From: Roseimaritima ulvae
GTDB lineage: Bacteria; Planctomycetota; Planctomycetia; Pirellulales; Pirellulaceae
Assembly: GCF_008065135.1 (NCBI RefSeq)
Contig: NZ_CP042914.1
Location: forward strand, 1,116,001 to 1,180,000
Reading direction: 5' to 3'
Length of the DNA: 64,000 nt
The notes below the pieces were generated by a model. The model saw nothing but the letters and a program-made list of their open reading frames with translations. It was not told where the DNA came from and did no database searches. Position numbers and translations under genes: made by a program. Each line of letters starts with the position of its first letter. The stretch's first letter is position 1. Positions 1 through 64,000 of this stretch are shown here, piece by piece.

Positions 1-2835
1 CAATGCGTCGTCTCGGATTTGCCAGCCGGGCAGTCGCTGAGCGATCGGTTGCAGCGAGGGGCCTGCGATTCGGAACAGACGCTACGGATCGGCGTAGCTG
101 TCGCCAATGCGCTGTCGGCCTTGCACGCCGCCTCACTGCCGCACGGCTGTATCCATCCCGATCGGATTTGGATGGGCGAGGACGATTCGACGTGGTTGCT
201 GCGCGATGCGGTCAGCGGTCCCGAACATCCACTCAGCCACCACACTCGCTGGTTCGAGCCGCCGGAGATGCCGACGCTGTACGCGGCGCCCGAGTTTACG
301 ATTCCCGGACAGGCCTCCGATGCCCTGACCGACCAGTACGCCTTGGGCTGCCTGTTGCTGCACGCTCGCACCGGCAAGCCTCCCTTTGAAGCGGCCGTGG
401 CGGATGATTTGCTGATGGCCCACGCGCAGTCGGTTCCCCGAGCTTTGCAGCGGGCGCTGGGCGGGGATGGGCCCGGACATCCGCTGCTGCGAGTCGTCGC
501 GCACGCGATGGCCAAAAACGCCGACGCCCGCTTCGCCGATATCCGCAAATTGCTCGACGCCTTAAGGGCCGTCCAACAGCACGCCGCTCAGGCTTCCGGC
601 AGCCGACGCCGCGCGGCCGCCAGCTCTTCGGCCAAATCCGCCGCGCCCGCCAAGTCGGCCGCGCCGGCCACTACTGCGAAGTCTACCGCGCCGGCCAAAG
701 CCGCTGCGACCGGCGAGTCGTCGGCTCCCAGTGAATCCGCTCCGGCAGCCACGCCTAGTCCCGCGGCGGCGGCGTTGTCCACGTCGCCAGTACCAACACC
801 AAGGCCAGAACCAGCGGCGACGGCGCGGAGTGCGGCGCCGTCGGATCAGGGGAACACAACGCGGCAACCGGCGAGCGAAATCGCTTCGGCGGCCGCGGTG
901 GCACCGGCTGCTCCGCCCCGGCGAGAGCCAGCACCGCCCGAGCCAGCTTCGGCAGCGCCAGAACCTCCAACGCCAGAACCCGCCTCGCCCCAGCCAGCAC
1001 CGGCAGCGTCCTCCCCCGCGCAGGCTCCGCTGGCTCCGCCGCTGGTCGATTCGCAGCCCGCTCAAGAAGCTGCTGCCGCCAAAACCGCTGCTGCTGGCAA
1101 GACTGCTGCTGCCAAGAGCAAGTCGGGGCCGGCGGGCGGCAAACGACGTCCGCCTGGGGGCCGCCGCAAGAAGAAAAAGAATATGCGTGGACCGCTGGTC
1201 ATCGGCGGCTTGGGGTTTGCGGCGATGATGCTGATGGTTTTGGTGTTGGGGCAGATGGGCAAAAAGAAACGTGATCCGGTGGATCGCGAGCCCTTGGTGC
1301 AGCGGCCCTATGAGCCGGTCGAGCGTCCCGCACCGTCGCCGCCGCCGGATCAGCCCGCCGCGGAGCCATCGGGCTATGACGTTGTCGATAACGCGCGGGC
1401 ACTGTGGGTGCCGCCTTCGTCGGCCGATCCGCCGCCGCTGGAAATGATTCCCGCGGGGCCGCAAATGGTGGTCGTCGTGCGGCCTGCGAAGCTGCAGCAG
1501 TCGCCGGCGGGACAGCAGATGTTGTCCGCCTTTGATCAGGAACTGGGCGAGGCCTGGCGACAGTTGCAGCCGCGTCTGGGCGTGCCTCCTGAAGCGATCG
1601 AACGGTTGACGATCGCTTTCGACAGTCGTGGCGCCGGGATTCCTCGCCTGGCCCTCGGCGTCCATCTGGTCGATCCGCTGCCGTTGGCCACGCTGCAAGA
1701 GCGCTGGGATGTGGAACAAATGCGAACGCCCGAAGGGGCCACCGTCTTGGCGGGCGATGGGGACGGTGACGACGCCTTCTATGTTCGCGACACTTCCAAA
1801 GACGCCATGGTCGATCGCTTCGCCGTCGGTTCGGTCGAACAGATCAAGTTGGTGGCTGAACTGGAAGGCACGGCGATTCCCCTGCCCCGCCAATTGGAAA
1901 ACCTCTGGAAGGCCGCCGATGGCGACGCGGAACTGAACGTCCTACTGCTGCCTAACTATCTGTTCGCCGATGGTCGCACCATGTTGCAGAAGTTTGCACC
2001 GGAGTACATCGATCCGCTGCGGACGTTTTTGCAACCCGACGCCGCGGGCGTGCTGATCAGCAGCACCTTAGAGCCGCAGTGGTATCTGGAAGCTCGCATG
2101 ATGCCCGGCGCGGGGACCAGCGATGCGGAGTTGGCAAAAAAAATGGAAGACGCCGTGCAGGGCTTACCCGGCTGGGCCGAGAACTTCCTGCTGCAATCTT
2201 CTCCCGACCCGTCATGGCGAGCTCTGGCGCTGCGGTATCCGCAAATGATGCATGCGCTTCGCAAGTACACGCGGTACGGGGTGTCCGACGACATGGCGAC
2301 GGCCAACGTTTACCTGCCGTCTCAAGCCGGTCCCAATATCGCGCTGGCAACCTTGCTGGCCGCCAATACTCCGGCAGGCAACCTGGTCGCTGCCACGGGG
2401 ATGGACCCCGAGCCGGCGGCCCAGCCGCTGACTCTGGAGCAGATGTTAGAGCTGCCGCTGTCGGTCAGCTTTGATCAGGAGAGTTTGGAGTTTGCCGGTC
2501 AGGCGGTGATGGACGAATTGAACGCCAATATTCCGCCCGGTTCGGCCACGCCCAAATATGTGTTGCTGGGCACCGATCTGGAAAAAGCCGGGATCACCCA
2601 GAACCAACAGATCCGCGATTTCAAAGCGAGCGATCAACCCTTACGTTCGATCCTCACGCAGTTGGTGATGAAAGCCAATATCGATAAATCGGTAACCAAA
2701 GCCAGTCAGCCCGAGCAGTTGTTGGTATGGGTGCTGGGCCCGGATCCGGCCAATGCCAATCAGCAAGCTTTTTTGATCACGACCCGCGCTGGCGCGGACG
2801 GCAAGTACGAGCTTCCCAAAGAATTTGTCGAGTAA
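1..2835 (+). CDS. Kinase-like (probable pseudokinase) membrane protein, 5' end outside window
   Basis: The frame is open from base 1, so the N-lobe and true start lie upstream; the TTG at 19 is probably internal. The visible N-terminus matches the C-lobe of a Hanks-type Ser/Thr kinase: an APEF-like segment, then DQYALGCLLLHARTGKPPF. Where the catalytic HRDxKxxN loop should be it reads HGCIHPDRIWM, and the DFG position reads RDA, so the catalytic Asp and metal-binding motif seem lost. A long Ala/Pro/Lys-rich linker (about residues 198-390 counted from base 1) leads to a basic patch, one membrane helix (bases about 1189-1257) and a roughly 500-residue C-terminal region I do not recognise. The FHA gene 40 bp downstream suggests a phospho-signalling pair. 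The family assignment is good; the loss of activity is inference from motifs. Confidence 0.8.
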   Translation, partial: QCVVSDLPAGQSLSDRLQRGACDSEQTLRIGVAVANALSALHAASLPHGCIHPDRIWMGEDDSTWLLRDAVSGPEHPLSHHTRWFEPPEMPTLYAAPEFTIPGQASDALTDQYALGCLLLHARTGKPPFEAAVADDLLMAHAQSVPRALQRALGGDGPGHPLLRVVAHAMAKNADARFADIRKLLDALRAVQQHAAQASGSRRRAAASSSAKSAAPAKSAAPATTAKSTAPAKAAATGESSAPSESAPAATPSPAAAALSTSPVPTPRPEPAATARSAAPSDQGNTTRQPASEIASAAAVAPAAPPRREPAPPEPASAAPEPPTPEPASPQPAPAASSPAQAPLAPPLVDSQPAQEAAAAKTAAAGKTAAAKSKSGPAGGKRRPPGGRRKKKKNMRGPLVIGGLGFAAMMLMVLVLGQMGKKKRDPVDREPLVQRPYEPVERPAPSPPPDQPAAEPSGYDVVDNARALWVPPSSADPPPLEMIPAGPQMVVVVRPAKLQQSPAGQQMLSAFDQELGEAWRQLQPRLGVPPEAIERLTIAFDSRGAGIPRLALGVHLVDPLPLATLQERWDVEQMRTPEGATVLAGDGDGDDAFYVRDTSKDAMVDRFAVGSVEQIKLVAELEGTAIPLPRQLENLWKAADGDAELNVLLLPNYLFADGRTMLQKFAPEYIDPLRTFLQPDAAGVLISSTLEPQWYLEARMMPGAGTSDAELAKKMEDAVQGLPGWAENFLLQSSPDPSWRALALRYPQMMHALRKYTRYGVSDDMATANVYLPSQAGPNIALATLLAANTPAGNLVAATGMDPEPAAQPLTLEQMLELPLSVSFDQESLEFAGQAVMDELNANIPPGSATPKYVLLGTDLEKAGITQNQQIRDFKASDQPLRSILTQLVMKANIDKSVTKASQPEQLLVWVLGPDPANANQQAFLITTRAGADGKYELPKEFVE

Positions 2836-2875
2836 ATATTGGCAACCCCGAATACGTTTTAGGATCGATTAGGCG

Positions 2876-3724
2876 ATGAACCAACAGACGCCTCACGATA
2901 CAGACGGTGACGAAGACGAGGGCATGGCATCCGAATTGATGCAGACCGTGTTCGATCCGCTCAAGTCCGGGCTGGCCGTGTCACAGAATCAATTCGCCAC
3001 CCAGATCGACTTTTCGGTGCTCGAAGCCGAACTGTATCAGCCTCAGCGACGACTTCCCAATGCCAAACTGATCGTGATCGATGACCACAGCGCAAGCGAA
3101 GGCGAAGTGATTCGGATTCGCAAACGCGAGTATACGATCGGTCGTACCCACGGCGACTTGGCGATCGAATCGGATCTGGAAATGTCCGGCAATCATGCCG
3201 TGTTGCATTGCAAGCTGGACGAGGGCAGCTTTCGGTGGCGGCTGACCGACGTGGGCAGCACCAACGGCACCTTTGTCCGGGTGGCGAAAGCTCCGTTGAC
3301 CGAGGGGCGAGAATTGCTGTTGGGCTTGCAACGCTACCGAGTGGAATTGCAGGATCCGGACAACGCCCCACCTGCGGTCGGCGAGGTACGCGTGTTTTTG
3401 GGCGGAGCGGTGGGAGCCCCGCCGGTGCAGCAGCCTCTGCGGTTGGTCAACACGGCCGACACCAGCCAGACCTACCAGGTACTGTCGCAGCGGTCGATGT
3501 TGGGCTCGAACCCCAAGCGTTGTTCGGTGGTTATCGAGGACCGCTGTTTGAACGCCGAACATGCACGCTTGATGTACAAACGAGGCCGCTGGCAAATCGA
3601 AGACAACGACAGCCTAAACGGGGTTTGGGTCCGCGTTCGCAGCGTCTGGTTAGACCGGCACGCCGAATTCCAGCTCGGCGAACAACGCTTCCGGTTCTTC
3701 GCCGACGGCCAAGTGCCAAGCTAG
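2876..3724 (+). CDS. Double FHA-domain protein
   Basis: This 282-residue cytoplasmic protein carries two forkhead-associated domains, which in known families bind phosphothreonine peptides. FHA 1 (about residues 60-150) shows the YTIGR start, an SGNHAVLHC stretch (the S/H of the binding loop) and the DVGSTNGTFV signature. FHA 2 (about 180-275) shows MLGSNPKRCSVVI, NAEHARL and a degenerate SLNGVWV in place of STNGTFV, so it may bind weakly. The N-terminal 60 residues are acidic with no recognisable domain. It lies 40 bp after the kinase-like gene in the same direction and is probably co-transcribed with it. No signal peptide or membrane segment is visible. Confidence 0.88.
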   Translation: MNQQTPHDTDGDEDEGMASELMQTVFDPLKSGLAVSQNQFATQIDFSVLEAELYQPQRRLPNAKLIVIDDHSASEGEVIRIRKREYTIGRTHGDLAIESDLEMSGNHAVLHCKLDEGSFRWRLTDVGSTNGTFVRVAKAPLTEGRELLLGLQRYRVELQDPDNAPPAVGEVRVFLGGAVGAPPVQQPLRLVNTADTSQTYQVLSQRSMLGSNPKRCSVVIEDRCLNAEHARLMYKRGRWQIEDNDSLNGVWVRVRSVWLDRHAEFQLGEQRFRFFADGQVPS

Positions 3725-3787
3725 TTTCGCGAGGTTCTGTCAGGTTGATAGCGATTCGATAGAAGGGCTTTCAATCGACCTGAAGAT

Positions 3788-3901
3788 TTGACGACCGGAA
3801 AATTAGTTGCTTTCGTTTGGTTGGGATAGTGGTTGGGTTGCTGTCTTCGCGTGCCTCTCTGCGGCGCTCTAATCTTCCGGTCGTCCAATTTTCCGGTCGA
3901 C
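3788..3901. repeat. Inverted repeat in convergent gap
   Basis: The 192-bp gap between the convergent FHA and hydrolase genes contains TTGACGACCGGAAAATTAG (3788-3806) and its near reverse complement at 3869-3888, immediately followed by a second partial inverted copy to 3901. It could fold into a hairpin readable from either side. There is no U-tract, so a classic terminator is not shown. Confidence 0.6.
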
Positions 3902-3916
3902 ATACCGCGCATCCTG

Positions 3917-5443
3917 TCAGGCTTGTGCATTGCCTCGGCGCAAACGATTTTGAATGTTCAGCCAGTTGACTACCTGTAGCGGGTCCGATGGTGTGATCAA
4001 TCGATCGTTATCCACGTCCAGATATCTCTCCGGGGCTTGGCTGTCGGTGAGGGGCTGCACGACGGCGAAACTGCTGACGCGGGCTCGGTTCAAGGCGTTG
4101 ATCAAATACAACACATCGATCGGTTCTACCAATCCGTTACCATCCACGTCGGCGACGCGAAACGGGTTCGACCAGGCGTTGTCTGTCGAGACAAATAGTT
4201 TCGCCGTTTGACTCCCCGCCTCCGCATCGCCGCGATGGTATAGCCGCCCGCCGATGAATTGTGGTTCCGCCGTCTGCCACGGTTCGAAAGTATTCAGTTG
4301 GCCCGCGGCACCGCGGTATACGTACAAGCGTTTACTCTGCGGGTGCTGTTCGAGGATCGCGGCGGCGGTGACATCCAAGCTCTGGCCGTCCGAGATATCG
4401 ACGTAGTCGTCCTCTTCGGGTGTGGTTGCCACGAGCGTGATCGGAAGCGAGCTATAAGCGTAACGCGTGCGGCCTGCGGCGTCGGCGATCCGAGCGGAAA
4501 TGTAGTAGCTTCCGGCGGCGATGCCGGAGGTCGGTAGCAGGGTCTGGTTCGGCCGCAGCTCGATGGAACTAGAGACCACTTGCTCTGCTACGGGCAGTGG
4601 ATTGTCGTTGTAGGGATTTTGATCGACGTCCAACGACAAGCTGACGGTCGCGCCGCTATCGGCGTCCGCGTGGTAGTAACTCAACGGGATCGTCTGTTCC
4701 GCGTCAAACGTTTGTCCGCCGCCGATGACCCGCAGGTCCAACAGGTTCGGCCAGTTGGCACCGCTCCAGTCGAGTGCCGCAGATTCCGCTGTGCCACCCA
4801 CCGCTTGCGACAGTCCAGTCAGCGGACGCGCGCCGCCCACGATCCGGCTGTAAACGAACCCCGACGCACCGCGCTGAGGATGCGGTCCGCCATACCAGTC
4901 TTGGGGTACGTCTTCAGAACCATCGTTTGCCGGCGGAAGCAAGGACGGGTCGACCGTGCCGTGGTACCACAGGTGGACGTCGGAGTGTTCGTTGCTGTAG
5001 CCACCGTCGGACAACACGGCTTCGGAAAGCTGCAGGTTGGCTGTGTTGGCGACCGGTTCGCCGGTGAAGTCCAGTGAGCCGTCGCCCTGTGTCCGCCAGT
5101 AATTGTCCCAGAACACGACGTTCTGGTAACGGACCATCGGTGCATCGCCGTAGTCCGCGTTGAACAGGGTGGGTTCGCGGATGCCGTCAACCGGATGCGG
5201 ATCCCACGTGCTGACTTGATCGACCCACACGCCACGCTGTCCCAGCTGATGCGCCAGTTCGCCGACCAACGATGCGCCGCGACTGTGCCCCAGCAAGTGG
5301 ATCGGCAGTTCGGCTACCGGCGTCGGCAAGTCTGCCAGAAAGCCGGGCGTTATCAATTGTTCGGCAACCGCAGCCGCTACGTCGTAGGTGCTGCGAGCGT
5401 AACCGAACACCGATCCGGCCACATCGGACCAATCCAGCAACAT
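3917..5443 (-). CDS. Exported alpha/beta hydrolase with dockerin, C-terminal part (frameshifted gene)
   Basis: The frame holds the main body of a lipase-like alpha/beta hydrolase: LLDWSDVAG, then the nucleophile elbow LLGHSRGAS (catalytic Ser) and STWDPHPVDG. The C-terminus has two calcium-loop segments, DVDGNGLVEPIDVLYLINAL and DVDNDRLITPSDPLQVVNWL, typical of dockerin type I repeats. It lacks its own signal peptide and oxyanion strand. Those are in the overlapping upstream frame at 5377-5730, so this is almost certainly one gene spanning 3917-5730, split by an extra 8-bp repeat unit at 5447-5470. Removing one unit joins the frames through QNPEITMLLDWSD. Whether the ATG at 5443 is used as a restart is unknown. 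The substrate is unknown. Confidence 0.8.
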   Translation of the reverse strand: MLLDWSDVAGSVFGYARSTYDVAAAVAEQLITPGFLADLPTPVAELPIHLLGHSRGASLVGELAHQLGQRGVWVDQVSTWDPHPVDGIREPTLFNADYGDAPMVRYQNVVFWDNYWRTQGDGSLDFTGEPVANTANLQLSEAVLSDGGYSNEHSDVHLWYHGTVDPSLLPPANDGSEDVPQDWYGGPHPQRGASGFVYSRIVGGARPLTGLSQAVGGTAESAALDWSGANWPNLLDLRVIGGGQTFDAEQTIPLSYYHADADSGATVSLSLDVDQNPYNDNPLPVAEQVVSSSIELRPNQTLLPTSGIAAGSYYISARIADAAGRTRYAYSSLPITLVATTPEEDDYVDISDGQSLDVTAAAILEQHPQSKRLYVYRGAAGQLNTFEPWQTAEPQFIGGRLYHRGDAEAGSQTAKLFVSTDNAWSNPFRVADVDGNGLVEPIDVLYLINALNRARVSSFAVVQPLTDSQAPERYLDVDNDRLITPSDPLQVVNWLNIQNRLRRGNAQA

Positions 5444-5730
5444 TGTGATTTCGGGATTTCGGGATTTTGGGTCGCCGCGTCGGTGGGATCCGGTCCGCTG
5501 CGCGAGCCGCCGGCGACCTGTAAGGGCCCGCCGTCATGTCCCGGATCGGTGACGGTCAACCGATACAGAGGCTGATCGAGAGCGAGGTCGGTGCGGGCGC
5601 CGATTTCTTCCGCCATGGCCGCCACCCAACTGTCGATGTTGCTGTTAAAGCCGTGGGTGATCAACGTGATGCCGGCCAGCAAGCAACGCGACTCCAGCGA
5701 TTCGATGACGAGTGAGCGTTTAGCGGGCAT
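5377..5730 (-). CDS. N-terminal part of the same frameshifted dockerin hydrolase
   Basis: The protein starts MPAKRSLVIESLESRCLLAG. An LExR-LLA pattern near the N-terminus is common in secreted planctomycete proteins. ITLITHGFNSNIDSWV follows, which is the first beta strand and HG oxyanion motif of an alpha/beta hydrolase. Real homology should end near residue 95 (PEIPKS), where the 8-bp repeat shifts the frame; the rest of this frame, to 5377, is out-of-frame readthrough. The gene is divergent from the SHD1-like gene with only 11 bp between start codons, so promoters must overlap the coding ends. It could be a pseudogene, a phase-variable gene, or an assembly error. Confidence 0.7.
   Translation of the reverse strand: MPAKRSLVIESLESRCLLAGITLITHGFNSNIDSWVAAMAEEIGARTDLALDQPLYRLTVTDPGHDGGPLQVAGGSRSGPDPTDAATQNPEIPKSQCCWIGPMWPDRCSVTLAAPTT
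5447..5470. repeat. 8-bp tandem repeat causing frameshift
   Basis: Three adjacent units GATTTCGG, GATTTCGG and GATTTTGG lie exactly at the break between the two hydrolase frames. Because 8 is not a multiple of 3, gain or loss of one unit shifts the frame. With one perfect unit removed the two frames fuse into a continuous hydrolase. Confidence 0.9.
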
Positions 5731-5741
5731 GAGGTTGAAGC

Positions 5742-6359
5742 GTGTTTAAGCTTGCGTATTTACGGGAAAACGCCGCCGAGTCGCTACGACTTAAACCTAT
5801 TCCACTCGCTGGAATACGCCACTGCGGCGTGCTACTCTGGGACGCTTGTTATGAATCACTTGGGCAACGCGTGCAGGGCGTGGGAGAGTGGCAGTACCAT
5901 CAAGGCGACCATCTGCCACACGCCATGGACTTTGCGTATCAACTGTTGATTCGCGATGGCAATCTCTCACTCACCGTCCCGAATAGGCGGAGTTATCGGC
6001 AGCTTTCGGATGCGGATGTAAAGGCGTTGGATGCCCAGAGCGCAAAACTTGCGGCCGATAATAAAATGCGCCGCGCGGCGGCCGAAGCCAACGCGGAGGC
6101 TCCTTTGACCGCCGAGGAAAAGGCGGAAACATTGGCCGGCTTGCGGGCCGGCTCGCACGTTCAGCAAGTACAAGCCCTACAGAAATTAGTCGCCAAAAAG
6201 CCTCGCCAGCCAGATCCGCAAATTGTCGAAGCCGAATTGCTGCGTCAGGACGGACGCGAAGTGACGTTGCCGATCAGCAAGCTGAGCAAATCCGATCAAA
6301 CGTTTTTGCGTCGCGTTCGGGCCGAGCAAGAAGAGGTGGAAAACCCCTTCGAACCGTAA
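5742..6359 (+). CDS. Small protein with SHD1-like C-terminal segment
   Basis: The last third reads VEAELLRQDGREVTLPISKL followed by SKSDQTFLRRV, resembling the C-terminal half of the SHD1 (SLA1 homology 1) domain repeated in many planctomycete proteins. The acidic tail ends ENPFEP. The first 65-70 residues resemble nothing I recognise and contain no signal peptide, and a second open frame overlaps them (5752-5949), so the N-terminus may be degraded or the real start may be further in. The middle is Ala/Glu/Lys-rich and probably helical. The start lies 11 bp from the divergent hydrolase start. The function is unknown. Confidence 0.5.
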   Translation: MFKLAYLRENAAESLRLKPIPLAGIRHCGVLLWDACYESLGQRVQGVGEWQYHQGDHLPHAMDFAYQLLIRDGNLSLTVPNRRSYRQLSDADVKALDAQSAKLAADNKMRRAAAEANAEAPLTAEEKAETLAGLRAGSHVQQVQALQKLVAKKPRQPDPQIVEAELLRQDGREVTLPISKLSKSDQTFLRRVRAEQEEVENPFEP

Positions 6360-6364
6360 CCCCC

Positions 6365-6522
6365 GTAACATGGGCCCCTGGCCCGGGTGGAGTTTGCTGA
6401 CTTGGTAGCATTGCACCTTCCCGGAGGGAGGGTGATGTGCCGTCTGCTCTGGATTCAATGCTCCTAAGTCAGCAGGCGCACAACAAGTATGTCGGTCTAC
6501 ACGGGCCAGGGGCCCATGCTAC
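6365..6522. repeat. REP-like doublet, locus 1 (convergent gap)
   Basis: A forward copy of the REP-like unit (6365-6390, GTAACATGGGCCCCTGGCCC) faces a reverse copy at 6500-6522 (CACGGGCCAGGGGCCCATGC). Between them lies another inverted pair, GCTGACTT... at about 6395 against ...AAGTCAGC ending near 6475, with a CCGGAGGGAGGGTG segment shared with the element near 63430. The locus fills the gap between convergent genes. Confidence 0.75.
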
Positions 6523-6538
6523 TGATCATGCCCTCAAG

Positions 6539-8722
6539 CTACTGCATCGCTTGCGCCCATTTCGCGAGGGCCGGCAGGTCACCGCTTTCCAATTCGATTG
6601 GCGTCGGCGCGACGAGCGCCAGCAAGCCCGGTAGGTCACCGTATTTAACTCCGCCGGGAACGAAGTACGGATCGCGATAAGAAGGCACCGCATCGAAACG
6701 GAAATCGGCGGACTGCAACATCAGGCGTTTAACGTTTGCACCCGAGGTGGCTACGGCGGCGGCTGCGATCGGTTCGGCACCGCCGCGTCCGTAGACGATC
6801 AACTCGTCCGCTTTCCCTTCACCCGTTCGAGCTTGGGCCAGCAGCGTCATCACGTCGTGTACTCGCCGCACCAGCAGAGTGGGGTTGTAAGTAAACGTGT
6901 AGCCGGCGTACTGCCGCGGGTTCTTGACCACGCGTTGCTGAGCGACCGGCAAGCCGTCTTCGGTGAATTCGCCTTGCCCAAATAGGTCGGCAGCGATGAT
7001 AGAGGTGCCGGCGTCGATGAACTGTTGAGCTCGATCGACCAGTTTCCCGGTTTCGTTCATCAAACTGGCTTTACCCCGGTCATCGATCCAGAGCACCGTT
7101 TTTCCATTTCGGTTGGCCTTGGTTGGAATCAGCGATACGACGGGCAGCGATTCGTCGTGAGACTTCAGCTTCACCACTTGTTTGACCATCCGATACCCGT
7201 CGCGGTCGGTCTGGTCGACGATGTCCCGTTCCAGTTGCTCGGTGTCGGGGACGGTGCGGCCGATGATGGTGTTCCAAGCTGTGCCGACCAGTTCACGATA
7301 GGGTTGCAGCGATTTGGTGTTTTCGTTTAGCAACGCGTCGATCTGCTGGTTGGCTTGTTCGTCGAGGAAGCTGGTGACGCTTTGTTCGTGAGCGTCACCG
7401 CCGGGTGGGGCCGGATGCTGGTCGGTCCAGAGCGCGGATTCCTCGTCCGTCAAACGGGGCCAGTCTTCTTCCACAATCGGTTCCTTCAACCCCAGACCGA
7501 TATGTTTATTGAACCAGGAATACATCATCCCGCGGGTCACGTAGTTGAAGTTGTGAGGAAAGTGTGTGAAGTCGCGGCAAAGTACGTTGTCGCGTTTGCC
7601 GTACAGATCGTAGGTCTGCTGCAATTGCGGGTAGCCGTCGGTCATCATGGCAATCGTCCAGTCATCCGCCGCCGTCATGGCTTGCGGTTTGGGGGCCATC
7701 AAAGCGGCCAGTTCGACGTTGCCGGTGCCGATGCGCAGCAGCGAACAGTTTTCACACGTGCAGCCGCCCTGCATGGAAACGCTGACCATGCCGTTGGGGA
7801 ACGAAGCGATCGGGCGGTCGTCGATCGCACCCAGCAGAATCGTTTGCGTGCCCCCACCGCTGTTGCCGGTCACCGCCAAACGCTTGGGGTCGGTATCGGG
7901 CAATTGTTCCAGGAAGTCCAGCGAGCGGATGGCGTTCCAGGTTTGCAAGCCCATGATGGTTTGCAATCGCGATTCGGCTTGCACGGTGAAAAATCCCCAC
8001 TTGCCGTCGGGGCTGGTTTTGCCGCCGGCGTATTGAGATCGAGGCTTGCCATAGCGATGCGCCAGGTCGTAGGAAATCTGTTGGCTATCGGCGTAGCCCA
8101 GCATGTCGAACATGAACACCACACATCCCATCCGAGCCAGTTGGGCGCAGCGAGCCAGTTTCGCATTGCTGCCCGATTCTTCGAATCGTTCTTGGCCGGC
8201 GGCGATCATGCGGCGAACCGTGTTACGGTCCTGGGGATTCATCCGTCCGCCATGGCCATGGGGGCACAAGATGCCGGGCAACTGTCCCTCCACCTTTTCG
8301 GGGCGGAACAGCATTCCGGTGACAAAGTGTCCGGGCACACTTTCGAAGTAGACCTTTTCGATCGTAAACCCATCGCGTTGGACTTTGCCATGGATCACCG
8401 GGTTCATGGGCGTCCGCTGGGGCATCGGCCACAGGCCCGTAGCGACCAGCACTCGCTTGCGCAGCTCTGCCGCGCGAGCTTCCCAGGCCTCCAGATCTTC
8501 GGGAGGCGCAAACGGAAAGTGCCCGTTCAGATCTTTTAAGGGTTCCGACCTCGAGTCCGTGGCGACGGCGTCGGGGCCGAGCACGCGAGTGGCTGCGAAC
8601 GCCTTGCTACCGCGGCCCGCGGCGGCGTCTTGTCCGGCTGCCTGCCCGTTGAACACGACCGCAGCGGTAAACGCCAAGCACAGATGGGGTAACCAAAAAC
8701 GGATTAGGAAAAGCTGGTTCAT
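6539..8722 (-). CDS. Exported alpha/beta hydrolase, acetyl xylan esterase-like
   Basis: This 727-residue protein has an N-terminal signal peptide ending near GQAAG. The first half carries a complete hydrolase: PGILCPHGHGG (oxyanion region), VTGNSGGGTQT (Ser nucleophile in GxSxG) and a HFPHNFNY segment that could supply the His. This arrangement is that of large exported planctomycete esterases related to the acetyl xylan esterase/dienelactone hydrolase superfamily. The second half (about residues 470-727) looks like a further, degenerate hydrolase fold (TVLWIDDRGKA, LIVYGRGGAEP) without a convincing Ser elbow. The gene stands alone. A role in deacetylating polysaccharide is plausible but not shown. 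Confidence 0.8.
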   Translation of the reverse strand: MNQLFLIRFWLPHLCLAFTAAVVFNGQAAGQDAAAGRGSKAFAATRVLGPDAVATDSRSEPLKDLNGHFPFAPPEDLEAWEARAAELRKRVLVATGLWPMPQRTPMNPVIHGKVQRDGFTIEKVYFESVPGHFVTGMLFRPEKVEGQLPGILCPHGHGGRMNPQDRNTVRRMIAAGQERFEESGSNAKLARCAQLARMGCVVFMFDMLGYADSQQISYDLAHRYGKPRSQYAGGKTSPDGKWGFFTVQAESRLQTIMGLQTWNAIRSLDFLEQLPDTDPKRLAVTGNSGGGTQTILLGAIDDRPIASFPNGMVSVSMQGGCTCENCSLLRIGTGNVELAALMAPKPQAMTAADDWTIAMMTDGYPQLQQTYDLYGKRDNVLCRDFTHFPHNFNYVTRGMMYSWFNKHIGLGLKEPIVEEDWPRLTDEESALWTDQHPAPPGGDAHEQSVTSFLDEQANQQIDALLNENTKSLQPYRELVGTAWNTIIGRTVPDTEQLERDIVDQTDRDGYRMVKQVVKLKSHDESLPVVSLIPTKANRNGKTVLWIDDRGKASLMNETGKLVDRAQQFIDAGTSIIAADLFGQGEFTEDGLPVAQQRVVKNPRQYAGYTFTYNPTLLVRRVHDVMTLLAQARTGEGKADELIVYGRGGAEPIAAAAVATSGANVKRLMLQSADFRFDAVPSYRDPYFVPGGVKYGDLPGLLALVAPTPIELESGDLPALAKWAQAMQ

Positions 8723-8986
8723 CGAGGACTCGGCGGTTGGAGGCAGGGGGAGGCAGGCTACAGGGGGGCAGATTTCAGGCTTCAGGTTTCAGATATGAGT
8801 TTTTCCGGACCTGCCATTGTAGCTTGCCGCATGTCTGGCTGGGGGGCTGGCGAATCGCGTCTCGGTTGCCATGTAGGCGGATGTTTTTCGTTCAACGGCG
8901 AACCGCATCGTGTTTTTCCAATCTGGTTAGAATGAAATGGTCCAACCAGCCGGATTGGTTGTCCGTTCACCTAGGGTACTGGGAAG

Positions 8987-9217
8987 ATGAGCTCCGCGCC
9001 CCGCTATCGTACGCACTATACGGTTGATGATTATCAGCAGTGGCAGGGCAATTGGGAGTTATGGCAGGGGGTTGCCGTGGCGATGACGCCCGGTCCGTTT
9101 GGTAGGCATCAGCAAGTCTTAACTAAATTGGCCGTGGCGCTACAAAACAGCATTGACGCGACGGCCTGTCGAGCGGTGGTGTTGGCGGATTATTTATTTA
9201 GCGGCCCCTCTTCTTAA
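8987..9217 (+). pseudogene. Uma2-family nuclease remnant (N-terminal part)
   Basis: The 76-residue frame begins YRTHYTVDDYQQWQGNWELW, then GVAVAMTPGPFGRHQQVL and [16 protein letters not shown]. This matches the N-terminal third of Uma2 (DUF820) proteins, a PD-(D/E)xK-type family very abundant in planctomycetes and cyanobacteria, normally about 180-200 residues. The frame stops before the catalytic core residues, and the next 85 bp lead straight into the FAH gene. I read it as a truncated relic, although a short expressed peptide is not excluded. Confidence 0.7.
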
Positions 9218-9302
9218 TCCTCTCCCCCGCTATTCGCTGCGTGGCGGAGGAGACATTGGTCGACGGCTGCAAAGAGTCGACGGGGGGCGTTATCCTGAGG
9301 GC

Positions 9303-10172
9303 ATGAAAATTGCAAAATTCCGACAGGGTGAATCGACCCCCGCCGTTGGCCGCGTCGAAGACGACTCGATTGTGCCGCTGGACCTGCATTCGGCGGGGCT
9401 GCAGCGGTTGAGCGATTTGCTGGACGTCGACGATCCGTTGGCGACCGCCCAGCAGGTGCCCGCTGCCGCCGCGATTCCGCTCAGCAGCGTCACGTTGTTG
9501 CCACCGATCGACCAGCAGGAGGTCTGGGCGGCCGGCGTTACGTATCGCCGCAGCCAGACCGCTCGGATGGAAGAATCCGAAGCGGCGGCCTCGTGCTACG
9601 ACCGCGTCTACACGGCCGATCGACCGGAAATCTTTTTCAAAGCCACTCCGAATCGCGTCCGCGGTCACGGTCAACCGCTGCGGATCCGCTACGATTCCAA
9701 ATGGAATGTTCCGGAACCGGAGATCACGTTGGTGATTTCCAGTGCGATGAAGATCGTCGGCTACACGATCGGCAACGACATGAGCTCGCGCGATATCGAA
9801 GGCGAGAATCCTTTGTATCTGCCGCAGGCCAAGTGCTACGACGCCTGTGCCGGGCTGGGCCCCTGGGTCAAGCTGGCTTCGCCGCTGCCGCCGCCCGAAA
9901 AAATCGGCGTGCAGATGGAAATTCGCCGCGATGGTCAAACGGTTTACGACCAACGCACGGCCGCCGACCAGATGGCTCGCGGCTTTGACGATCTGGTCAG
10001 CTGGCTCGCTCGCGAAAACCCCTTCCCCAATGGCGTGTTTTTAATGACCGGCACCGGCATCGTTCCGGACACTCCCTTCACCCTGCAGCCTGACGACGTC
10101 GTCGACATTACGATCGACGGAGTCGGCACGCTATCCAATTCGATTTTTCAAGACGACGCTCCATCCACATAA
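9303..10172 (+). CDS. Fumarylacetoacetate hydrolase-family protein (probable 2-keto-3-deoxy-sugar-acid dehydratase)
   Basis: The ATG at 9303 begins [18 protein letters not shown], the usual FAH-family N-terminus; upstream TTG codons in the same frame are unlikely starts. The core shows [10 protein letters not shown] (metal-binding Glu pair), [19 protein letters not shown] and [35 protein letters not shown] and the strict IFFKATP region resemble the subgroup of FAH proteins that act on 2-keto-3-deoxy-pentonates rather than aromatic breakdown products. The aldehyde dehydrogenase begins 12 bp downstream. Together they could convert 2-keto-3-deoxypentonate to 2-oxoglutarate semialdehyde and then 2-oxoglutarate. 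The family is sure; the substrate is inference from context. Confidence 0.85.
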
Positions 10173-10184
10173 TTTTAACGATTC

Positions 10185-11774
10185 ATGAATTCTGAAACTC
10201 AACCTGTATTGATCGACGGTCAGTGGCGCGAGGCCTCGGCAACCGGCAGCTTTCAAGCCACCAATCCCAACACCCGGGAACAACTGCCCCCGCACTTCCC
10301 CGTCAGCTCCTGGCAGGACTGTGATGCGGCGTTGGCAGCCGCGTCGGCCGCCGCGGTGGAACTGCGTAAATTGCCACGACAAAAGATCGCCAACTTCTTG
10401 CTGGCCTTTGCCGACAATCTGCAGTCCGCCGCCGATGCTTTGGTCGAAGCCGCTTATGCCGAAACCGGCCTAGCTAAAAGTCCTCGGCTGGCCGACGTTG
10501 AATTGCCTCGCACGGTCAATCAATTGAAACTGGCCGCTGCCGCCGTGGTCAACGGAGACTGGGTGTCGCCGGTGATTGATACCAAAGCGGGTATTCGTTC
10601 CTGTTATGAATCGCTCGGTCCGGTTTGTGTGTTTGGTCCCAACAATTTTCCCTTCGCTTTCAACAGTGTCGCCGGTGGTGATTTTGCCGCCGCCATCGCT
10701 GCGGGTAACCCGGTGATCGCCAAAGCCAACACGTCGCATCCCGAAACGACGCGTCTGTTGGCCGAACAAGCCTTTGCAGCTGTCGAGTCCAGCGGGCTGC
10801 CCGCTGCCACGGTGCAGTTGATCTACCGCACCAGTCATGACGACGGAGCCCGCTTGGTGGCCGATCCCCGTAATGGTGCGACCGGGTACACGGGCAGCCG
10901 CCGCGCGGGGTTGGCACTTAAAGCAGCTGCCGATGCGGCCGGCAAACCGATCTATCTGGAACTGTCCAGCGTGAACCCGGTTGTCATCACTCCGGCCGCA
11001 CTGAAGGAACGGCCGGAAGACATCGTCAATGAATTTGTCACCAGTGCGTTGATGGGCACCGGCCAGTTTTGCACCAACCCCGGCATGGTGGTGTTGGTTG
11101 CCGGAGCGGAAAGCGAAGCGTTTGTGAACGCGGTCCGCGAACGCTTCTCCACCGCCCCGGCCGGCACGCTGTTGTCTCCGGCCGTCGCCGATTCGCTCAG
11201 CAGCAGTGTGAAAACCCTGATCGAAGCGGGCGCCGAGCGGTTGGCCGGGGATGGTTCGTCAGAACCCAATCGATGCGCGGTCTCCAATACGCTGTTGCAG
11301 TGCAGCGGTCAGCAATTCTTGCAGGATCCGGAAACGTTTCAGACCGAAGCGTTTGGTAATGCATCGTTGTTTGTGGTCGCTGACGATCTGGACCAGGCCG
11401 CCAAGGTCATCGATTCGCTGGAAGGCAATCTGACGGGCTGCCTGTACACGGCCACCGATGGCAGCGACGAAGCGGCTTATGAACAGTTGGCGTTCGCCAT
11501 GACGCCGCGCGTGGGCCGGTTGTTAAACGACAAAATGCCCACCGGCGTGGCCGTCAGCGCCGCGATGAACCATGGCGGACCCTACCCGGCCACCGGACAT
11601 CCCGGGTTTACCGCTGTCGGCATTCCCACGTCGATTTCGCGGTTCGCTAAATTGACCAGTTACGACAATGTGCGAGCGGATCGGTTGCCTTGTTGGTTGG
11701 CCGACAAGAATCCCACCGGCAGTACGTGGCGTTACATTGACGGTCGATGGACTCAAGCCGACGTCTCCAACTAG
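10185..11774 (+). CDS. Aldehyde dehydrogenase (probable 2-oxoglutarate semialdehyde dehydrogenase)
   Basis: This 529-residue NAD(P)-dependent aldehyde dehydrogenase has catalytic Cys296 (GQFCTNPG) and general base Glu259 (LELSSVNP), with the cofactor-fold region [11 protein letters not shown]. The slightly long length and the NPNT...LPPHFPVS N-terminus fit the NADP-type group that contains 2-oxoglutarate semialdehyde dehydrogenases. A 12-bp gap separates it from the FAH gene and 10 bp from the YyaL-like gene, so an operon is likely. Late residues [15 protein letters not shown] are an ordinary terminus. Substrate specificity cannot be read from sequence alone. Confidence 0.85.
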
Positions 11775-11784
11775 GAACCTTTCG

Positions 11785-13839
11785 ATGCCCAACAAACTAG
11801 CGAACGCGCGCAGTCCTTACCTGCTGCAGCACAAGGACAATCCGGTCGACTGGTATCCGTGGGGCAAAGAAGCGCTCGACAAAGCCAAGCAGGAGAACAA
11901 GCCGATCTTTCTGTCGATCGGCTATGCGGCTTGTCACTGGTGCCATGTGATGGAGCACGAGAGTTTCGAAAACGAAGCCATCGCGGCCAAGTTGAACGAA
12001 CATTTTGTGTGCATCAAAGTCGATCGGGAAGAACGTCCCGACATCGACCAAATCTACATGAACGCCGTGCAGATGATGACCGGCCAAGGCGGCTGGCCGC
12101 TGAACGTGTTCCTGACCCCGGATCGCAAGCCGTTCTACGCCGGGACCTATTGGCCGCCGGCGCCGCGGGCTGGGATGCCGGGGTTTCCCACGGTCATCGA
12201 TGCGGTCGCGGACGCTTGGAATGACCGCCAAGCCGACGCCAATAAGTTTGCCGATGAGATCACCGAATCGCTTAATGAGATCGCTTCGGGGCCCGCCTCG
12301 GACGCCACCAACGTGGCAGCGGTGGCCACCATCGATCAAGCCTGCCAACGCTTGATCCGAGTGCATGACGACAAGTGGGGCGGCTTCGGGCAGGCTCCGA
12401 AATTTCCGCATGTGACCGACATCGAGTTACTGCTGCGCTGTCACCATCGTCGCCCCGATGCGGCGGCGATCGCCGCTGTGCGGACGACGCTGGACAAGAT
12501 GGCCTCGGGCGGTATCTACGATCACCTGGGCGGCGGGTTTGCACGTTACAGCGTCGACGAACGTTGGTTGGTGCCGCACTTCGAAAAAATGTTGTACGAC
12601 AACGGCGGGCTGGCCTCCGCGTACCTGCACGCTTATCAACTGACCGGCGACGCCGATTACGCTAACGTTGCCGATGAAACGCTGCGGTACCTGGTCCGCG
12701 ACATGACCGATGCGGCGGGTGGAATCCACAGCAGTGAAGACGCCGACAGCGAAGGCGAAGAAGGTAAGTTCTATGTCTGGAGCGTCGACGAAATCGTGTC
12801 GGTGTTGGGCGAACAACGGGGCCGTCGGTTCGCTCAGATCTATGACGTTACGCCGGCTGGCAATTTTGAAGGCCACAACATTCTGAACCTGCCCATGCCG
12901 ATCGCCAAACTGGCCGAGGAAGCCGGTTGGGATCTGGCCACGGTGATGAAGGAGTTGGCCGAAGACCGCGAGAAGCTGCGGTTGCATCGGGACAAACGCA
13001 TCCACCCCGGCCGCGATGATAAGGTGCTGACCAGCTGGAACGGCTTGGCGATCGAAGCTCTCTCTTTGGGCTCTCGCGTATTGGGCAAACCGGAGTATGC
13101 CGCGGCGGCTGAACAAGCGGCGTCGTTTGTGTGGGACACGATGCGCGGCGAAGACGGACGGTTGCTGCACGCGTTCCGCGACGGGCACGCGCATTTGGCG
13201 GCTTATCTGGACGATTATGCTTACACGATCGAAGCTTTCGTGGCCTTGTACGAAGCCACCGGACGGGCACGGTGGATCGAGCGGGCGACGAAACTGGCCG
13301 ATCAGATGATCGAGCATTTCGAGGATGAGCAATCCGGCGGTTTTTTCTACACCGCCGATGATGCCGAAGCCTTGATTTCGCGAACCAAAGATTGGCATGA
13401 CAACAGCATCCCCAGTTCCAACGGTTCGGCGGCCGCAGGTCTGATTCGTCTCGGCCGACTGACCGACAATCAGACGTTCTTGCAAGCCGCCGAACGCACT
13501 TTGGTAGCCGGCACCGAGGTCATCGAAAAACAAGCCGCGGCGGCCGCCAAGTTATTGTTGGCCTTGGACCTTTGGCACCACGGCAATCGGCAAGTGGTTG
13601 TATCGGCACCGACATCCGAGGCCAACCAAGCTTTGTTGGACGCCTTGTTCCGCAAGTTTTTGCCGCACACCACGATCGCGATCGTAACCGGCGAAGCCCC
13701 AGACAAAGGTCCGTTAGCTAAGCTGCTCGCCGGCAAAAATCCGCAAGGCGGCGAGGCCACGGTCTACGTCTGCAAGAACTACACCTGCGACGCCCCCCAA
13801 AGCGGCCCCGAAGCGCTGCAGACGGTCAAAGCGTTGTAG
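11785..13839 (+). CDS. Thioredoxin-domain protein, YyaL/DUF255 family
   Basis: The ATG at 11785 begins [20 protein letters not shown], the canonical start of the YyaL/SSP411 family; the frame extends upstream inside the previous gene but is not needed. The N-terminal DUF255 thioredoxin-like domain has the [12 protein letters not shown] motif (about residue 51) and [16 protein letters not shown]. The remaining 500 residues form the alpha-barrel region of the family ([37 protein letters not shown]). The length of 684 residues is normal. The biochemical function of the family is not well established. It is probably co-transcribed with the aldehyde dehydrogenase. The stop is followed at once by an inverted repeat. 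Confidence 0.92.
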
Positions 13840-13960
13840 GTCGTTGTTCGCTCCGCGAACACAACGCAGGAACACTGGCAAGAACGTTAAGTTCGCGGAG
13901 CGAACTACGACCATGGAACACTGGCAAGAACGTTAAGTTCGCGGAGCGAACTACGACCAT
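13840..13960. repeat. Tandem 46-bp repeat and inverted GTTCGCTCCGCGAAC unit
   Basis: Two identical 46-bp units lie at 13869-13914 and 13915-13960, each holding GTTCGCGGAGCGAAC. An inverted relative, GTCGTTGTTCGCTCCGCGAA, begins at 13840 directly after the YyaL stop. Left and right arms can pair across the convergent gap. The last ten bases of unit 2 supply the TAG stop of the FAD oxidoreductase (CTA at 13951-13953). Confidence 0.9.
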
Positions 13961-15717
13961 GCCAATTCAAATCCTTGCCCTTTCAGCACGCTCTGGAACT
14001 TGCTCAGCGAATTTGCTTGGTTGCGAATCCCTTGGGGATGCTCGCTTTGATCGATGCAGTGCGCTGCTAACGCACCGGCGGCTTCGCCGATACTCCATTC
14101 GACAGGGTGCAGTCGGTAACAGCCGTTGCTCAGATGGGTGGTGCCAATGTTTTTGCAGCCCGCAATTAAGTTTTGCGTTCGCTGGGGGAGCAATGCGCCT
14201 AAGGGAATTTGAAAGGGCACGCTGGAAAAGTCGATGTAGTTGTCGCCCCCGGAGCTGGGATGAAGATCCAAATGGTAGTAGCCGATGCCGACGGAGTCAT
14301 GGAACGAAGCCGCGGTCGCTTTGTCCGCGGGGTTTTTGAGCAGTGCCTTGCGATCGGCTAAGGAGATGTGCTGCTCCAAAATCGTAAACTCCGCTTTGAT
14401 GCGACGCGATTCGCGGATGTAGGGATACTGGGCCAAGCCATCGGCGGTGCCCATGATGTCTTTCCGCAAACGGAGTCCTTTCCAGCCGGCACCTCCGTCG
14501 GGACGCGGGGCTTCGGTCTGCAGCCAGTACAGCAGCGACAAACTAAGTTGCCGCGCGCCTTCGCGATGTCGGGCGATTTCCTGCTCATCACCCGTGATCA
14601 AATTTCCCAGCATATAGTCGTTCTGCGGCCAGTTAACGATCGTCACTCCACTGTCGTAGGTGTTGGGAACAAAATTGGCCGGATCAATGATGCGGCGGTA
14701 CAGCCACAGGTTCAGCGCTTTGGTTCTCGGCGGCGGGCCGCCCTTGCTCGGCGGCACAAAATCCAAGTCATGAGGTTTCAGCGTATTCGGCTTGGAGTAC
14801 TGCAGCGAAAGCAGTTTGCCGGGCCAGGCGGGATCTAAATCTGGGGTGTGGTTCCGCCAAAAATCGTACTGGGCGGGTTTGTCGATCGTGTGGTCCGCAC
14901 CATCGATATGGTCAATCGCAAAACACCAGGTGAACGCTTGGATGTTATCCGGAGCGGCCTGCGGCGGCGCATGCGCTTCTCCGGTTTCGTCGCGGGATTC
15001 GGCTCCGGTGACAAACTCGGTGTTGGTGAGCGGTAGCAGATCGCCCTGTTCACTGGCGTCGATAAAATACGGCGCCGTGACTTGAATCGACTGTCCTGCC
15101 GCGGTCGCCAGCGTTACCGAACGAACTTGGTCTCCATCAACCTCCGCTTTCAAAGGCTCGGTATTGAGCAATACCGTCAATCGACCGGCGCTGACCGCGG
15201 GCGCCAACATGGCATCCAGTACGGCGACGGCGACACGGGGTTCATGACAAAGTCGCGACACCGAGCCGTTGCCAGGATTGAGTCGAGGATTCGACTTGGC
15301 GGCGGCGGTGAGCGGGTAATTGCGGCGATAGAAGTTGCGAACCCTTTCGCGGAATTCACGGTAGCTGGCCGTGCACCCATGCGTCTCGATATGAGCGTGT
15401 TCGTCGGGCGGCACACCCTGTTGGCTCAGTTGCCCACCCAGCCAGTCGGTGGGTTCCGTCAACAGCACGCGTTTTCCCATTCGCGTTGCGGCCAGCGCCG
15501 CGGCACAGCCTCCCAGGCCTCCCCCGATGATCACCACGTCGACAGCGATTTCGTCTGCAGGGCGATCGGCAGTCGCGGCGACGAGCTGTGGGTAACACGC
15601 GGAGGCAGCACCAAGGCCGCAGAATTCGAGAAAACGGCGGCGTGCAAAGCCGCGAGCATAGGTCGGTCGAGAGTCGGTGTGGGAAGGATCTGGCATCGTG
15701 TTTCGTGATGGACGCAA
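13951..15717 (-). CDS. Exported FAD-dependent oxidoreductase (Tat substrate)
   Basis: This 588-residue protein has a twin-arginine signal (ARRRFLEFCGLGAASA) followed by an FAD-binding Rossmann motif, VDVVIIGGGLGGCAAALAA, and TEPTDWLGGQLSQQGV. It belongs to the FAD-dependent oxidoreductase group often found exported in planctomycetes, usually of unknown substrate. Other group features are FIDASEQGDLLPL and the late VGIGYYHLDLHPS. Tat export means it is folded with FAD before leaving the cytoplasm. The start may be the second Met (MPDPSHTDS), eight residues in. The C-terminus FELAWS and the stop fall inside the neighbouring 46-bp repeat, so the original end may have been altered by the repeat. 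Confidence 0.85.
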   Translation of the reverse strand: MRPSRNTMPDPSHTDSRPTYARGFARRRFLEFCGLGAASACYPQLVAATADRPADEIAVDVVIIGGGLGGCAAALAATRMGKRVLLTEPTDWLGGQLSQQGVPPDEHAHIETHGCTASYREFRERVRNFYRRNYPLTAAAKSNPRLNPGNGSVSRLCHEPRVAVAVLDAMLAPAVSAGRLTVLLNTEPLKAEVDGDQVRSVTLATAAGQSIQVTAPYFIDASEQGDLLPLTNTEFVTGAESRDETGEAHAPPQAAPDNIQAFTWCFAIDHIDGADHTIDKPAQYDFWRNHTPDLDPAWPGKLLSLQYSKPNTLKPHDLDFVPPSKGGPPPRTKALNLWLYRRIIDPANFVPNTYDSGVTIVNWPQNDYMLGNLITGDEQEIARHREGARQLSLSLLYWLQTEAPRPDGGAGWKGLRLRKDIMGTADGLAQYPYIRESRRIKAEFTILEQHISLADRKALLKNPADKATAASFHDSVGIGYYHLDLHPSSGGDNYIDFSSVPFQIPLGALLPQRTQNLIAGCKNIGTTHLSNGCYRLHPVEWSIGEAAGALAAHCIDQSEHPQGIRNQANSLSKFQSVLKGQGFELAWS

Positions 15718-15814
15718 GGAAACGGACGAGAGTGCCTCTCAGTGTAATTGTTTCACGATGACCACGTATCGCGAAGCTCCAAGGCGAGTGTGGGGGAAGC
15801 GACGTAGCTTGACT

Positions 15815-15869
15815 CTCCGAGTCGAGTCGTTTTGAGAATGGAGTCTGCCCGACTCAGAGAGTCAGTCTA
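15815..15869. repeat. Intergenic hairpin repeat
   Basis: TAGCTTGACTCTCCGAGTCG (15815-15834) faces CGACTCAGAGAGTCAGTCTA (15850-15869), which pairs with few mismatches. A further AGTCAGGCTACGT near 15880 repeats the edge. It sits between two same-strand genes and may be a dispersed palindromic unit. Confidence 0.6.
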
Positions 15870-15891
15870 TGGGGGGAGTCAGGCTACGTGT

Positions 15892-16935
15892 TCAATTCAC
15901 ATGCCACTCGATGCGGCGGACTTTGCCGCCGAGGCTGCGGTCGACCAGTTGTTTGCGAGTCGCTTCATCCAACTTTGGTTCGCCACGCAGGTAGCTGTCC
16001 AGAATCTTGGGCACGATCACTTTCAACGCATTGGTGACATCGGTGTCCGGACGCAGAAAAGTCCGAGGACTGCCGCTTGAATCGGAGAAGCTGAAGTGGT
16101 TGGCATCGTGAAACCACAGCAGATGTTTGTCACCTTTGGGCATCAGCTTAAAAAAATCCCGGTGGCGATCGCCCGATAGGTCGCGCGTGCCGGAGATGCC
16201 CACAAACGGCCGCGTGACCGTGGCAAAACTGTCCTCGTCAAAGAATTTGCCGTTGGAGCTTTGCGGGCTAAGCGCGATGCCAAGCTTGATCCGCGGTTCG
16301 CCAAGGTCGCCGTCGAGGTCGACCGGTTTCACTCCGCAACAGACCATCGCTGTAAATGCGCCGTAAGAGTGCCCGACGATAGCGATTTGGGATAGGTCGA
16401 TGCGGCCCTTGAAGCGAGCGTCCTCGCGGTTCAGTTGTTCCGCCAGATCAATCGCAAACCGTACGTCCAGCGGGCGGTTTTTCCTGGCCGTCATGTCGTC
16501 GCCGCAATCTCGTAGGGCGTCGCGAAATCCCAGTCCTTGGGTTCGCATGCGGCGGCGGAGGTCGGTGGTGTTGCTGGTGACGTGTTCCAGACACATGACC
16601 ACGTAGCCCTGCCGAGCCGTTTCGGCCGCCAGAGCGTACAGCCCATGACGACTGCCACCGCCACCGTGGGAGACCAGTATCAGCGGCTGGGCAACCTTTT
16701 GTTTCGGCAAATGAAAGGTCACCGGGACGTTGCGAGCGCGAGCTTTATCAAGGTTGTTCGGCAGGTCGATGACGCTCTGGGCCTCCCAGGCATCGAACGC
16801 GTCCGGCTCGTGGGAGCCAGGCTGGGGCGCCGCCTGATCCGGGCTGCTCAGATTCTGTGCAAAGCCGGATGGGGCGGACAACAGGCCTAGCAGACAGATA
16901 ATGGCCCCGTACGGGATGTCGTGGAGATGCTTCAT
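15892..16935 (-). CDS. Exported alpha/beta hydrolase (chlorophyllase/PAF-acetylhydrolase-like)
   Basis: This 347-residue protein has a signal peptide ([16 protein letters not shown]). Fold motifs are [15 protein letters not shown] (oxyanion loop) and [15 protein letters not shown] (GxSxG nucleophile), followed by [12 protein letters not shown] (acid region) and [12 protein letters not shown] (His region). The arrangement resembles exported hydrolases annotated as dienelactone- or chlorophyllase-like; the substrate is unknown. It is read in the same direction as the FAD oxidoreductase but separated by 174 bp with a hairpin, so a separate transcript is likely. Met1 starts a run of 25 residues before the likely cleavage, a typical length. 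Confidence 0.8.
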
Positions 16936-17190
16936 GGTGGTCAGCTCTTTCGCGTTGGAGACTCTGGTTTAGGAACCCTGGTCGGTCGTCGAAGTTTCGC
17001 TGAAATCGGGGAGCTTGAGGGAGGTTAGGGAGGACAGAGTAATGGGAGACAGAGGAATGAGGGATAGACGTAGCCTGTCAAAAATTCGGCGTTGTGGGCC
17101 TGGTGGGTTGCGCAAGTTTCTGTCGGGAGTCGCGCAGCAACAATGCCAATCAGCCGCGTGGGAGGTGAAGTGTATTAATGACGGATTCAC

Positions 17191-17299
17191 TTCACTCTCC
17201 CTCTGGGAGAGTCGAGCGTCAGCGAGGAGAGGGCGACCGCGCCGCCGCAAAAGAACCTCCCCTCGCAAAGGCTCGACCCTCCTTAAAAAGGAGGGTGAA
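17191..17299. repeat. Family-B MITE-like element, copy 1
   Basis: The element starts TTCACTCTCCCTCTGGGAGA and ends GGAGGGTGAA, so the ends are inverted repeats. Internal segments GTCGAGCGTCAGCGAGGAGA and AACCTCCCCTCGCAAAGGCT match the copy at 50353-50468 with a few substitutions. There is no coding capacity. Confidence 0.8.
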
Positions 17300-17407
17300 G
17301 CAAGCGGCCCCAAGGTCCAATGCTGCAGTAATACATTTCACGTCCCTAGCGGCGACCAAGTAAAGCCCGGGACGTGAGCCCCAGGATGAGGTTGCAGTGC
17401 CCCGGAA

Positions 17408-17459
17408 AGCTGCGGAGCAGCGACAGCAAGATCGTTCTCGCTACCGCTGCTCCGCAGCT
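17408..17459. repeat. 52-bp palindrome upstream of lipoprotein gene
   Basis: AGCTGCGGAGCAGCG (17408-17422) and its exact reverse complement (17445-17459) flank an inner part that is also nearly self-complementary, giving an almost continuous palindrome ending 68 bp before the downstream ATG. It could form a strong RNA hairpin in a 5' leader. Confidence 0.75.
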
Positions 17460-17527
17460 GAACGGAGAGTTTCGCTGGTTTCTCTTGACTTGCGGCGGGC
17501 GGGCTTGGTACGGACGGCTGCAGCGCT

Positions 17528-18541
17528 ATGGGTACACGTCTATTTTCGTATTTACAGATGCAAGTCGGATTGGGCTTGGCGGTTCTGGCCGTCACGCTGG
17601 GGTGCCGCACGGACGCGTCGCTGTACGTCTGGAAACCTCCACAAGTCCGTTCCGCGGTCGGCCAAGACATCTTGGTCGCTCCTCTGCTGGGCGAGCCGCA
17701 AATGGCTGCCGATGTATTGGCGGCCGTACGTGCTACTCAGCCCGACGATCACGGTCGTCAATTGCGCGTGCACAGTCCCCTGCAACTGCAGGCGGCCGCT
17801 CATGGACACGTGATGTTGGCTTCGGCGATGGAACAATCGTCGCCCGAACCAATGAGCGATTTAACGCTGTTGGCGTTGGCTCGGCAAGCCGGCGTGGATT
17901 GGTTGCTGATGGGCGAAATAATGACTGACGGCCGCCCTGCCCGGCAGGCATCCGTACTGCCAGAAGACCTGCAGAAAGCTGCGTCGCCGCCTTTGGCCGA
18001 TCGCTTGGCCGATCGCTTGGCAGTCGTTTGGCGGCTGTATGATGTTTCGGTCGCGCGGCCGGTTGCGGATCGTGCCGTGGTGGTCGACGGAGCTTTACTT
18101 GCCGAGCGTTATCCGGACTTGGAATCATCGCCAGCGGGGCTGAGCACCGCGGCGGGCCGTGAGGCTTGGCGGTTGGTTACGCCGGGGATCGAAGCTACCG
18201 ATGTCCAGCTCGCTCGACCCTGGACACGGCCGGGCAGTCGGCTCGTTCGCGAGGCCAATACGTTGGCGGTTGCCGGGGATTGGCCGGCAGCGGCGCAGCG
18301 GTGGCAGCAAGTCTTGGCGGCGCATCAAGGGCAACACGCCGCGGTGCATAATCTGGCCATCGCTGCCGCGGCGGCTCAAGACTTTTCCAAAGCTCGGCGT
18401 CAAATTCGCGAAGCTTTGCAAATGCGTGACTGCAAGCACTATCGCCAGACGGCCGCCTGGATTGAAACCCAGCAGCGAGCCTATCACCGAGCTTTTGCGT
18501 TGCCGGATCCACCCGAAGGCTGGACGCTGACTCGCGACTAG
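17528..18541 (+). CDS. Lipoprotein of unknown function with TPR-like C-terminus
   Basis: This 337-residue protein begins with a lipoprotein signal (VGLGLAVLAVTLGC, lipobox Cys about residue 26). The middle shows IVVAPLLG-like and VDWLLMGEIMTDGR, as in proteins that compute a score over named components. The C-terminal 100 residues (REANTLAVAGDWPAAAQRWQ, HNLAIAAAAAQDFSKARRQI) look like two TPR-type helix pairs. It should be anchored in a membrane facing the periplasm. It stands alone between a long repeat-rich region and a REP doublet. I do not recognise a specific family. Confidence 0.75.
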   Translation: MGTRLFSYLQMQVGLGLAVLAVTLGCRTDASLYVWKPPQVRSAVGQDILVAPLLGEPQMAADVLAAVRATQPDDHGRQLRVHSPLQLQAAAHGHVMLASAMEQSSPEPMSDLTLLALARQAGVDWLLMGEIMTDGRPARQASVLPEDLQKAASPPLADRLADRLAVVWRLYDVSVARPVADRAVVVDGALLAERYPDLESSPAGLSTAAGREAWRLVTPGIEATDVQLARPWTRPGSRLVREANTLAVAGDWPAAAQRWQQVLAAHQGQHAAVHNLAIAAAAAQDFSKARRQIREALQMRDCKHYRQTAAWIETQQRAYHRAFALPDPPEGWTLTRD

Positions 18542-18562
18542 CGGATGAGCGGCGCCGATCTC

Positions 18563-18639
18563 GTAGCATGGGACCCCGGGCCCGTGCAAATCAAGCGTCA
18601 CGACTCCTCACCAAGTCACGGGCCAAGGGCCCATGCTAC
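18563..18639. repeat. REP-like doublet, locus 2 (convergent gap)
   Basis: The forward unit GTAGCATGGGACCCCGGGCC (18563-18586) faces the reverse unit CACGGGCCAAGGGCCCATGC (18617-18639). Only 30 bp separate them, so they can form one long stem. It fills most of the 132-bp gap between the lipoprotein and GNAT genes. Confidence 0.85.
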
Positions 18640-18673
18640 GCAGGAGAAGCCCGCAAGTTGTCCCTGGTGACGC

Positions 18674-19213
18674 TTATTCCAGCAATCGTTCCAGCATCAC
18701 CACATCCAACAAACGGCCAAATTTTTCGCCCACGCGGTGCATGGTGCCGATGGTGCGAAAGCCCAGGGACTCGTGCAGTTTCAGGCTGCCGACGTTATCG
18801 GCTTCGACCCGTGACAAAATGACGCGATGCTGCACCGCCACGGCGCGGGCGATGATTTCTTCCATCAGCCGCCGCCCCAGGCCTTGGCGTTGGCACTCGG
18901 GGCGTATCCAGACGGAAATTTCCGCCGTGCGATGGTAGGCCTCGTAGTCCGACCAGGCGGACAACGAAGCCCAGCCGGCTAGTTTGCTCTGCGGCCGCTT
19001 CCCGTCTGCGGCGGCAACGATGACCGGGTACTTGGGGTCGGTGTGGGCGGCGAACCACCGCCGCCCGGCGGCATCGTCCAGCGGCGCGATGCGAAAGGAA
19101 GCCACGGATTCGGTAATTTGTTGATTCAAAATCGCCAGAATTTCGCTCAGATCGGTGGCCGTGGCGTTTCGAATTGTCGCAGGGGGCATAGACTTCATCC
19201 GCTTCGTTTCCAT
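18674..19213 (-). CDS. GNAT-family N-acetyltransferase (PAT-like)
   Basis: This 179-residue protein has the order of the phosphinothricin/methionine-sulfoximine acetyltransferase group: IRNATATDLSEILAILNQQI at the start, then the acetyl-CoA binding A motif VWIRPECQRQGLGRRLMEEI (Q/RxxGxG/A) and GSLKLHESLGFRTIGTM near the end. Such enzymes acetylate small amines or amino-acid analogues with acetyl-CoA; the substrate is not predictable here. The true start may be the Met at residue 6 or 9. It is divergent from the peroxidase gene, with 65 bp between starts. Confidence 0.88.
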   Translation of the reverse strand: METKRMKSMPPATIRNATATDLSEILAILNQQITESVASFRIAPLDDAAGRRWFAAHTDPKYPVIVAAADGKRPQSKLAGWASLSAWSDYEAYHRTAEISVWIRPECQRQGLGRRLMEEIIARAVAVQHRVILSRVEADNVGSLKLHESLGFRTIGTMHRVGEKFGRLLDVVMLERLLE

Positions 19214-19278
19214 CGTTTATAATGCTTGGTTCGTTGTCCACGATGTCTTACAACACGAACTTTTGTTGAGCCAACCCA

Positions 19279-20568
19279 ATGATTGCAGCACGTTATCGTA
19301 TGCCACTAAAGACTAGTAGATGTGTGTGCATTTGCTTGGTCAGCGTTGCTCTGCCCCTGATTGCAGCGGCCTCGCGGGCGACCGCGGCGGATTCGCAGGA
19401 TTCCCCCGCCGTGACGCTGGGGGATGATAGTCTGTTTGCGGGGATTCCTGGCGAGGGGCCGCTGGAAATGGCGGAAATCGAACGCTGGTTGATGAATCCG
19501 GAGATTCACAAACCGCTGAATTACGAATTGCCGCTGGGGCTGCAAGCCGCCAAGCAAAACATCTTTGTGCCCGAAAACAATCCCATCACCCGGGCCAAAA
19601 TCGAACTCGGCCGTCAGCTGTACTTTGACACCCGATTATCGGCCGACGAATCGGTCAGCTGTGCCAGTTGCCACGATCCCGGTCAAGGTTTCGCGGCCGA
19701 AACGCAGTTTGGTGTCGGCATCCGGGACCAGGAGGGGGGACGCAATTCACCGGTCGCCTACAACCGGATTCTCAGTCGTGAACAGTTTTGGGACGGCCGT
19801 GCCTCCACCTTGGAAGACCAAGCCATCGGACCGATCGCCAACCCCATCGAAATGGGCAACCAGCACGACGCCTGCGTGGCCTGCTTGGAAGGCATCCCCG
19901 GCTACAAGAAACAGTTCGAAGCGATCTTTGAAGACGGCGTCACGATCATGAACGTGGGCAAAGCCTTGGCCACCTTCGAACGCGCCATCGTCACCGGACC
20001 GGCTCCGTACGACTACCAAGTACCACTGGACCGCTTCCGCGAAGTCTACGCAGACGATCTGGAAGACTTAGAAGAGTTACGGGAGGAGGACCCGGAATTC
20101 GTCAAAGAGTATGAGGAGTTGGTGCAGGCCACCAAGGACAACCCGATGAGCGAATCGGCGTTGAACGGCATGAAGCTGTTCTTCGGCAAAGCCAACTGCA
20201 AGACTTGTCACGCCGGAGCCAACTTCACCGACGAACAGTATCACAATCTGGGCGTGGGCATGACTGCAGAAACCCCCGACTTGGGCCGCTATGAAATCAC
20301 CAAAGTGGAAGCTGAAAAAGGCGCCTTCAAGACGCCCACCTTGCGCAACATCGCCGCCTCCAAGCCGTACATGCACGACGGCTCGCAGGAGACTTTGGAA
20401 GAGGTGATGGAGTGGTACAATAAGGGCGGACACCCCAACCCTTGGTTGAGCGACAAGATGAAAAAGTTAGACCTTACCGATCAGGAAGTAGCCGATGTGG
20501 TGGCGTTCATGAAAGAAGGCCTGACCGGATCGTTCCCCAAAATCGAACCGGGCCGTTTGCCCAAGTAG
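19279..20568 (+). CDS. Di-haem cytochrome c peroxidase / MauG-family protein
   Basis: This 429-residue exported protein has a signal peptide (LVSVALPLIAAASRATA). Two haem c motifs are present: C128-A-S-C131-H132 and C307-K-T-C310-H311, the latter followed by AGANFTDEQYHNLGVG. RNSPVAYN, FWDGRASTLEDQAIGPI and FKTPTLRNIAASKPYMHDGS are hallmarks of the bacterial CcpA/MauG family, which reduces hydrogen peroxide or oxidises protein residues in the periplasm. An acidic insertion (about residues 255-285) is unusual. A TATAAT lies at 19219-19224, but the -35 box is weak. A clear terminator follows the stop. Confidence 0.92.
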   Translation: MIAARYRMPLKTSRCVCICLVSVALPLIAAASRATAADSQDSPAVTLGDDSLFAGIPGEGPLEMAEIERWLMNPEIHKPLNYELPLGLQAAKQNIFVPENNPITRAKIELGRQLYFDTRLSADESVSCASCHDPGQGFAAETQFGVGIRDQEGGRNSPVAYNRILSREQFWDGRASTLEDQAIGPIANPIEMGNQHDACVACLEGIPGYKKQFEAIFEDGVTIMNVGKALATFERAIVTGPAPYDYQVPLDRFREVYADDLEDLEELREEDPEFVKEYEELVQATKDNPMSESALNGMKLFFGKANCKTCHAGANFTDEQYHNLGVGMTAETPDLGRYEITKVEAEKGAFKTPTLRNIAASKPYMHDGSQETLEEVMEWYNKGGHPNPWLSDKMKKLDLTDQEVADVVAFMKEGLTGSFPKIEPGRLPK

Positions 20569-20589
20569 CATATTTTGGTGAATCCCCCA

Positions 20590-20619
20590 CGGCTGGCAGC
20601 AATTGTCAGCCGTTTTTTT
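20590..20619 (+). terminator. Rho-independent terminator after the peroxidase gene
   Basis: CGGCTG (20590-20595) pairs with CAGCCG (20607-20612), with inner CA/TG pairs around a short loop, followed by seven T residues (20613-20619). It lies 22 bp after the stop codon. Confidence 0.85.
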
Positions 20620-20743
20620 GTGCGCGTCGGCTAACCATGATCGGGGTTTTCCAAGTAGAATCCTATTCCGCTAGCTGTGCTTTGGCACACTTCTGCTTCG
20701 CCCCCACGCACTTCCCACCGCATCCGTCCATCGGAAATTCATC

Positions 20744-22285
20744 ATGGCAAACCCCTACGAAAGTCCTGAGCCCGAAAGTGTTGACCCCACATTGGCGGAT
20801 TCCGGCGGCAAGGGTGGGTCGCTGATCATCACGCTGTTGTCGGTGATGATGTTCCTACAGTTCTTTGCCTGGGGGTCCTGGTTTGCCACGCTGAGTGCGG
20901 CCATGGATACCAACCTGTTGGGAGCGTTCATCGGCGGAGCTTATGCCTCGGCGCCGATCGCGGCCATCTTTGCGCCGCTGTTTCTAGGTCTGATCGCCGA
21001 CCGCTTCTTCCCTTCCGAGAAGGTGATGGGAGTGTTGATGTTGGTGGGCGGGTTGATCATGTTGTCGATCCCCGCCGTGGCCACCAACGCCGCCGAGTTC
21101 GCCGCCACCTCGGCCGATAGCCTGCGGGATGCTTCGGGCGTACTGGATTCGGAAAAGTTTCTCGAACAGCAAACCAACGAAAACAGCTCGGGCAAGTTGT
21201 TGGTCTGGCTGATCCTGGCTCACCTGTTGTGCTACATGCCCACGCTGGGACTGGGCAATACGATCGCCTTCACGCACATTCCTCACCAGGATCAGTTCCC
21301 CAAGATTCGCGTCTGGGGCACGATCGGCTGGATCGCGGCCGGGTTGATGTTGGGAGCGGCCGGATGGTCGGCGACCTATAACATCTTTTGGATGGGAGCG
21401 ATCAGCTCGATCATGTTGGGCGTGTTTTGTTTCTTCCTGCCGCACACGCCGCCGCCGTTGCGTGGCAAGCCGATGGACGTGCGTTCGTTGTTGATGGTGG
21501 ATGCCTTTAAACTGTTGGCCGACCGCAACTTCTTTGTGTTCGCCGTGTGTTCGACGCTGATCTGCATTCCTTTGGCTTACTACTACGGCATGACCGCGTC
21601 TTACCTGACGCAGACCGGGTTTGTGGAAGCCGGGGCGACGATGACGATCGGGCAGATGTCGGAAATATTCTTTATGTTGCTGATCCCGTTCTTCTTCCGC
21701 CGCCTGGGTGTGAAGATGATGATCATCATCGGGATGGCGTGTTGGGTGATTCGTTATGCCCTGTTCGCCTATGGAGCGCCCAGTCAGGTGACCTGGATGT
21801 TGTTGCTGGCCGTGGCCCTGCACGGTATCTGCTATGACTTCTTCTTTGTCACCGGGTTTATGTACACCGACCAAAAGGCGCCCAAAGCGATCCGTGGTCA
21901 GGCCCAGTCGTTGCTGGTCTTTTTGACTCAGGGCATCGGCATGTTCTTCGGTTACCGAATCATGGCCGGCGGTGATTTGTTTGGCGTGATCCCCTTGAAT
22001 CTGACCTTCGGCAAATACGGCGAGCAGGTCGTCAGTGCTCCGAGGTATGTGGAATCGCTGAAAGAAGCTCGTGGCGATGCCGCTTCGACCAGCTTCTTTG
22101 AGTCCTTCACGCAGATGTTTTCGCGTGACCTACCCGAAGGCGTGGATCAAGGTTTGCTGACTCAAACCATGGCGGAGTGGAAAGATTTCTGGTTGTCGCC
22201 GGCGATCATGGCCGCCCTGATTTTGGTGCTGTTCGCCGTCACCTTCTGGGACCGCACCAAGACCGCGCCCCGGGACGCGGAGTAG
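20744..22285 (+). CDS. MFS transporter, nucleoside:H+ symporter-like
   Basis: This 513-residue protein has about twelve hydrophobic helices: LIITLLSVMMFLQFFAWGSW first, then APIAAIFAPLFLGLIADRFF with the cytoplasmic loop. KIRVWGTIGWIAAGLMLG and AYYYGMTASYLTQTGF match the nucleoside:H+ symporter group (NupG/XapB-like) of the major facilitator superfamily. An acidic, Ser-rich insertion lies between helices 3 and 4 and another between helices 10 and 11 (KEARGDAASTSFFESFTQMF). Planctomycetes carry many such paralogues, so a substrate other than nucleosides is possible. The 33-bp inverted repeat follows the stop. Confidence 0.85.
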   Translation: MANPYESPEPESVDPTLADSGGKGGSLIITLLSVMMFLQFFAWGSWFATLSAAMDTNLLGAFIGGAYASAPIAAIFAPLFLGLIADRFFPSEKVMGVLMLVGGLIMLSIPAVATNAAEFAATSADSLRDASGVLDSEKFLEQQTNENSSGKLLVWLILAHLLCYMPTLGLGNTIAFTHIPHQDQFPKIRVWGTIGWIAAGLMLGAAGWSATYNIFWMGAISSIMLGVFCFFLPHTPPPLRGKPMDVRSLLMVDAFKLLADRNFFVFAVCSTLICIPLAYYYGMTASYLTQTGFVEAGATMTIGQMSEIFFMLLIPFFFRRLGVKMMIIIGMACWVIRYALFAYGAPSQVTWMLLLAVALHGICYDFFFVTGFMYTDQKAPKAIRGQAQSLLVFLTQGIGMFFGYRIMAGGDLFGVIPLNLTFGKYGEQVVSAPRYVESLKEARGDAASTSFFESFTQMFSRDLPEGVDQGLLTQTMAEWKDFWLSPAIMAALILVLFAVTFWDRTKTAPRDAE

Positions 22286-22320
22286 GGTTGGCGGAGGCGT
22301 GCAACGGGCTGCCGTAGTCC

Positions 22321-22409
22321 GTAGGCCGGAACAAGCCGTGCGCCGTTCCGGCAGAGTGTTGCCGTATGATTGCCCATGCCGGAACCGCGCACGGCTTGTT
22401 CCGGCCTAC
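22321..22409. repeat. 33-bp inverted repeat in convergent gap
   Basis: Arms 22321-22353 (GTAGGCCGGAACAAGCCGTG...) and 22377-22409 (...CACGGCTTGTTCCGGCCTAC) match with one mismatch in 33 and a 23-nt spacer. It sits between the convergent MFS and acyltransferase genes and could act as a two-way hairpin or be a mobile palindromic unit. Confidence 0.9.
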
Positions 22410-22450
22410 ATTGCTGCAAGCCCAGCGGAAGTGGAACGAATCACTCCCCG

Positions 22451-23758
22451 CTATGCCGCGCGGCGGATCGGCATGGTCACCGGTTGGTTTTTCGATTCCG
22501 ATTCGGCGACCTTTGGCATGCGCGGTGGCTGACGCACACCCAGCAAGCGTCCCAGCGCGGTGCGGCGTACCAGAACTTCGAAGCTGGCCAGGCACCACAG
22601 CGTGGTCAGCGCCATCGCCGTCAGCGCTTTGGCCAGCGGCCAAGCGTCGGGTAGCAGGATCTTGAGATCGGTGTGGATCAGGCCGACCAGCGGGTGATGG
22701 ACCAAATAAATCCAGAACGAAGCCGCCGCCAGGTAGCTGATCACGCGGTTTGTCGTCGTTGCATAGCGAAGAGCCAGACCGACCAAGCCCATCGTCAGGG
22801 CCCACGCGGCGATGGTGGTGCTGCATCCCAGCAGCAAACGCAGTCCCGGGTCTGAACTGCCTTCTAGGTAACGCATGCCGGCAACCAACGACGCCGTAGC
22901 GGACATCGCCCCCAGCAACAGCATGCGTCGACCCAGACGTCGGGTCTTACGTAAACTAGTGTCATAGATGGCCAGCCAAATTCCGCCGGCAAAAAAGGTG
23001 CCGTGGTAAATCCACTTGGAGGCGAAAGGCAGAAAGTCGTGTTGGAATCCGAACACTACCTCCGGTGCAATGGTCAGTGTAATCGCGCCTGCAGCCAGTA
23101 GACCCAGCAGCGTGGTACGCCGCAAAAGGTAACGTGCTGAGAGCGAATGCAGCGAGGCGGGCCACAGAGCGTGGCACCCGGCGTAGACCGCACAGTACAA
23201 AAACAGGTACTGCAAGAACCACAGGTGGCTCAGCCCCCACAGGTGGTCATCCATGCCGGCTGCAAATTTTAAGCTCTGCATTTTGCGGAAATCAATTTGC
23301 CCTTCCACCACCCAGCCCAGCAGCCAACTGTACAGGTCCAGAGGTAGGATTACGGCGCCCACAACCGCCAAGGGCAGCAGCAGCCGAGCGGCTCGGTGTT
23401 TAAGAAAGGCTATTCGGCTGCGGCCGGCGAGCGAGCGGACAGCGAAAAAGCCGGCGATCACCAAGAACACCGGCATGATCAACAATTCGATGGTCCAAAA
23501 CAAACCGTTGACCAGCGAGCTGGCACGGTCCTGTACAGGCCAGGCCAGAAATTGCATGGGATGGGTCAGGTAGGGTACGCAGGCGTGCAGTAGGACCACG
23601 CCCAGCCCTGCCCCGGCACGCAGCCATTCAAACGCGGTTAGACGCTCGCCCGCGGCGAGCGGTGTGGGGGTGTGAGCGGCGGTTGCCGAGGTGGTGCCAG
23701 CGAGGACGCGGGGGGCTGGCATGGCGGGCTGCGGTGAAGACATCGGTTTGGATTCCAT
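22451..23758 (-). CDS. Membrane acyltransferase 3-family protein (OpgC/MdoC-like)
   Basis: This 435-residue protein has about ten membrane helices. FEWLRAGAGLGVVLLHACVPYL is the first, with the conserved helix-1 R and H of the acyltransferase 3 family. HRAARLLLPLAVVGAVILPL and HLWFLQYLFLYC follow, as in OpgC-like enzymes, which transfer succinyl or acetyl groups to periplasmic glucans or other polysaccharides. The C-terminal cytoplasmic tail is basic. The gene stands alone. The acceptor molecule is unknown. Confidence 0.85.
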   Translation of the reverse strand: MESKPMSSPQPAMPAPRVLAGTTSATAAHTPTPLAAGERLTAFEWLRAGAGLGVVLLHACVPYLTHPMQFLAWPVQDRASSLVNGLFWTIELLIMPVFLVIAGFFAVRSLAGRSRIAFLKHRAARLLLPLAVVGAVILPLDLYSWLLGWVVEGQIDFRKMQSLKFAAGMDDHLWGLSHLWFLQYLFLYCAVYAGCHALWPASLHSLSARYLLRRTTLLGLLAAGAITLTIAPEVVFGFQHDFLPFASKWIYHGTFFAGGIWLAIYDTSLRKTRRLGRRMLLLGAMSATASLVAGMRYLEGSSDPGLRLLLGCSTTIAAWALTMGLVGLALRYATTTNRVISYLAAASFWIYLVHHPLVGLIHTDLKILLPDAWPLAKALTAMALTTLWCLASFEVLVRRTALGRLLGVRQPPRMPKVAESESKNQPVTMPIRRAA

Positions 23759-23956
23759 TCCGTCGAAGTCGAGAGATACCGCGCGATAATATTTAAAATC
23801 GTCCCTGCGGCAAAAGAGCAGTCTGAATATTTTTGCGGGGTGGTTGTGCTGCCTTGCTGGGGGGGGCGGTTCGCGGGATGGCTGGCAGGCGGCCTGGGGA
23901 CGGTCGGTAAAAAACGTCGACGGCTCGCAGTTTCTCTTCCGCTAGGATAAAACCGC

Positions 23957-25051
23957 ATGTTTTCCGAGACGCAGCCGAAGTCGAAACAAAGGATAAATAC
24001 CGTGGTCAGGGGAATTTATACGCAGGGCGCAGCGGTGTTACTGGCTCAACCCGTGGATTTTTCTCAAGTCCAGTCCTGCCTGAGCGGGTTTGAGTTGGCG
24101 ACGACGGACTTGACGCCTGGACAGCCGGACGAGCAGGTGTTGCTGTTGAAGGACGATCAGCCTGGCGATGGACATGCGGTGGTGATCTACAGTAACAAGC
24201 GGTGGCCCGACGATTATTCGGGACTTGAGGGGGAGCCCGAAATGGCTGCGGCCTGGGCGCGGGGACAGTATGGCCCGCTGGCTTTTCCAGGCGATTTGCA
24301 ACGGGCGATCGAACAATCCTGGCGGTGGGACGAAGGTCGTGAGGAGGCCGCCAGTCACGTGGCGCACCTGCGTATCCTGTATCGCTACCCGGTGGATTCC
24401 CAAGACGATGAGGACGCCGAGGATCGGCCTATCGACGAGGAGGTTGCCTCGGAAATCCTGGAAGAAACAGACTCGGTGGATGAATTGCATTTCATCACCC
24501 GCGTGATCAGCCGGTTGTTGGAATTACCCGAGGCGATCTGTTACTTCAATCCCGGTGGCGAAGTGTTGATGAACGCCGAGGATTTGCGCGGCGGGCTGAA
24601 CGAAGCTTGGCAGCACGATTTGGTACCGGTCGACATGTGGACCAACGTGCGGCTGTTTCGGGCCACCGAGACTTGGACCTTGATGGATACCATCGGTAAC
24701 GAACAGTTTGATCTGCCCGACATGGAAGTCATTTTTGAGAACGAGCAGTTTGATCCGTCGGAGATCGAGAGTTTCCTGCGGAATGTCGTGTTGTGCGTGT
24801 TGTTGGACGACATTGAGATCAGCGATGGCGATACGGTCGATGGTCCGGGCCAACAGATCTGGCAGGCATTGCTGTGCAACGACGGTCTGAACGATCCACC
24901 GCGGCCGACGATTCGCTGGTACCTCGACACCGCTTCGCCGCCCGAAGAGCTGATGGAAGTCGGCCAGGATCTTTCCGAACTCGAGTCCGAGCTGGAGCGG
25001 TTGATGGACTCCGACGAGCAGGCGGCTGACGAGGAAGACGAGGCCGAGTGA
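23957..25051 (+). CDS. Uncharacterised acidic cytoplasmic protein
   Basis: This 364-residue protein has no signal peptide or membrane helix. Its C-terminal half is strongly acidic, ending in a run of Glu/Asp. RGIYTQGAAVLLAQPVDFSQ near the start suggests a DUF4261-like N-terminal domain, but this is from memory and weak. The GTG at 24002 has a better upstream AAAGGA than the ATG at 23957 and would start the protein at VRGIYTQG; I keep the longer frame as the outer limit. The stop lies 12 bp from the end of the RND gene, which is read towards it. Confidence 0.65.
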   Translation: MFSETQPKSKQRINTVVRGIYTQGAAVLLAQPVDFSQVQSCLSGFELATTDLTPGQPDEQVLLLKDDQPGDGHAVVIYSNKRWPDDYSGLEGEPEMAAAWARGQYGPLAFPGDLQRAIEQSWRWDEGREEAASHVAHLRILYRYPVDSQDDEDAEDRPIDEEVASEILEETDSVDELHFITRVISRLLELPEAICYFNPGGEVLMNAEDLRGGLNEAWQHDLVPVDMWTNVRLFRATETWTLMDTIGNEQFDLPDMEVIFENEQFDPSEIESFLRNVVLCVLLDDIEISDGDTVDGPGQQIWQALLCNDGLNDPPRPTIRWYLDTASPPEELMEVGQDLSELESELERLMDSDEQAADEEDEAE

Positions 25052-25063
25052 GTCGTCGGAGCG

Positions 25064-28000
25064 TTAGACGGATTCGATTTCCATCTGCAGTCGCTGTTCC
25101 ACCAATTCGTCATCGACGGGGCTAAGTCCAAACAGGTCGATGATGTACAGGTAGAACATGTACAGGATAGGGATCATCAGGAGCACCAAGGCCGTGGCTA
25201 ACATCAAACCGAAGGCTAGGCTGGCGGCCATCGGGATCAGCAGCTGGGCCTGAAACGACTTTTCGGTCAGCAGCGGCAGCAGCCCGGCAATCGTGGTCAT
25301 ACTGGTTAGCATCACGGGGCGGAACCGCCGTAGACCGGCTTCCAGCAGGGCCTTGTATTTGGGCACGCCCTCGCGAACACGGGCGTTGATAAAGTCGATC
25401 AGGACGATGCTGTCGTTGACCACCACACCGGCCAGGGCCACTAGTCCAAACATGCTGAACAGCGTCAGCGGCAGCCCCAAGAAGGCGTGTCCCCAGATGG
25501 CGCCGATCATGCCGAAGGGAATGATCGCCAGGATGATCAGCGGTTGCAGGTAGCTGCGGAATTGCAGCACCAACAGGATGTACATGGCGATGATGGCGAC
25601 GACGAACCCTGTCAACAAGCTGCCCACCGATTCTTCGCTCTGTTCACGTTGCCCTTCCCAGCGGACGCTGATCGCCGGGTACTGCTTTTGCAACTCCGGC
25701 AGGAAGTTGTCCTTGAGTTCATTGATCACGAGATCGGGGCCGGTCTTGGTTTCGTCCAGGTCGGCTGAAATCGTGATCGAACGCATTTGGTTGACGCGGT
25801 TGATTTCCGAATAGCCGCGGATCACGTTCACCTCGGCGACTTCCGTGATCGGTCGTTCGGCGCCGTCGGGCGTACGAACGCGGATTTCCTGATAGTCGGC
25901 CAAGCTGCTCCGTTGTTCCTCGGGATAGCGAACCATCAGTTTGACTTCGTGCCGGCCGCGCTGCAGCCGCATCACTTCGGCGCCGTAGTAAGCGTTGCGG
26001 ACCGTGTTACCCAGATCTTCCTCGGTGACGCCGGTGGCTAGGGCCTGATCCTTGACCTTCAGCTGAAACTCCCACTTGCCGGGCGTGTTGTCGTCGCCGA
26101 TGTCGTACAAGCCTTGGAATTCGGCCAGTCGCTGTTTGACCGCTTCGGTAGCGGCTTCGAGCTGATCCGCCGCGCCGTCGGAGGCTAGCAATTTAAATTC
26201 GATGGCCTTGCCGCCGGGGCCAACACCCACCGAGCCGTAGGTGATTTTTTCCATGCCGGCAAAATCGCCGACCTTGGCACGCCACCTGGCCAGAATCTCG
26301 TCGCTGTGGATGTCGCGGATGGTGGTATCGAACAGTTCCACAAAAATCTGTCCGACATGGCTGCCGCCCCCGCCACTGTCGCCCATCGGGCCTTGGGTGT
26401 TCGTGATCGAGCCGACTTGGCGGTACGTCAATTGGACCGGACCCACCACTTCGCCGCCGGCGTTGGGATAGATGTCTTCGATCGGCTGGCCTTCCCGAGC
26501 CGCTCGTTCGGCCGCGATTTCAACGCTTAATTCGCGAATCGCTTCTTCCATTCGACTGGTGGCCGCGTTGGTGACCGCCACCGGCGTGCCATCGGGAAAG
26601 GTGACCGTAGCCTGCATCAAGTTGTTGTCGGATTTGGGAAACAAGATTCGCGGCACGATCCCGCCACGCACCATGCCGGCGGTGAAAATGCACATCCCAA
26701 ACGTGGCCGCGATCGGCACCAGTGGATAGTGAAGGCAGAAACGCAGCGTAGGCATGTAAATCCGCTCAGCTATCCATTCCATGCCCCGGCTGGTGCGAGC
26801 GTTCAGCCAATGCAGCAGAATTCCCACCGGTCGCAGCGGATATAGCAGCACATTCAACACGACAAAAAAGCCGTTGTGACGATGCGCCAGGTGGCAGGGC
26901 AGCACAAACATGCTTTCCAACAGCGAAATCGCCAGCATAGCGATCACCGCAAACGGGATCACCGCCATGAACTTGCCCATCACGCCGGAGACAAAAAACA
27001 TCGGGCCGAAGGCGATCACGGTCGTCATCACCGAAGCGGTCACGCTAGGCACCACTTCGGCGGCTCCATCGATCGCCGCTTGCAAATAATTCTTACCCAT
27101 CTGACGGTGCGCGTAAATGTTCTCCCCGACCACGATGGCATCGTCGACGACGATCCCCAAAGCCACCAGGAAAGAAAACAAGCTGAGCATGTTGAGCGTT
27201 TGATCGCCCCAGGTGAGCGCGATGCCGGCGCCTAAAATCGAGATCGGAATCCCCATCGCCACCCACACCGCCAAACGGATTTCGAGGAACAATGCCAACA
27301 CCAAAAACACCAACGCCAATCCCTGGGCTCCGTTGCGGAGCAGCAACTGCAAGCGGTCGCGGACGTCGGTGCTGGTGTCGCCCCAGATCACGAACCGATA
27401 GCCGGCAGGCAGTTCTTTATTCTTGACGTATTCCCGCACCGCCGTAGTCATCGCCAACAGGTCTTCGCTCTTGGTGCGATTGACGTTGACCACCATGGCG
27501 GGTTGCCCATTGATCTCGCTGATATTCGTAGTGTCTTCAAAATCGTCGCGGACGGTGCCCAGGTCGTCGACCGTTAGGACCACGCCCCCGGGCTGGGTAA
27601 TCAGCGGCAGCTGGCGGATTTCGTCTCCCACACGGCCTTTGTTTTTGGCGCGAAACAGCACCTCCTGGCCTTCCGCTCGCAGTTGCCCGCCCGGCAATTC
27701 GATGTTTCGGGCCCGCAGCCGCTGAGCGACCTCCCCCAGCGACAGGTCGTATTGCCGCAGCGTGCCCTCGGAGATCTCTACGTCGATCTGAAAGTTGCGA
27801 CCGCCCATCACATCGGCGGCCGAAACCGACGGCAGCTGCAACACATCGTCTCGGACGTCTTCAGCGACGGCGCGCAGTTGCCGCTCGGAATACTCGTCCA
27901 ATGATTCGGGGCCCACGATGCCGATCCGGATGGCGGCATCGCGAAAGGTGATCTGCTGGATCTGTGGGTCTTCGGCCAAGTCTGGGAAATTGGAAATCCG

Positions 28001-28345
28001 GCTGACTTCGCGGTCGATTTCAGCCAGCACTTTTTGCACGTCCTGGACGTCCGAGAGCAGCTCGATGAGCACAAACCCCGCGCCTTCCTGGGCGATCGAG
28101 GTTACCTTTTTAACTCCTTCGAGCGAGCGCACGGGTTCTTCGATCAGTTGGCAGATGCCCTGTTCCACATCCTCCGGTGTGGCCCCTGGGTAGGGCACCG
28201 TGACCATCACCACTTCCAGTTCAAATTCTGGAAAAACTTCACGGCGCATGCGGTACAGGCAGACCGCACCGACCAGCATCGACGCCACCATAATGACATT
28301 CATCCCAGGGGAACTGGCAATCGCCCAGGCAATGATTCGTTTCAT
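25064..28345 (-). CDS. RND-family efflux transporter permease
   Basis: This 1093-residue inner-membrane protein is of the AcrB/MdtB hydrophobe/amphiphile efflux type. The N-terminus has the typical VFPEFELEVVMVTVPYPGAT and PEDVEQGICQLIEEPVRSLE. Helix 4 carries LGIVVDDAIVVGENIYAH, with the two Asp residues of the proton relay, and helix 10 carries LVALAGVVVNDSIVLIDFIN. Two large periplasmic loops and twelve helices are present, the normal size for the family. It is the last gene of the tetR / fusion protein / RND operon, 33 bp after the fusion-protein gene. No outer-membrane channel gene is nearby. The substrate is unknown. Confidence 0.93.
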   Translation of the reverse strand: MKRIIAWAIASSPGMNVIMVASMLVGAVCLYRMRREVFPEFELEVVMVTVPYPGATPEDVEQGICQLIEEPVRSLEGVKKVTSIAQEGAGFVLIELLSDVQDVQKVLAEIDREVSRISNFPDLAEDPQIQQITFRDAAIRIGIVGPESLDEYSERQLRAVAEDVRDDVLQLPSVSAADVMGGRNFQIDVEISEGTLRQYDLSLGEVAQRLRARNIELPGGQLRAEGQEVLFRAKNKGRVGDEIRQLPLITQPGGVVLTVDDLGTVRDDFEDTTNISEINGQPAMVVNVNRTKSEDLLAMTTAVREYVKNKELPAGYRFVIWGDTSTDVRDRLQLLLRNGAQGLALVFLVLALFLEIRLAVWVAMGIPISILGAGIALTWGDQTLNMLSLFSFLVALGIVVDDAIVVGENIYAHRQMGKNYLQAAIDGAAEVVPSVTASVMTTVIAFGPMFFVSGVMGKFMAVIPFAVIAMLAISLLESMFVLPCHLAHRHNGFFVVLNVLLYPLRPVGILLHWLNARTSRGMEWIAERIYMPTLRFCLHYPLVPIAATFGMCIFTAGMVRGGIVPRILFPKSDNNLMQATVTFPDGTPVAVTNAATSRMEEAIRELSVEIAAERAAREGQPIEDIYPNAGGEVVGPVQLTYRQVGSITNTQGPMGDSGGGGSHVGQIFVELFDTTIRDIHSDEILARWRAKVGDFAGMEKITYGSVGVGPGGKAIEFKLLASDGAADQLEAATEAVKQRLAEFQGLYDIGDDNTPGKWEFQLKVKDQALATGVTEEDLGNTVRNAYYGAEVMRLQRGRHEVKLMVRYPEEQRSSLADYQEIRVRTPDGAERPITEVAEVNVIRGYSEINRVNQMRSITISADLDETKTGPDLVINELKDNFLPELQKQYPAISVRWEGQREQSEESVGSLLTGFVVAIIAMYILLVLQFRSYLQPLIILAIIPFGMIGAIWGHAFLGLPLTLFSMFGLVALAGVVVNDSIVLIDFINARVREGVPKYKALLEAGLRRFRPVMLTSMTTIAGLLPLLTEKSFQAQLLIPMAASLAFGLMLATALVLLMIPILYMFYLYIIDLFGLSPVDDELVEQRLQMEIESV

Positions 28346-28378
28346 AGCAGTCAGTTCAGTGGTGGGATGGAGAGGAGG

Positions 28379-30112
28379 TTAGCGCGATGCGGTAACGGCC
28401 ACGGCAGCCGCACCGGGATCGGTTTGCTGGGCCGGGACACGTACCGGAACGGCTTGATCGGAAGTCACCGCGGTTAACGGCGACGTGACGACCAAATCCC
28501 CGGGTTGCAAGGTTTGGTCGACGATCTCACAGATCCAATATTGTTGCTCGTCCAGCACGGCGGCTTCGATGGCGCGCACCCGCGGGATGACTTTGACGTA
28601 TCCCGCCACCCAGTCCTCGACGTGAAACGGCGGTGCCGCGTCGTCATCCTCAACCGCGGTGGGCTCCGATTCGCCGGCCGTTTCGGGGCCCTCGTCGGCC
28701 ACCAAATGCGGCGAATTGTCAGCCGCCGTAGGTTCGCCTTCGGACTCGGCCGGGGGCGGATCCAAGACCGATGGGTCGGGATAAAAATGCCAGACCCGAT
28801 TGCCCGGCTGCATCGCCAGTGATGGAATCAGCACCAGTTGCGTACGCGGCCGGATGTGCAGCGATACGTTGACAAACATGCCCCGCATCAGCGCCGTGGG
28901 ACCCTGTGATAAAGACTCCGTGCCATCGGGTTTCTGGAACCGTTTGGGGTTCTCTACAACAATTCGCACCGGAGCGGTGCGGGTTTGTTGATCCAAACCG
29001 ATGCCGTCGTAACGCAACAGTTTTCCGCTCCATTGGTAGGACACATCGTCGCGCCCGGACACCTGGTAGCGAATCGTGGCGTCGGTTTCGGGCAATTCGT
29101 AGCCCTGCTGGCTGGTCAGTTCCGCAGGCGGGGCCAGCCCACCGTCGGCGTCATCGTGGCGAGCTTGATCGAGGACCCAGAACAATTGATCCATCCGCAG
29201 GCTCACGGCGACTTCCACTTTGGATGTGTCTTCGATAGTGATGATCGGGCTGCCACGCTGCACAAAGGAATTGAGTTCCGCGTCTTCTCGCACGATCACG
29301 CCGCTGACTTCCGAGCGGATTTCGGTGCGGGCCAGATTCAGCTTGGCTGACTCCAGTTGCACCGCCGCCAAACGCTCGGAAGCTTCCAGACGCGTGCGCC
29401 GTTTGAGCAGCAGATCCAGTTGGTTTTGGGCGTTGACTTGCACCTGGACGGCTTGCAGCCGAGCGCGACGCATCGAATCGATTTCGGATTCACTGGCGAA
29501 GCCGGCGGGCAGCGATTCCAAGCGGCGGAGTTCACTGGTCCGCAGCTCCAGGTCCTCTTTGGCTACGTCCAGCAAGCGTTTGGCATTGGAGGTTTCCTGG
29601 TCGAGTTCCTTCAGGGCCTGATATTCCTGTTCACGTAACCGACTCAGCCGTTCGACTTCCAGTTGGTAGTCGCTGTCGTCGATGCGGCACAACAACTGGC
29701 CCGCATCGACGTAGTTGCCGGCTTCACAATCCGGGTCTTTGTAAACCACTTTGCCAGCCACTTCGGTGGCGATTTGGATCTCACGAAAGGGCACGACCAC
29801 TCCGTCGACAGTCAGGTCTAATTGCCCGCCGACCGCCTCCAACGACTGGACGACTTGCACGTCAGCGGTGGGCAACCGCTGCATCCGGCCGGCCAAAGAG
29901 CCGTCCAGGTCGGGACGCTGTTCGGCCGTGACTTTGCCAAATAACAAAAACGCCACAAACGCCAAGCCCAGCATCGCCAGTGGGATCACCACGTTGATCA
30001 ACAACGACGTGGCGGCGTCGCGGTTAGGGTGCGCCGTGGACTCCACGGGCGCGTACGGTGAGGTGGTGACCGGAGTTTCCGGTTCGGCGGTCGTCGTTGC
30101 GGATTCACTCAT
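28379..30112 (-). CDS. RND periplasmic adaptor (membrane fusion protein, HlyD-like)
   Basis: This 577-residue protein has one N-terminal helix (INVVIPLAMLGLAFVAFLLF, about residues 39-58). Beyond it are a lipoyl-like half (VVPFREIQIATEVAGKVVYK), a long coiled coil (about 150-260, Arg/Leu/Glu heptads) and the second lipoyl half (SEVSGVIVREDAELNSFVQR). It is longer than usual (350-420) because of an acidic Pro/Glu-rich insertion near residues 460-500 (PPPAESEGEPTAADNSP). It connects the RND pump to an outer-membrane channel. Its start overlaps the tetR stop by 8 bp, so translation is probably coupled. Confidence 0.9.
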   Translation of the reverse strand: MSESATTTAEPETPVTTSPYAPVESTAHPNRDAATSLLINVVIPLAMLGLAFVAFLLFGKVTAEQRPDLDGSLAGRMQRLPTADVQVVQSLEAVGGQLDLTVDGVVVPFREIQIATEVAGKVVYKDPDCEAGNYVDAGQLLCRIDDSDYQLEVERLSRLREQEYQALKELDQETSNAKRLLDVAKEDLELRTSELRRLESLPAGFASESEIDSMRRARLQAVQVQVNAQNQLDLLLKRRTRLEASERLAAVQLESAKLNLARTEIRSEVSGVIVREDAELNSFVQRGSPIITIEDTSKVEVAVSLRMDQLFWVLDQARHDDADGGLAPPAELTSQQGYELPETDATIRYQVSGRDDVSYQWSGKLLRYDGIGLDQQTRTAPVRIVVENPKRFQKPDGTESLSQGPTALMRGMFVNVSLHIRPRTQLVLIPSLAMQPGNRVWHFYPDPSVLDPPPAESEGEPTAADNSPHLVADEGPETAGESEPTAVEDDDAAPPFHVEDWVAGYVKVIPRVRAIEAAVLDEQQYWICEIVDQTLQPGDLVVTSPLTAVTSDQAVPVRVPAQQTDPGAAAVAVTASR

Positions 30113-30791
30113 GCGTGGGACTCGCAGTGGATCGGTGCAGGCAATCGAAATAGGTGCCCCCGGTCAAGGAGGCCAGCATAACAGCGGTGATGTGACGTGC
30201 CAGCGAGGGCGTGGTGTAGTGTTGTTCGCGGTCGCGCGGGGAAACCAATTGCTGTACGACGTCTCCGCCAACTCGGTAATACAAACATTGCCCCACAACG
30301 CTCAGCGCCAACTGCTGCAGCTGGTGAACCGGCACCAACTGGGCGGGGGCTTCCGACTGCAGGATTTCACCGATCGTTGTTTCCAACTGTTCCTGCAGTG
30401 GGCGAAAATACTCCTCGGCCATCTCGCGAAAGGCTTCCGTGGGACGCTGCATTTCACGCATCATCAACTGGGCTTCCCAGCCTTGGGCGTCGCCGGCCAG
30501 CATCCGCTGCAACAGAGTGTGAATCTGTAGATACAGCCGTTGCTCGGCGCTGCCCTCTTGGGCGGGCATTGGGAACTCCTGCTCCCGGCGGCCGCGAATC
30601 AGACGGATGACTTCCAGGTACAGGCCCATCTTGTCGCCAAAGTAGTATGCCACGCTGGCAACGTTGACCCCCGCGGCGGCACAGATTTCCCGCACCGTGG
30701 CGTTGTCAAAGCCGTGTTTGGCAAACGTGGGCCCGGCCGCATCGAGGATACGGAGGCGGGGATCGTCGGCGCGAGAAGCGGCGTGGGACAC
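30105..30791 (-). CDS. TetR-family repressor of the efflux operon (CecR-like)
   Basis: This 228-residue protein has an N-terminal helix-turn-helix: RILDAAGPTFAKHGFDNATV then AAAGVNVASVAYYFGDKMGL. The C-terminal ligand domain (MMREMQRPTEAFREMAEEYF) resembles the CecR/DUF1956 group, which often sits before efflux adaptor genes. It is first in an operon with the adaptor (8-bp overlap) and the RND pump. A palindromic operator lies 42-70 bp upstream of its start, overlapping the likely promoter, so autorepression released by a ligand is the natural reading. Confidence 0.9.
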   Translation of the reverse strand: MSHAASRADDPRLRILDAAGPTFAKHGFDNATVREICAAAGVNVASVAYYFGDKMGLYLEVIRLIRGRREQEFPMPAQEGSAEQRLYLQIHTLLQRMLAGDAQGWEAQLMMREMQRPTEAFREMAEEYFRPLQEQLETTIGEILQSEAPAQLVPVHQLQQLALSVVGQCLYYRVGGDVVQQLVSPRDREQHYTTPSLARHITAVMLASLTGGTYFDCLHRSTASPTHE

Positions 30792-30832
30792 GATAGTAGC
30801 GACATTCCAGAGCGAGAAGCAGAAGAGAGCAG

Positions 30833-30877
30833 TTAAACGCTTGTTTTAAACAATCGTTTAAACCGGCGGAATGTCAA
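30833..30877 (-). promoter_or_regulatory. TetR-type operator overlapping a promoter
   Basis: Bases 30833-30861 form a 29-bp near-perfect palindrome (TTAAACGCTTGTTTTAAACA then ATCGTTTAA) centred on 30847. On the minus strand a TTGACA -35 box (30872-30877 on the plus strand reads TGTCAA) lies just upstream, so the operator covers the -10 area. A long AT-rich palindrome of this form is usual for TetR-family sites. Confidence 0.8.
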
Positions 30878-30915
30878 TGGTTTCGGTTTTTTTAAAATGG
30901 GTCAGCCTGGAGAGG

Positions 30916-31644
30916 CTAACGTACTCTTAGCTGCATGATCCGAATCGGGTGCTCCGGATCGTCGGCCAGGACGACTTTGTGTTCGCGATAATCCCAGCCG
31001 TGGGCTTGGATCCAGTCCCGAAATTCGTTGGCGATGATGCGGTACGGGTCACTCAGCAAAACCTCGCCGCCGGCCGCTAGATGCTGCCGCAAGCACCGAT
31101 CCAGTTCGGGCCACAGTTGCCGCAGGTAGGTGACGTCGGACCCGAGGATCAGGGGGTAGGGTTTCTCTGGCAAGATGTCCAAGCCGAATCGCAGGCGGCG
31201 GACGGTGCATCGCTGAGCCAGTGCCCAGACGGTCAGCTGGACCAGCAGCAGCGGGTCGCTGACCCCATCGGTCAGCGTAACCTGGGCGCCGCGCAGCGCC
31301 GCCGACAGTCCGGCGCGGCCGGTTCCGCAGCCGACCTCCAGGACTCGGGTGCCTTCCAGAGCGTAGCTTTCAAGAAACCGATCCAGGCCGGCGGAAGCTC
31401 GCCAGACGGCTGCCCAAAAAGGATCGATCACGCCCTGCTCGCCGGCGTCTTGTCGCTGGCAGGCTTCCAGCAGCATGCCGTCGGGATCCGAGGCGGTGGC
31501 GATCTTCCACGGCGTGTCAGCGACTCGCACCGGAGCCCAATGCCAGCGAAACCGTTCGCTGGCACGGAATTGCAGTCGTTCTTTTTCGGACTTTGCCGAC
31601 GTTTGGTTTAGACACATGGAATTGGACATAGGTCTTATTCTCAC
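30916..31644 (-). CDS. Class I SAM-dependent methyltransferase
   Basis: This 242-residue cytoplasmic protein has motif I RVLEVGCGTGRAGLSAALRG, then VTLTDGVSDPLLLVQLTVWA, and ILGSDVTYLRQLWPELDRCL at motif IV. The pattern resembles the METTL21/nicotinamide N-methylase-like group (methyltransferase 16), whose bacterial members are mostly uncharacterised and may act on protein lysines. The start could be Met6 or Met10 instead. It lies 124 bp upstream, in the opposite sense of coordinates, from the efflux operator and is read away from a nested inverted repeat, so it is probably a separate unit. Confidence 0.82.
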   Translation of the reverse strand: MRIRPMSNSMCLNQTSAKSEKERLQFRASERFRWHWAPVRVADTPWKIATASDPDGMLLEACQRQDAGEQGVIDPFWAAVWRASAGLDRFLESYALEGTRVLEVGCGTGRAGLSAALRGAQVTLTDGVSDPLLLVQLTVWALAQRCTVRRLRFGLDILPEKPYPLILGSDVTYLRQLWPELDRCLRQHLAAGGEVLLSDPYRIIANEFRDWIQAHGWDYREHKVVLADDPEHPIRIMQLRVR

Positions 31645-31672
31645 CCGCCCTCTGGGGACGCGAAATGTTTTA

Positions 31673-32039
31673 TTGACGAAAATCTGGCTCCCCTCTCCCT
31701 CAAAACAAGCTTACGGATAATAGGTTTCATCTCAACGCTACCGTTCATTTGCTAGGTCAATTGACTTCCTCGCAAACGCTTGTTTTGGGGGAGAGGGGCC
31801 GGGGGTGAGGGGGCGACAGAGGATTAGGGGGAGTGAGGTGGGGCCAAGGGAAATTGGGGGGCAAATGGGCGATGGCAAGCAAAAATCGCCTCGTAGGATT
31901 CCCCCTCACCCCCAGCCCCTCTCCCCCAGGCAAGCCTCGGCTAGTCGAACGCAATGATGGGGGTTACCGATACGCGATCTAATGCTCTCTCCGCCACAAT
32001 AAGCTTGCCTAAGGGAGAGGGGAGCCAGACTTTCGTCAG
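31673..32039. repeat. Nested inverted-repeat (MITE-like) element
   Basis: The outer arms are about 40 bp: 31673-31713 (TTGACGAAAATCTGGCTCCC...) and 32000-32039 (...GGGAGCCAGACTTTCGTCAG). The inner arms are GCTTGTTTTGGGGGAGAGGG (31778-31813) and CCCCCTCACCCCCAGCCCCT (31911-31935). The 367-bp block lies between two same-strand genes, has no reading frame of note and looks like a non-autonomous mobile unit with a second one inserted. Confidence 0.8.
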
Positions 32040-32074
32040 TAATACATTTCACGTCCCGCGCGGGGCGACTTCGG

Positions 32075-32536
32075 CTACGGGGTTTTTCGCAGGTAGCCGG
32101 CGCTGGTTTGGAAGTAGCGAGTTCGCCGTGCGGCGGTGGATTCGGCGGCGTCGGTTTGCTGACGCTGTAGGTCGCGGAGATTGGCCTGGCAGTGCCGGCA
32201 ACCGATGCGTTCGAGATGGAAACGGACGTAGTCGGCGACGTCGTCGTCCAGCACGTTCAGCAGATACTGGCCCAGTTGCCGGCGGTCGGGGCAGGACAAC
32301 CGCTGCCGTCGCCAGATCGCACCCACGGTGTGCAGCCCGGCATCTTCGCGACCGCGAACGGTGGCCAAGCGTCGGAGCAACGGTTCGTTGTCGCGGCAGG
32401 CGGCTTCGATATCGGCCATCGTGTCGGCGGGCAGCGACTCGTCTAAAAACGCCAGCAGGTCGGCATCGCTCCAGACATCGGCATCGGTTGGGCCCGCTGC
32501 ATCGGTGGGATCGGTCGCATCGGTTGGATCTGTCAT
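32075..32536 (-). CDS. Small cytoplasmic protein, anti-sigma zinc-finger-like
   Basis: This 153-residue protein begins with an acidic low-complexity stretch (DPTDATDPTDAAGPTDAD). It is followed by a helical domain and HLERIGCRHCQANLRDLQ, an H-x5-C-x2-C arrangement like the zinc-binding motif of anti-sigma factors, though one His/Cys spacing differs from the usual Hx3Cx2C. There is no membrane helix. It starts 3 bp after the AIM24 stop, so the two are surely one operon. The DPTDA codons repeat a GATCCGACCGATGC-like unit, which may vary in number. The function is unknown. Confidence 0.7.
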   Translation of the reverse strand: MTDPTDATDPTDAAGPTDADVWSDADLLAFLDESLPADTMADIEAACRDNEPLLRRLATVRGREDAGLHTVGAIWRRQRLSCPDRRQLGQYLLNVLDDDVADYVRFHLERIGCRHCQANLRDLQRQQTDAAESTAARRTRYFQTSAGYLRKTP

Positions 32537-32539
32537 GGC

Positions 32540-33271
<732 letters not shown>

Positions 33272-33604
33272 ACAGCAGGGCGGCGGCGTAAGAGTTATTG
33301 TGTCCGCTAGGGAGAGGGCTGAGAACTACACCAAGGGGGGCGCGGATATGAAATTTTCATGAGCCGCCGAATCGGGGCGTCTCGAAGGGACCCCAGCTAA
33401 TAGCCGGTGGTCGCTGCGCTCAACCGCCGGCTATTATCCGTAACCGCTCAGCGGTACGCCTCATCCCCCTGATGGCTGGCCGTTGAGTTAGATGCTGGAC
33501 TCCGCTGTCGGCGGGGCCTATTCTGGCTAGATCGATCCGGTGGCCATTGCCCGGTGGTCCGACGGTCTTCCCCGCCCTGCGATTTCTCCCGCCAAGCTGC
33601 TGTC
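33272..33604. other. 333-bp divergent intergenic region with family-C hairpin
   Basis: The region separates the AIM24 and PSD1 starts. It carries a stem, TAATAGCCGGTGGTCGCTGC... paired with ...AACCGCCGGCTATTA (33398-33436). Close relatives occur at about 38637-38672 and 38786-38816, where the orientation differs. No gene is seen, and promoter boxes were not clear. Confidence 0.6.
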
Positions 33605-36600
33605 ATGCGAATCCATCGGCTATACCTCTTTTTACCCTGGTTGCTCGCCGCGGTGGCTGTCGCCGATCAACCAGTGGATTTTAATCGCGATATCCGTCCG
33701 ATCCTGTCCAACAAGTGCCTGCTGTGCCACGGTCCGGATGAAAGCGGATTGGAAGCCGGTTTGCGGCTCGACCAACGCGACATTGCGACTTCGGAACTGG
33801 ATTCGGGGCTGGTGGCGATTCAGCCGGGCAAGCCGGACGAGAGCGAATTGATGGTGCGGATTGCCACCGACGATGAAGGGCTGCGAATGCCGCCCGAAGA
33901 ACACGGCAAACCGCTCAGCGAACAAGAGGTGGCGTTGCTGCGTCGCTGGATCGCCGAAGGAGCTCCGTTTGCCAAACATTGGTCGTACGTGGCGGCCCGC
34001 CGGCCCGAGGTGCCCGAGGCGGCCAAACCGTTTTCGACTTGGCCGATCAATCCCGTCGATGCGTTTGTGTTGCGGCGGATGCGAGCTCAGGGGCTGCAGC
34101 CGTCTCCGCCCGCCGAGCGTGCGGCCCTGGCACGCCGCGTGTTTTTGGATCTGACCGGCTTGCCGCCGACGGTCGAAGAGGTCGACGCGTTTGTGGCCGA
34201 CGAAGATCCGCAAGCCTACGAACACTTGGTCGACGACCTGCTGCGGCGACCGGCCTTTGGGGAACACTGGGCGCGCAAGTGGTTGGACCTGGCTCGCTAT
34301 GCCGACAGCGCGGGCTACGCCGACGATCCGGCACGTACGATCTGGGCTTACCGCGATTGGGTGATCGCGGCGATCAACGACAACGTTCCCTTCGATCAAT
34401 TCACTCGCGATCAGTTGGCTGGCGACCTGCTTCCCGAACCCAGCGAGCAACAACTGGTCGCCACGGCCTTTCACCGCAACACGTTGACCAACAGCGAAGG
34501 TGGCACGATCGACGAAGAGTTTCGCAATGAAGCCATCGTCGACCGCGTCAATACAACCATGGCCGTGTGGATGGGCACCACCATGGCCTGCGCCCAGTGC
34601 CATACCCACAAGTACGACCCGCTGACCCAGGAAGAGTACTTTCGTCTGTTTGCGATTTTTAACAACACGCAAGACGCCGACCGCAAAGACGAAGCCCCTA
34701 CCCTGCCCTTGTTCACCGAAGCCCAGAAACGGCAGCGACAGCAGCTGGAAGCTCAGATCGCCGACCTGCAGCAAACCCTGCAGACGCCGACCCCCGAACT
34801 GCAATCCGAACAACAAGCCTGGGAAACAGCTTTGCAGCAGGAGGCGTCTTGGCAGACCTTGACCCCGGCCGTGGTGAGCCGTCGCAGCGAACAAGACCTG
34901 GCCGTGCAGCAAGACGGCATCGTGTTTACCGACAGCGTGGCCGAGCAGGACGTGTACACGCTGGAGTTCCCCCTGGACGGCAAGGGCGAAACGCCGACGT
35001 CGATCAACGCCTTGCGGCTGGAGGCACTACCACAGCCCGAATCGTCGCGCAAGTCGTCCGGGGTGGGCGGCGGTAATTTTGTTTTGACCGGTGTCCGCGC
35101 CCAATTGATTCCGCGGGACGACCCAGTTGTCAAAGGACGCTATGTCCGCGTCACCAATCACGGCAAAGGGCAAATTCTGTCACTTGCAGAAGTCCAGGTA
35201 TTCGACGGGGCGACCAACGTGGCCCTCGATGGCAAGGCGACGCAGCATTCCACCGACTATGCCGGACCGCCCGAATATGCCATCGATGGGAACACCGATG
35301 GCGTCTATACCAATAAATCGGTGACGCACACGGCAATCGTCGACGAACCATGGTGGGAAGTCGATTTGGGATCCTTGCAGACGATCGAACGGGTGGTGAT
35401 TTGGAATCGCACCGACAACGGTGTCGGATCACGATTGGCAAATTTTTCGATCGAAGTATTGGACGAAGATCGCCAAGTGCTGTGGCAGCAAACCGTGCCC
35501 GACTCCCCCGCTCCTTCGATGGAGTTTTCACCGAACAACGTGCGTGAGGTTCGCTTCGTCGCTGCGTTTGCCGATTATTACCAGGATCATTTCGAAGCCG
35601 AAGATGTGTTGCGTGGCGGTACCGGCGGGCAGGATGGTTGGGCCATCAACGCTTCACCGCAGCCGCATCAATTGGTGCTGATACCCGAGCGCAGCCTCAC
35701 AGCCGAGCGTCCGGCGATGCTGCGGGTCGTGATGGAACAGTTGTCGCCTCATAAAAACCATCTGCTGGGACGGTTCCGTTGGAGCGCGACCGATAGCGAA
35801 GTCGGTATTGAGCGGGCGAAAGTGCCGCAACCCATGCTGGCGATTCTCGATCAGCCGGTCGCCGAGCGTAGCGCCGACGAGGCCGCTCAGTTGGCTGCGT
35901 ACTTCCGTCAGCACGCCGCGCCCGCGCTGGTCGCCCAGCGACAGCATTTGGCCGAGGCCCGCGAGCGTTTGGCGGCGCTGCGGCCGGCGACCTCGGTGCC
36001 CGTGATGCGCGAGCGGGAGAAGGGACGCCGGGAAACGTTCCTGCAGCATCGCGGTAGCTATTTGGCCAAAGGTCCCAAGGTGCAGCCCGGAGTGCCCGCC
36101 GTGTTCCCTTCGGTACCTGAAGATCAACCCATCAATCGCTTGGCCCTGGCCACTTGGATTACTCGTGACGACAATCCCCTGACCGCTCGCGTCCTGGCCA
36201 ACCGCTACTGGGAAACCCTGTTCGGCCGCGGCATCGTGCTGACCAGCGAGGAGTTTGGTTCGCAAGGGGAACTGCCCACGCATCCCGAATTGTTGGACTG
36301 GTTGGCTACCGAGTTGCTCGCCGGCGGTTGGGATCGCAAAGCCTTTCTGAGGATGTTGGTAACGTCGGCCACATATCGCCAGAGTGCCAAAGTGGAATCG
36401 GCCACCGTGGACCCAGGTAACGTTTGGCTTGCCCGCGGTCCACGGGTGCGATTGAGCGCCGAGATGGTCCGCGATCAGGCGCTGTTTGTGGCGGGATTAT
36501 TAAGTCCCAAGATGTACGGCCCGCCGGTCAAACCGCCGCAGCCCAGCAGTGGATTGTCGGCCGCTTTTGGAGCGACGACCGATTGGAAAACCAGTGTCGG

Positions 36601-37066
36601 CGAAGACCGATATCGACGCGGCATCTATACGATGTGGCGACGCAGCAGTCCCTATCCCTCGATGGCCACCTTCGACGCACCCAATCGTGAAGTCTGTACG
36701 GTTCGCCGCAACAGCACCAATACTCCGCTGCAATCGCTAGTGACCCTGAATGACCCGGTGTATGTGGAAGCCAGTCAGTCGTTGGCTCGCATTGCTTTGC
36801 AGGCCGATGACGATTTGAGCAAACAGTTGACGCACGCCTTTCATCGTTGTGTGTTGCGGCCGCCCAGCGAGCAGGAACTGGCGGCGTTGGTTGCGTTGTA
36901 TCGCGATGCTCACGCCGAATTGGTCGATGCGCCCGAGGAAGCCGTCCGCTTGGCCAGCGATCCCTTGGGGCCACTGCCCGCGGGGATGAACGCGGTGGAT
37001 GCGGCCGCCATGACCGTGGTTGGCAACGTGTTGCTGAACTTGGACGAGATGTTTTTGAAAAGGTGA
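33605..37066 (+). CDS. PSD1 and planctomycete cytochrome c domain protein with discoidin-like insert
   Basis: The ATG at 33605 gives a signal peptide (LYLFLPWLLAAVAVA); the upstream in-frame start is not needed. Domains in order: a planctomycete cytochrome c domain with haem motif C-L-L-C-H (NKCLLCHGPDE, about residue 40), DUF1549 (about 150-370, with MACAQCHTHKYDPL), an F5/8 type C (discoidin) domain (about 512-645, LSLAEVQVFDG, YAIDGNTDGVYTN, WWEVDLGSLQTIERVVIWNR), and DUF1553 (about 840-1150, ANRYWETLFGRGIVLTSEEF, NTPLQSLVTLNDPVYVEASQ). The 1153 residues are normal for the variant with an inserted binding domain. The protein is exported, with a likely role in polysaccharide breakdown or electron transfer. 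It is paired with the DUF1501 gene 7 bp downstream. Confidence 0.92.
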   Translation: MRIHRLYLFLPWLLAAVAVADQPVDFNRDIRPILSNKCLLCHGPDESGLEAGLRLDQRDIATSELDSGLVAIQPGKPDESELMVRIATDDEGLRMPPEEHGKPLSEQEVALLRRWIAEGAPFAKHWSYVAARRPEVPEAAKPFSTWPINPVDAFVLRRMRAQGLQPSPPAERAALARRVFLDLTGLPPTVEEVDAFVADEDPQAYEHLVDDLLRRPAFGEHWARKWLDLARYADSAGYADDPARTIWAYRDWVIAAINDNVPFDQFTRDQLAGDLLPEPSEQQLVATAFHRNTLTNSEGGTIDEEFRNEAIVDRVNTTMAVWMGTTMACAQCHTHKYDPLTQEEYFRLFAIFNNTQDADRKDEAPTLPLFTEAQKRQRQQLEAQIADLQQTLQTPTPELQSEQQAWETALQQEASWQTLTPAVVSRRSEQDLAVQQDGIVFTDSVAEQDVYTLEFPLDGKGETPTSINALRLEALPQPESSRKSSGVGGGNFVLTGVRAQLIPRDDPVVKGRYVRVTNHGKGQILSLAEVQVFDGATNVALDGKATQHSTDYAGPPEYAIDGNTDGVYTNKSVTHTAIVDEPWWEVDLGSLQTIERVVIWNRTDNGVGSRLANFSIEVLDEDRQVLWQQTVPDSPAPSMEFSPNNVREVRFVAAFADYYQDHFEAEDVLRGGTGGQDGWAINASPQPHQLVLIPERSLTAERPAMLRVVMEQLSPHKNHLLGRFRWSATDSEVGIERAKVPQPMLAILDQPVAERSADEAAQLAAYFRQHAAPALVAQRQHLAEARERLAALRPATSVPVMREREKGRRETFLQHRGSYLAKGPKVQPGVPAVFPSVPEDQPINRLALATWITRDDNPLTARVLANRYWETLFGRGIVLTSEEFGSQGELPTHPELLDWLATELLAGGWDRKAFLRMLVTSATYRQSAKVESATVDPGNVWLARGPRVRLSAEMVRDQALFVAGLLSPKMYGPPVKPPQPSSGLSAAFGATTDWKTSVGEDRYRRGIYTMWRRSSPYPSMATFDAPNREVCTVRRNSTNTPLQSLVTLNDPVYVEASQSLARIALQADDDLSKQLTHAFHRCVLRPPSEQELAALVALYRDAHAELVDAPEEAVRLASDPLGPLPAGMNAVDAAAMTVVGNVLLNLDEMFLKR

Positions 37067-37073
37067 ACCAGGT

Positions 37074-38534
37074 ATGAATCCCTTGATGCAACGCTTGCAG
37101 CAGCAAACCCGTCGTCACTTCTTGTCCAATTCCGGGATTGGGTTGGGCGCGCTGGCGCTGTCGACGCTTGGTGGTCAAGCGGCGCGAGCCGATGTGCCGA
37201 TCGACGCGGTGCAGCCCCTGGCGACGCGGCAGCCGCACTTTGCGCCCACGGCCAAGCGAGTGATCTATCTGCATCTGACCGGTTCGCCGCCCAATTTGGA
37301 CTGTTACGATTACAAGCCCGAGCTGGTCAAACGCGACGGCCAAGATTGCCCGCAAAGTTTCTTAGAAGGCCGTACCTTTGCGTTCACCTCGGGCGTGCCC
37401 AAGCTGATGGGCACGCCGCGAAAGTTCGCTCAGTACGGCCAGAGCGGCAGTTGGTTATCCGACGCCGTGCCGCACTTCCATGATCCCGAAGTGGTCGATC
37501 AGATGTGCTTCGTGCACTCGATGAATTCCGACCAATTTAATCATGCGCCGGCGGAGTTGTTGATCTATACCGGTTCGCCGCGATCGGGGCGGCCTTCGCT
37601 TGGGGCTTGGGCCACGTATGGTCTGGGAACCGAAAACCAGGACCTGCCGGGATTTGTGGTCTTGATCAGCAGCGGCGTGCAGCCCAACGGCGGCGTGAAT
37701 TCGTTTGGCAGCGGGTTTTTGCCCTCGGTGTTTCAGGGCGTGCAGTGTCGCAGCAAGGGCGACCCGGTGTTGTACGCGTCGGATCCTCCAGGCATGGATC
37801 GCAGTTTGCGGCGTCGCTCGTTGGATGCGCTGAAGCAATTGAACGAATACCAGTCGCAGCAGTTGGGGCACCCCGAAACGTTGACCCGAATCGCGCAGTA
37901 CGAGTTGGCTTTCCGGATGCAGGCCTCGGTTCCCGATGTGATGGACATCAAGCAGGAGACGCAGGCCACCATGGATGCGTATGGAGCCAAACCGGGCGAG
38001 GCCAGCTTTGCCAATAATTGCTTGTTGGCTCGCCGCTTGGTGGAAGACGGCGTACGGTACGTCCAGTTGTTCGACTGGGGCTGGGATTTTCACGGCACCA
38101 GCAAAGCCACGGGCTTGCAGTCGGGTTTAACCAATAAGTGGGCCGCGACCGACAAACCCATCGCGGCGTTGATCAAAGATTTGAAGCAGCGTGATTTGTT
38201 AAAAGACACGTTGGTCATCTGTGGTGGTGAATTCGGGCGGACGCCATTTCGCGAAGGCCGTACGGCGGGCAGCCAAGTCTTGGGCCGCGACCATTACCCG
38301 GATTGTTTCACGATGTGGATGGCCGGAGGCGGCGTGAAACCCGGTTTCCATTACGGGCAAACCGATGAGCTGGGGTTTGGCGTTACGGAAAACAAAGTCC
38401 ACGTGCACGATCTGCAAGCCACCATCATGCACCTGTTGGGCTTCGATCACGAGCGCTTAACGCATCGTTTTCAAGGCCGCGATTACCGGCTAACCGACGT
38501 CCACGGCCACGTCGTCCACGACCTCTTGGCGTAA
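37074..38534 (+). CDS. DUF1501 exported protein (Tat substrate)
   Basis: This 486-residue protein has a Tat signal (TRRHFLSNSGIGLGALALST) and then the DUF1501 body: KRVIYLHLTGSPPNLDCYDY, FVHSMNSDQFNHAPAELLIY, GGEFGRTPFREG and a final LLGFDHERLTHRFQGRDYRL. The domain belongs to the alkaline-phosphatase-like/sulfatase superfamily by fold, and in planctomycetes nearly always follows a PSD1-type cytochrome gene, as here with 7 bp between them. The two presumably work as a complex outside the cytoplasm; the reaction is unknown. Confidence 0.93.
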   Translation: MNPLMQRLQQQTRRHFLSNSGIGLGALALSTLGGQAARADVPIDAVQPLATRQPHFAPTAKRVIYLHLTGSPPNLDCYDYKPELVKRDGQDCPQSFLEGRTFAFTSGVPKLMGTPRKFAQYGQSGSWLSDAVPHFHDPEVVDQMCFVHSMNSDQFNHAPAELLIYTGSPRSGRPSLGAWATYGLGTENQDLPGFVVLISSGVQPNGGVNSFGSGFLPSVFQGVQCRSKGDPVLYASDPPGMDRSLRRRSLDALKQLNEYQSQQLGHPETLTRIAQYELAFRMQASVPDVMDIKQETQATMDAYGAKPGEASFANNCLLARRLVEDGVRYVQLFDWGWDFHGTSKATGLQSGLTNKWAATDKPIAALIKDLKQRDLLKDTLVICGGEFGRTPFREGRTAGSQVLGRDHYPDCFTMWMAGGGVKPGFHYGQTDELGFGVTENKVHVHDLQATIMHLLGFDHERLTHRFQGRDYRLTDVHGHVVHDLLA

Positions 38535-38541
38535 GTCCTCC

Positions 38542-38885
38542 GTAGCATGGGCCCCCGGCCCGTGTGTTCCCACCGTAGCATGGGCCCCCGGCCCGTGTGT
38601 GAAAAGACGTCTACCGCGAAGCGGTTACGGATAATAGCCGGCGGTCGAGCGCAGCGACCACCGCCGGAATGCGTCGACGCAATGCGCCGTGGACCCCGGG
38701 GGGGTCCTAGAACGGTTCCTCGCCGCGTTTTGGATGCGCGCGGCTCTGCGATCCCTCCGGGATCGGCGGTTCGTTCCGTGCCAATCCGGTGGTGGCGCTG
38801 CGCTTACCACCGGCTATTGACTGGTGTCCCTTCGGGACGGGATCGGGGGCTCATGCTATCCACACGGGCCAGGGGCCCATGCTAC
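38542..38885. repeat. REP-like cluster, locus 3 (convergent gap)
   Basis: Two forward REP units, GTAGCATGGGCCCCCGGCCC, at 38542-38564 and 38575-38597 face one reverse unit at 38863-38885. Between them are family-C hairpins (about 38637-38672, 38786-38816). The reverse unit touches the stop codon of the barrel gene (38885-38887). The 350-bp gap contains no gene. Confidence 0.85.
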
Positions 38886-40639
38886 TACCTGGCTGCACTC
38901 ATGTAGAAGCTGAAGACCTGGCGTTCGTCGGTTTCGGCGTAGGCGACCGGGAAGGCGAAGTCGAAGGCCAGGGGAGCTGGGCCCATGGCGGGAATCGCTA
39001 CGCGGAATCCGAATCCGGGGGCCACCCGGAAGTTCTCTTCCTTGATGTGGAAGTCGCGTTCCACGGTACCGAAGTCGACGAACGCAACCGCTTTAAAGGC
39101 GTCGTCGGCCGTCAGCGGCGCCATGTACTCGACCGAACTGATCCAGCTGAACCGACCGCCGACTTGGGCCGTGTTGACCGTGGGGCTGGCGCCGCGGAAT
39201 TCGAAACCGCGAAGTGTGGCGTAGCCGCCGGCGAAGAAGTTCTCAAAGACCGGTGTGTCGCTGCCGCTGACACCGAACTGCGTGCCCAGCGTCAGAGTGT
39301 GCTTGCCGGAGCCATCGGCTCGCTGGCGAACGAGGAAATAACGACGGTAATCCAATTCGGCTTTGGGGAAATTAAAGTCGCCAAAGGCCTGTTCGAAACT
39401 CCACTCCAACAGATGCCCCTGGCTGGCCGCAAAGGGACTGTTACGGGTGTCGTGGATAAACTTGAATTGCCCGGTAAACAGGTTGTGGGACCCCAGGTAG
39501 TCGTCGATTTCGGGAGTGCCGGGAACGCGCGGGTTGGAAAGTTCGACGCTTTGGCCGGTCAAGCCCAGCGAGGCCGACAGGTCGGGCGTCAGGCGGTAAC
39601 CCAACGCTACCCGGCCGCCAATACGGCTTTCATCCCAGTCTTGGAAAGCTCGATCGTACAAGAAGCCCGACAGGTTCATACTGACATTGGTGTCAAACAA
39701 GTTGGGCTCGCCGAACTGCACGCTGTAACGTTGATACGTACTACCGGGCGCGGCTTCGATGCGAAACGACTGGCCGTCACCACGAAAAGCCGTACCGCTG
39801 AACAAGTCCTGAAAACTGGTCGGCCAGCGGCGAATATCGAAGTTGCGTTCGTCGATGGTCAACTGGCCGGTGATCCCTGCATCACTGTTAACGGCACCGC
39901 CCAACATGATCCGCCCCGTACGTCCCGGGGCCCCATTGATCACGAGATCCGCCACGTTGTCACGCGGCATGTAGGGCGGAGCTTGCGGAAAGGTGGTGCC
40001 GGCGTAGGCCGGATCGCCAAACACGGTTCCGTCGGTAAACCCAGGACCTGAGGGGACAACTTGGATGGGCGGTCCGGCGGGGGCATTTTGAAACGATGGC
40101 GGAATGGCACCGGTGGTGGCCGGAGGCTGGGCCGAACTGTAGCCGGGGGAAGTCGTGGGTGCATTTAATTGCGCCGGAGCAGGCAAGGTTCCGCTGCTTT
40201 GCCCTTGAGCGACGCGGGTGTCGGGTTGACCGCTGACCGGCAGGGGCGTGCGTGAATGACGGCCCGCATCAGCGCCGACTTGGAACGTTGGTGGCAGCGA
40301 AAACCCACCGCCGCCCTGGCCACGAACCACGGTGTTTGAGCTACCGGGCCAAACGTTGCCAGTGGTCGCTGCGCTGCCGGTGGAAACTCGGCTGGCGGCG
40401 ACACTGGCCTGGGGCGCGGCCGCTGTTGGTGCGGTGGACGCAGGCGACGATGCAACCGCGGCCGACGACGCGCTTGTCGGCCGCATCGACTGACTGGACG
40501 TAAACGGCGGCGGGGCAAAGTTCGACGACGGCATCCGCGTGCAGCCCAACGAACCGATCAGGAACGAAGTGGATACGAACAGGGCTGCAAGAGCCGGCGG
40601 GAGCGATTTCACGGACGACTCGTGGGTTGCATGTCGCAT
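38885..40639 (-). CDS. BamA/TamA-type outer-membrane barrel on a lipoprotein-like N-terminus
   Basis: The ATG at 40639 gives MRHATHESSVKSL, then a signal ending FLIGSLGC, a lipobox-type Cys; the longer frame overlaps the upstream gene and is unlikely. A Pro/Ser/Ala-rich linker of about 190 residues follows. Beyond about residue 220 comes a D15/Omp85 barrel region: aromatic-rich alternating strands, FGEPNLFDTNVSMNLSGFLY, DTRNSPFAASQGHLL, the LRGFEFRG motif matching the conserved VRGF loop of BamA, and the final FSFYMSAAR ending near a strand. It lacks POTRA domains, which are in the preceding gene. Barrel and POTRA are thus separate polypeptides in one operon, with 1 bp between stop and start. 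It presumably inserts outer-membrane proteins. Confidence 0.85.
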   Translation of the reverse strand: MRHATHESSVKSLPPALAALFVSTSFLIGSLGCTRMPSSNFAPPPFTSSQSMRPTSASSAAVASSPASTAPTAAAPQASVAASRVSTGSAATTGNVWPGSSNTVVRGQGGGGFSLPPTFQVGADAGRHSRTPLPVSGQPDTRVAQGQSSGTLPAPAQLNAPTTSPGYSSAQPPATTGAIPPSFQNAPAGPPIQVVPSGPGFTDGTVFGDPAYAGTTFPQAPPYMPRDNVADLVINGAPGRTGRIMLGGAVNSDAGITGQLTIDERNFDIRRWPTSFQDLFSGTAFRGDGQSFRIEAAPGSTYQRYSVQFGEPNLFDTNVSMNLSGFLYDRAFQDWDESRIGGRVALGYRLTPDLSASLGLTGQSVELSNPRVPGTPEIDDYLGSHNLFTGQFKFIHDTRNSPFAASQGHLLEWSFEQAFGDFNFPKAELDYRRYFLVRQRADGSGKHTLTLGTQFGVSGSDTPVFENFFAGGYATLRGFEFRGASPTVNTAQVGGRFSWISSVEYMAPLTADDAFKAVAFVDFGTVERDFHIKEENFRVAPGFGFRVAIPAMGPAPLAFDFAFPVAYAETDERQVFSFYMSAAR

Positions 40640-40640
40640 G

Positions 40641-42044
40641 TTAGTATTCGTAGTCAAAGCTATCCTCCTGAGGAACCACTTTGATGTCCGGGGCATCGGC
40701 CAGCGTCGGATTGGTTTCAAACAGTTGCAGGCGATTCAGCACGTTGCGGCCGCTTTCCAGTTTCCGCCGGTCGATGTATTGGCCTTCCACCAAGTCCAGT
40801 TGGTTCAGCAGCATCGTCTCCCGCATCAGGTGCGGTTCGCCCTCGATGTTGACGAAGATCTGACCAATCTTCCAGCGATCGCCTTCGTTGATCTTGAACA
40901 CCAGGTCGACGCGGTCTGGCTCGTCACGCATCACCGGTTGCGGTTCGACTTCGCAGTAGATGAAACCCAACGTGCCGTAGGAGTACATCAATTCGCTGGT
41001 ATCCAGGTTCAGCTTCATGCCGCTGAAGAATTCGCCGGGTTTCAGCGTCAGGCGTTCGCGGAGCTGTTCTTCGGGAACAAATTGATTGCCCACAATTTTG
41101 ATGTCGTTGATGATGTAACGTTCGTTTTCGACGACCACAAACGTGACGTTCAACCACTTGCCGGTTTCGTCGTATTCGATCAAGCGACTCACATGGGCTC
41201 GCAGGAAACCCAGGTTGCGGTAGTAGCTGGTCAGGATGTCCACGTCGGCATCGATCTGTTGCAAGTTGGCGGTGTTGCCGATGTAGTCGCCCACTCGCAT
41301 GAAGGAGTCGCGCGAGCGGATGACTTTTTTCAGTCGGGCTTCGCCTTCGATCTGGTTGCCTACGATGCGGATGCGGTGGATGCGTTCCTTGACGCCTTCG
41401 CTGATCCGGAACACGACGGCTCGAGGGTCGCCTTGGTGGCCGACCTGGGAGCTGATGACGGCGTTGTTGAAGCCTTGTTCGCGGTAGTAGTCTTCCAGTC
41501 GCCGGACGGCCGATTCGATGGTGAACTCGTTTAGCGGGTCGTTGGCTTGGACGCCCGAGCGGCCGCGCAGCTCGCGATCATTCAGGCCGCGGTTGCCGAA
41601 GTACACGACGTCGGAGACGGTGGGCAGTTCGACGACCTCGAAAATCACGTGTTTGCCTTCGGGGCGGTCTTCGATTCGGTAGCGGACATCGGAAAAGGCG
41701 CCGAACTCGTTTAGTTTGCGAATGTCGCTGAGCACCATCTCTTCGTCGAAGAGGCGGTCGGGCCGGGTTTCGAGCAGCTGTAGGACTTTGGCGGTACCCA
41801 CGAAGCGGTTGCCGCGAATTTCCACGCTGGTCACGATCGTGTCACCCGATTCGCGGCGGATTCGCAGTCCCCCCATGTCGTGGACGTGCTCACGAAAACG
41901 AGCGCGTTCGTTGGGCGGGGGCGCACCGCCCCCACTGCCGCCCATTCCGCCGCCGCCCATTTGGGCGTGGGAAGGCGTCGAGGTGGTGAGGGTGAACAAT
42001 AACGTGAAGCAAAAGACGTTAAACAACGCCAGCCATTGCGGCAT
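40641..42044 (-). CDS. POTRA-domain periplasmic protein (BamA N-terminal half)
   Basis: This 467-residue protein has a signal peptide (FCFTLLFTLTTSTPSHAQ) and a Gly/Met-rich stretch. It then carries about five successive POTRA repeats: IVTSVEIRGNRFV, VSDVVYFGNRGLNDRELRGR, IHRIRIVGNQIEGEARLKKV, INDIKIVGNQFVPEEQLRER and IGQIFVNIEGEPHLMRETML. This is the periplasmic half of BamA, but the barrel is missing and the protein ends at VPQEDSFDYEY. The next gene, starting 1 bp after this stop, encodes the barrel. The pair replaces a one-piece BamA of the usual about 800 residues. Confidence 0.87.
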   Translation of the reverse strand: MPQWLALFNVFCFTLLFTLTTSTPSHAQMGGGGMGGSGGGAPPPNERARFREHVHDMGGLRIRRESGDTIVTSVEIRGNRFVGTAKVLQLLETRPDRLFDEEMVLSDIRKLNEFGAFSDVRYRIEDRPEGKHVIFEVVELPTVSDVVYFGNRGLNDRELRGRSGVQANDPLNEFTIESAVRRLEDYYREQGFNNAVISSQVGHQGDPRAVVFRISEGVKERIHRIRIVGNQIEGEARLKKVIRSRDSFMRVGDYIGNTANLQQIDADVDILTSYYRNLGFLRAHVSRLIEYDETGKWLNVTFVVVENERYIINDIKIVGNQFVPEEQLRERLTLKPGEFFSGMKLNLDTSELMYSYGTLGFIYCEVEPQPVMRDEPDRVDLVFKINEGDRWKIGQIFVNIEGEPHLMRETMLLNQLDLVEGQYIDRRKLESGRNVLNRLQLFETNPTLADAPDIKVVPQEDSFDYEY

Positions 42045-42665
42045 TCCGGACTCCTTTCCTGATGTCGGCAGGCTGTATCAGCAGGCGGTTAGTAACCATT
42101 GCGGGGCAATCGCCACAAGACCATTCCGGCAGGACCGGTACACTACGGCCGAAATTGCCGATCGAAAGCGGGCGAGATTGGGAAGCTTTGCCCAGCTGTC
42201 CATCAGGCAATGATTTTCGCCGGACGGAGGTTTTTGGGGGTGGCTGGTGTTTGCGGGGGATCGTTGTCCGTTAACGGCGGATACGGTGCGTGCGGGCGCC
42301 GTCATCTGTAGCGGCATCCGCCGAGCGGCGGCGGCGTCCTGGTGCTGGGGCCGACCGCTAGCTCGATCGCCCGTTACGGCGAGGAGCTACAGCGGCCTAG
42401 CCCTATGCGATTGGTTTAGGAAACGGTAAATTTGACCTTTCGGATTTAGGCTGTGTTTGCGATATTGCCGATCCCGTGGACTGGAGAAGGATCGCCCGTT
42501 AGGCCGGTTAGGCTGGCCTGTTAGTGGCTGCGAGCCCTCCGGTCGCGATCTCTGTGAATGCCCAAATCAATACAAAAAGCCCCCTACCCCACAAGCCGGA
42601 TCAACGAGCCATCGCGACCATAGTGGATCGCCGCTCAACCGGCCCTATGCTGCCCAGGTGTACGA
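42045..42665. other. 621-bp divergent intergenic region
   Basis: The region between the POTRA gene and the EF-G gene has no convincing coding frame. It contains a hairpin TAGCTCGATCGCCC... / ...GGCGAGGAGCTA near 42358-42390. AGGTG at about 42656 is a plausible ribosome site for the EF-G ATG. No clear promoter pair was found. Confidence 0.5.
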
Positions 42666-44750
42666 ATGAGTCTGGAGAAACTGCGAAACATCGGAATTAG
42701 TGCCCACATCGACTCGGGGAAAACCACCCTGTCGGAACGGGTACTGTTTTACACCGGACGGATTCACAAGATCGAAGAAGTCCGCGGCGACGGTGACGGA
42801 GCGACGATGGACCATATGGAGCTGGAAAAAGAGCGTGGGATCACGATCACCAGCGCCGCGACTAGCGTGATGTGGAAAGACCATCCGATCAACTTGATCG
42901 ACACCCCGGGCCACGTTGACTTTACGGTCGAAGTGGAACGCTCGCTGCGAGTGCTCGACGGTGCCGTGTTGGTGCTGTGTGCCGTCGGTGGCGTGCAAAG
43001 CCAGTCGATCACGGTCGACCGCCAAATGAAACGCTACCAAATTCCGCGTTTGGCCTTCATTAACAAAATGGACCGCACCGGGGCCAACCCGCAACGTGTG
43101 GTCGAGCAGTTGCGTGAAAAGTTGGGCGCTGAAGCGTTCCTGATGCAGTTGCCCATCGGAGCGGAAGAAAACTTCCGTGGCGTGGTCGACCTGCGGACCA
43201 TGAAAGCGATTTACTTCGAAGGCGCCCGCGGTGAAGAAGTCGTCGAGAAGGAAATTCCGGCCGACTTGCAAGACGAAGCCGAAGCGGCTCGCGCTCACAT
43301 GCTCGAATCGTTGTCGATGTACAACGACGAGATGATGGAGCTGTTGCTGAGCGAAGAAGAGATCCCAGACGAATTGCTTGAAAAAGTTACTCGCGACGCT
43401 GTGCTCGGCGGAGCCACTCCCGTGTACATGGGAACGGCCTACAAGGACAAAGGCGTCCAGCCGCTGTTGGATGCAGTCATCAAGTACCTGCCCAGCCCGC
43501 TGGATCGTGAGATCCGCGGTCGTGACCCCAAAGACGAAGCGAAGAAAATCGAGCTGTTGCCTGATCCGGAAAAGCCGTTCGTGGGCATGGCCTTCAAGAT
43601 CGTCGACGACCCCTTCGGTCAGTTGACCTTCATGCGGATTTATCAGGGTTCGATCGAAAAGGGCGGTACCTACGTCAACCAGCGTAGCGGTCGTAAAGAA
43701 CGCTTCAGCCGGATCGTTCGCATGCACTCCAACAAGCGTGAAGAAATCGAATCCGCTTCGGCCGGTGACATCATCGCCGTGATGGGCATCGACTGTGCTT
43801 CGGGGGATACCTACGCTCCGGAACGCGATTTCTGTACTTTGGAATCGATGTTTGTGCCCGAAGCGGTCATCAAGATGGCCGTCAATCCGGTCAGCCGTGC
43901 GGACTCCGACAAGATGGGCAAAGCCCTGCAGCGGTTCCGTAAAGAAGACCCCACCTTCCGCGTCTTTACCGACGAAGAAACCAACGAAATCCTGATCAGC
44001 GGGATGGGCGAGTTGCACCTGGAAGTGTACGTCGAACGGATGCGTCGCGAATACAAGGTCGACGTCGAAGTCGGAGCTCCCAAGGTCAGCTACCGCGAAG
44101 CTCCCACGGTCGAAGTGCCCTTTAACCACAAGTTTAAGAAGCAAACCGGTGGCTCGGGCCAATATGCTCACATCGTTGGCGCCCTGACCCCGATCGAGTC
44201 GGACAGCGAAGACAGCTTCGAATTTGAAGACAAGGTTGTCGGTGGACGTATTCCCAAGCAGTACATCCCGGCCGTCGAAAAAGGCTTCCGCGATTCGCTT
44301 ACCAAGGGCCCGATTGCTGAATACCCCGTGGTGGGAACTCGCATCCAATTGGATGACGGTAGCTACCACGACGTCGACAGTTCGGAAAAATCGTTCTACA
44401 CCTGTGCCCAGGAATGTTTCCGCGAGCACTTCAAGAAGGCTTCACCGGTGCTGCTTGAACCGATCATGAACGTCGAAATCGAATGCCCCGAATCCTTCCA
44501 GGGTTCGGTTGTGGGCGACGTGATTTCACGACGTGGTTTGATCACCAGTACCGACACGCAGGGCGATAACAGTATTATCCAGTGTGAAGTTCCGTTGGCC
44601 GAAACCTTTGGTTATGCCACCGACCTGCGGAGTATGACGCAAGGTCAGGGAACGTTCACGATGGAACTGCTTAAGTACGCCAAGACGCCGGCTCACGTGC
44701 AGGAAAAGATCATCGAAGACAAGAAGGCCCAGTTGGTCGGCGCCAAATAA
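42666..44750 (+). CDS. fusA: Translation elongation factor G
   Basis: This 694-residue GTPase moves tRNA and mRNA through the ribosome. G1 is [21 protein letters not shown]3 is DTPGHVDF and G4 is [12 protein letters not shown] is switch I. The order of domains II to V is complete ([10 protein letters not shown] in domain [18 protein letters not shown] near the end). The P-loop has Ser (IDSGKTTL) rather than the Ala of standard bacterial EF-G, as in the mitochondrial/EFG1 type known from spirochaetes, planctomycetes and deltaproteobacteria, so a second EF-G elsewhere in the genome is likely. It stands alone, with an SD AGGTG about 5 bp upstream and a hairpin terminator downstream. Confidence 0.95.
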
Positions 44751-44769
44751 GCGTCGCCAGCCACACTTC

Positions 44770-44924
44770 GCAGCATGGGCCCCCGGCCCGTGTAACACGA
44801 AAAGCGAAATCAAACAGCCACACCAGCCCGCGGGTTCGTGTGGCTGTTTTTGTTAGAGGGGCGGCCGCAGCGCGAGGGCTGGAGAAGAATGCAATCTTGC
44901 CCACGGGCCGGGGACCCATGCTAC
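44770..44924. repeat. REP-like doublet, locus 4 (convergent gap)
   Basis: A forward unit, GCAGCATGGGCCCCCGGCCC (44770-44792), faces a reverse unit, CACGGGCCGGGGACCCATGC (44902-44924). The reverse unit contains the stop codon of miaA (CTA at 44921-44923 on the plus strand). A terminator hairpin lies between the two units. Confidence 0.9.
44813..44853 (+). terminator. Rho-independent terminator after fusA
   Basis: AACAGCCACAC (44813-44823) pairs with GTGTGGCTGTT (44838-44848), with a 14-nt loop and a T-rich tail TTTGTT after it. On the opposite strand the same hairpin has A-rich DNA after it and might also stop miaA transcripts. Confidence 0.85.
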
Positions 44925-45889
44925 GGTTGCTTCTGCACCAGTCGCTGGCTGATCTCTGCTAAGCTGCCGCCGGATTGCATGTCCACGATGGTTCTTTCGC
45001 CAAAGCTGCGGAGGAACGTCTCCTGTCGGCGAGCCAGTTGGCGGGTGTGGGTTTGTACGGCTTCGACCGTTTGCTCGAGTGTCAGCCGCCCGTCTAAATG
45101 TTCTAGGACTTCGGCGTAGCCAACGGCTTGGGCGGCGGTCCGGCTGAGCGTTCCATAGCGTTCGATCAGTTGTTGTGTTTCGTCGACCAGGCCGGCGGCG
45201 AACATCTGGTCGACGCGCTGATTGATCCGCTCGTGCAGGATCGGTCGGGGCCACATGCAGGCAAACACGCGGCACTGTTCGGGGCTGCGTTGCTGTTCGA
45301 ATTGCAGCTGTTTGTGGCTGAGCGGAACGCCGGTTAGTTTGGCTACTTCCAAGGCGCGGGTCATCCGCCGCCGGTCGTTGGGGTGCAGGCGGTGGGCGGA
45401 CAGCGGATCAACTTGCATCAGCCGGTCGCGGAGTCGGTCGAGACCGAACTTTTCAATGTCTTCGTCGACCTGTTTGCGGAACTCCCAATCGGCCGGCGGT
45501 CCGGGATCAAAACCTCGCAGCACGCCTTTGAGGTACATTGGAGTGCCACCGACCAGCAGCGGGGTGTGGCCGCGGTCGCGAATCTCGGCGACCGCCCGGT
45601 GGGCATGTCTGAGGAAGCAGGCCACGCTGAAGGGTTCGTCGGGGGCGACCAGGTCCAGCAGATGATGCGGCACCTCGCGGCGCTGTTGCTCGCTGGGCTT
45701 GGCCGTGCCCACGTCCATCGAGCGGTAGACCGCCATTGAATCCATGGAGACGATTTCGCCGTCCAGGCGTTTGGCCAGTTCAATCGCCAGGGCGGATTTT
45801 CCGCTGGCGGTCGGGCCGGTGATCACCCAGCAATCGTCGATCAGCGGCGGAAACACAGAAGACTCAGGCATCAAATTTATTGCGTGCAA
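44921..45889 (-). CDS. miaA: tRNA dimethylallyltransferase
   Basis: This 322-residue enzyme adds a dimethylallyl group to A37 of tRNAs that read codons beginning with U. It has the P-loop GPTASGKSALAIELAKRLDG, VSMDSMAVYRSMDVGTAKPS, VPHHLLDLVAPDEPFSV, LLVGGTPMYLKGVLRGFDPG and the later QAVGYAEVLEHL. All are conserved positions of MiaA, and the length is typical (about 300-320). The TAG stop lies inside a REP-like unit, so the extreme C-terminus (LVQKQP) may have been set by the repeat. It is convergent with fusA. Confidence 0.95.
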   Translation of the reverse strand: MHAINLMPESSVFPPLIDDCWVITGPTASGKSALAIELAKRLDGEIVSMDSMAVYRSMDVGTAKPSEQQRREVPHHLLDLVAPDEPFSVACFLRHAHRAVAEIRDRGHTPLLVGGTPMYLKGVLRGFDPGPPADWEFRKQVDEDIEKFGLDRLRDRLMQVDPLSAHRLHPNDRRRMTRALEVAKLTGVPLSHKQLQFEQQRSPEQCRVFACMWPRPILHERINQRVDQMFAAGLVDETQQLIERYGTLSRTAAQAVGYAEVLEHLDGRLTLEQTVEAVQTHTRQLARRQETFLRSFGERTIVDMQSGGSLAEISQRLVQKQP

Positions 45890-45982
45890 ACCTAGAAGGG
45901 CCCTCAGGAATTTAGCAGCCTGTCAAGATTTGAACATGCACCGTCGCGGCGTCCGGAGAACGGCCCAGACGGCTGAGGCGTG

Positions 45983-46660
45983 TTATTCGAAGGTGCTGCG
46001 GACCAGGACCATTACCGTGCCCTCATTATCAGATGGGGCAAAGTCGTACATCCGTAGGAACAGCGTGCCCCCGCGGTCGGCGGTAAAGTCCTTCGACTCG
46101 CCGATCCGAAACGGGCGACCGTCCTGGATATTTCCTGAAGGGGAGATAACGCCGATCAGCGACCCCAGTTTGATCCGGTTGTCTTTCAGCTTGTATTCGT
46201 CAGGGATCACCAGGCCTTCCGGTCCCATCTCGTGGCTTAAGGTCCAGGTTCCCTTGGCCAGGATGTGTACGGGCATGCCTTTGATCAGCTTGATGCCCGT
46301 GTCTTGCCATTCTTCAGATGCCGACACGCGGACCAAGCGTTTGTCTTGGGCTTGGGCGTCCAGCACACGCTGTAGGGCTTGTTTAGCCAGCGAGTGATCC
46401 GGGGCGATTCGGAGCAGCGATTCGTAAGCGGATTGGGCGGCGGTGAACTCTTGCCGGCGTTCGTATTCCATCGCCAGCCGTTCGGCTTTGACGATGAATT
46501 CACGATGCAAATCCTTCAGCTTGGGGTCGTCGGGCAATTTCGGCAGTTGCATCTCAGCGGGTTTGGTTTGACCACGGTTGCCCGGTCGCTGGGCATGGGA
46601 AACCGCGGTACCGCATCCGAAAAGAAGTACAACCAAAGCGAAGGTAAGGACGCGATCCAT
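45983..46660 (-). CDS. Exported protein with PA-IL lectin-like C-terminal domain
   Basis: This 225-residue protein has a signal peptide (VLTFALVVLLFGCGTAVSHA), which includes a Cys that might act as a lipobox. A helical part (about residues 40-105) resembles a TPR pair (FTAAQSAYESLLRIAPDHSL). The C-terminus reads ASEEWQDTGIKLIKGMPVHI, LGSLIGVIS, FRIGESKDFTADRGGTLFLR and NEGTVMVLV, the pattern of the PA-IL/LecA-like beta-sandwich seen in many planctomycete exported proteins. It probably binds sugars or calcium at the cell surface, but this is inference. It stands alone. Confidence 0.75.
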   Translation of the reverse strand: MDRVLTFALVVLLFGCGTAVSHAQRPGNRGQTKPAEMQLPKLPDDPKLKDLHREFIVKAERLAMEYERRQEFTAAQSAYESLLRIAPDHSLAKQALQRVLDAQAQDKRLVRVSASEEWQDTGIKLIKGMPVHILAKGTWTLSHEMGPEGLVIPDEYKLKDNRIKLGSLIGVISPSGNIQDGRPFRIGESKDFTADRGGTLFLRMYDFAPSDNEGTVMVLVRSTFE

Positions 46661-46959
46661 AATCGACCGAAGCTCCCGGAATGGAATGAGGAATAGCCGC
46701 GCGGGCTGGGCGGAGCCAGACGGCCGTTTTGCTGGAGGTGTGGCCCGAGTATAAGTCGAATCGGTCGCGATGTGTGGATTCCGGTTCAGCTTGCGCGATC
46801 GTGACGGTTATGCGGGCGACCTTCGGATGAGTGCAGTTGTGGCCTCGGCCCGCCGATAAATGGTGGAAGCAAGACGCTGGGAATTTCACCTCATGGAAGA
46901 GAACCTGCGGCGCGGCCCTCGTAAGGGGGATCGATGTCGCGATTAAGAGGTTCGAACCC

Positions 46960-47580
46960 TTGCGAACAATTTCTTACGGCATCCCTATCCTGGTCGTCGG
47001 CGTGTTGGCGGCCCTGCCCTTTCGGCGCGTTCCCGAGGAACCGCTGCGCGATGGCCGGTCGGAGCCTGCCGAGCGGACGGCTCCCACGGCGCTGGTGGAG
47101 ATCGATTCTCATTTGAACGCCGTTTGGACGCCGCCTCCGGCCGCCGTCACCCCTCCGCCCGCGGCTCCTCCTGCTCTGCCTCCCCTGCCCTCGGACTACG
47201 AGCACGTCGCGGTACCGTTGGCCACGCCGCCGGCGATCGCTCAGCGGTACGCCGCCATTCAGGATCCCGGCTCGCCGCCATCCACCGCTTGGCCCGGCCC
47301 CTCGACGTCCGACAGCTCGCCGTCTTCGTCGCTGGTTCAGGCTCCCCCGCCAAACCGGCAAGCCGCAGACCTGCAAGCCTCGACGGGGTGGGAAACCAAT
47401 CTGCCGCTGGCCACCGCTGCCAGCCCCGAGCCGCCGCCCGCCACCGAGCGGCAGGATTCGCCGCCGTCCGTCGCGGCGCTGAAAGCCAGCTTTCCACAGC
47501 CTGCGCCCGCAAGCAGCAAACCCACCACACCTGCGCCCCCCCGCAAACGCTATTTCATCCGCGAGCCCGTGGGCCGCTAG
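46960..47580 (+). CDS. Proline-rich membrane-anchored protein of unknown function
   Basis: From TTG at 46960 the product is MRTISYGIPILVVGVLAALP, a signal anchor, followed by about 180 Pro/Ala/Ser-rich residues ending KRYFIREPVGR. AAGAGG lies 9 bp before this TTG and fits a ribosome site; the frame is open back to a TTG at 46831, which would add 43 residues with no other support. In another frame an ATG at 46934 follows AAGGGGG closely but stops after 60 codons, which raises the possibility of a frameshift joining it to this frame. The function is unknown; the composition suggests an envelope protein. Confidence 0.55.
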   Translation: MRTISYGIPILVVGVLAALPFRRVPEEPLRDGRSEPAERTAPTALVEIDSHLNAVWTPPPAAVTPPPAAPPALPPLPSDYEHVAVPLATPPAIAQRYAAIQDPGSPPSTAWPGPSTSDSSPSSSLVQAPPPNRQAADLQASTGWETNLPLATAASPEPPPATERQDSPPSVAALKASFPQPAPASSKPTTPAPPRKRYFIREPVGR

Positions 47581-47605
47581 GGATTTGGCTTGTTTAAAAA
47601 TTGGG

Positions 47606-47672
47606 GTAGCCGATCTCGCCAGAGATTGGATCGGGGCGGCAAAGATGTCCAAGTCTGGCGACGCTCGGCTAC
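47606..47672. repeat. Inverted repeat in convergent gap
   Basis: GTAGCCGATCTCGCCAGAGA (47606-47630) faces TCCAAGTCTGGCGACGCTCG (47648-47672), with GTAGCCGA, CGCCAGA and TTGGA pairing. It sits in the 111-bp gap between the proline-rich gene and the FkbM gene. A GTCGCCAGAC relative occurs at 50288-50303. Confidence 0.65.
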
Positions 47673-47691
47673 GGCCAGGCCCTAAGGTCGG

Positions 47692-48417
47692 TTAGCGCCA
47701 GGCGAGCAGTTGAGTCTGGCGAGCTCCCACGGTTTGCTGCCAGTCGCTGAGGTGCGCGGGCAAGGCGTGGGGGTCGTAGCGTGATTCGGCTTCCAAGGTA
47801 AATCCGGCGTCGCTCAACAGTTGTTCGATGGTCGCGGTGGAATTGACGTCCAGGCTGGCGTCGGTTTCGTGGACTTCGACGTACATTGCCCGCACGCGAT
47901 GCAAGTGCTCGGCGGCTTCGCGCAGTACCCGCTGTTCGGCGCCTTCGATGTCCAGTTTCAAAAAGTCGACGTCGTGGGCGGCCAGGTAGGTGGATAGCCG
48001 GCGGCAGGTCACGGTGGTGTGCGAGCTGCCGGCTCGATCGCCCCAGTCGGGGTTGAGCGAATTGCCGCGAGCGTCCCCGCGGGGGGATAGGTCTCCGTAG
48101 AACGGGGCCGGTTGGTCCTGGTCCGAGACCGCGGCTTGCACGCACTTCACGCCGGGAATGTCGTTGGCGTCGATATTCTTTTGCAGGATCTGGAATGCAG
48201 CAGGGTCGGGCTCAAAGCACAGGATTTGGGCTCCCGGCCAGCGGGTTTTCCATTCCAGGACCGAGACGCCGATATTGGCGCCGCAGTCGATGATCTGAGG
48301 ACGGTCGTCGGCGGGCGTAAAGAACGATGGGAAATCGTCGATTTGGCGGACCATCGACTCGGCCGCCTCGCGGTGGGCGTAGTGCAGCTGGTAGCCGCGA
48401 AATTTCATTTTTTGCAT
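47692..48417 (-). CDS. FkbM-family methyltransferase
   Basis: This 241-residue SAM-dependent enzyme has IIDCGANIGVSVLEWKTRWP (motif I), ILCFEPDPAAFQILQKNID (motif II), FLKLDIEGAEQRVLREAAE (motif IV) and MYVEVHETDASLDVNSTATI. These identify the FkbM family, which O-methylates sugars or polyketide hydroxyls. No sugar-biosynthesis genes are adjacent, so the target is unknown. It is read away from a strong promoter that serves the downstream envelope gene. No signal peptide is present. Confidence 0.9.
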   Translation of the reverse strand: MQKMKFRGYQLHYAHREAAESMVRQIDDFPSFFTPADDRPQIIDCGANIGVSVLEWKTRWPGAQILCFEPDPAAFQILQKNIDANDIPGVKCVQAAVSDQDQPAPFYGDLSPRGDARGNSLNPDWGDRAGSSHTTVTCRRLSTYLAAHDVDFLKLDIEGAEQRVLREAAEHLHRVRAMYVEVHETDASLDVNSTATIEQLLSDAGFTLEAESRYDPHALPAHLSDWQQTVGARQTQLLAWR

Positions 48418-48745
48418 TGCGGGGGCAATTGGCAGTTGAAGGAGCGTTATTTCGCCGGCGGAATGGGCGGATTGTTCGGAAGATCCGGCCGGTGACGCCT
48501 GCTGTAGCGGGGGAGGGACCGGTGCGACCCCATCGAGAACCCGCGCAGACTACCGATTTTGCCTGTTTTCGTTGACACTGTTTTTATCCCGTAACTATAC
48601 TTCGCATGTAAGAGGGCCTGATTCACTCATCGGATTGGTCTCCGCGGTTAGTATTTTGCTGCCTAATGCGGAGTCCTGAGTTAGAATAGAGCCTTGATAC
48701 CGCATTCCATTTTGGAATCACCTTGTCTCACAGAGAACCTGCACG
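48418..48745. other. 328-bp divergent intergenic region with promoter
   Basis: The region separates the FkbM gene and the coiled-coil envelope gene. The only strong signal is the sigma70-type promoter described separately. The 140-bp leader after it has no evident hairpin. No gene is seen. Confidence 0.55.
48572..48601 (+). promoter_or_regulatory. Sigma70-type promoter for the coiled-coil gene
   Basis: TTGACA (48572-48577) and TATACT (48596-48601), 18 bp apart, match the consensus closely. They precede the ATG at 48746 by about 140 bp and face it. Confidence 0.75.
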
Positions 48746-49582
48746 ATGACATTTCTTGGCAAGTGCTTCACCTTTTTAATCTTCATTTTCAGCGCGGTGT
48801 TTATGGCACTGGCGTTGGCGGCTAATGCGTCGCACCGCAACTGGCGTGACGAAATCGTCAAGCCGGGTGGTTTGAAAGAACAGGTGGAGGAATTCGCTCG
48901 AAAGAACAAAGAACTGGAAGACGCTAAGGTGCGGGTCGAACGAGCGTTGGCCGCCGAACAGGTTGCTCGCCGCACCGCTCTGGCGGCCTTGCAGACCGAA
49001 CTGGATGAGAAGGTCAAACTGCTGGAGACCGCCGAGGGGGCGATGAGCAGTTTGTTGGCTCAGAAGGACACCCTGACTCGCAAAGACCTGCAGATCACCG
49101 AAGAGCTGACGCGGTTGACGGCCGACAATGCCAAGCTGCGGCAGCAGATTCGCGACGAGCAGGAAGATCGCGACCAATTGTTCGCTCGCACGCTGGAATT
49201 GACCGACCGTATGAACTCCTTGCGAGGCCTGTTGGAAGTCCAGAAGGAACGCAATGAAACGTTGCTTGCCCAAGTGACCCGCTTTACCGAAGTCACCGCC
49301 GCGCACGGAATCAACGTCAACGACGCCATCGATGGCGCCCCACCGGAACGCAACGGGATGGTGTTGGTCGTCGATCGCTCGAATAAATTGGTCGAACTGT
49401 CGATCGGCTACGATGAAGGGCTTCGCAAGGGACACCTGTTGGAAGTCACTCGTGGCAAGCAATACCTAGGACGCTTGCAGGTGCGTCGGACCGAGCCCGA
49501 CCGGGCGGTGGCCGCCATCCTGCCGGACTACTCACTTGGAACCATTCGCGAGGGCGACCGTGTCGACACCACCATTGAATGA
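48746..49582 (+). CDS. Membrane-anchored coiled-coil envelope protein
   Basis: This 278-residue protein has an N-terminal anchor (CFTFLIFIFSAVFMALALAA). A coiled coil runs through about residues 40-180, with regular Leu/Ala heptads (KEQVEEFARKNKELEDAK, ELTRLTADNAKLRQQI). The C-terminal beta-rich domain of about 80 residues (GMVLVVDRSNKLVELSIGYD, KGHLLEVTRGKQYLGRLQVR) resembles the MreC-like or barrel-like ends of envelope proteins. The anchor-coil-domain plan fits a cell-shape or envelope scaffold, but I cannot name a family. The next gene overlaps its end by 23 bp. A strong promoter precedes it. Confidence 0.75.
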   Translation: MTFLGKCFTFLIFIFSAVFMALALAANASHRNWRDEIVKPGGLKEQVEEFARKNKELEDAKVRVERALAAEQVARRTALAALQTELDEKVKLLETAEGAMSSLLAQKDTLTRKDLQITEELTRLTADNAKLRQQIRDEQEDRDQLFARTLELTDRMNSLRGLLEVQKERNETLLAQVTRFTEVTAAHGINVNDAIDGAPPERNGMVLVVDRSNKLVELSIGYDEGLRKGHLLEVTRGKQYLGRLQVRRTEPDRAVAAILPDYSLGTIREGDRVDTTIE

Positions 49583-49766
49583 GCCCGGCCGCAAGCAGGG
49601 CGCCAACGTATACACCGTGATGCTGTTGATGAGCATGCTGTTTATGTTGGTCGCCGTGATCGCGATGTTTGTCGAGTTTCGTCGTTACGAAGGCACTTTG
49701 CCTTGGAAAACGGATGACGCGCGGCCGCAGGTGATGCACCGCATCGACTCGCCACGTTATCTCTAA
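49560..49766 (+). CDS. Small membrane protein, partner of the coiled-coil protein
   Basis: The GTG at 49560 gives 68 residues with one helix (YTVMLLMSMLFMLVAVIAMF) and a short basic/acidic tail (KTDDARPQVMHRIDSPRYL). It overlaps the preceding coding end by 23 bp, so translation is coupled. The in-frame TTG at 49536 would add eight residues. The size and position suggest a small membrane subunit working with the coiled-coil protein. The family is not recognised. Confidence 0.65.
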   Translation: MSTPPLNEPGRKQGANVYTVMLLMSMLFMLVAVIAMFVEFRRYEGTLPWKTDDARPQVMHRIDSPRYL

Positions 49767-49783
49767 TTCTCAAACCGCTCAAA

Positions 49784-49811
49784 TTGACAGGGCGCGGTAC
49801 CTCTCTACAAT
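49784..49811 (+). promoter_or_regulatory. Sigma70-type promoter for thioredoxin
   Basis: TTGACA (49784-49789) and TACAAT (49806-49811), 16 bp apart, precede the thioredoxin ATG (49933) by about 120 bp. Confidence 0.7.
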
Positions 49812-49932
49812 TCCAACGATTGGTCTGGTTATTGCAACCACACCAATACCGTCACGTGATGTGTTGGCCGCTGACAGTCTGGCAGCCGGATCGCATGAAT
49901 TTGTTGGAATGTTCCTTTAGAAGGGTAAAACC

Positions 49933-50262
49933 ATGGCAGGCGCCGTAGCCGAATTTACTGTCGATAACTTCGATTCTGATGTTCTTCAGGCCTCCGGTCC
50001 CGTATTGGTCGACTTCTGGGCACCCTGGTGCGGTCCCTGCCGCCAAATCGCGCCCATGATCGACGAATTGGCGAACGAAAATCCCAGCGTCAAGATCGGC
50101 AAGCTGAACATCGATGACTACCCTGAAATCGCGCAGCGCTATCAGGTCAACACGATCCCCACGCTGTTGGTGTTCAACAACGGTGAGGTGAACGAAACCT
50201 TCATCGGCGTCCGCCCCAAGGCGCAGCTGCAAGAAGCTCTCGACACCGCCGCCAGCGCTTAA
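49933..50262 (+). CDS. trxA: Thioredoxin
   Basis: This 109-residue protein has the active site W32-C-G-P-C36 (FWAPWCGPCRQIAPMIDELA) and INTIPTLLVFNNGEV-like strand 3 residues (VNTIPTLLVF, with the cis-Pro after Ile). It reduces disulfides in the cytoplasm, using thioredoxin reductase and NADPH. There is no signal peptide. The length is standard. It has its own promoter, a leader of about 120 bp and a family-B repeat downstream. It stands alone. Confidence 0.95.
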   Translation: MAGAVAEFTVDNFDSDVLQASGPVLVDFWAPWCGPCRQIAPMIDELANENPSVKIGKLNIDDYPEIAQRYQVNTIPTLLVFNNGEVNETFIGVRPKAQLQEALDTAASA

Positions 50263-50714
50263 CGCAGTCGGCCTTCAATTCGTAGCTACCGTCGCCAGAC
50301 GGTGGTTCCGGTCGCATCCCCCACGCTCTGGGGGTCGCATCGGCGGATTTACTTCACTCTCCCTCTGGGAGAGTCGAGCGTCACCGAGGAGAGGGCGACC
50401 GCGCCGCTGCAAAAATCATAAAAACCTCCCCTCGCTAAGGCTCGACCCTCCTTGAAAAGGAGGGTGAAGAAAGAGCCTTCAAGGTCTAATACTGCAGCCG
50501 ATGCAATCGACGTCCCGGTGAGCGTAGCTGCGGGCATTTCTCCGCCCTGCCGCTTGATCGGCTACAATAGGCTCCCAGCGGTTCCCGCCGCTGAAAAATC
50601 TTTCCGGATTTCGTGTTCACTCGGGACCTTCCTTGACGCCCTGTCAGTGCCCCTGTGCCCGGAAAAGTCCGTGTAATCGGAAGAGTTTGAGCCTATCAAT
50701 CAGCGAGAGCAGCA
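50263..50714. other. 452-bp intergenic region with family-B element
   Basis: After the thioredoxin stop lies a hairpin ACCGTCGCCAGACGGT (50288-50303), then the family-B element. The rest precedes the MoxR operon; CAGCGAGAGCAGCA just before the GTG is a weak ribosome site. No gene is seen. Confidence 0.6.
50353..50468. repeat. Family-B MITE-like element, copy 2
   Basis: The element runs from TTCACTCTCCCTCTGGGAGA to GGAGGGTGAA and matches copy 1 (17191) nearly base for base apart from a short insertion in the middle. Similarity continues about 45 bp downstream (AAGGTCTAATACTGCAG here, AAGGTCCAATGCTGCAG in copy 1). Confidence 0.85.
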
Positions 50715-51743
50715 GTGTCGACAGCGGAACCCAAACTTGAGGCCGATGATGCGGCCCGCGCCGAGCGACTTGTTCAGGCTTGTCAGCGAGTTCGCGAACA
50801 AGTCGGCAAAATTGTGGTCGGCCAGGAACAGGTCGTCGAGCAATTGGTGATTGCCATCTTGGCTCGCGGCCACTGCCTGCTCGAAGGCGTGCCCGGCCTC
50901 GCCAAAACGCTGATGGTGCGTTCGCTGGCCGAGTCGATGGATTTGGAATTCCGCCGCATCCAGTTCACCCCGGACCTGATGCCCGCCGACATCACGGGCA
51001 CCGACATCATTCAAGAGGATCCCGAGAACGGGCACCGCAAGTTGGTGTTTGAAAAGGGACCGATCTTTACCCAGATGTTGTTGGCCGACGAAATCAACCG
51101 CACGCCGCCCAAGACGCAGGCTGCGCTGTTGGAGGCGATGCAGGAGCACGAGGTGACCGCGGGCGGCCACACCTACCGGTTGCAAGAGCCGTTTTTTGTG
51201 TTGGCCACGCAGAACCCGATCGAACAAGAAGGCACCTATCCGCTGCCCGAAGCCCAACGCGACCGGTTTCTGTTCCACGTCGTCGTCGAATACCCCACGC
51301 GCGAGCAGGAAGCGGACATTGTCGACCGCACCACCTCGACCTTCAGCGCCACGCCGGAACCGGTTGTCAGCGGCGAAGAGATCGTCGAATTCCAGCGGAC
51401 GGTGCGGTTGGTGCCGTTGCCCGATCACGTCAAAGATTTTGTCTTGAATTTGGTCCGCGCGGTGCGTCCCAAAGACCCCGATGTCAAACCGTGGGTCAAG
51501 GAATATGTCGAATGGGGACCGGGGCCGCGAGCCTGTCAGCAGTTGGTGTTGGGCTCCAAGGCCCGCGCTTTATTGCACGGCCGCCATCATGTGACCTTGG
51601 ACGATGTCGAAGCGCTGGCGCATCCCGTACTGCGACATCGCATCGTGCCCACGTTCAGCGCCGAAGCCGAAGGTATCGGCGTGGACGATCTGGTCAGCCG
51701 CTTGCTGAAAGAAATTCCCAAGGCCAAACCCAGCCTGTTGTAG
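50715..51743 (+). CDS. MoxR-family AAA+ ATPase
   Basis: This 342-residue ATPase starts at GTG 50715. Walker A is [20 protein letters not shown] (about residue 58), Walker B is [20 protein letters not shown] (about 121), and [20 protein letters not shown] is the sensor 1 region typical of MoxR. MoxR ATPases act as chaperone-like partners of vWA proteins. It starts an operon with the DUF58 and vWA genes, the standard MoxR context. A 35-bp gap lies before the DUF58 gene. Confidence 0.95.
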
Positions 51744-51778
51744 AGTCTGGCAGTCACGACGGACCCGAGTGATTCACC

Positions 51779-52681
51779 TTGCGCGTTACCGACTTTCTAT
51801 CGCCTGAAGAACTTTCCAAACTGAAACACCTGCAGGTTTTGGCCCGCCAGGTCGTGGAAGGCTTGGCCAGTGGGATGCATCGTTCGCCCCACAAAGGTTT
51901 TAGTGTGGAGTTCAAGGAGCACCGCCAATATGTGCGGGGCGACGAGATCCGCAACATCGATTGGAAGATCTTCGGCAAGACCGACCGGTTTTATATCCGC
52001 GAGTACGAAGAGGAAACGAATCTCCGCTGCACGATGTTGGTCGATTGCAGCGGATCGATGCGGTACAGCGGTTCGCGTTCGGACGGCCTCTCTAAACACC
52101 AGTACGCGACGCGCTTGGCCGCGTCGCTGGCTTACCTGCTACTGGGCCAACAAGACAGCGTGGGGTTGGTCACGTTTGACGACGCGGTTCGTGAGATCAT
52201 TCCCCCACGCAGTCGCCCCTCGCATCTGCGGGCCATCCTGGGCACGCTGTCGGGCACCGAACCCCAGCGAGAAACCGAGCTGGGCAAAGTGTTTCACCAA
52301 CTGGCGGCCAAGTTGCATCGTCGCGGTCTGCTGGTGGTGATTTCAGATTGTTTCGGCGACGTCGACGAGCTGCTGAAATCCTTTGCCCACTTTCGGCACG
52401 CCCATCACGAAATCATTGTGTTCCAGGTTTTGGATCCCGACGAAGTTGATTTTCCTTTTCGCGGACGGACGCAGTTTCGGTCGCTGGAATCGCCCGGCCA
52501 TCGGCAGACTGTCGACCCCGCTCAGTTGCGGCGAGCGTACATGGAGAAACTGCAGCAGTTCCGCGAGCAGTTGCAGCTGGGATGTCGTCGTAACCATATC
52601 GATCTGGTGCCCGTCACCACGGACACTCGCTATGCGGAAGTGCTGGCCGAATACCTGCGGTTGCGGAGGCGAGCGAGTTGA
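51779..52681 (+). CDS. DUF58 protein (vWA-like, MoxR partner)
   Basis: This 300-residue protein starts at TTG 51779 ([20 protein letters not shown]). It has the DUF58 signature [20 protein letters not shown], then [13 protein letters not shown], a MIDAS-type DxSGS of the vWA fold, and [14 protein letters not shown]. It lacks membrane helices. In MoxR operons DUF58 proteins are thought to bind a target or metal and work with the ATPase. Its stop overlaps the next start in TTGA, so translation is coupled. Confidence 0.92.
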
Positions 52682-54954
52682 CGTTCCTTAATGGCATCTT
52701 GGCGTTTGGCGCGTTGGCGTTCTGCATTCCGCTGGTGATTCATCTGCTGAACCGCAGCAAGTTTCAGACGGTCGACTGGGGCGCCATGCACCTGCTGGAA
52801 TCGGTGATCCGCGTCAATCACCGGCGGTTCCAGATTCAACAGCTACTGCTGTTATTGGTCCGCTGTGCGATCCCCGTTTTGTTGGCGTTGTGTTTGGCGA
52901 TTCCCGTGTTAACCCACTGGCAGGCGTTGCCCAAGGACACCCCGTCCTCGGTGGCCCTGGTAGTCGATGACAGTTATTCGATGGATGCCGTGGACGATGG
53001 TTTGCAGCCCACCTTGATGGCTAGTGCGATTGCCGATTCCAAGCAGATCGTCGCCGCCCTGCCCCGGGGCAGCGAAGTCAAGGTGCTGGCCACCGGCGGT
53101 CGCCCCCAGGCCCTGCAATCCCAGGCCACGGTGGATCTGCGGCGGGTCGAAGAGGACTTGCAGCAATTGCTGGCGGCGGCCGGAGCCAACGATGTCCCCG
53201 AAGCGCTGAAGGCGGCCACGATCGCCGTGGCCGACATGAAACATGCTCGCCGCGAAGTGGTGTTGTTGAGCGATTTTCAGCGGGACGATTGGCAATCCGT
53301 CGACCCACAGCTGCTGGAACGGTTCCGCCAGCAGTGGCAAGCCCTCCCGACCGCTCCGGCAATTACCCTGATCCCGATGGGCCGCCGCGATACCGCAGAC
53401 TTGCAAAACGTGTCCATCGAATCCCTCCGCAGCGACCGCCCCACCGTCGGTGTCGGCCAGGAAGTGCGACTGCGGGCGACCGTTCGCAACCACGGCGACC
53501 AAGCTCGCCCCGCCCTGCCCTTACGGTTAAAAGTCAACAACGAAACCGTGGCCGCCACCACGGCCAGCTTGGATGCTGGGGCCACCACGCAGTTGCTGCT
53601 GACGCACCGCTTCGAACAGGCCGGTTCGCAGGTCATCGAAGTTGAATTGGAAAGCGACGATGCGTTGGCCAGCGACAACCATCAATTTGCCACCATCGAA
53701 GTCCTGCAGACCATCGACGTGGTCTTGGTCGATGGCAAACCCAGCAACCAAGCCTTGCAGGGCGAGACCGGCTTTCTCTCGGTGGCGCTCAGCCCTTTCG
53801 CCTTTGGACGACAACCGCTGGCCGATCTGGTCAAGACACGTACGATTCGCCGCCAAGACTTGAATGAATCGGTGCTGGCCGAAGCCCGCGTGCTGGTGCT
53901 GGCCAATGTCTCCCGCCTGGATGATCGACAAGTCGATGCGCTAGAGAAATTCGTGCGTGCCGGAAACTCGCTGTTGATTTTTGCCGGCGATCAAATCTCC
54001 ATCGATTGGTACCACGAAAAACTGGGGCCTCAAGGTGCGGATCTGTTGCCCATGGTGCTGGGCGAACGCCTCGGACAGCCGCAAACGTCCGACGGCAACG
54101 ATGGACGGCAGGATGCCGACAAACATCTGGTGGCTCAATTCTTCGAACATCCCTCGATGCAGTTGTTCAACGAGACCTCCGCCGGCTCGCTGGCCGATGC
54201 CGACGTTTTTGCTTGGCATCCCCTGCTGCCCATCGAAGATGCTGACGATTCCGATTCCGAAGACGACAATGCCAATTCGGGTGCCGACACATTGCCCGAG
54301 CGGCCAGCCGGCGGCGCCACGGTGGTGGCTCGCTTGGAAACCGGCGACACACTGATTGCCGAACGCAGTTGCGGCGACGGGGTGGTGTTGTTGGTGGGCA
54401 CGAGTGCGAATTTACGGTGGACCAATCTGCCCATGCAGCCGTTGTTTGTACCCTTGGTGCAAGAATGGATCAGCTGGATGGCCACCCGCGGTCTGCCGCC
54501 GCGAAACGTGGCGGTGGGGCAAACCGCCGTGGTGCACTGGAGCGAGGATACGGATCGGACCTGGCAGTGGATCTTGCCCGATGGCCGGCGGTCCGACGTC
54601 GTGGCGGAGGTGCAGGACCAGCGACAAACCTTTCAATTCCCTTCGCTGCGACTGCCGGGCATCTACGCACTTGTGGGCGCTTCGCCGGATGCCGATCGCT
54701 CTGACCAGACCGTCTATGTGGCAGCCACGGCGAATCCGGATGAATCGAATTTATTGCGGTTGTCCGATGACGAAATCGCGGACATCGCCGACGCCCTGGG
54801 GGCCACGGTGGCCGATTCGGGAGCCGCCTACTTGGAACTGGACAACACCCGCCGATTCGGACGCGAAATTTGGCGACCATTGCTGCTGGCCTTGTTGGCG
54901 ATGATGATTTTGGAAGTCGTCCTACAGCAGTATTTTGCCGGAGTCCGCCGATGA
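52678..54954 (+). CDS. BatA-like membrane protein with vWA domain
   Basis: This 758-residue protein starts at TTG 52678. Two N-terminal helices ([20 protein letters not shown] and ALCLAIPVL-like) with [20 protein letters not shown] between them are the N-terminal signature of BatA-type aerotolerance proteins. A vWA domain follows ([20 protein letters not shown], with a DDSYS MIDAS), then a long beta-rich periplasmic part, an acidic insert ([15 protein letters not shown]) and a C-terminal helix ([19 protein letters not shown]). The stop overlaps the next ATG (ATGA). It is probably a large subunit on which the MoxR/DUF58 pair acts. Confidence 0.88.
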
Positions 54955-57266
54955 GTTTACGCTTCTTGGGGGACCTGCCGGCGTGGTGGGGCGGGTTGTT
55001 GGCGCTGCTGGTCGCCGCAGTCGTATGGTGGTACTACCGTCGCGATACCCGCGATAGTGGCCCCTGGGCGCATTGGTTGTTACCGACGCTGCGAGCCACC
55101 GCGATCGCGCTGGCGATCATGACATTGGCAGGTCCGGTGCTGCGGCACACAACCACGATCGGCCAACTGGGACGAGTGGTGTTTTGCGTGGACGCGTCGG
55201 CCAGCATGTCCCAGCAGGATCCCGATTACGCTTCCACTCGCTTCCAACGCGCGAACGATCTGTTGACCGGTGAAGAGGGCCTGTTGGCTGAACTGCAGCA
55301 GACCCATGAGCTGTCGGTCAGCGGTCTGGATGGCTCCGATGCAAAACTGTGGTGGGACTCGGCCGAAACCGAACAGCCTCCGCGGGAATTTGATGTTCAA
55401 GCCGACGCCGCGACCACCGATCTGGCGACGCCGGTGATGCGACGGCTGGGGTTGGACGAAGCCGCGTTGGGGATGCCCGGCGAAGCCACCGCAGACGAAG
55501 ATCAGCAAGGGCCCCGCACCGCGGTGGTGTTGTTCAGCGATGGCCGCCACACCCATGGTCGTTCGCCGATCGACTTGGCGACGCAGTTGGCCGGTCGCGG
55601 TGTGCCCATGTACTGCGTCGGCTTTGGCTCCGCCGAGGAGCCCACCGATGTGGCCGTGGTGGAACTGCAGCATCCGGATTCGGTGTCCAGCAAAAATCGC
55701 GTTCGCGGCACATTGGTGTGGAAGGACCGCGGGCCTCCGGGACGCGCCGTGCAAGCTACGATTTCCGCCGGCGACGAAGTCCTCTGGCAGGAAACCTTGA
55801 CTACGCAAGACGTTCCGCTGCGCCGCACGGAATTCGATTTTGCCATCCGCGAAATCGTCGATGCGGCCGTGAAGCAACAGCCTCGGGACGTACGGCTGCA
55901 ATCCTTGCCCTTGGTGTTGACCGCTCGCCTGCAACCCTTCGCCGACGAACTGGACAGTCAGAACAACGAAGCCGAATTCCGCATCTCGGCGGTCGTCAAC
56001 GATCATCGCTTATTGTTGATCGACGGCCGCAGTCGTTGGGAAACGCGTTACCTCCGCAATCTATTCCAGCGTGATGAAGCCTGGCAGGTGAACACCTTGA
56101 TCGTGGGGCCGGCGGCGGAACATCGCACGCTGCCACGCGGTGAGGGCACGCAACGCTTTCCGACCGAACCCGCACGGTTGCTGGTTTATGACTTGATCAT
56201 CCTGGGGGAAGTCAACGCGGACGTATTTACTAGCGAAGAACAGGGGTGGATTCGCGATTACGTGGCTCGCGGCGGTGGCTTGGTGATCATCGACGGGCCG
56301 CGAGGGAAATGGAAACAGATCATCGATACGCCGCTGGGCGATCTGGTACCGGTAACGTTTGCCGATTCGGTGCCCCAGCGCAGCGAACGTTTGCAGCTAA
56401 CCGCTTCGGGGTTGGACTGGGCTCCGCTGCGACTTCGCGCCGATCGCGAACCCAACCGTCAGTTGTGGCAGCAGTTGCCTCCGCCGCAGACGTTGGTCAA
56501 CGTCGAACCGTTGCCAGCAGCGGACGTGCTGGCCGAAGCCATGGTGGCCGGCAAGCCGCGTCCGGCGATCGTACGTCGACCCTTCGGCGCCGGCCAGGTG
56601 GTGTACTTTGCCTTCGAAGATTCCTGGCGATGGCGGTACGAGGTGGCGGACCGATTTCATGTGCGGTTCTGGAACCAATTGGGCAAGGCCGTGATGCAGG
56701 CTCCGTTTGCGGTCAGCGATTCGTTTGCATCGCTGGACACCGGCCGCGCACAATATACCGCTGGGGATGCGGCCGATATCCGGGTTCGCTTGCGAGACGC
56801 CAACGGTCGGCCGATTTCCGACGCCACGGCGGATGCTCTGCTGTGGCGGGACGATGAATTGGTGGCCACGATTCGGTTGACCGCCGGTGACCAGGGAGAC
56901 GGCGTGTACCGCGGCACCACCGGCCCGCTGCAGCCCGGTTCCTACCGCACCACGGTGCGGGCGTCGGGGTACAGTGAGTCGGCGCTGAAGGTTAATACAG
57001 AGTTTCGGGTCGCGGCGATTTCGACTGGAGAACTGGATGCGGTGTCCTGTAATGAAACGCTGCTGCGGGAGATGGCGTTGGCGTCGGGAGGACAGTACCT
57101 GCCCGAAGCCTCCGCGGATCAGCTCAAGTCATTGCTCGAACCACTCAGCAGCGGCCGCACCGAACAACACGACACCTTACTGTGGCAGAGTTATTGGTGG
57201 TTCTGGGCGATCCTGGGACTATTGAGCGTGGAATGGTTGCTTAGAAAACGATCAGGATTGCTGTAA
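54951..57266 (+). CDS. Membrane protein with vWA-like and GATase1-like domains
   Basis: The ATG at 54951 overlaps the previous stop by four bases, giving 771 residues. Two N-terminal helices (WWGGLLALLVAAVVWWYY and ATAIALAIMTLAGPVL) lead into a vWA-like fold with VVFCVDASASMSQQDP, where Asp81 and Ser83/85 are MIDAS positions. A central domain around residues 410-450 (LIILGEVNADVFTSEEQGWI, YVARGGGLVIIDGPRG) resembles the class I glutamine amidotransferase-like fold found in such vWA proteins, without a catalytic Cys. A C-terminal helix (WFWAILGLLSVEWLL) ends the chain. It is the second vWA membrane subunit of the operon. Its stop TAA overlaps the next ATG by one base. Confidence 0.87.
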   Translation: MSLRFLGDLPAWWGGLLALLVAAVVWWYYRRDTRDSGPWAHWLLPTLRATAIALAIMTLAGPVLRHTTTIGQLGRVVFCVDASASMSQQDPDYASTRFQRANDLLTGEEGLLAELQQTHELSVSGLDGSDAKLWWDSAETEQPPREFDVQADAATTDLATPVMRRLGLDEAALGMPGEATADEDQQGPRTAVVLFSDGRHTHGRSPIDLATQLAGRGVPMYCVGFGSAEEPTDVAVVELQHPDSVSSKNRVRGTLVWKDRGPPGRAVQATISAGDEVLWQETLTTQDVPLRRTEFDFAIREIVDAAVKQQPRDVRLQSLPLVLTARLQPFADELDSQNNEAEFRISAVVNDHRLLLIDGRSRWETRYLRNLFQRDEAWQVNTLIVGPAAEHRTLPRGEGTQRFPTEPARLLVYDLIILGEVNADVFTSEEQGWIRDYVARGGGLVIIDGPRGKWKQIIDTPLGDLVPVTFADSVPQRSERLQLTASGLDWAPLRLRADREPNRQLWQQLPPPQTLVNVEPLPAADVLAEAMVAGKPRPAIVRRPFGAGQVVYFAFEDSWRWRYEVADRFHVRFWNQLGKAVMQAPFAVSDSFASLDTGRAQYTAGDAADIRVRLRDANGRPISDATADALLWRDDELVATIRLTAGDQGDGVYRGTTGPLQPGSYRTTVRASGYSESALKVNTEFRVAAISTGELDAVSCNETLLREMALASGGQYLPEASADQLKSLLEPLSSGRTEQHDTLLWQSYWWFWAILGLLSVEWLLRKRSGLL

Positions 57267-60200
57267 TGAGCGTTTCGCTGAACCCCATCACGATTACGAA
57301 ACTGGATCAATTCCGACGTCGTCGCCGGGCCATGGTTTTGCTGCGAGGCGTTGCCGCCGGCGTGGTGACCTTCCTGGTAGCCATGTTATGCGTGTCGATT
57401 GTCGATTGGTTGTGGGTCCTGCCCACATCGGTGCGGTGGACGCTCAGCACGCTGGGCTATTTGGCGTCGGCAGCGGTGGTGTATGGGGTCTGCTTGCGGA
57501 AGTTGCGGCATGACACCGACCGCCGCGAACTGGCCTCGCGTGTAGAAGTCGCTGAACCGGCGCTGCGCGAACAACTATTGTCGGCGATTGAACTGGGCGA
57601 TACCGATCGTGAAACGCCCGCCAATGGTTCGCCGGTGTTTCGAGCGATGGTCCAGGACCGCGTGGCGGGGGCGATTTCCGGAGTGGATATCCGCCGCCTG
57701 TTGCCGCTGGTCTTGATTCGCCGCTGGTTGTTGGCGGCGCTGGCAATCCTGGGCCTGTGTGTCGCCCTGTGGATGGTCCCGGGATCGCACTTTCGACAAT
57801 TGATCACCCGCGCGGTGTTGCCGATGGCCAATATCGATCGGGTCTCGCGGACCAAGGTCGAAATTCTGGAACCCACGCCGCATTCGTTGCAGGTGCCCGA
57901 AGACGAAACCGTGGCCGTGGTGGTGCGGATCGGTGGCGCGTTGACCGACGACGTGACCCTGGAACTGCATCCGCTGGGCGGCGAAACGATCGAGCAAGCG
58001 ATGCGGCCACGGACGGCGGCGGCCGGCGCCAACGCAGCCGACTCGGAATTTGCCAGCAATGTAAGCGTCGGCAAATCCGATTGGGAATACCGTATCTTGG
58101 CCGGCGATGCGGTCACGCGAACCTATCAGATTCGCACCTCGCCGCGGCCTCTGGTGCAGCAGGTTGAAAAGGTCTACGTATACCCCGAGTACGCTCAGCT
58201 GAACGATCGCGTCATAACTGAAACGCACGGCGACCTGGAAGCCCTGAGCGGTACGCAGGCCAAGTTGACCGTCACCGTCAACCAGCCCGTGTCGTTGGCG
58301 GAAATCGTGTTTGAATCGATCGGCGAAAGTGAACCACGACGGATTCCGATGCAACCGCTGGAGGATTCCGCCAATCAATTTACTGTCGAGTTGCCGATCT
58401 CGGATCCGGAAATCTACCAGATCCATCTGGTCTCGGCGGACACCGGATTCGATAACCCGTTTAGTCCCAAGTATGAAATTCGCCCGCAGCCCGATCGGAT
58501 TCCTCGCGTGGCCTTTGTGGATCCTCCGCAAGGCACGCTGTTGCTACCGCCCAACGATTTGATCCCGTTGGCCGTCAGCGTGGAAGATGAATTGCCCGTG
58601 GCTCGCACGGCCTACGAGGTATCGATCAACGCGGGACCCTGGCAGCCGCGGATGTTGGAAACGTTGGCCGAAGCGGAAACCGTTACCTCGTTTCGATGGG
58701 ATTTGGCACTCTGGCAACTCAAAGCCGGCGATCAGGTCAGCATCCGCGCGGCGGCCATCGATCGCAAAGGCCAACGCGGCGAATCGGCGTCTTTGCAAGT
58801 CGTTATCGCAACGCCGGACTTTGATCCTGACCGGCACCGCATCGCCAAAATAAAATCGTCTCTGCTCGAGCCACTACACGAGTGGTCGCGAGCCCTGGTG
58901 GCGTCGGGCGATGACTTCATCAAGATCTTGAAAAGTATCGAAAAGGACGATTCCACGGAGCTGACCGAGCCCCAGAAGCAGGGGTTTGCAAACGACACGA
59001 AGCAGAGCCTGCAGCGAGCCAACGGCTTGCTGCAACAGGTCGCCAAGACGTTGCCCCAGATGCCGGCCGGACTGGATGCGGTGCAGGTCGAATGGCTGGG
59101 GCGAGCCGTTGATCGAGTCCGGTTCGGAATGCTCGACGCACAGGCCCAACTGACAGACAACGAAAGTCTGTTCGCTGCCGCTGATGATGCTCCCGTCGAT
59201 GATGCGGCGGCGGACGATGCGGCTGCGGACGATGCACGTAAAAAATTCGTCAAGCGTCGCAAAGAGGCGGCTAAGAGGCTGCGTGAGCAGATCACCGCCG
59301 CGGTGGATCTGGCCAAACGAGTCGACAGCGGATTTGAGGCGGTCACCAGTCATGACTTTAACGCCGCGGTGATGCAGGACATCAATGGTCTGTCCACCCA
59401 CGTCGACCGTTTGGTGCTGCCGGACCTGAAGTCATCTTGGCAACGTTTGCTGCGACAGCATACCGTCACCGTGAACCAGTTGATGGCGATCCAGCAAATG
59501 ATCGATGAAAACAGGGGGCAGGTCACGCGGAGCTCGCAGGCACCGTTGGAGAATTTGCTGCCCTGGCTGGCCAAATGGCAGGATTCGCTGGACCAACGAA
59601 TGGGCGGGGAACATCAAGCCGACGAGCTGCGGCGGGTGACCGAACAGTTGGCCGGCGAGCTACGCCAGAGATTGAACGGCAGCTCGATCGATCGCGACCT
59701 GCCGGGCCGAGTGGTCAATGACTACAACGATGCCACGCGTCGCACCGGTGCGGTCAGCCGATCGATCCAGCAATTGCGCGACACCTTGGGCCAGCCTGCT
59801 GGTGAACTGACCGCCGCGGAACAATCCGGTGAATCGGAGGCCGTGCGGAAGGCGACCGAGCGGTGGTCACAGCAGTTGCAGCGTTTGGCTCGACAGCAAA
59901 GTTGGGTCTCGCAGCGATTGGCCGCTTGGCGGCAATTGCAGCAGGTGCGGGGCGATGGTGATGCCGCGTTTCCCGGTGATGCCGCGCTGGCCAGCCGGGC
60001 CTTGCAAGCGGTGACGCAGAAGCATCTGGAATCCGACTACCAGGATGCCAAGGCCGCTCATCAATTGATGGCCGACCTGTCGGAAATCGCAGCCGCCTAC
60101 TATGTGTTGGAGGCCGGACATCGGTTGCAACAGTATCGCACCGACCTGAGCACATTGACCGAAGCCGAACGCTGGGACGTGCTGCAGATTCGCGGTCGCA

Positions 60201-63200
60201 CCGTGCATCCTTTGGCTTGGGAGACGCTGCACAAATCCAACGAATGGATTGTTGCTGAGCTGCGTGCGGCCCAATTGCCCGAGCCGATTTGGCGGCCTCT
60301 CGAACACATGCGGTGGTCGGCCGAGACTCGCAAAACCCAAGATCGCATGGGCGTGCGGCGTTGGGATGCTCGCAACGTGGTATCCGCTTTGGAACCGTTG
60401 AGCAGTCAACGCGAGCAACTGGATGAAGTCCTCTCGCTGCTGTCCCCACATCTGATCGACGCGCGTCAACGCTTGGCCAAGTTCGTCCCCACCACGGCGC
60501 AGTTGGCAAGACAAACCGCCGAGCAACTGCGGGAATTAAGTGACGCGACCGAGCAGGTGGCCGAACAGGCGGCCCGGCAAGCCGAAACCGCTCAGGCCGA
60601 TCCCACCCAGGATCCCTCCGCGCCCGACGTCCAACTTCTGGCTCGGCAGCAAGCCGAGGCTCAGCAGCAGGTCCAGGATTTGCTCGATGCTCTGGTCGAT
60701 CAAGCCAACTCGCAAGACATGATGACCGCTGAAGGACGCGAGACGGCCCGCGATGCCGACGACGCGGTGGCCATGCTCACGCCGCCCAGCGAAGCCATGC
60801 AACAGGAAATGCAACAAGCCGCCGCGGCCGAAGACGCACAGGTCGCCGCCGAAAACCTAGCGGACGCCGCGGACAGCCAACGGCAAACCGCCGAAGCTCT
60901 GGAGCAAGTCGCCGAACATCTCGAACGACAAGCCGCTCAGCAAGACCTCCAGCCCACCCGGCAGGCACTTCGCGATGCCGAACGCGAACTGGGCATCGAG
61001 CGGCAATTGGATCAACAGTATGAGCAAGCCGAAAAGATGGCCCAAGCGGCGATGCAAGATCCGCAGACACTGCTGAAGCAACTGGAAGCCGAACTGCGAC
61101 GCAATCCCGACATGCAAGACGCCCTGTCGGACATCGCCGCCGATGCGGCCCAACAAGCCCAGAATTCGCTCGAACGAGCTGCTCAACAAGAACAAAATCT
61201 GCAACGCGATATCGAACGCAGCGATAGCGATTTCCAAACGGAAAAAGCAATCCTGGCCGCCGAAGTCAAGCAACTCAGCGAGGCCATCACAGAAGTCGCC
61301 GATCAACTTGCCAAACCCGCCAGCGATGCCGCGTCACAAAGTCGTGACAATCAGGCTAAACAACAACTTGATGAAGCCCGGCAGAACTTGCAGCAAGCCG
61401 CTCAGGCCACGCGGATGGTCAATTCCGATACCCTGCTGGATGATCTGGCCAATACCGCCCAACAAGCTGCCGAGGCATTGCAGCAAGCTTCGGAACAACT
61501 CAACAAAGCTCAACAAGCCGCCGCGGAGACGCAGCAACAAGCCCTCTCGGACGACAAGCGACAGCAGCAGGCCGAACGCACCAAAGCGGAACGCAATCAA
61601 TCGCGGGTTCGCGATTCCCGGCTTCGCGTCGCACGGCAACAAACCAATGCCAGCCGAAACGAACAGAAGCAGGCCAACAACGAACTGAAGAAGGCTCAGA
61701 ACGATCAAAAAGCCGCCGAGCAACAATTGCGGAAAGCCGAGCAGGACCTGAAAAAGAATCCCGATCAAGATTGGGCGGAAAGCAACCAACGCAAGGCCCA
61801 ACAACGCTTGCAGCAGGCCCAGCAAAATACAGCCAACGCTCAGCGACTGGTCGAGGCCGCCGAACAACGGAAGAATCGCGCCGAAGCCACTGAAAAACAA
61901 CGCAACCAGTGGAAGACGCGGGACTTGAAAAAGCCCAACCCGGCCGCGGAACTGGCCACGCGGCTGGCGCAGGAAGCCGCGGACACCGCCAAGCAAATGG
62001 GACAACGCGCTCAGGAGGTTGCCGAACAAGCCGGTGCGATCGATCCCGTGCAGGGCGACGCCCAGCAACTGGCTCGGGCCGAACAACAACAGCAGGACGT
62101 CGGCCAAGAGGTACAACAGGTGGCCAACGATCTGGCTCGCGCCGCGCGACACGAACAACGACTCGGCCGTGAGACGCCCGCCAAGCAACTGGCTCAAACC
62201 GCCGACGCCGTCCAGCAAGCTGGTGAACAGGAATTGGCACAAGCCGAAAACTCACTCGCTCAAGCCGCCCAAGCCGCCGCGCCGCCACAAGCCGCCGAAG
62301 CCAATGCCGCGGAATCAAATCCGGCAAGTGGCGAAAATGGTGAAAGCCCAGACAACGGCGAAGCAGGTGAGAACGGCCAAGCGGCTGAAGACGGTGGAGC
62401 CGAACAGGTGGCCGCCGCCCAGCAGTCCTTGGCCGCCGCGGAAGAGACGCTGCAGCAGCAGTCCGGACAGCTGGATGAGATGTTGACGGCCGACGCGCAG
62501 GCCAAAGCCGCCGCCCAGGCGCAAGCTCAAGCCGCTGAGGCCGCGCAAGCCGCTGCCGCTCGGGCCGGTGAACCCCAAGCGGCCGGTTCCCCCGCCGAAG
62601 CGTCGGCTGCCAGTGGCGCCGAACCAGCGGCCGCCAGCGGTGCGGAACCAGCAACAGGCAGTCCGCCGGCCAACGCTGAACCAGCCTCGGGATCACAGCC
62701 GTCGGCTTCGTCACCGTCGACTTCGTCACCGTCGGGCGCGACGCCCCAGAGTCCACCCATTCCCGGCCGGCTATCGCGTGGCGAGATGTTGGCTCGGGCA
62801 TTGGATGAACTCGACCGAGCCCTTAACGCACCGCCTGCGGGCGATGCCAGCCAGGCGGCTGCGGCCGACCAACAAGCCGGCTCCCCTGCCCCTCCTTCGC
62901 CGGTCGCTCCTTCGCCGACGTTGGCTCAAGCCGCTCAGGACCGCATGCGTCAGATGGCTATCGCTCGATCGCAAGCCCGCAGCCAAGCCGCGCAAGCCGC
63001 CACGGCGGACGTTCCGGCGGGGGAATCCAGCGCGTCGGGAGCTGGCGAGGGCGAACCGCCGGCCGATCAGTTCGAGCTGGAACGCGTCGATCGTCAGCAA
63101 GACCGCGAGTGGGGGCAACTGACACAGAAGTCCGCGGAAGACCTTCGCGAAGGCCGTCGCGATCGCGTCTCCGAACGTTATCGGCAGCAGGTCGAAGCCT

Positions 63201-63238
63201 ACTTCCGTGTGATCGCCGAACAGTCCAAACCAAAATAA
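57266..63238 (+). CDS. Giant Gln/Ala-rich coiled-coil membrane protein (DUF4175-like plan)
   Basis: This 1990-residue protein starts at an ATG overlapping the previous stop. Its N-terminus has three helices (about residues 22-50, 57-79 and 148-170), then a beta-rich region to about 520 with Ig-like strands (LVQQVEKVYVYPEYAQLNDR, VAFVDPPQGTLLLPPNDLIP). From about 530 to the end it is predicted coiled coil, and from about 1170 to 1880 it is extremely rich in Gln, Ala, Glu and Asn. The end (REWGQLTQKSAEDLREGRRD and VEAYFRVIAEQ) looks conserved. The plan resembles DUF4175 proteins found after vWA genes. It may be a long periplasmic tether or filament. The role is unknown; the operon suggests it works with the MoxR/vWA subunits. 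Confidence 0.85.
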   Translation: MSVSLNPITITKLDQFRRRRRAMVLLRGVAAGVVTFLVAMLCVSIVDWLWVLPTSVRWTLSTLGYLASAAVVYGVCLRKLRHDTDRRELASRVEVAEPALREQLLSAIELGDTDRETPANGSPVFRAMVQDRVAGAISGVDIRRLLPLVLIRRWLLAALAILGLCVALWMVPGSHFRQLITRAVLPMANIDRVSRTKVEILEPTPHSLQVPEDETVAVVVRIGGALTDDVTLELHPLGGETIEQAMRPRTAAAGANAADSEFASNVSVGKSDWEYRILAGDAVTRTYQIRTSPRPLVQQVEKVYVYPEYAQLNDRVITETHGDLEALSGTQAKLTVTVNQPVSLAEIVFESIGESEPRRIPMQPLEDSANQFTVELPISDPEIYQIHLVSADTGFDNPFSPKYEIRPQPDRIPRVAFVDPPQGTLLLPPNDLIPLAVSVEDELPVARTAYEVSINAGPWQPRMLETLAEAETVTSFRWDLALWQLKAGDQVSIRAAAIDRKGQRGESASLQVVIATPDFDPDRHRIAKIKSSLLEPLHEWSRALVASGDDFIKILKSIEKDDSTELTEPQKQGFANDTKQSLQRANGLLQQVAKTLPQMPAGLDAVQVEWLGRAVDRVRFGMLDAQAQLTDNESLFAAADDAPVDDAAADDAAADDARKKFVKRRKEAAKRLREQITAAVDLAKRVDSGFEAVTSHDFNAAVMQDINGLSTHVDRLVLPDLKSSWQRLLRQHTVTVNQLMAIQQMIDENRGQVTRSSQAPLENLLPWLAKWQDSLDQRMGGEHQADELRRVTEQLAGELRQRLNGSSIDRDLPGRVVNDYNDATRRTGAVSRSIQQLRDTLGQPAGELTAAEQSGESEAVRKATERWSQQLQRLARQQSWVSQRLAAWRQLQQVRGDGDAAFPGDAALASRALQAVTQKHLESDYQDAKAAHQLMADLSEIAAAYYVLEAGHRLQQYRTDLSTLTEAERWDVLQIRGRTVHPLAWETLHKSNEWIVAELRAAQLPEPIWRPLEHMRWSAETRKTQDRMGVRRWDARNVVSALEPLSSQREQLDEVLSLLSPHLIDARQRLAKFVPTTAQLARQTAEQLRELSDATEQVAEQAARQAETAQADPTQDPSAPDVQLLARQQAEAQQQVQDLLDALVDQANSQDMMTAEGRETARDADDAVAMLTPPSEAMQQEMQQAAAAEDAQVAAENLADAADSQRQTAEALEQVAEHLERQAAQQDLQPTRQALRDAERELGIERQLDQQYEQAEKMAQAAMQDPQTLLKQLEAELRRNPDMQDALSDIAADAAQQAQNSLERAAQQEQNLQRDIERSDSDFQTEKAILAAEVKQLSEAITEVADQLAKPASDAASQSRDNQAKQQLDEARQNLQQAAQATRMVNSDTLLDDLANTAQQAAEALQQASEQLNKAQQAAAETQQQALSDDKRQQQAERTKAERNQSRVRDSRLRVARQQTNASRNEQKQANNELKKAQNDQKAAEQQLRKAEQDLKKNPDQDWAESNQRKAQQRLQQAQQNTANAQRLVEAAEQRKNRAEATEKQRNQWKTRDLKKPNPAAELATRLAQEAADTAKQMGQRAQEVAEQAGAIDPVQGDAQQLARAEQQQQDVGQEVQQVANDLARAARHEQRLGRETPAKQLAQTADAVQQAGEQELAQAENSLAQAAQAAAPPQAAEANAAESNPASGENGESPDNGEAGENGQAAEDGGAEQVAAAQQSLAAAEETLQQQSGQLDEMLTADAQAKAAAQAQAQAAEAAQAAAARAGEPQAAGSPAEASAASGAEPAAASGAEPATGSPPANAEPASGSQPSASSPSTSSPSGATPQSPPIPGRLSRGEMLARALDELDRALNAPPAGDASQAAAADQQAGSPAPPSPVAPSPTLAQAAQDRMRQMAIARSQARSQAAQAATADVPAGESSASGAGEGEPPADQFELERVDRQQDREWGQLTQKSAEDLREGRRDRVSERYRQQVEAYFRVIAEQSKPK

Positions 63239-63581
63239 ACCCCGTTGGATCGGTTTGTCGTTTAACTCACAGCCACAGGAGCCGCCTGACTTAACAGCAT
63301 TCACCCTCCCCCTGGGAGGGTCGCGAGGAACGAGCGGGGAGGGTTCGTTGGACTTGTAGGTTGTTAGAGCCATATTCCGCAGCCGAATAACCCTCCCCTC
63401 GCTGACGCGCGACCCTACCGGAGGGAGGGTGGAATGTAGTTTGCTCACGCTTCAATACTTCTAAGTCAGACGTCTCCACAGGAGACGGCGAATACGTTTC
63501 CCGCCGCAAAGCCTATCAATCGCACCCTTCACTCCGACGCAACCATTGCACCGACAGCCGACTGCGTTAACGACACGCCTT
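63239..63581. other. 343-bp intergenic region with family-B element
   Basis: The region holds the family-B relative at 63299-63434 and a tail AATACTTCTAAGTCAGACG to 63471 that resembles AATGCTCCTAAGTCAGC near 6475. The last 110 bp lead to the exported gene. No gene or clear promoter is seen. Confidence 0.55.
63299..63434. repeat. Family-B relative, copy 3
   Basis: The element runs ATTCACCCTCCCCCTGGGAG... to ...GGAGGGAGGGTGGAA, with inverted ends like copies 1 and 2. The centre differs (GTTCGTTGGACTTGTAGGTT). CCTCCCCTCGCTGACGCGCG is shared in outline. Confidence 0.65.
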
Positions 63582-64000
63582 ATGAATCCACAGACCATTC
63601 CCTTCCAGCAGACGAGCGGCACGATGGCGAACGATTTGAATAAGCGCTGCAACCAATTCGTCTACAACCGAATCGTTGTGACGCTCATCAGTATCACGAT
63701 CGGCTTAACGTTGGGCCTCCACCCTGTGCTGGCACAACAACCGTCCGAAAACCCCTATCAAAAGGATCGCGTTGACCAGGCGGTGGACAAGGCGATCGCG
63801 TATTTGGTTTCGCAGCAGCGTGAAAACGGCGCGATCACATCGCGGAGCGCCGATACGGCGATGAGTTCGTTGGCGATCATGGCGATGGCCAGTGTCGGGC
63901 ATCAGCCCAGCGACGACACGCCGACTGGTCGCGCCATGAATCGGGCATTGAATTTTGTCTTGCAAGCCGACCGGCAAGACGACCAGGGGTACTACGGACG
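63582..64000 (+). CDS. Exported prenyltransferase/squalene-cyclase-fold protein, 3' end outside window
   Basis: The ATG at 63582 opens a frame of at least 139 residues that runs to the window end. A signal anchor (VVTLISITIGLTLGLHPVLA, about residues 33-52) is followed by DQAVDKAIAYLVSQQRENGA, SLAIMAMASVGHQP and ALNFVLQADRQDDQGYYGR. The repeated QQ..NG and Q-D-G-Y patterns are QW-type motifs of the alpha/alpha barrel shared by prenyltransferases and squalene cyclases, a common exported planctomycete class of unknown function. It lies 343 bp after the giant coiled-coil gene in the same direction, so it may or may not belong to that operon. Confidence 0.75.
   Translation, partial: MNPQTIPFQQTSGTMANDLNKRCNQFVYNRIVVTLISITIGLTLGLHPVLAQQPSENPYQKDRVDQAVDKAIAYLVSQQRENGAITSRSADTAMSSLAIMAMASVGHQPSDDTPTGRAMNRALNFVLQADRQDDQGYYG

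Follow-up and report, generated by a model that had tools for sequence, protein, structure and literature searches.

Contingency genes carry a hypermutable repeat tract, usually made up of many perfect units. In the phase-variable simple-sequence-repeat genes of pathogens, a tandem repeat lies in the early coding region of a gene for a secreted protein, and both features recur at a locus in the planctomycete Roseimaritima ulvae, a seaweed bacterium. The R. ulvae locus differs from such genes in having far fewer units, which are not conserved in relatives and do not recur in the genome, and in showing no known length variation (one genome per species).

Other described systems involve the loss of a gene through a change in a short repeat. 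For the CTGG repeats of lacI, the same type of event as that considered here is documented (PMC3485313). In this hotspot a short, non-triplet unit within coding DNA is gained or lost by polymerase slippage, which inactivates the gene in a way that is reversible in principle; the case in R. ulvae differs in its unit of 8 bp rather than 4, in ancestral units that were imperfect (7/8), and in being one event in one genome. The locus also resembles the frameshifted singleton pseudogenes of the GeneTack survey (PMC3711429), in which two open frames make up one conserved protein whose homologues are continuous elsewhere. It is different from these in that the causal lesion can be pinned exactly to one tandem unit.

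The interrupted gene and its product

The window analyzed is a stretch of 64,000 nucleotides, bases 1116001-1180000 of the R. ulvae genome. An interrupted gene on its minus strand (3917..5730) is the orthologue of an intact, 613-residue protein of R. sediminicola JC651, with 68% identity in the C-terminal part and 62% in the N-terminal part. An earlier note on this DNA had placed an N-terminal signal and HG motif in one frame and the GHSRG motif and dockerin in another, and this is confirmed by minus-strand open reading frames at 5730..5377 and 5443..3917. The N-terminal fragment (5377..5730, 117 aa) contains MPAKRSLVIESLESRCLLAG together with the ITHGF oxyanion-type loop, and carries the planctomycete extracellular motif and the first alpha/beta hydrolase strands; its final ~20 codons, past the repeat, are out of frame. 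The C-terminal fragment (3917..5443, 508 aa) begins at an ATG at the junction (5443), lacks an export signal, and holds the rest of the hydrolase domain (GHSRG, DPHPVDG, HSDVHLWYHG), a beta-sandwich and a type I dockerin. As called, the start of the gene (5730) is divergent from, and 12 bases apart from, the next open reading frame on the plus strand (5742), whose true start is probably further in; a promoter scan at the locus gave nothing useful.

The frame switch falls on an 8-bp repeat at 5447..5470, precisely where it had been located. On the minus strand this tract consists of three units, CCAAAATC-CCGAAATC-CCGAAATC, seen on the plus strand as GATTTCGG (5447-5454), GATTTCGG (5455-5462) and GATTTTGG (5463-5470). 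Tandem Repeats Finder (TRF) gives a period of 8, 3.1 copies and 94% matches, and the tract contains 2.6 perfect units. Across the junction the minus strand reads GACCCAAAATCCCGAAATCCCGAAATCACAATGTTGCTGG; the frame from the ATG at 5730 continues as ..TQNPEIPKSQCCWIG.. to a stop at 5377, and the frame with LLDWSDVAGS..GHSRG..dockerin ends at 3917. When one 8-bp unit is removed the sequence becomes ..TQNPEITMLLDWSD.., a single open frame of 601 codons. The orthologues directly bear out this joined reading, which the earlier note had proposed from the dropping of one unit, and they identify the extra CCGAAATC as a tandem duplication that shifts the frame.

Modeling and profile comparisons suggest that the locus encoded an exported, dockerin-bearing, lipase-like alpha/beta hydrolase. 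The dockerin is assigned to type I by its domain score, with Dockerin_1 (PF00404) in the C-terminal part at 30.6 bits against a Pfam cut-off of 22.9 (E 3.9e-7). The planctomycete extracellular motif scores 17.9 bits in R. ulvae, below the cut-off of 25.5, and 25.6, just above it, in the orthologue. Within the family alignment, matches to the Thioesterase, Abhydrolase_6 and Lipase models are weak to moderate; by profile, pancreatic lipases are the closest solved structures (best E 0.0013), and a search of NCBIfam found no match. The intact R. sediminicola protein was modeled with an overall mean pLDDT of 63.6 (for residues 21-280, mostly 70-94), and the model aligns with lipases and lipase-like hydrolases at Z 13.2-13.8 and an rmsd of 3.4-4.4 A over ~190-210 residues. 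In this model the fold is that of a lipase-like alpha/beta hydrolase with a nucleophile elbow, the GHSRG of which is conserved. The likeness to pancreatic-lipase-type and thioesterase-type hydrolases (PF00151, PF00975; PDB 1gpl, 3ds8) extends to the G-H-S-R-G elbow, the HG loop and the order of the sheet, with Z ~13 over ~195 residues for the intact orthologue; the differences are an identity of ~9-20%, scores of the R. ulvae protein itself below the Pfam hydrolase cut-offs, and the presence of a dockerin. Residues H28-G29, S149 (of GHSRG), D176 and H248 (R. sediminicola numbering) are conserved and are candidates for the oxyanion loop and catalytic triad. For the catalytic domain, the top rows of a Foldseek search (GH158 and others) were set aside, as their TM-scores against this model are 0.11-0.22 and they match mostly the beta-sandwich part.

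In R. sediminicola numbering the break falls at I94/T95, past the HG loop (28-29) but before S149. It interrupts a predicted strand, 93-99, that belongs to the core of the alpha/beta hydrolase sheet. The export motif, HG loop and first strands are thus parted from the catalytic serine, and on the orthologue model the disruption takes away parts that the fold or export would need. The product would now be a 117-aa fragment without the catalytic serine, and anything made from the downstream ATG would begin too late to include either the export signal or the first strands. Enzyme activity has presumably been lost.

Relatives and the origin of the duplication

The R. sediminicola JC651 orthologue (NZ_WIAD01000002.1) is intact in one frame and has one unit fewer, reading TPNPEITLLLDWSD with the junction CCAAACCCGGAGATCACG. 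The joined R. ulvae protein aligns with it without a gap across the junction once one unit is omitted, and the two unedited fragments also abut there in the alignment. Continuous homologues were likewise found in other genera (G035, 57% identity; G027, 42%). A scan of relatives, with one genome per species, gave 36 loci. The ~35 distinct relatives that cover the region, mostly Planctomycetota and Verrucomicrobiota with a few labeled Myxococcales or Deltaproteobacteria, are all continuous from the HG loop to GHSRG, and none has the extra unit. The frame change is therefore private to the R. ulvae genome among the genomes seen, and these orthologues do not share the shift as separate proteins. 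The 20 kb examined around the R. sediminicola copy contains none of the neighboring genes tested, so orthology is judged from sequence alone.

These comparisons also bear on whether the frame change might be used by the cell, through programmed -1 ribosomal frameshifting or re-initiation at the ATG (5443) that yields a full-length or second protein on purpose. An ATG does stand in the downstream frame directly at the junction, and a -1 shift within the repeat would bring translation back into frame at the cost of three additional residues, but no relative needs a frame change and none is conserved, and the ATG is replaced by CTG in both R. sediminicola and G035. With no classical slippery heptamer evident at the site by eye, and with a downstream product that would have neither export signal nor core strands, deliberate recoding is extremely improbable.

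The gene appears to be one that the organism can do without. It matches in 12 of the 396 genomes of the order, is absent from R. multifibrata (G002), and is present as a single copy in R. ulvae. In another genus of Pirellulaceae the same hydrolase has decayed independently (L013; G019:C311:15476-15613 plus flanks): the frame changes between the first strands and GHSRG, and most of the domain that precedes the dockerin is gone. Together these observations form the pattern of a dispensable accessory gene, which is how we classify the hydrolase.

We consider it quite likely that a recent slipped-strand duplication of 8 bp inactivated this dispensable gene. Relative to other genomes, the duplication changes the frame of a gene that has no other lesion; the mechanism and its recency are suggested by the geometry of the repeat and the condition of the remaining sequence. 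The ancestor would have read ..CCCAAAATCCCGAAATCACAATG.., with two imperfect 8-bp units and a 5-bp direct repeat, AAATC, at an offset of 8. During replication, the new strand may have slipped back by one unit and copied CCGAAATC twice, so adding 8 bp and throwing the frame. Identity at offset 8 is 5 nt (AAATC) with one unit fewer and is now 13 nt, which is the geometry of a slippage duplication, and a single slip of one unit explains the change. R. sediminicola is without the repeat, so ordinary base changes in the R. ulvae lineage probably created the slippery site in the first place.

Several observations point to a young lesion. In neutral simulations that counted nonsense changes alone, about 94% of genes carried a stop once 0.05 substitutions per site had accrued; no second stop or frame change is found in the joined 601 codons, which places the lesion below ~0.05 neutral substitutions per site (95%). 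The synonymous distance to R. sediminicola is ~1.1 (NG86 dS, near saturation), with dN/dS of ~0.19 for the whole gene. There are 6 replacements specific to R. ulvae and 14 specific to R. sediminicola, so the R. ulvae branch is not accelerated. The lack of a second lesion and of any excess of replacements indicates that the lesion is young; the break therefore long postdates the split between R. ulvae and R. sediminicola, and may be as young as the culture.

A gene that otherwise looks functional, with no further lesion and no relaxed evolution, would also be expected if natural populations are intact and the extra unit is an assembly or sequencing error or a mutation of the cultured clone. Furthermore, validated singleton frameshifts are often sequencing errors (PMC3711429). 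However, the genome of R. ulvae UC8T is complete in a single contig of 8,212,515 bp (PMC13190842; accession CP042914, PMC7716947), and what was added is exactly one 8-bp unit, in tandem and at a site prone to slippage, which is unlike a miscounted homopolymer. Nor did the quarter of the genome that was surveyed show a burst of similar lesions. We regard an artefact as unlikely. An independent draft of UC8T (LWSJ00000000) and further R. ulvae strains, UF2, UF3 and UF4.2, have been described (PMC4982196).

Tandem repeats in the genome and the question of switching

Tandem repeats were surveyed in a sample of 1.98 Mb of the 8.21 Mb R. ulvae genome. The sample contained 870 repeats with units that are not a multiple of 3, and for each it was asked whether one unit fewer would join two coding frames, judged by a codon-usage test with a random control. 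An initial, looser survey of frames joined by repeats had returned hundreds of chance matches, mostly with 4- and 5-bp units, and was replaced. Frame-joining repeats numbered 2 of the 870, compared with 5 of 6000 random positions (~0.7 expected). Since they are confined to the hydrolase locus and one artefact, the joined reading at the hydrolase locus is not due to chance. The other match, AAACGAAACGAAA at 1044256, is not a broken gene; one gene ends there, with a TAA just past the repeat, and a second, overlapping frame continues.

Many heptamer arrays are present in the sample, almost all of them intergenic, and 8-mer arrays of at least three perfect copies are all intergenic. The intergenic heptanucleotide arrays belong to a (GAGATTT)n / (CAAATCT)n family with up to 20 copies, often arranged as two back-to-back blocks of related heptamers; examples outside the window, in genome coordinates, are 395390-395485, 619882-619979 and 1973373-1973577. 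The 28-mer (GAGATTT)4 has 506 matches in R. ulvae, 21 in R. sediminicola, and 0 in 38 other Pirellulales including R. multifibrata. Within the window, two perfect head-to-tail copies of a 46-bp unit lie at 13869-13961, just downstream of an open reading frame that ends at 13839.

It had been suggested that slippage at the hydrolase repeat could turn the exported enzyme on and off. Under such phase variation, two and three units would reversibly switch a secreted hydrolase under selection, and the setting has some of the expected features: the repeat is early in a gene for a surface or secreted protein, its unit is not a multiple of 3, and the present array, with its 13 nt of offset-8 identity, should shed a unit more readily than it acquires one. 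Heptamer arrays abound in the genome, which shows that units of 7-9 bp do expand there. A continuous open reading and a low dN/dS would likewise be expected of a gene that is usually on in natural populations and happens to be off in the clone sequenced. However, 2.6 perfect units fall short of a hypermutable contingency tract, and the repeat is missing at this site in R. sediminicola and the other relatives read at the DNA level. It is neither kept in orthologues nor recurrent within genes: nearly all of the genome's longer arrays are intergenic, and in the 1.98 Mb non-triplet repeats interrupt genes no more often than random positions do. The frame change is also a singleton, whereas calls of phase variation in the GeneTack survey require at least 5 frame-transition genes in a cluster (PMC3711429). 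Selected switching at this locus is accordingly improbable.

We give slightly less credence still to a version in which a young contingency tract, in a lineage that expands 7-9 bp units, toggles the secreted dockerin hydrolase at a selectable rate. If this were true, cell populations on seaweed would be mixed for the enzyme. Switching here, if shown, would give planctomycetes a case of phase variation driven by a tandem repeat, a subject to which no paper in a literature search was dedicated; the evidence points elsewhere.

Of the three readings offered by the earlier note, recent inactivation is well supported by the intact orthologues with one unit fewer and by a gene with no further lesion and no relaxed evolution; switching finds no such support, and a duplication of 8 bp in a complete genome is unlikely to be a sequencing error. 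Reversion by slippage is possible in principle. Most likely, the locus records an ordinary, recent gene-disabling mutation, with no good sign of an on/off switch. In annotation, the two open reading frames are best recorded as one frameshifted gene rather than as a pair of proteins, and a check is needed before R. ulvae UC8T is credited with the secreted hydrolase.
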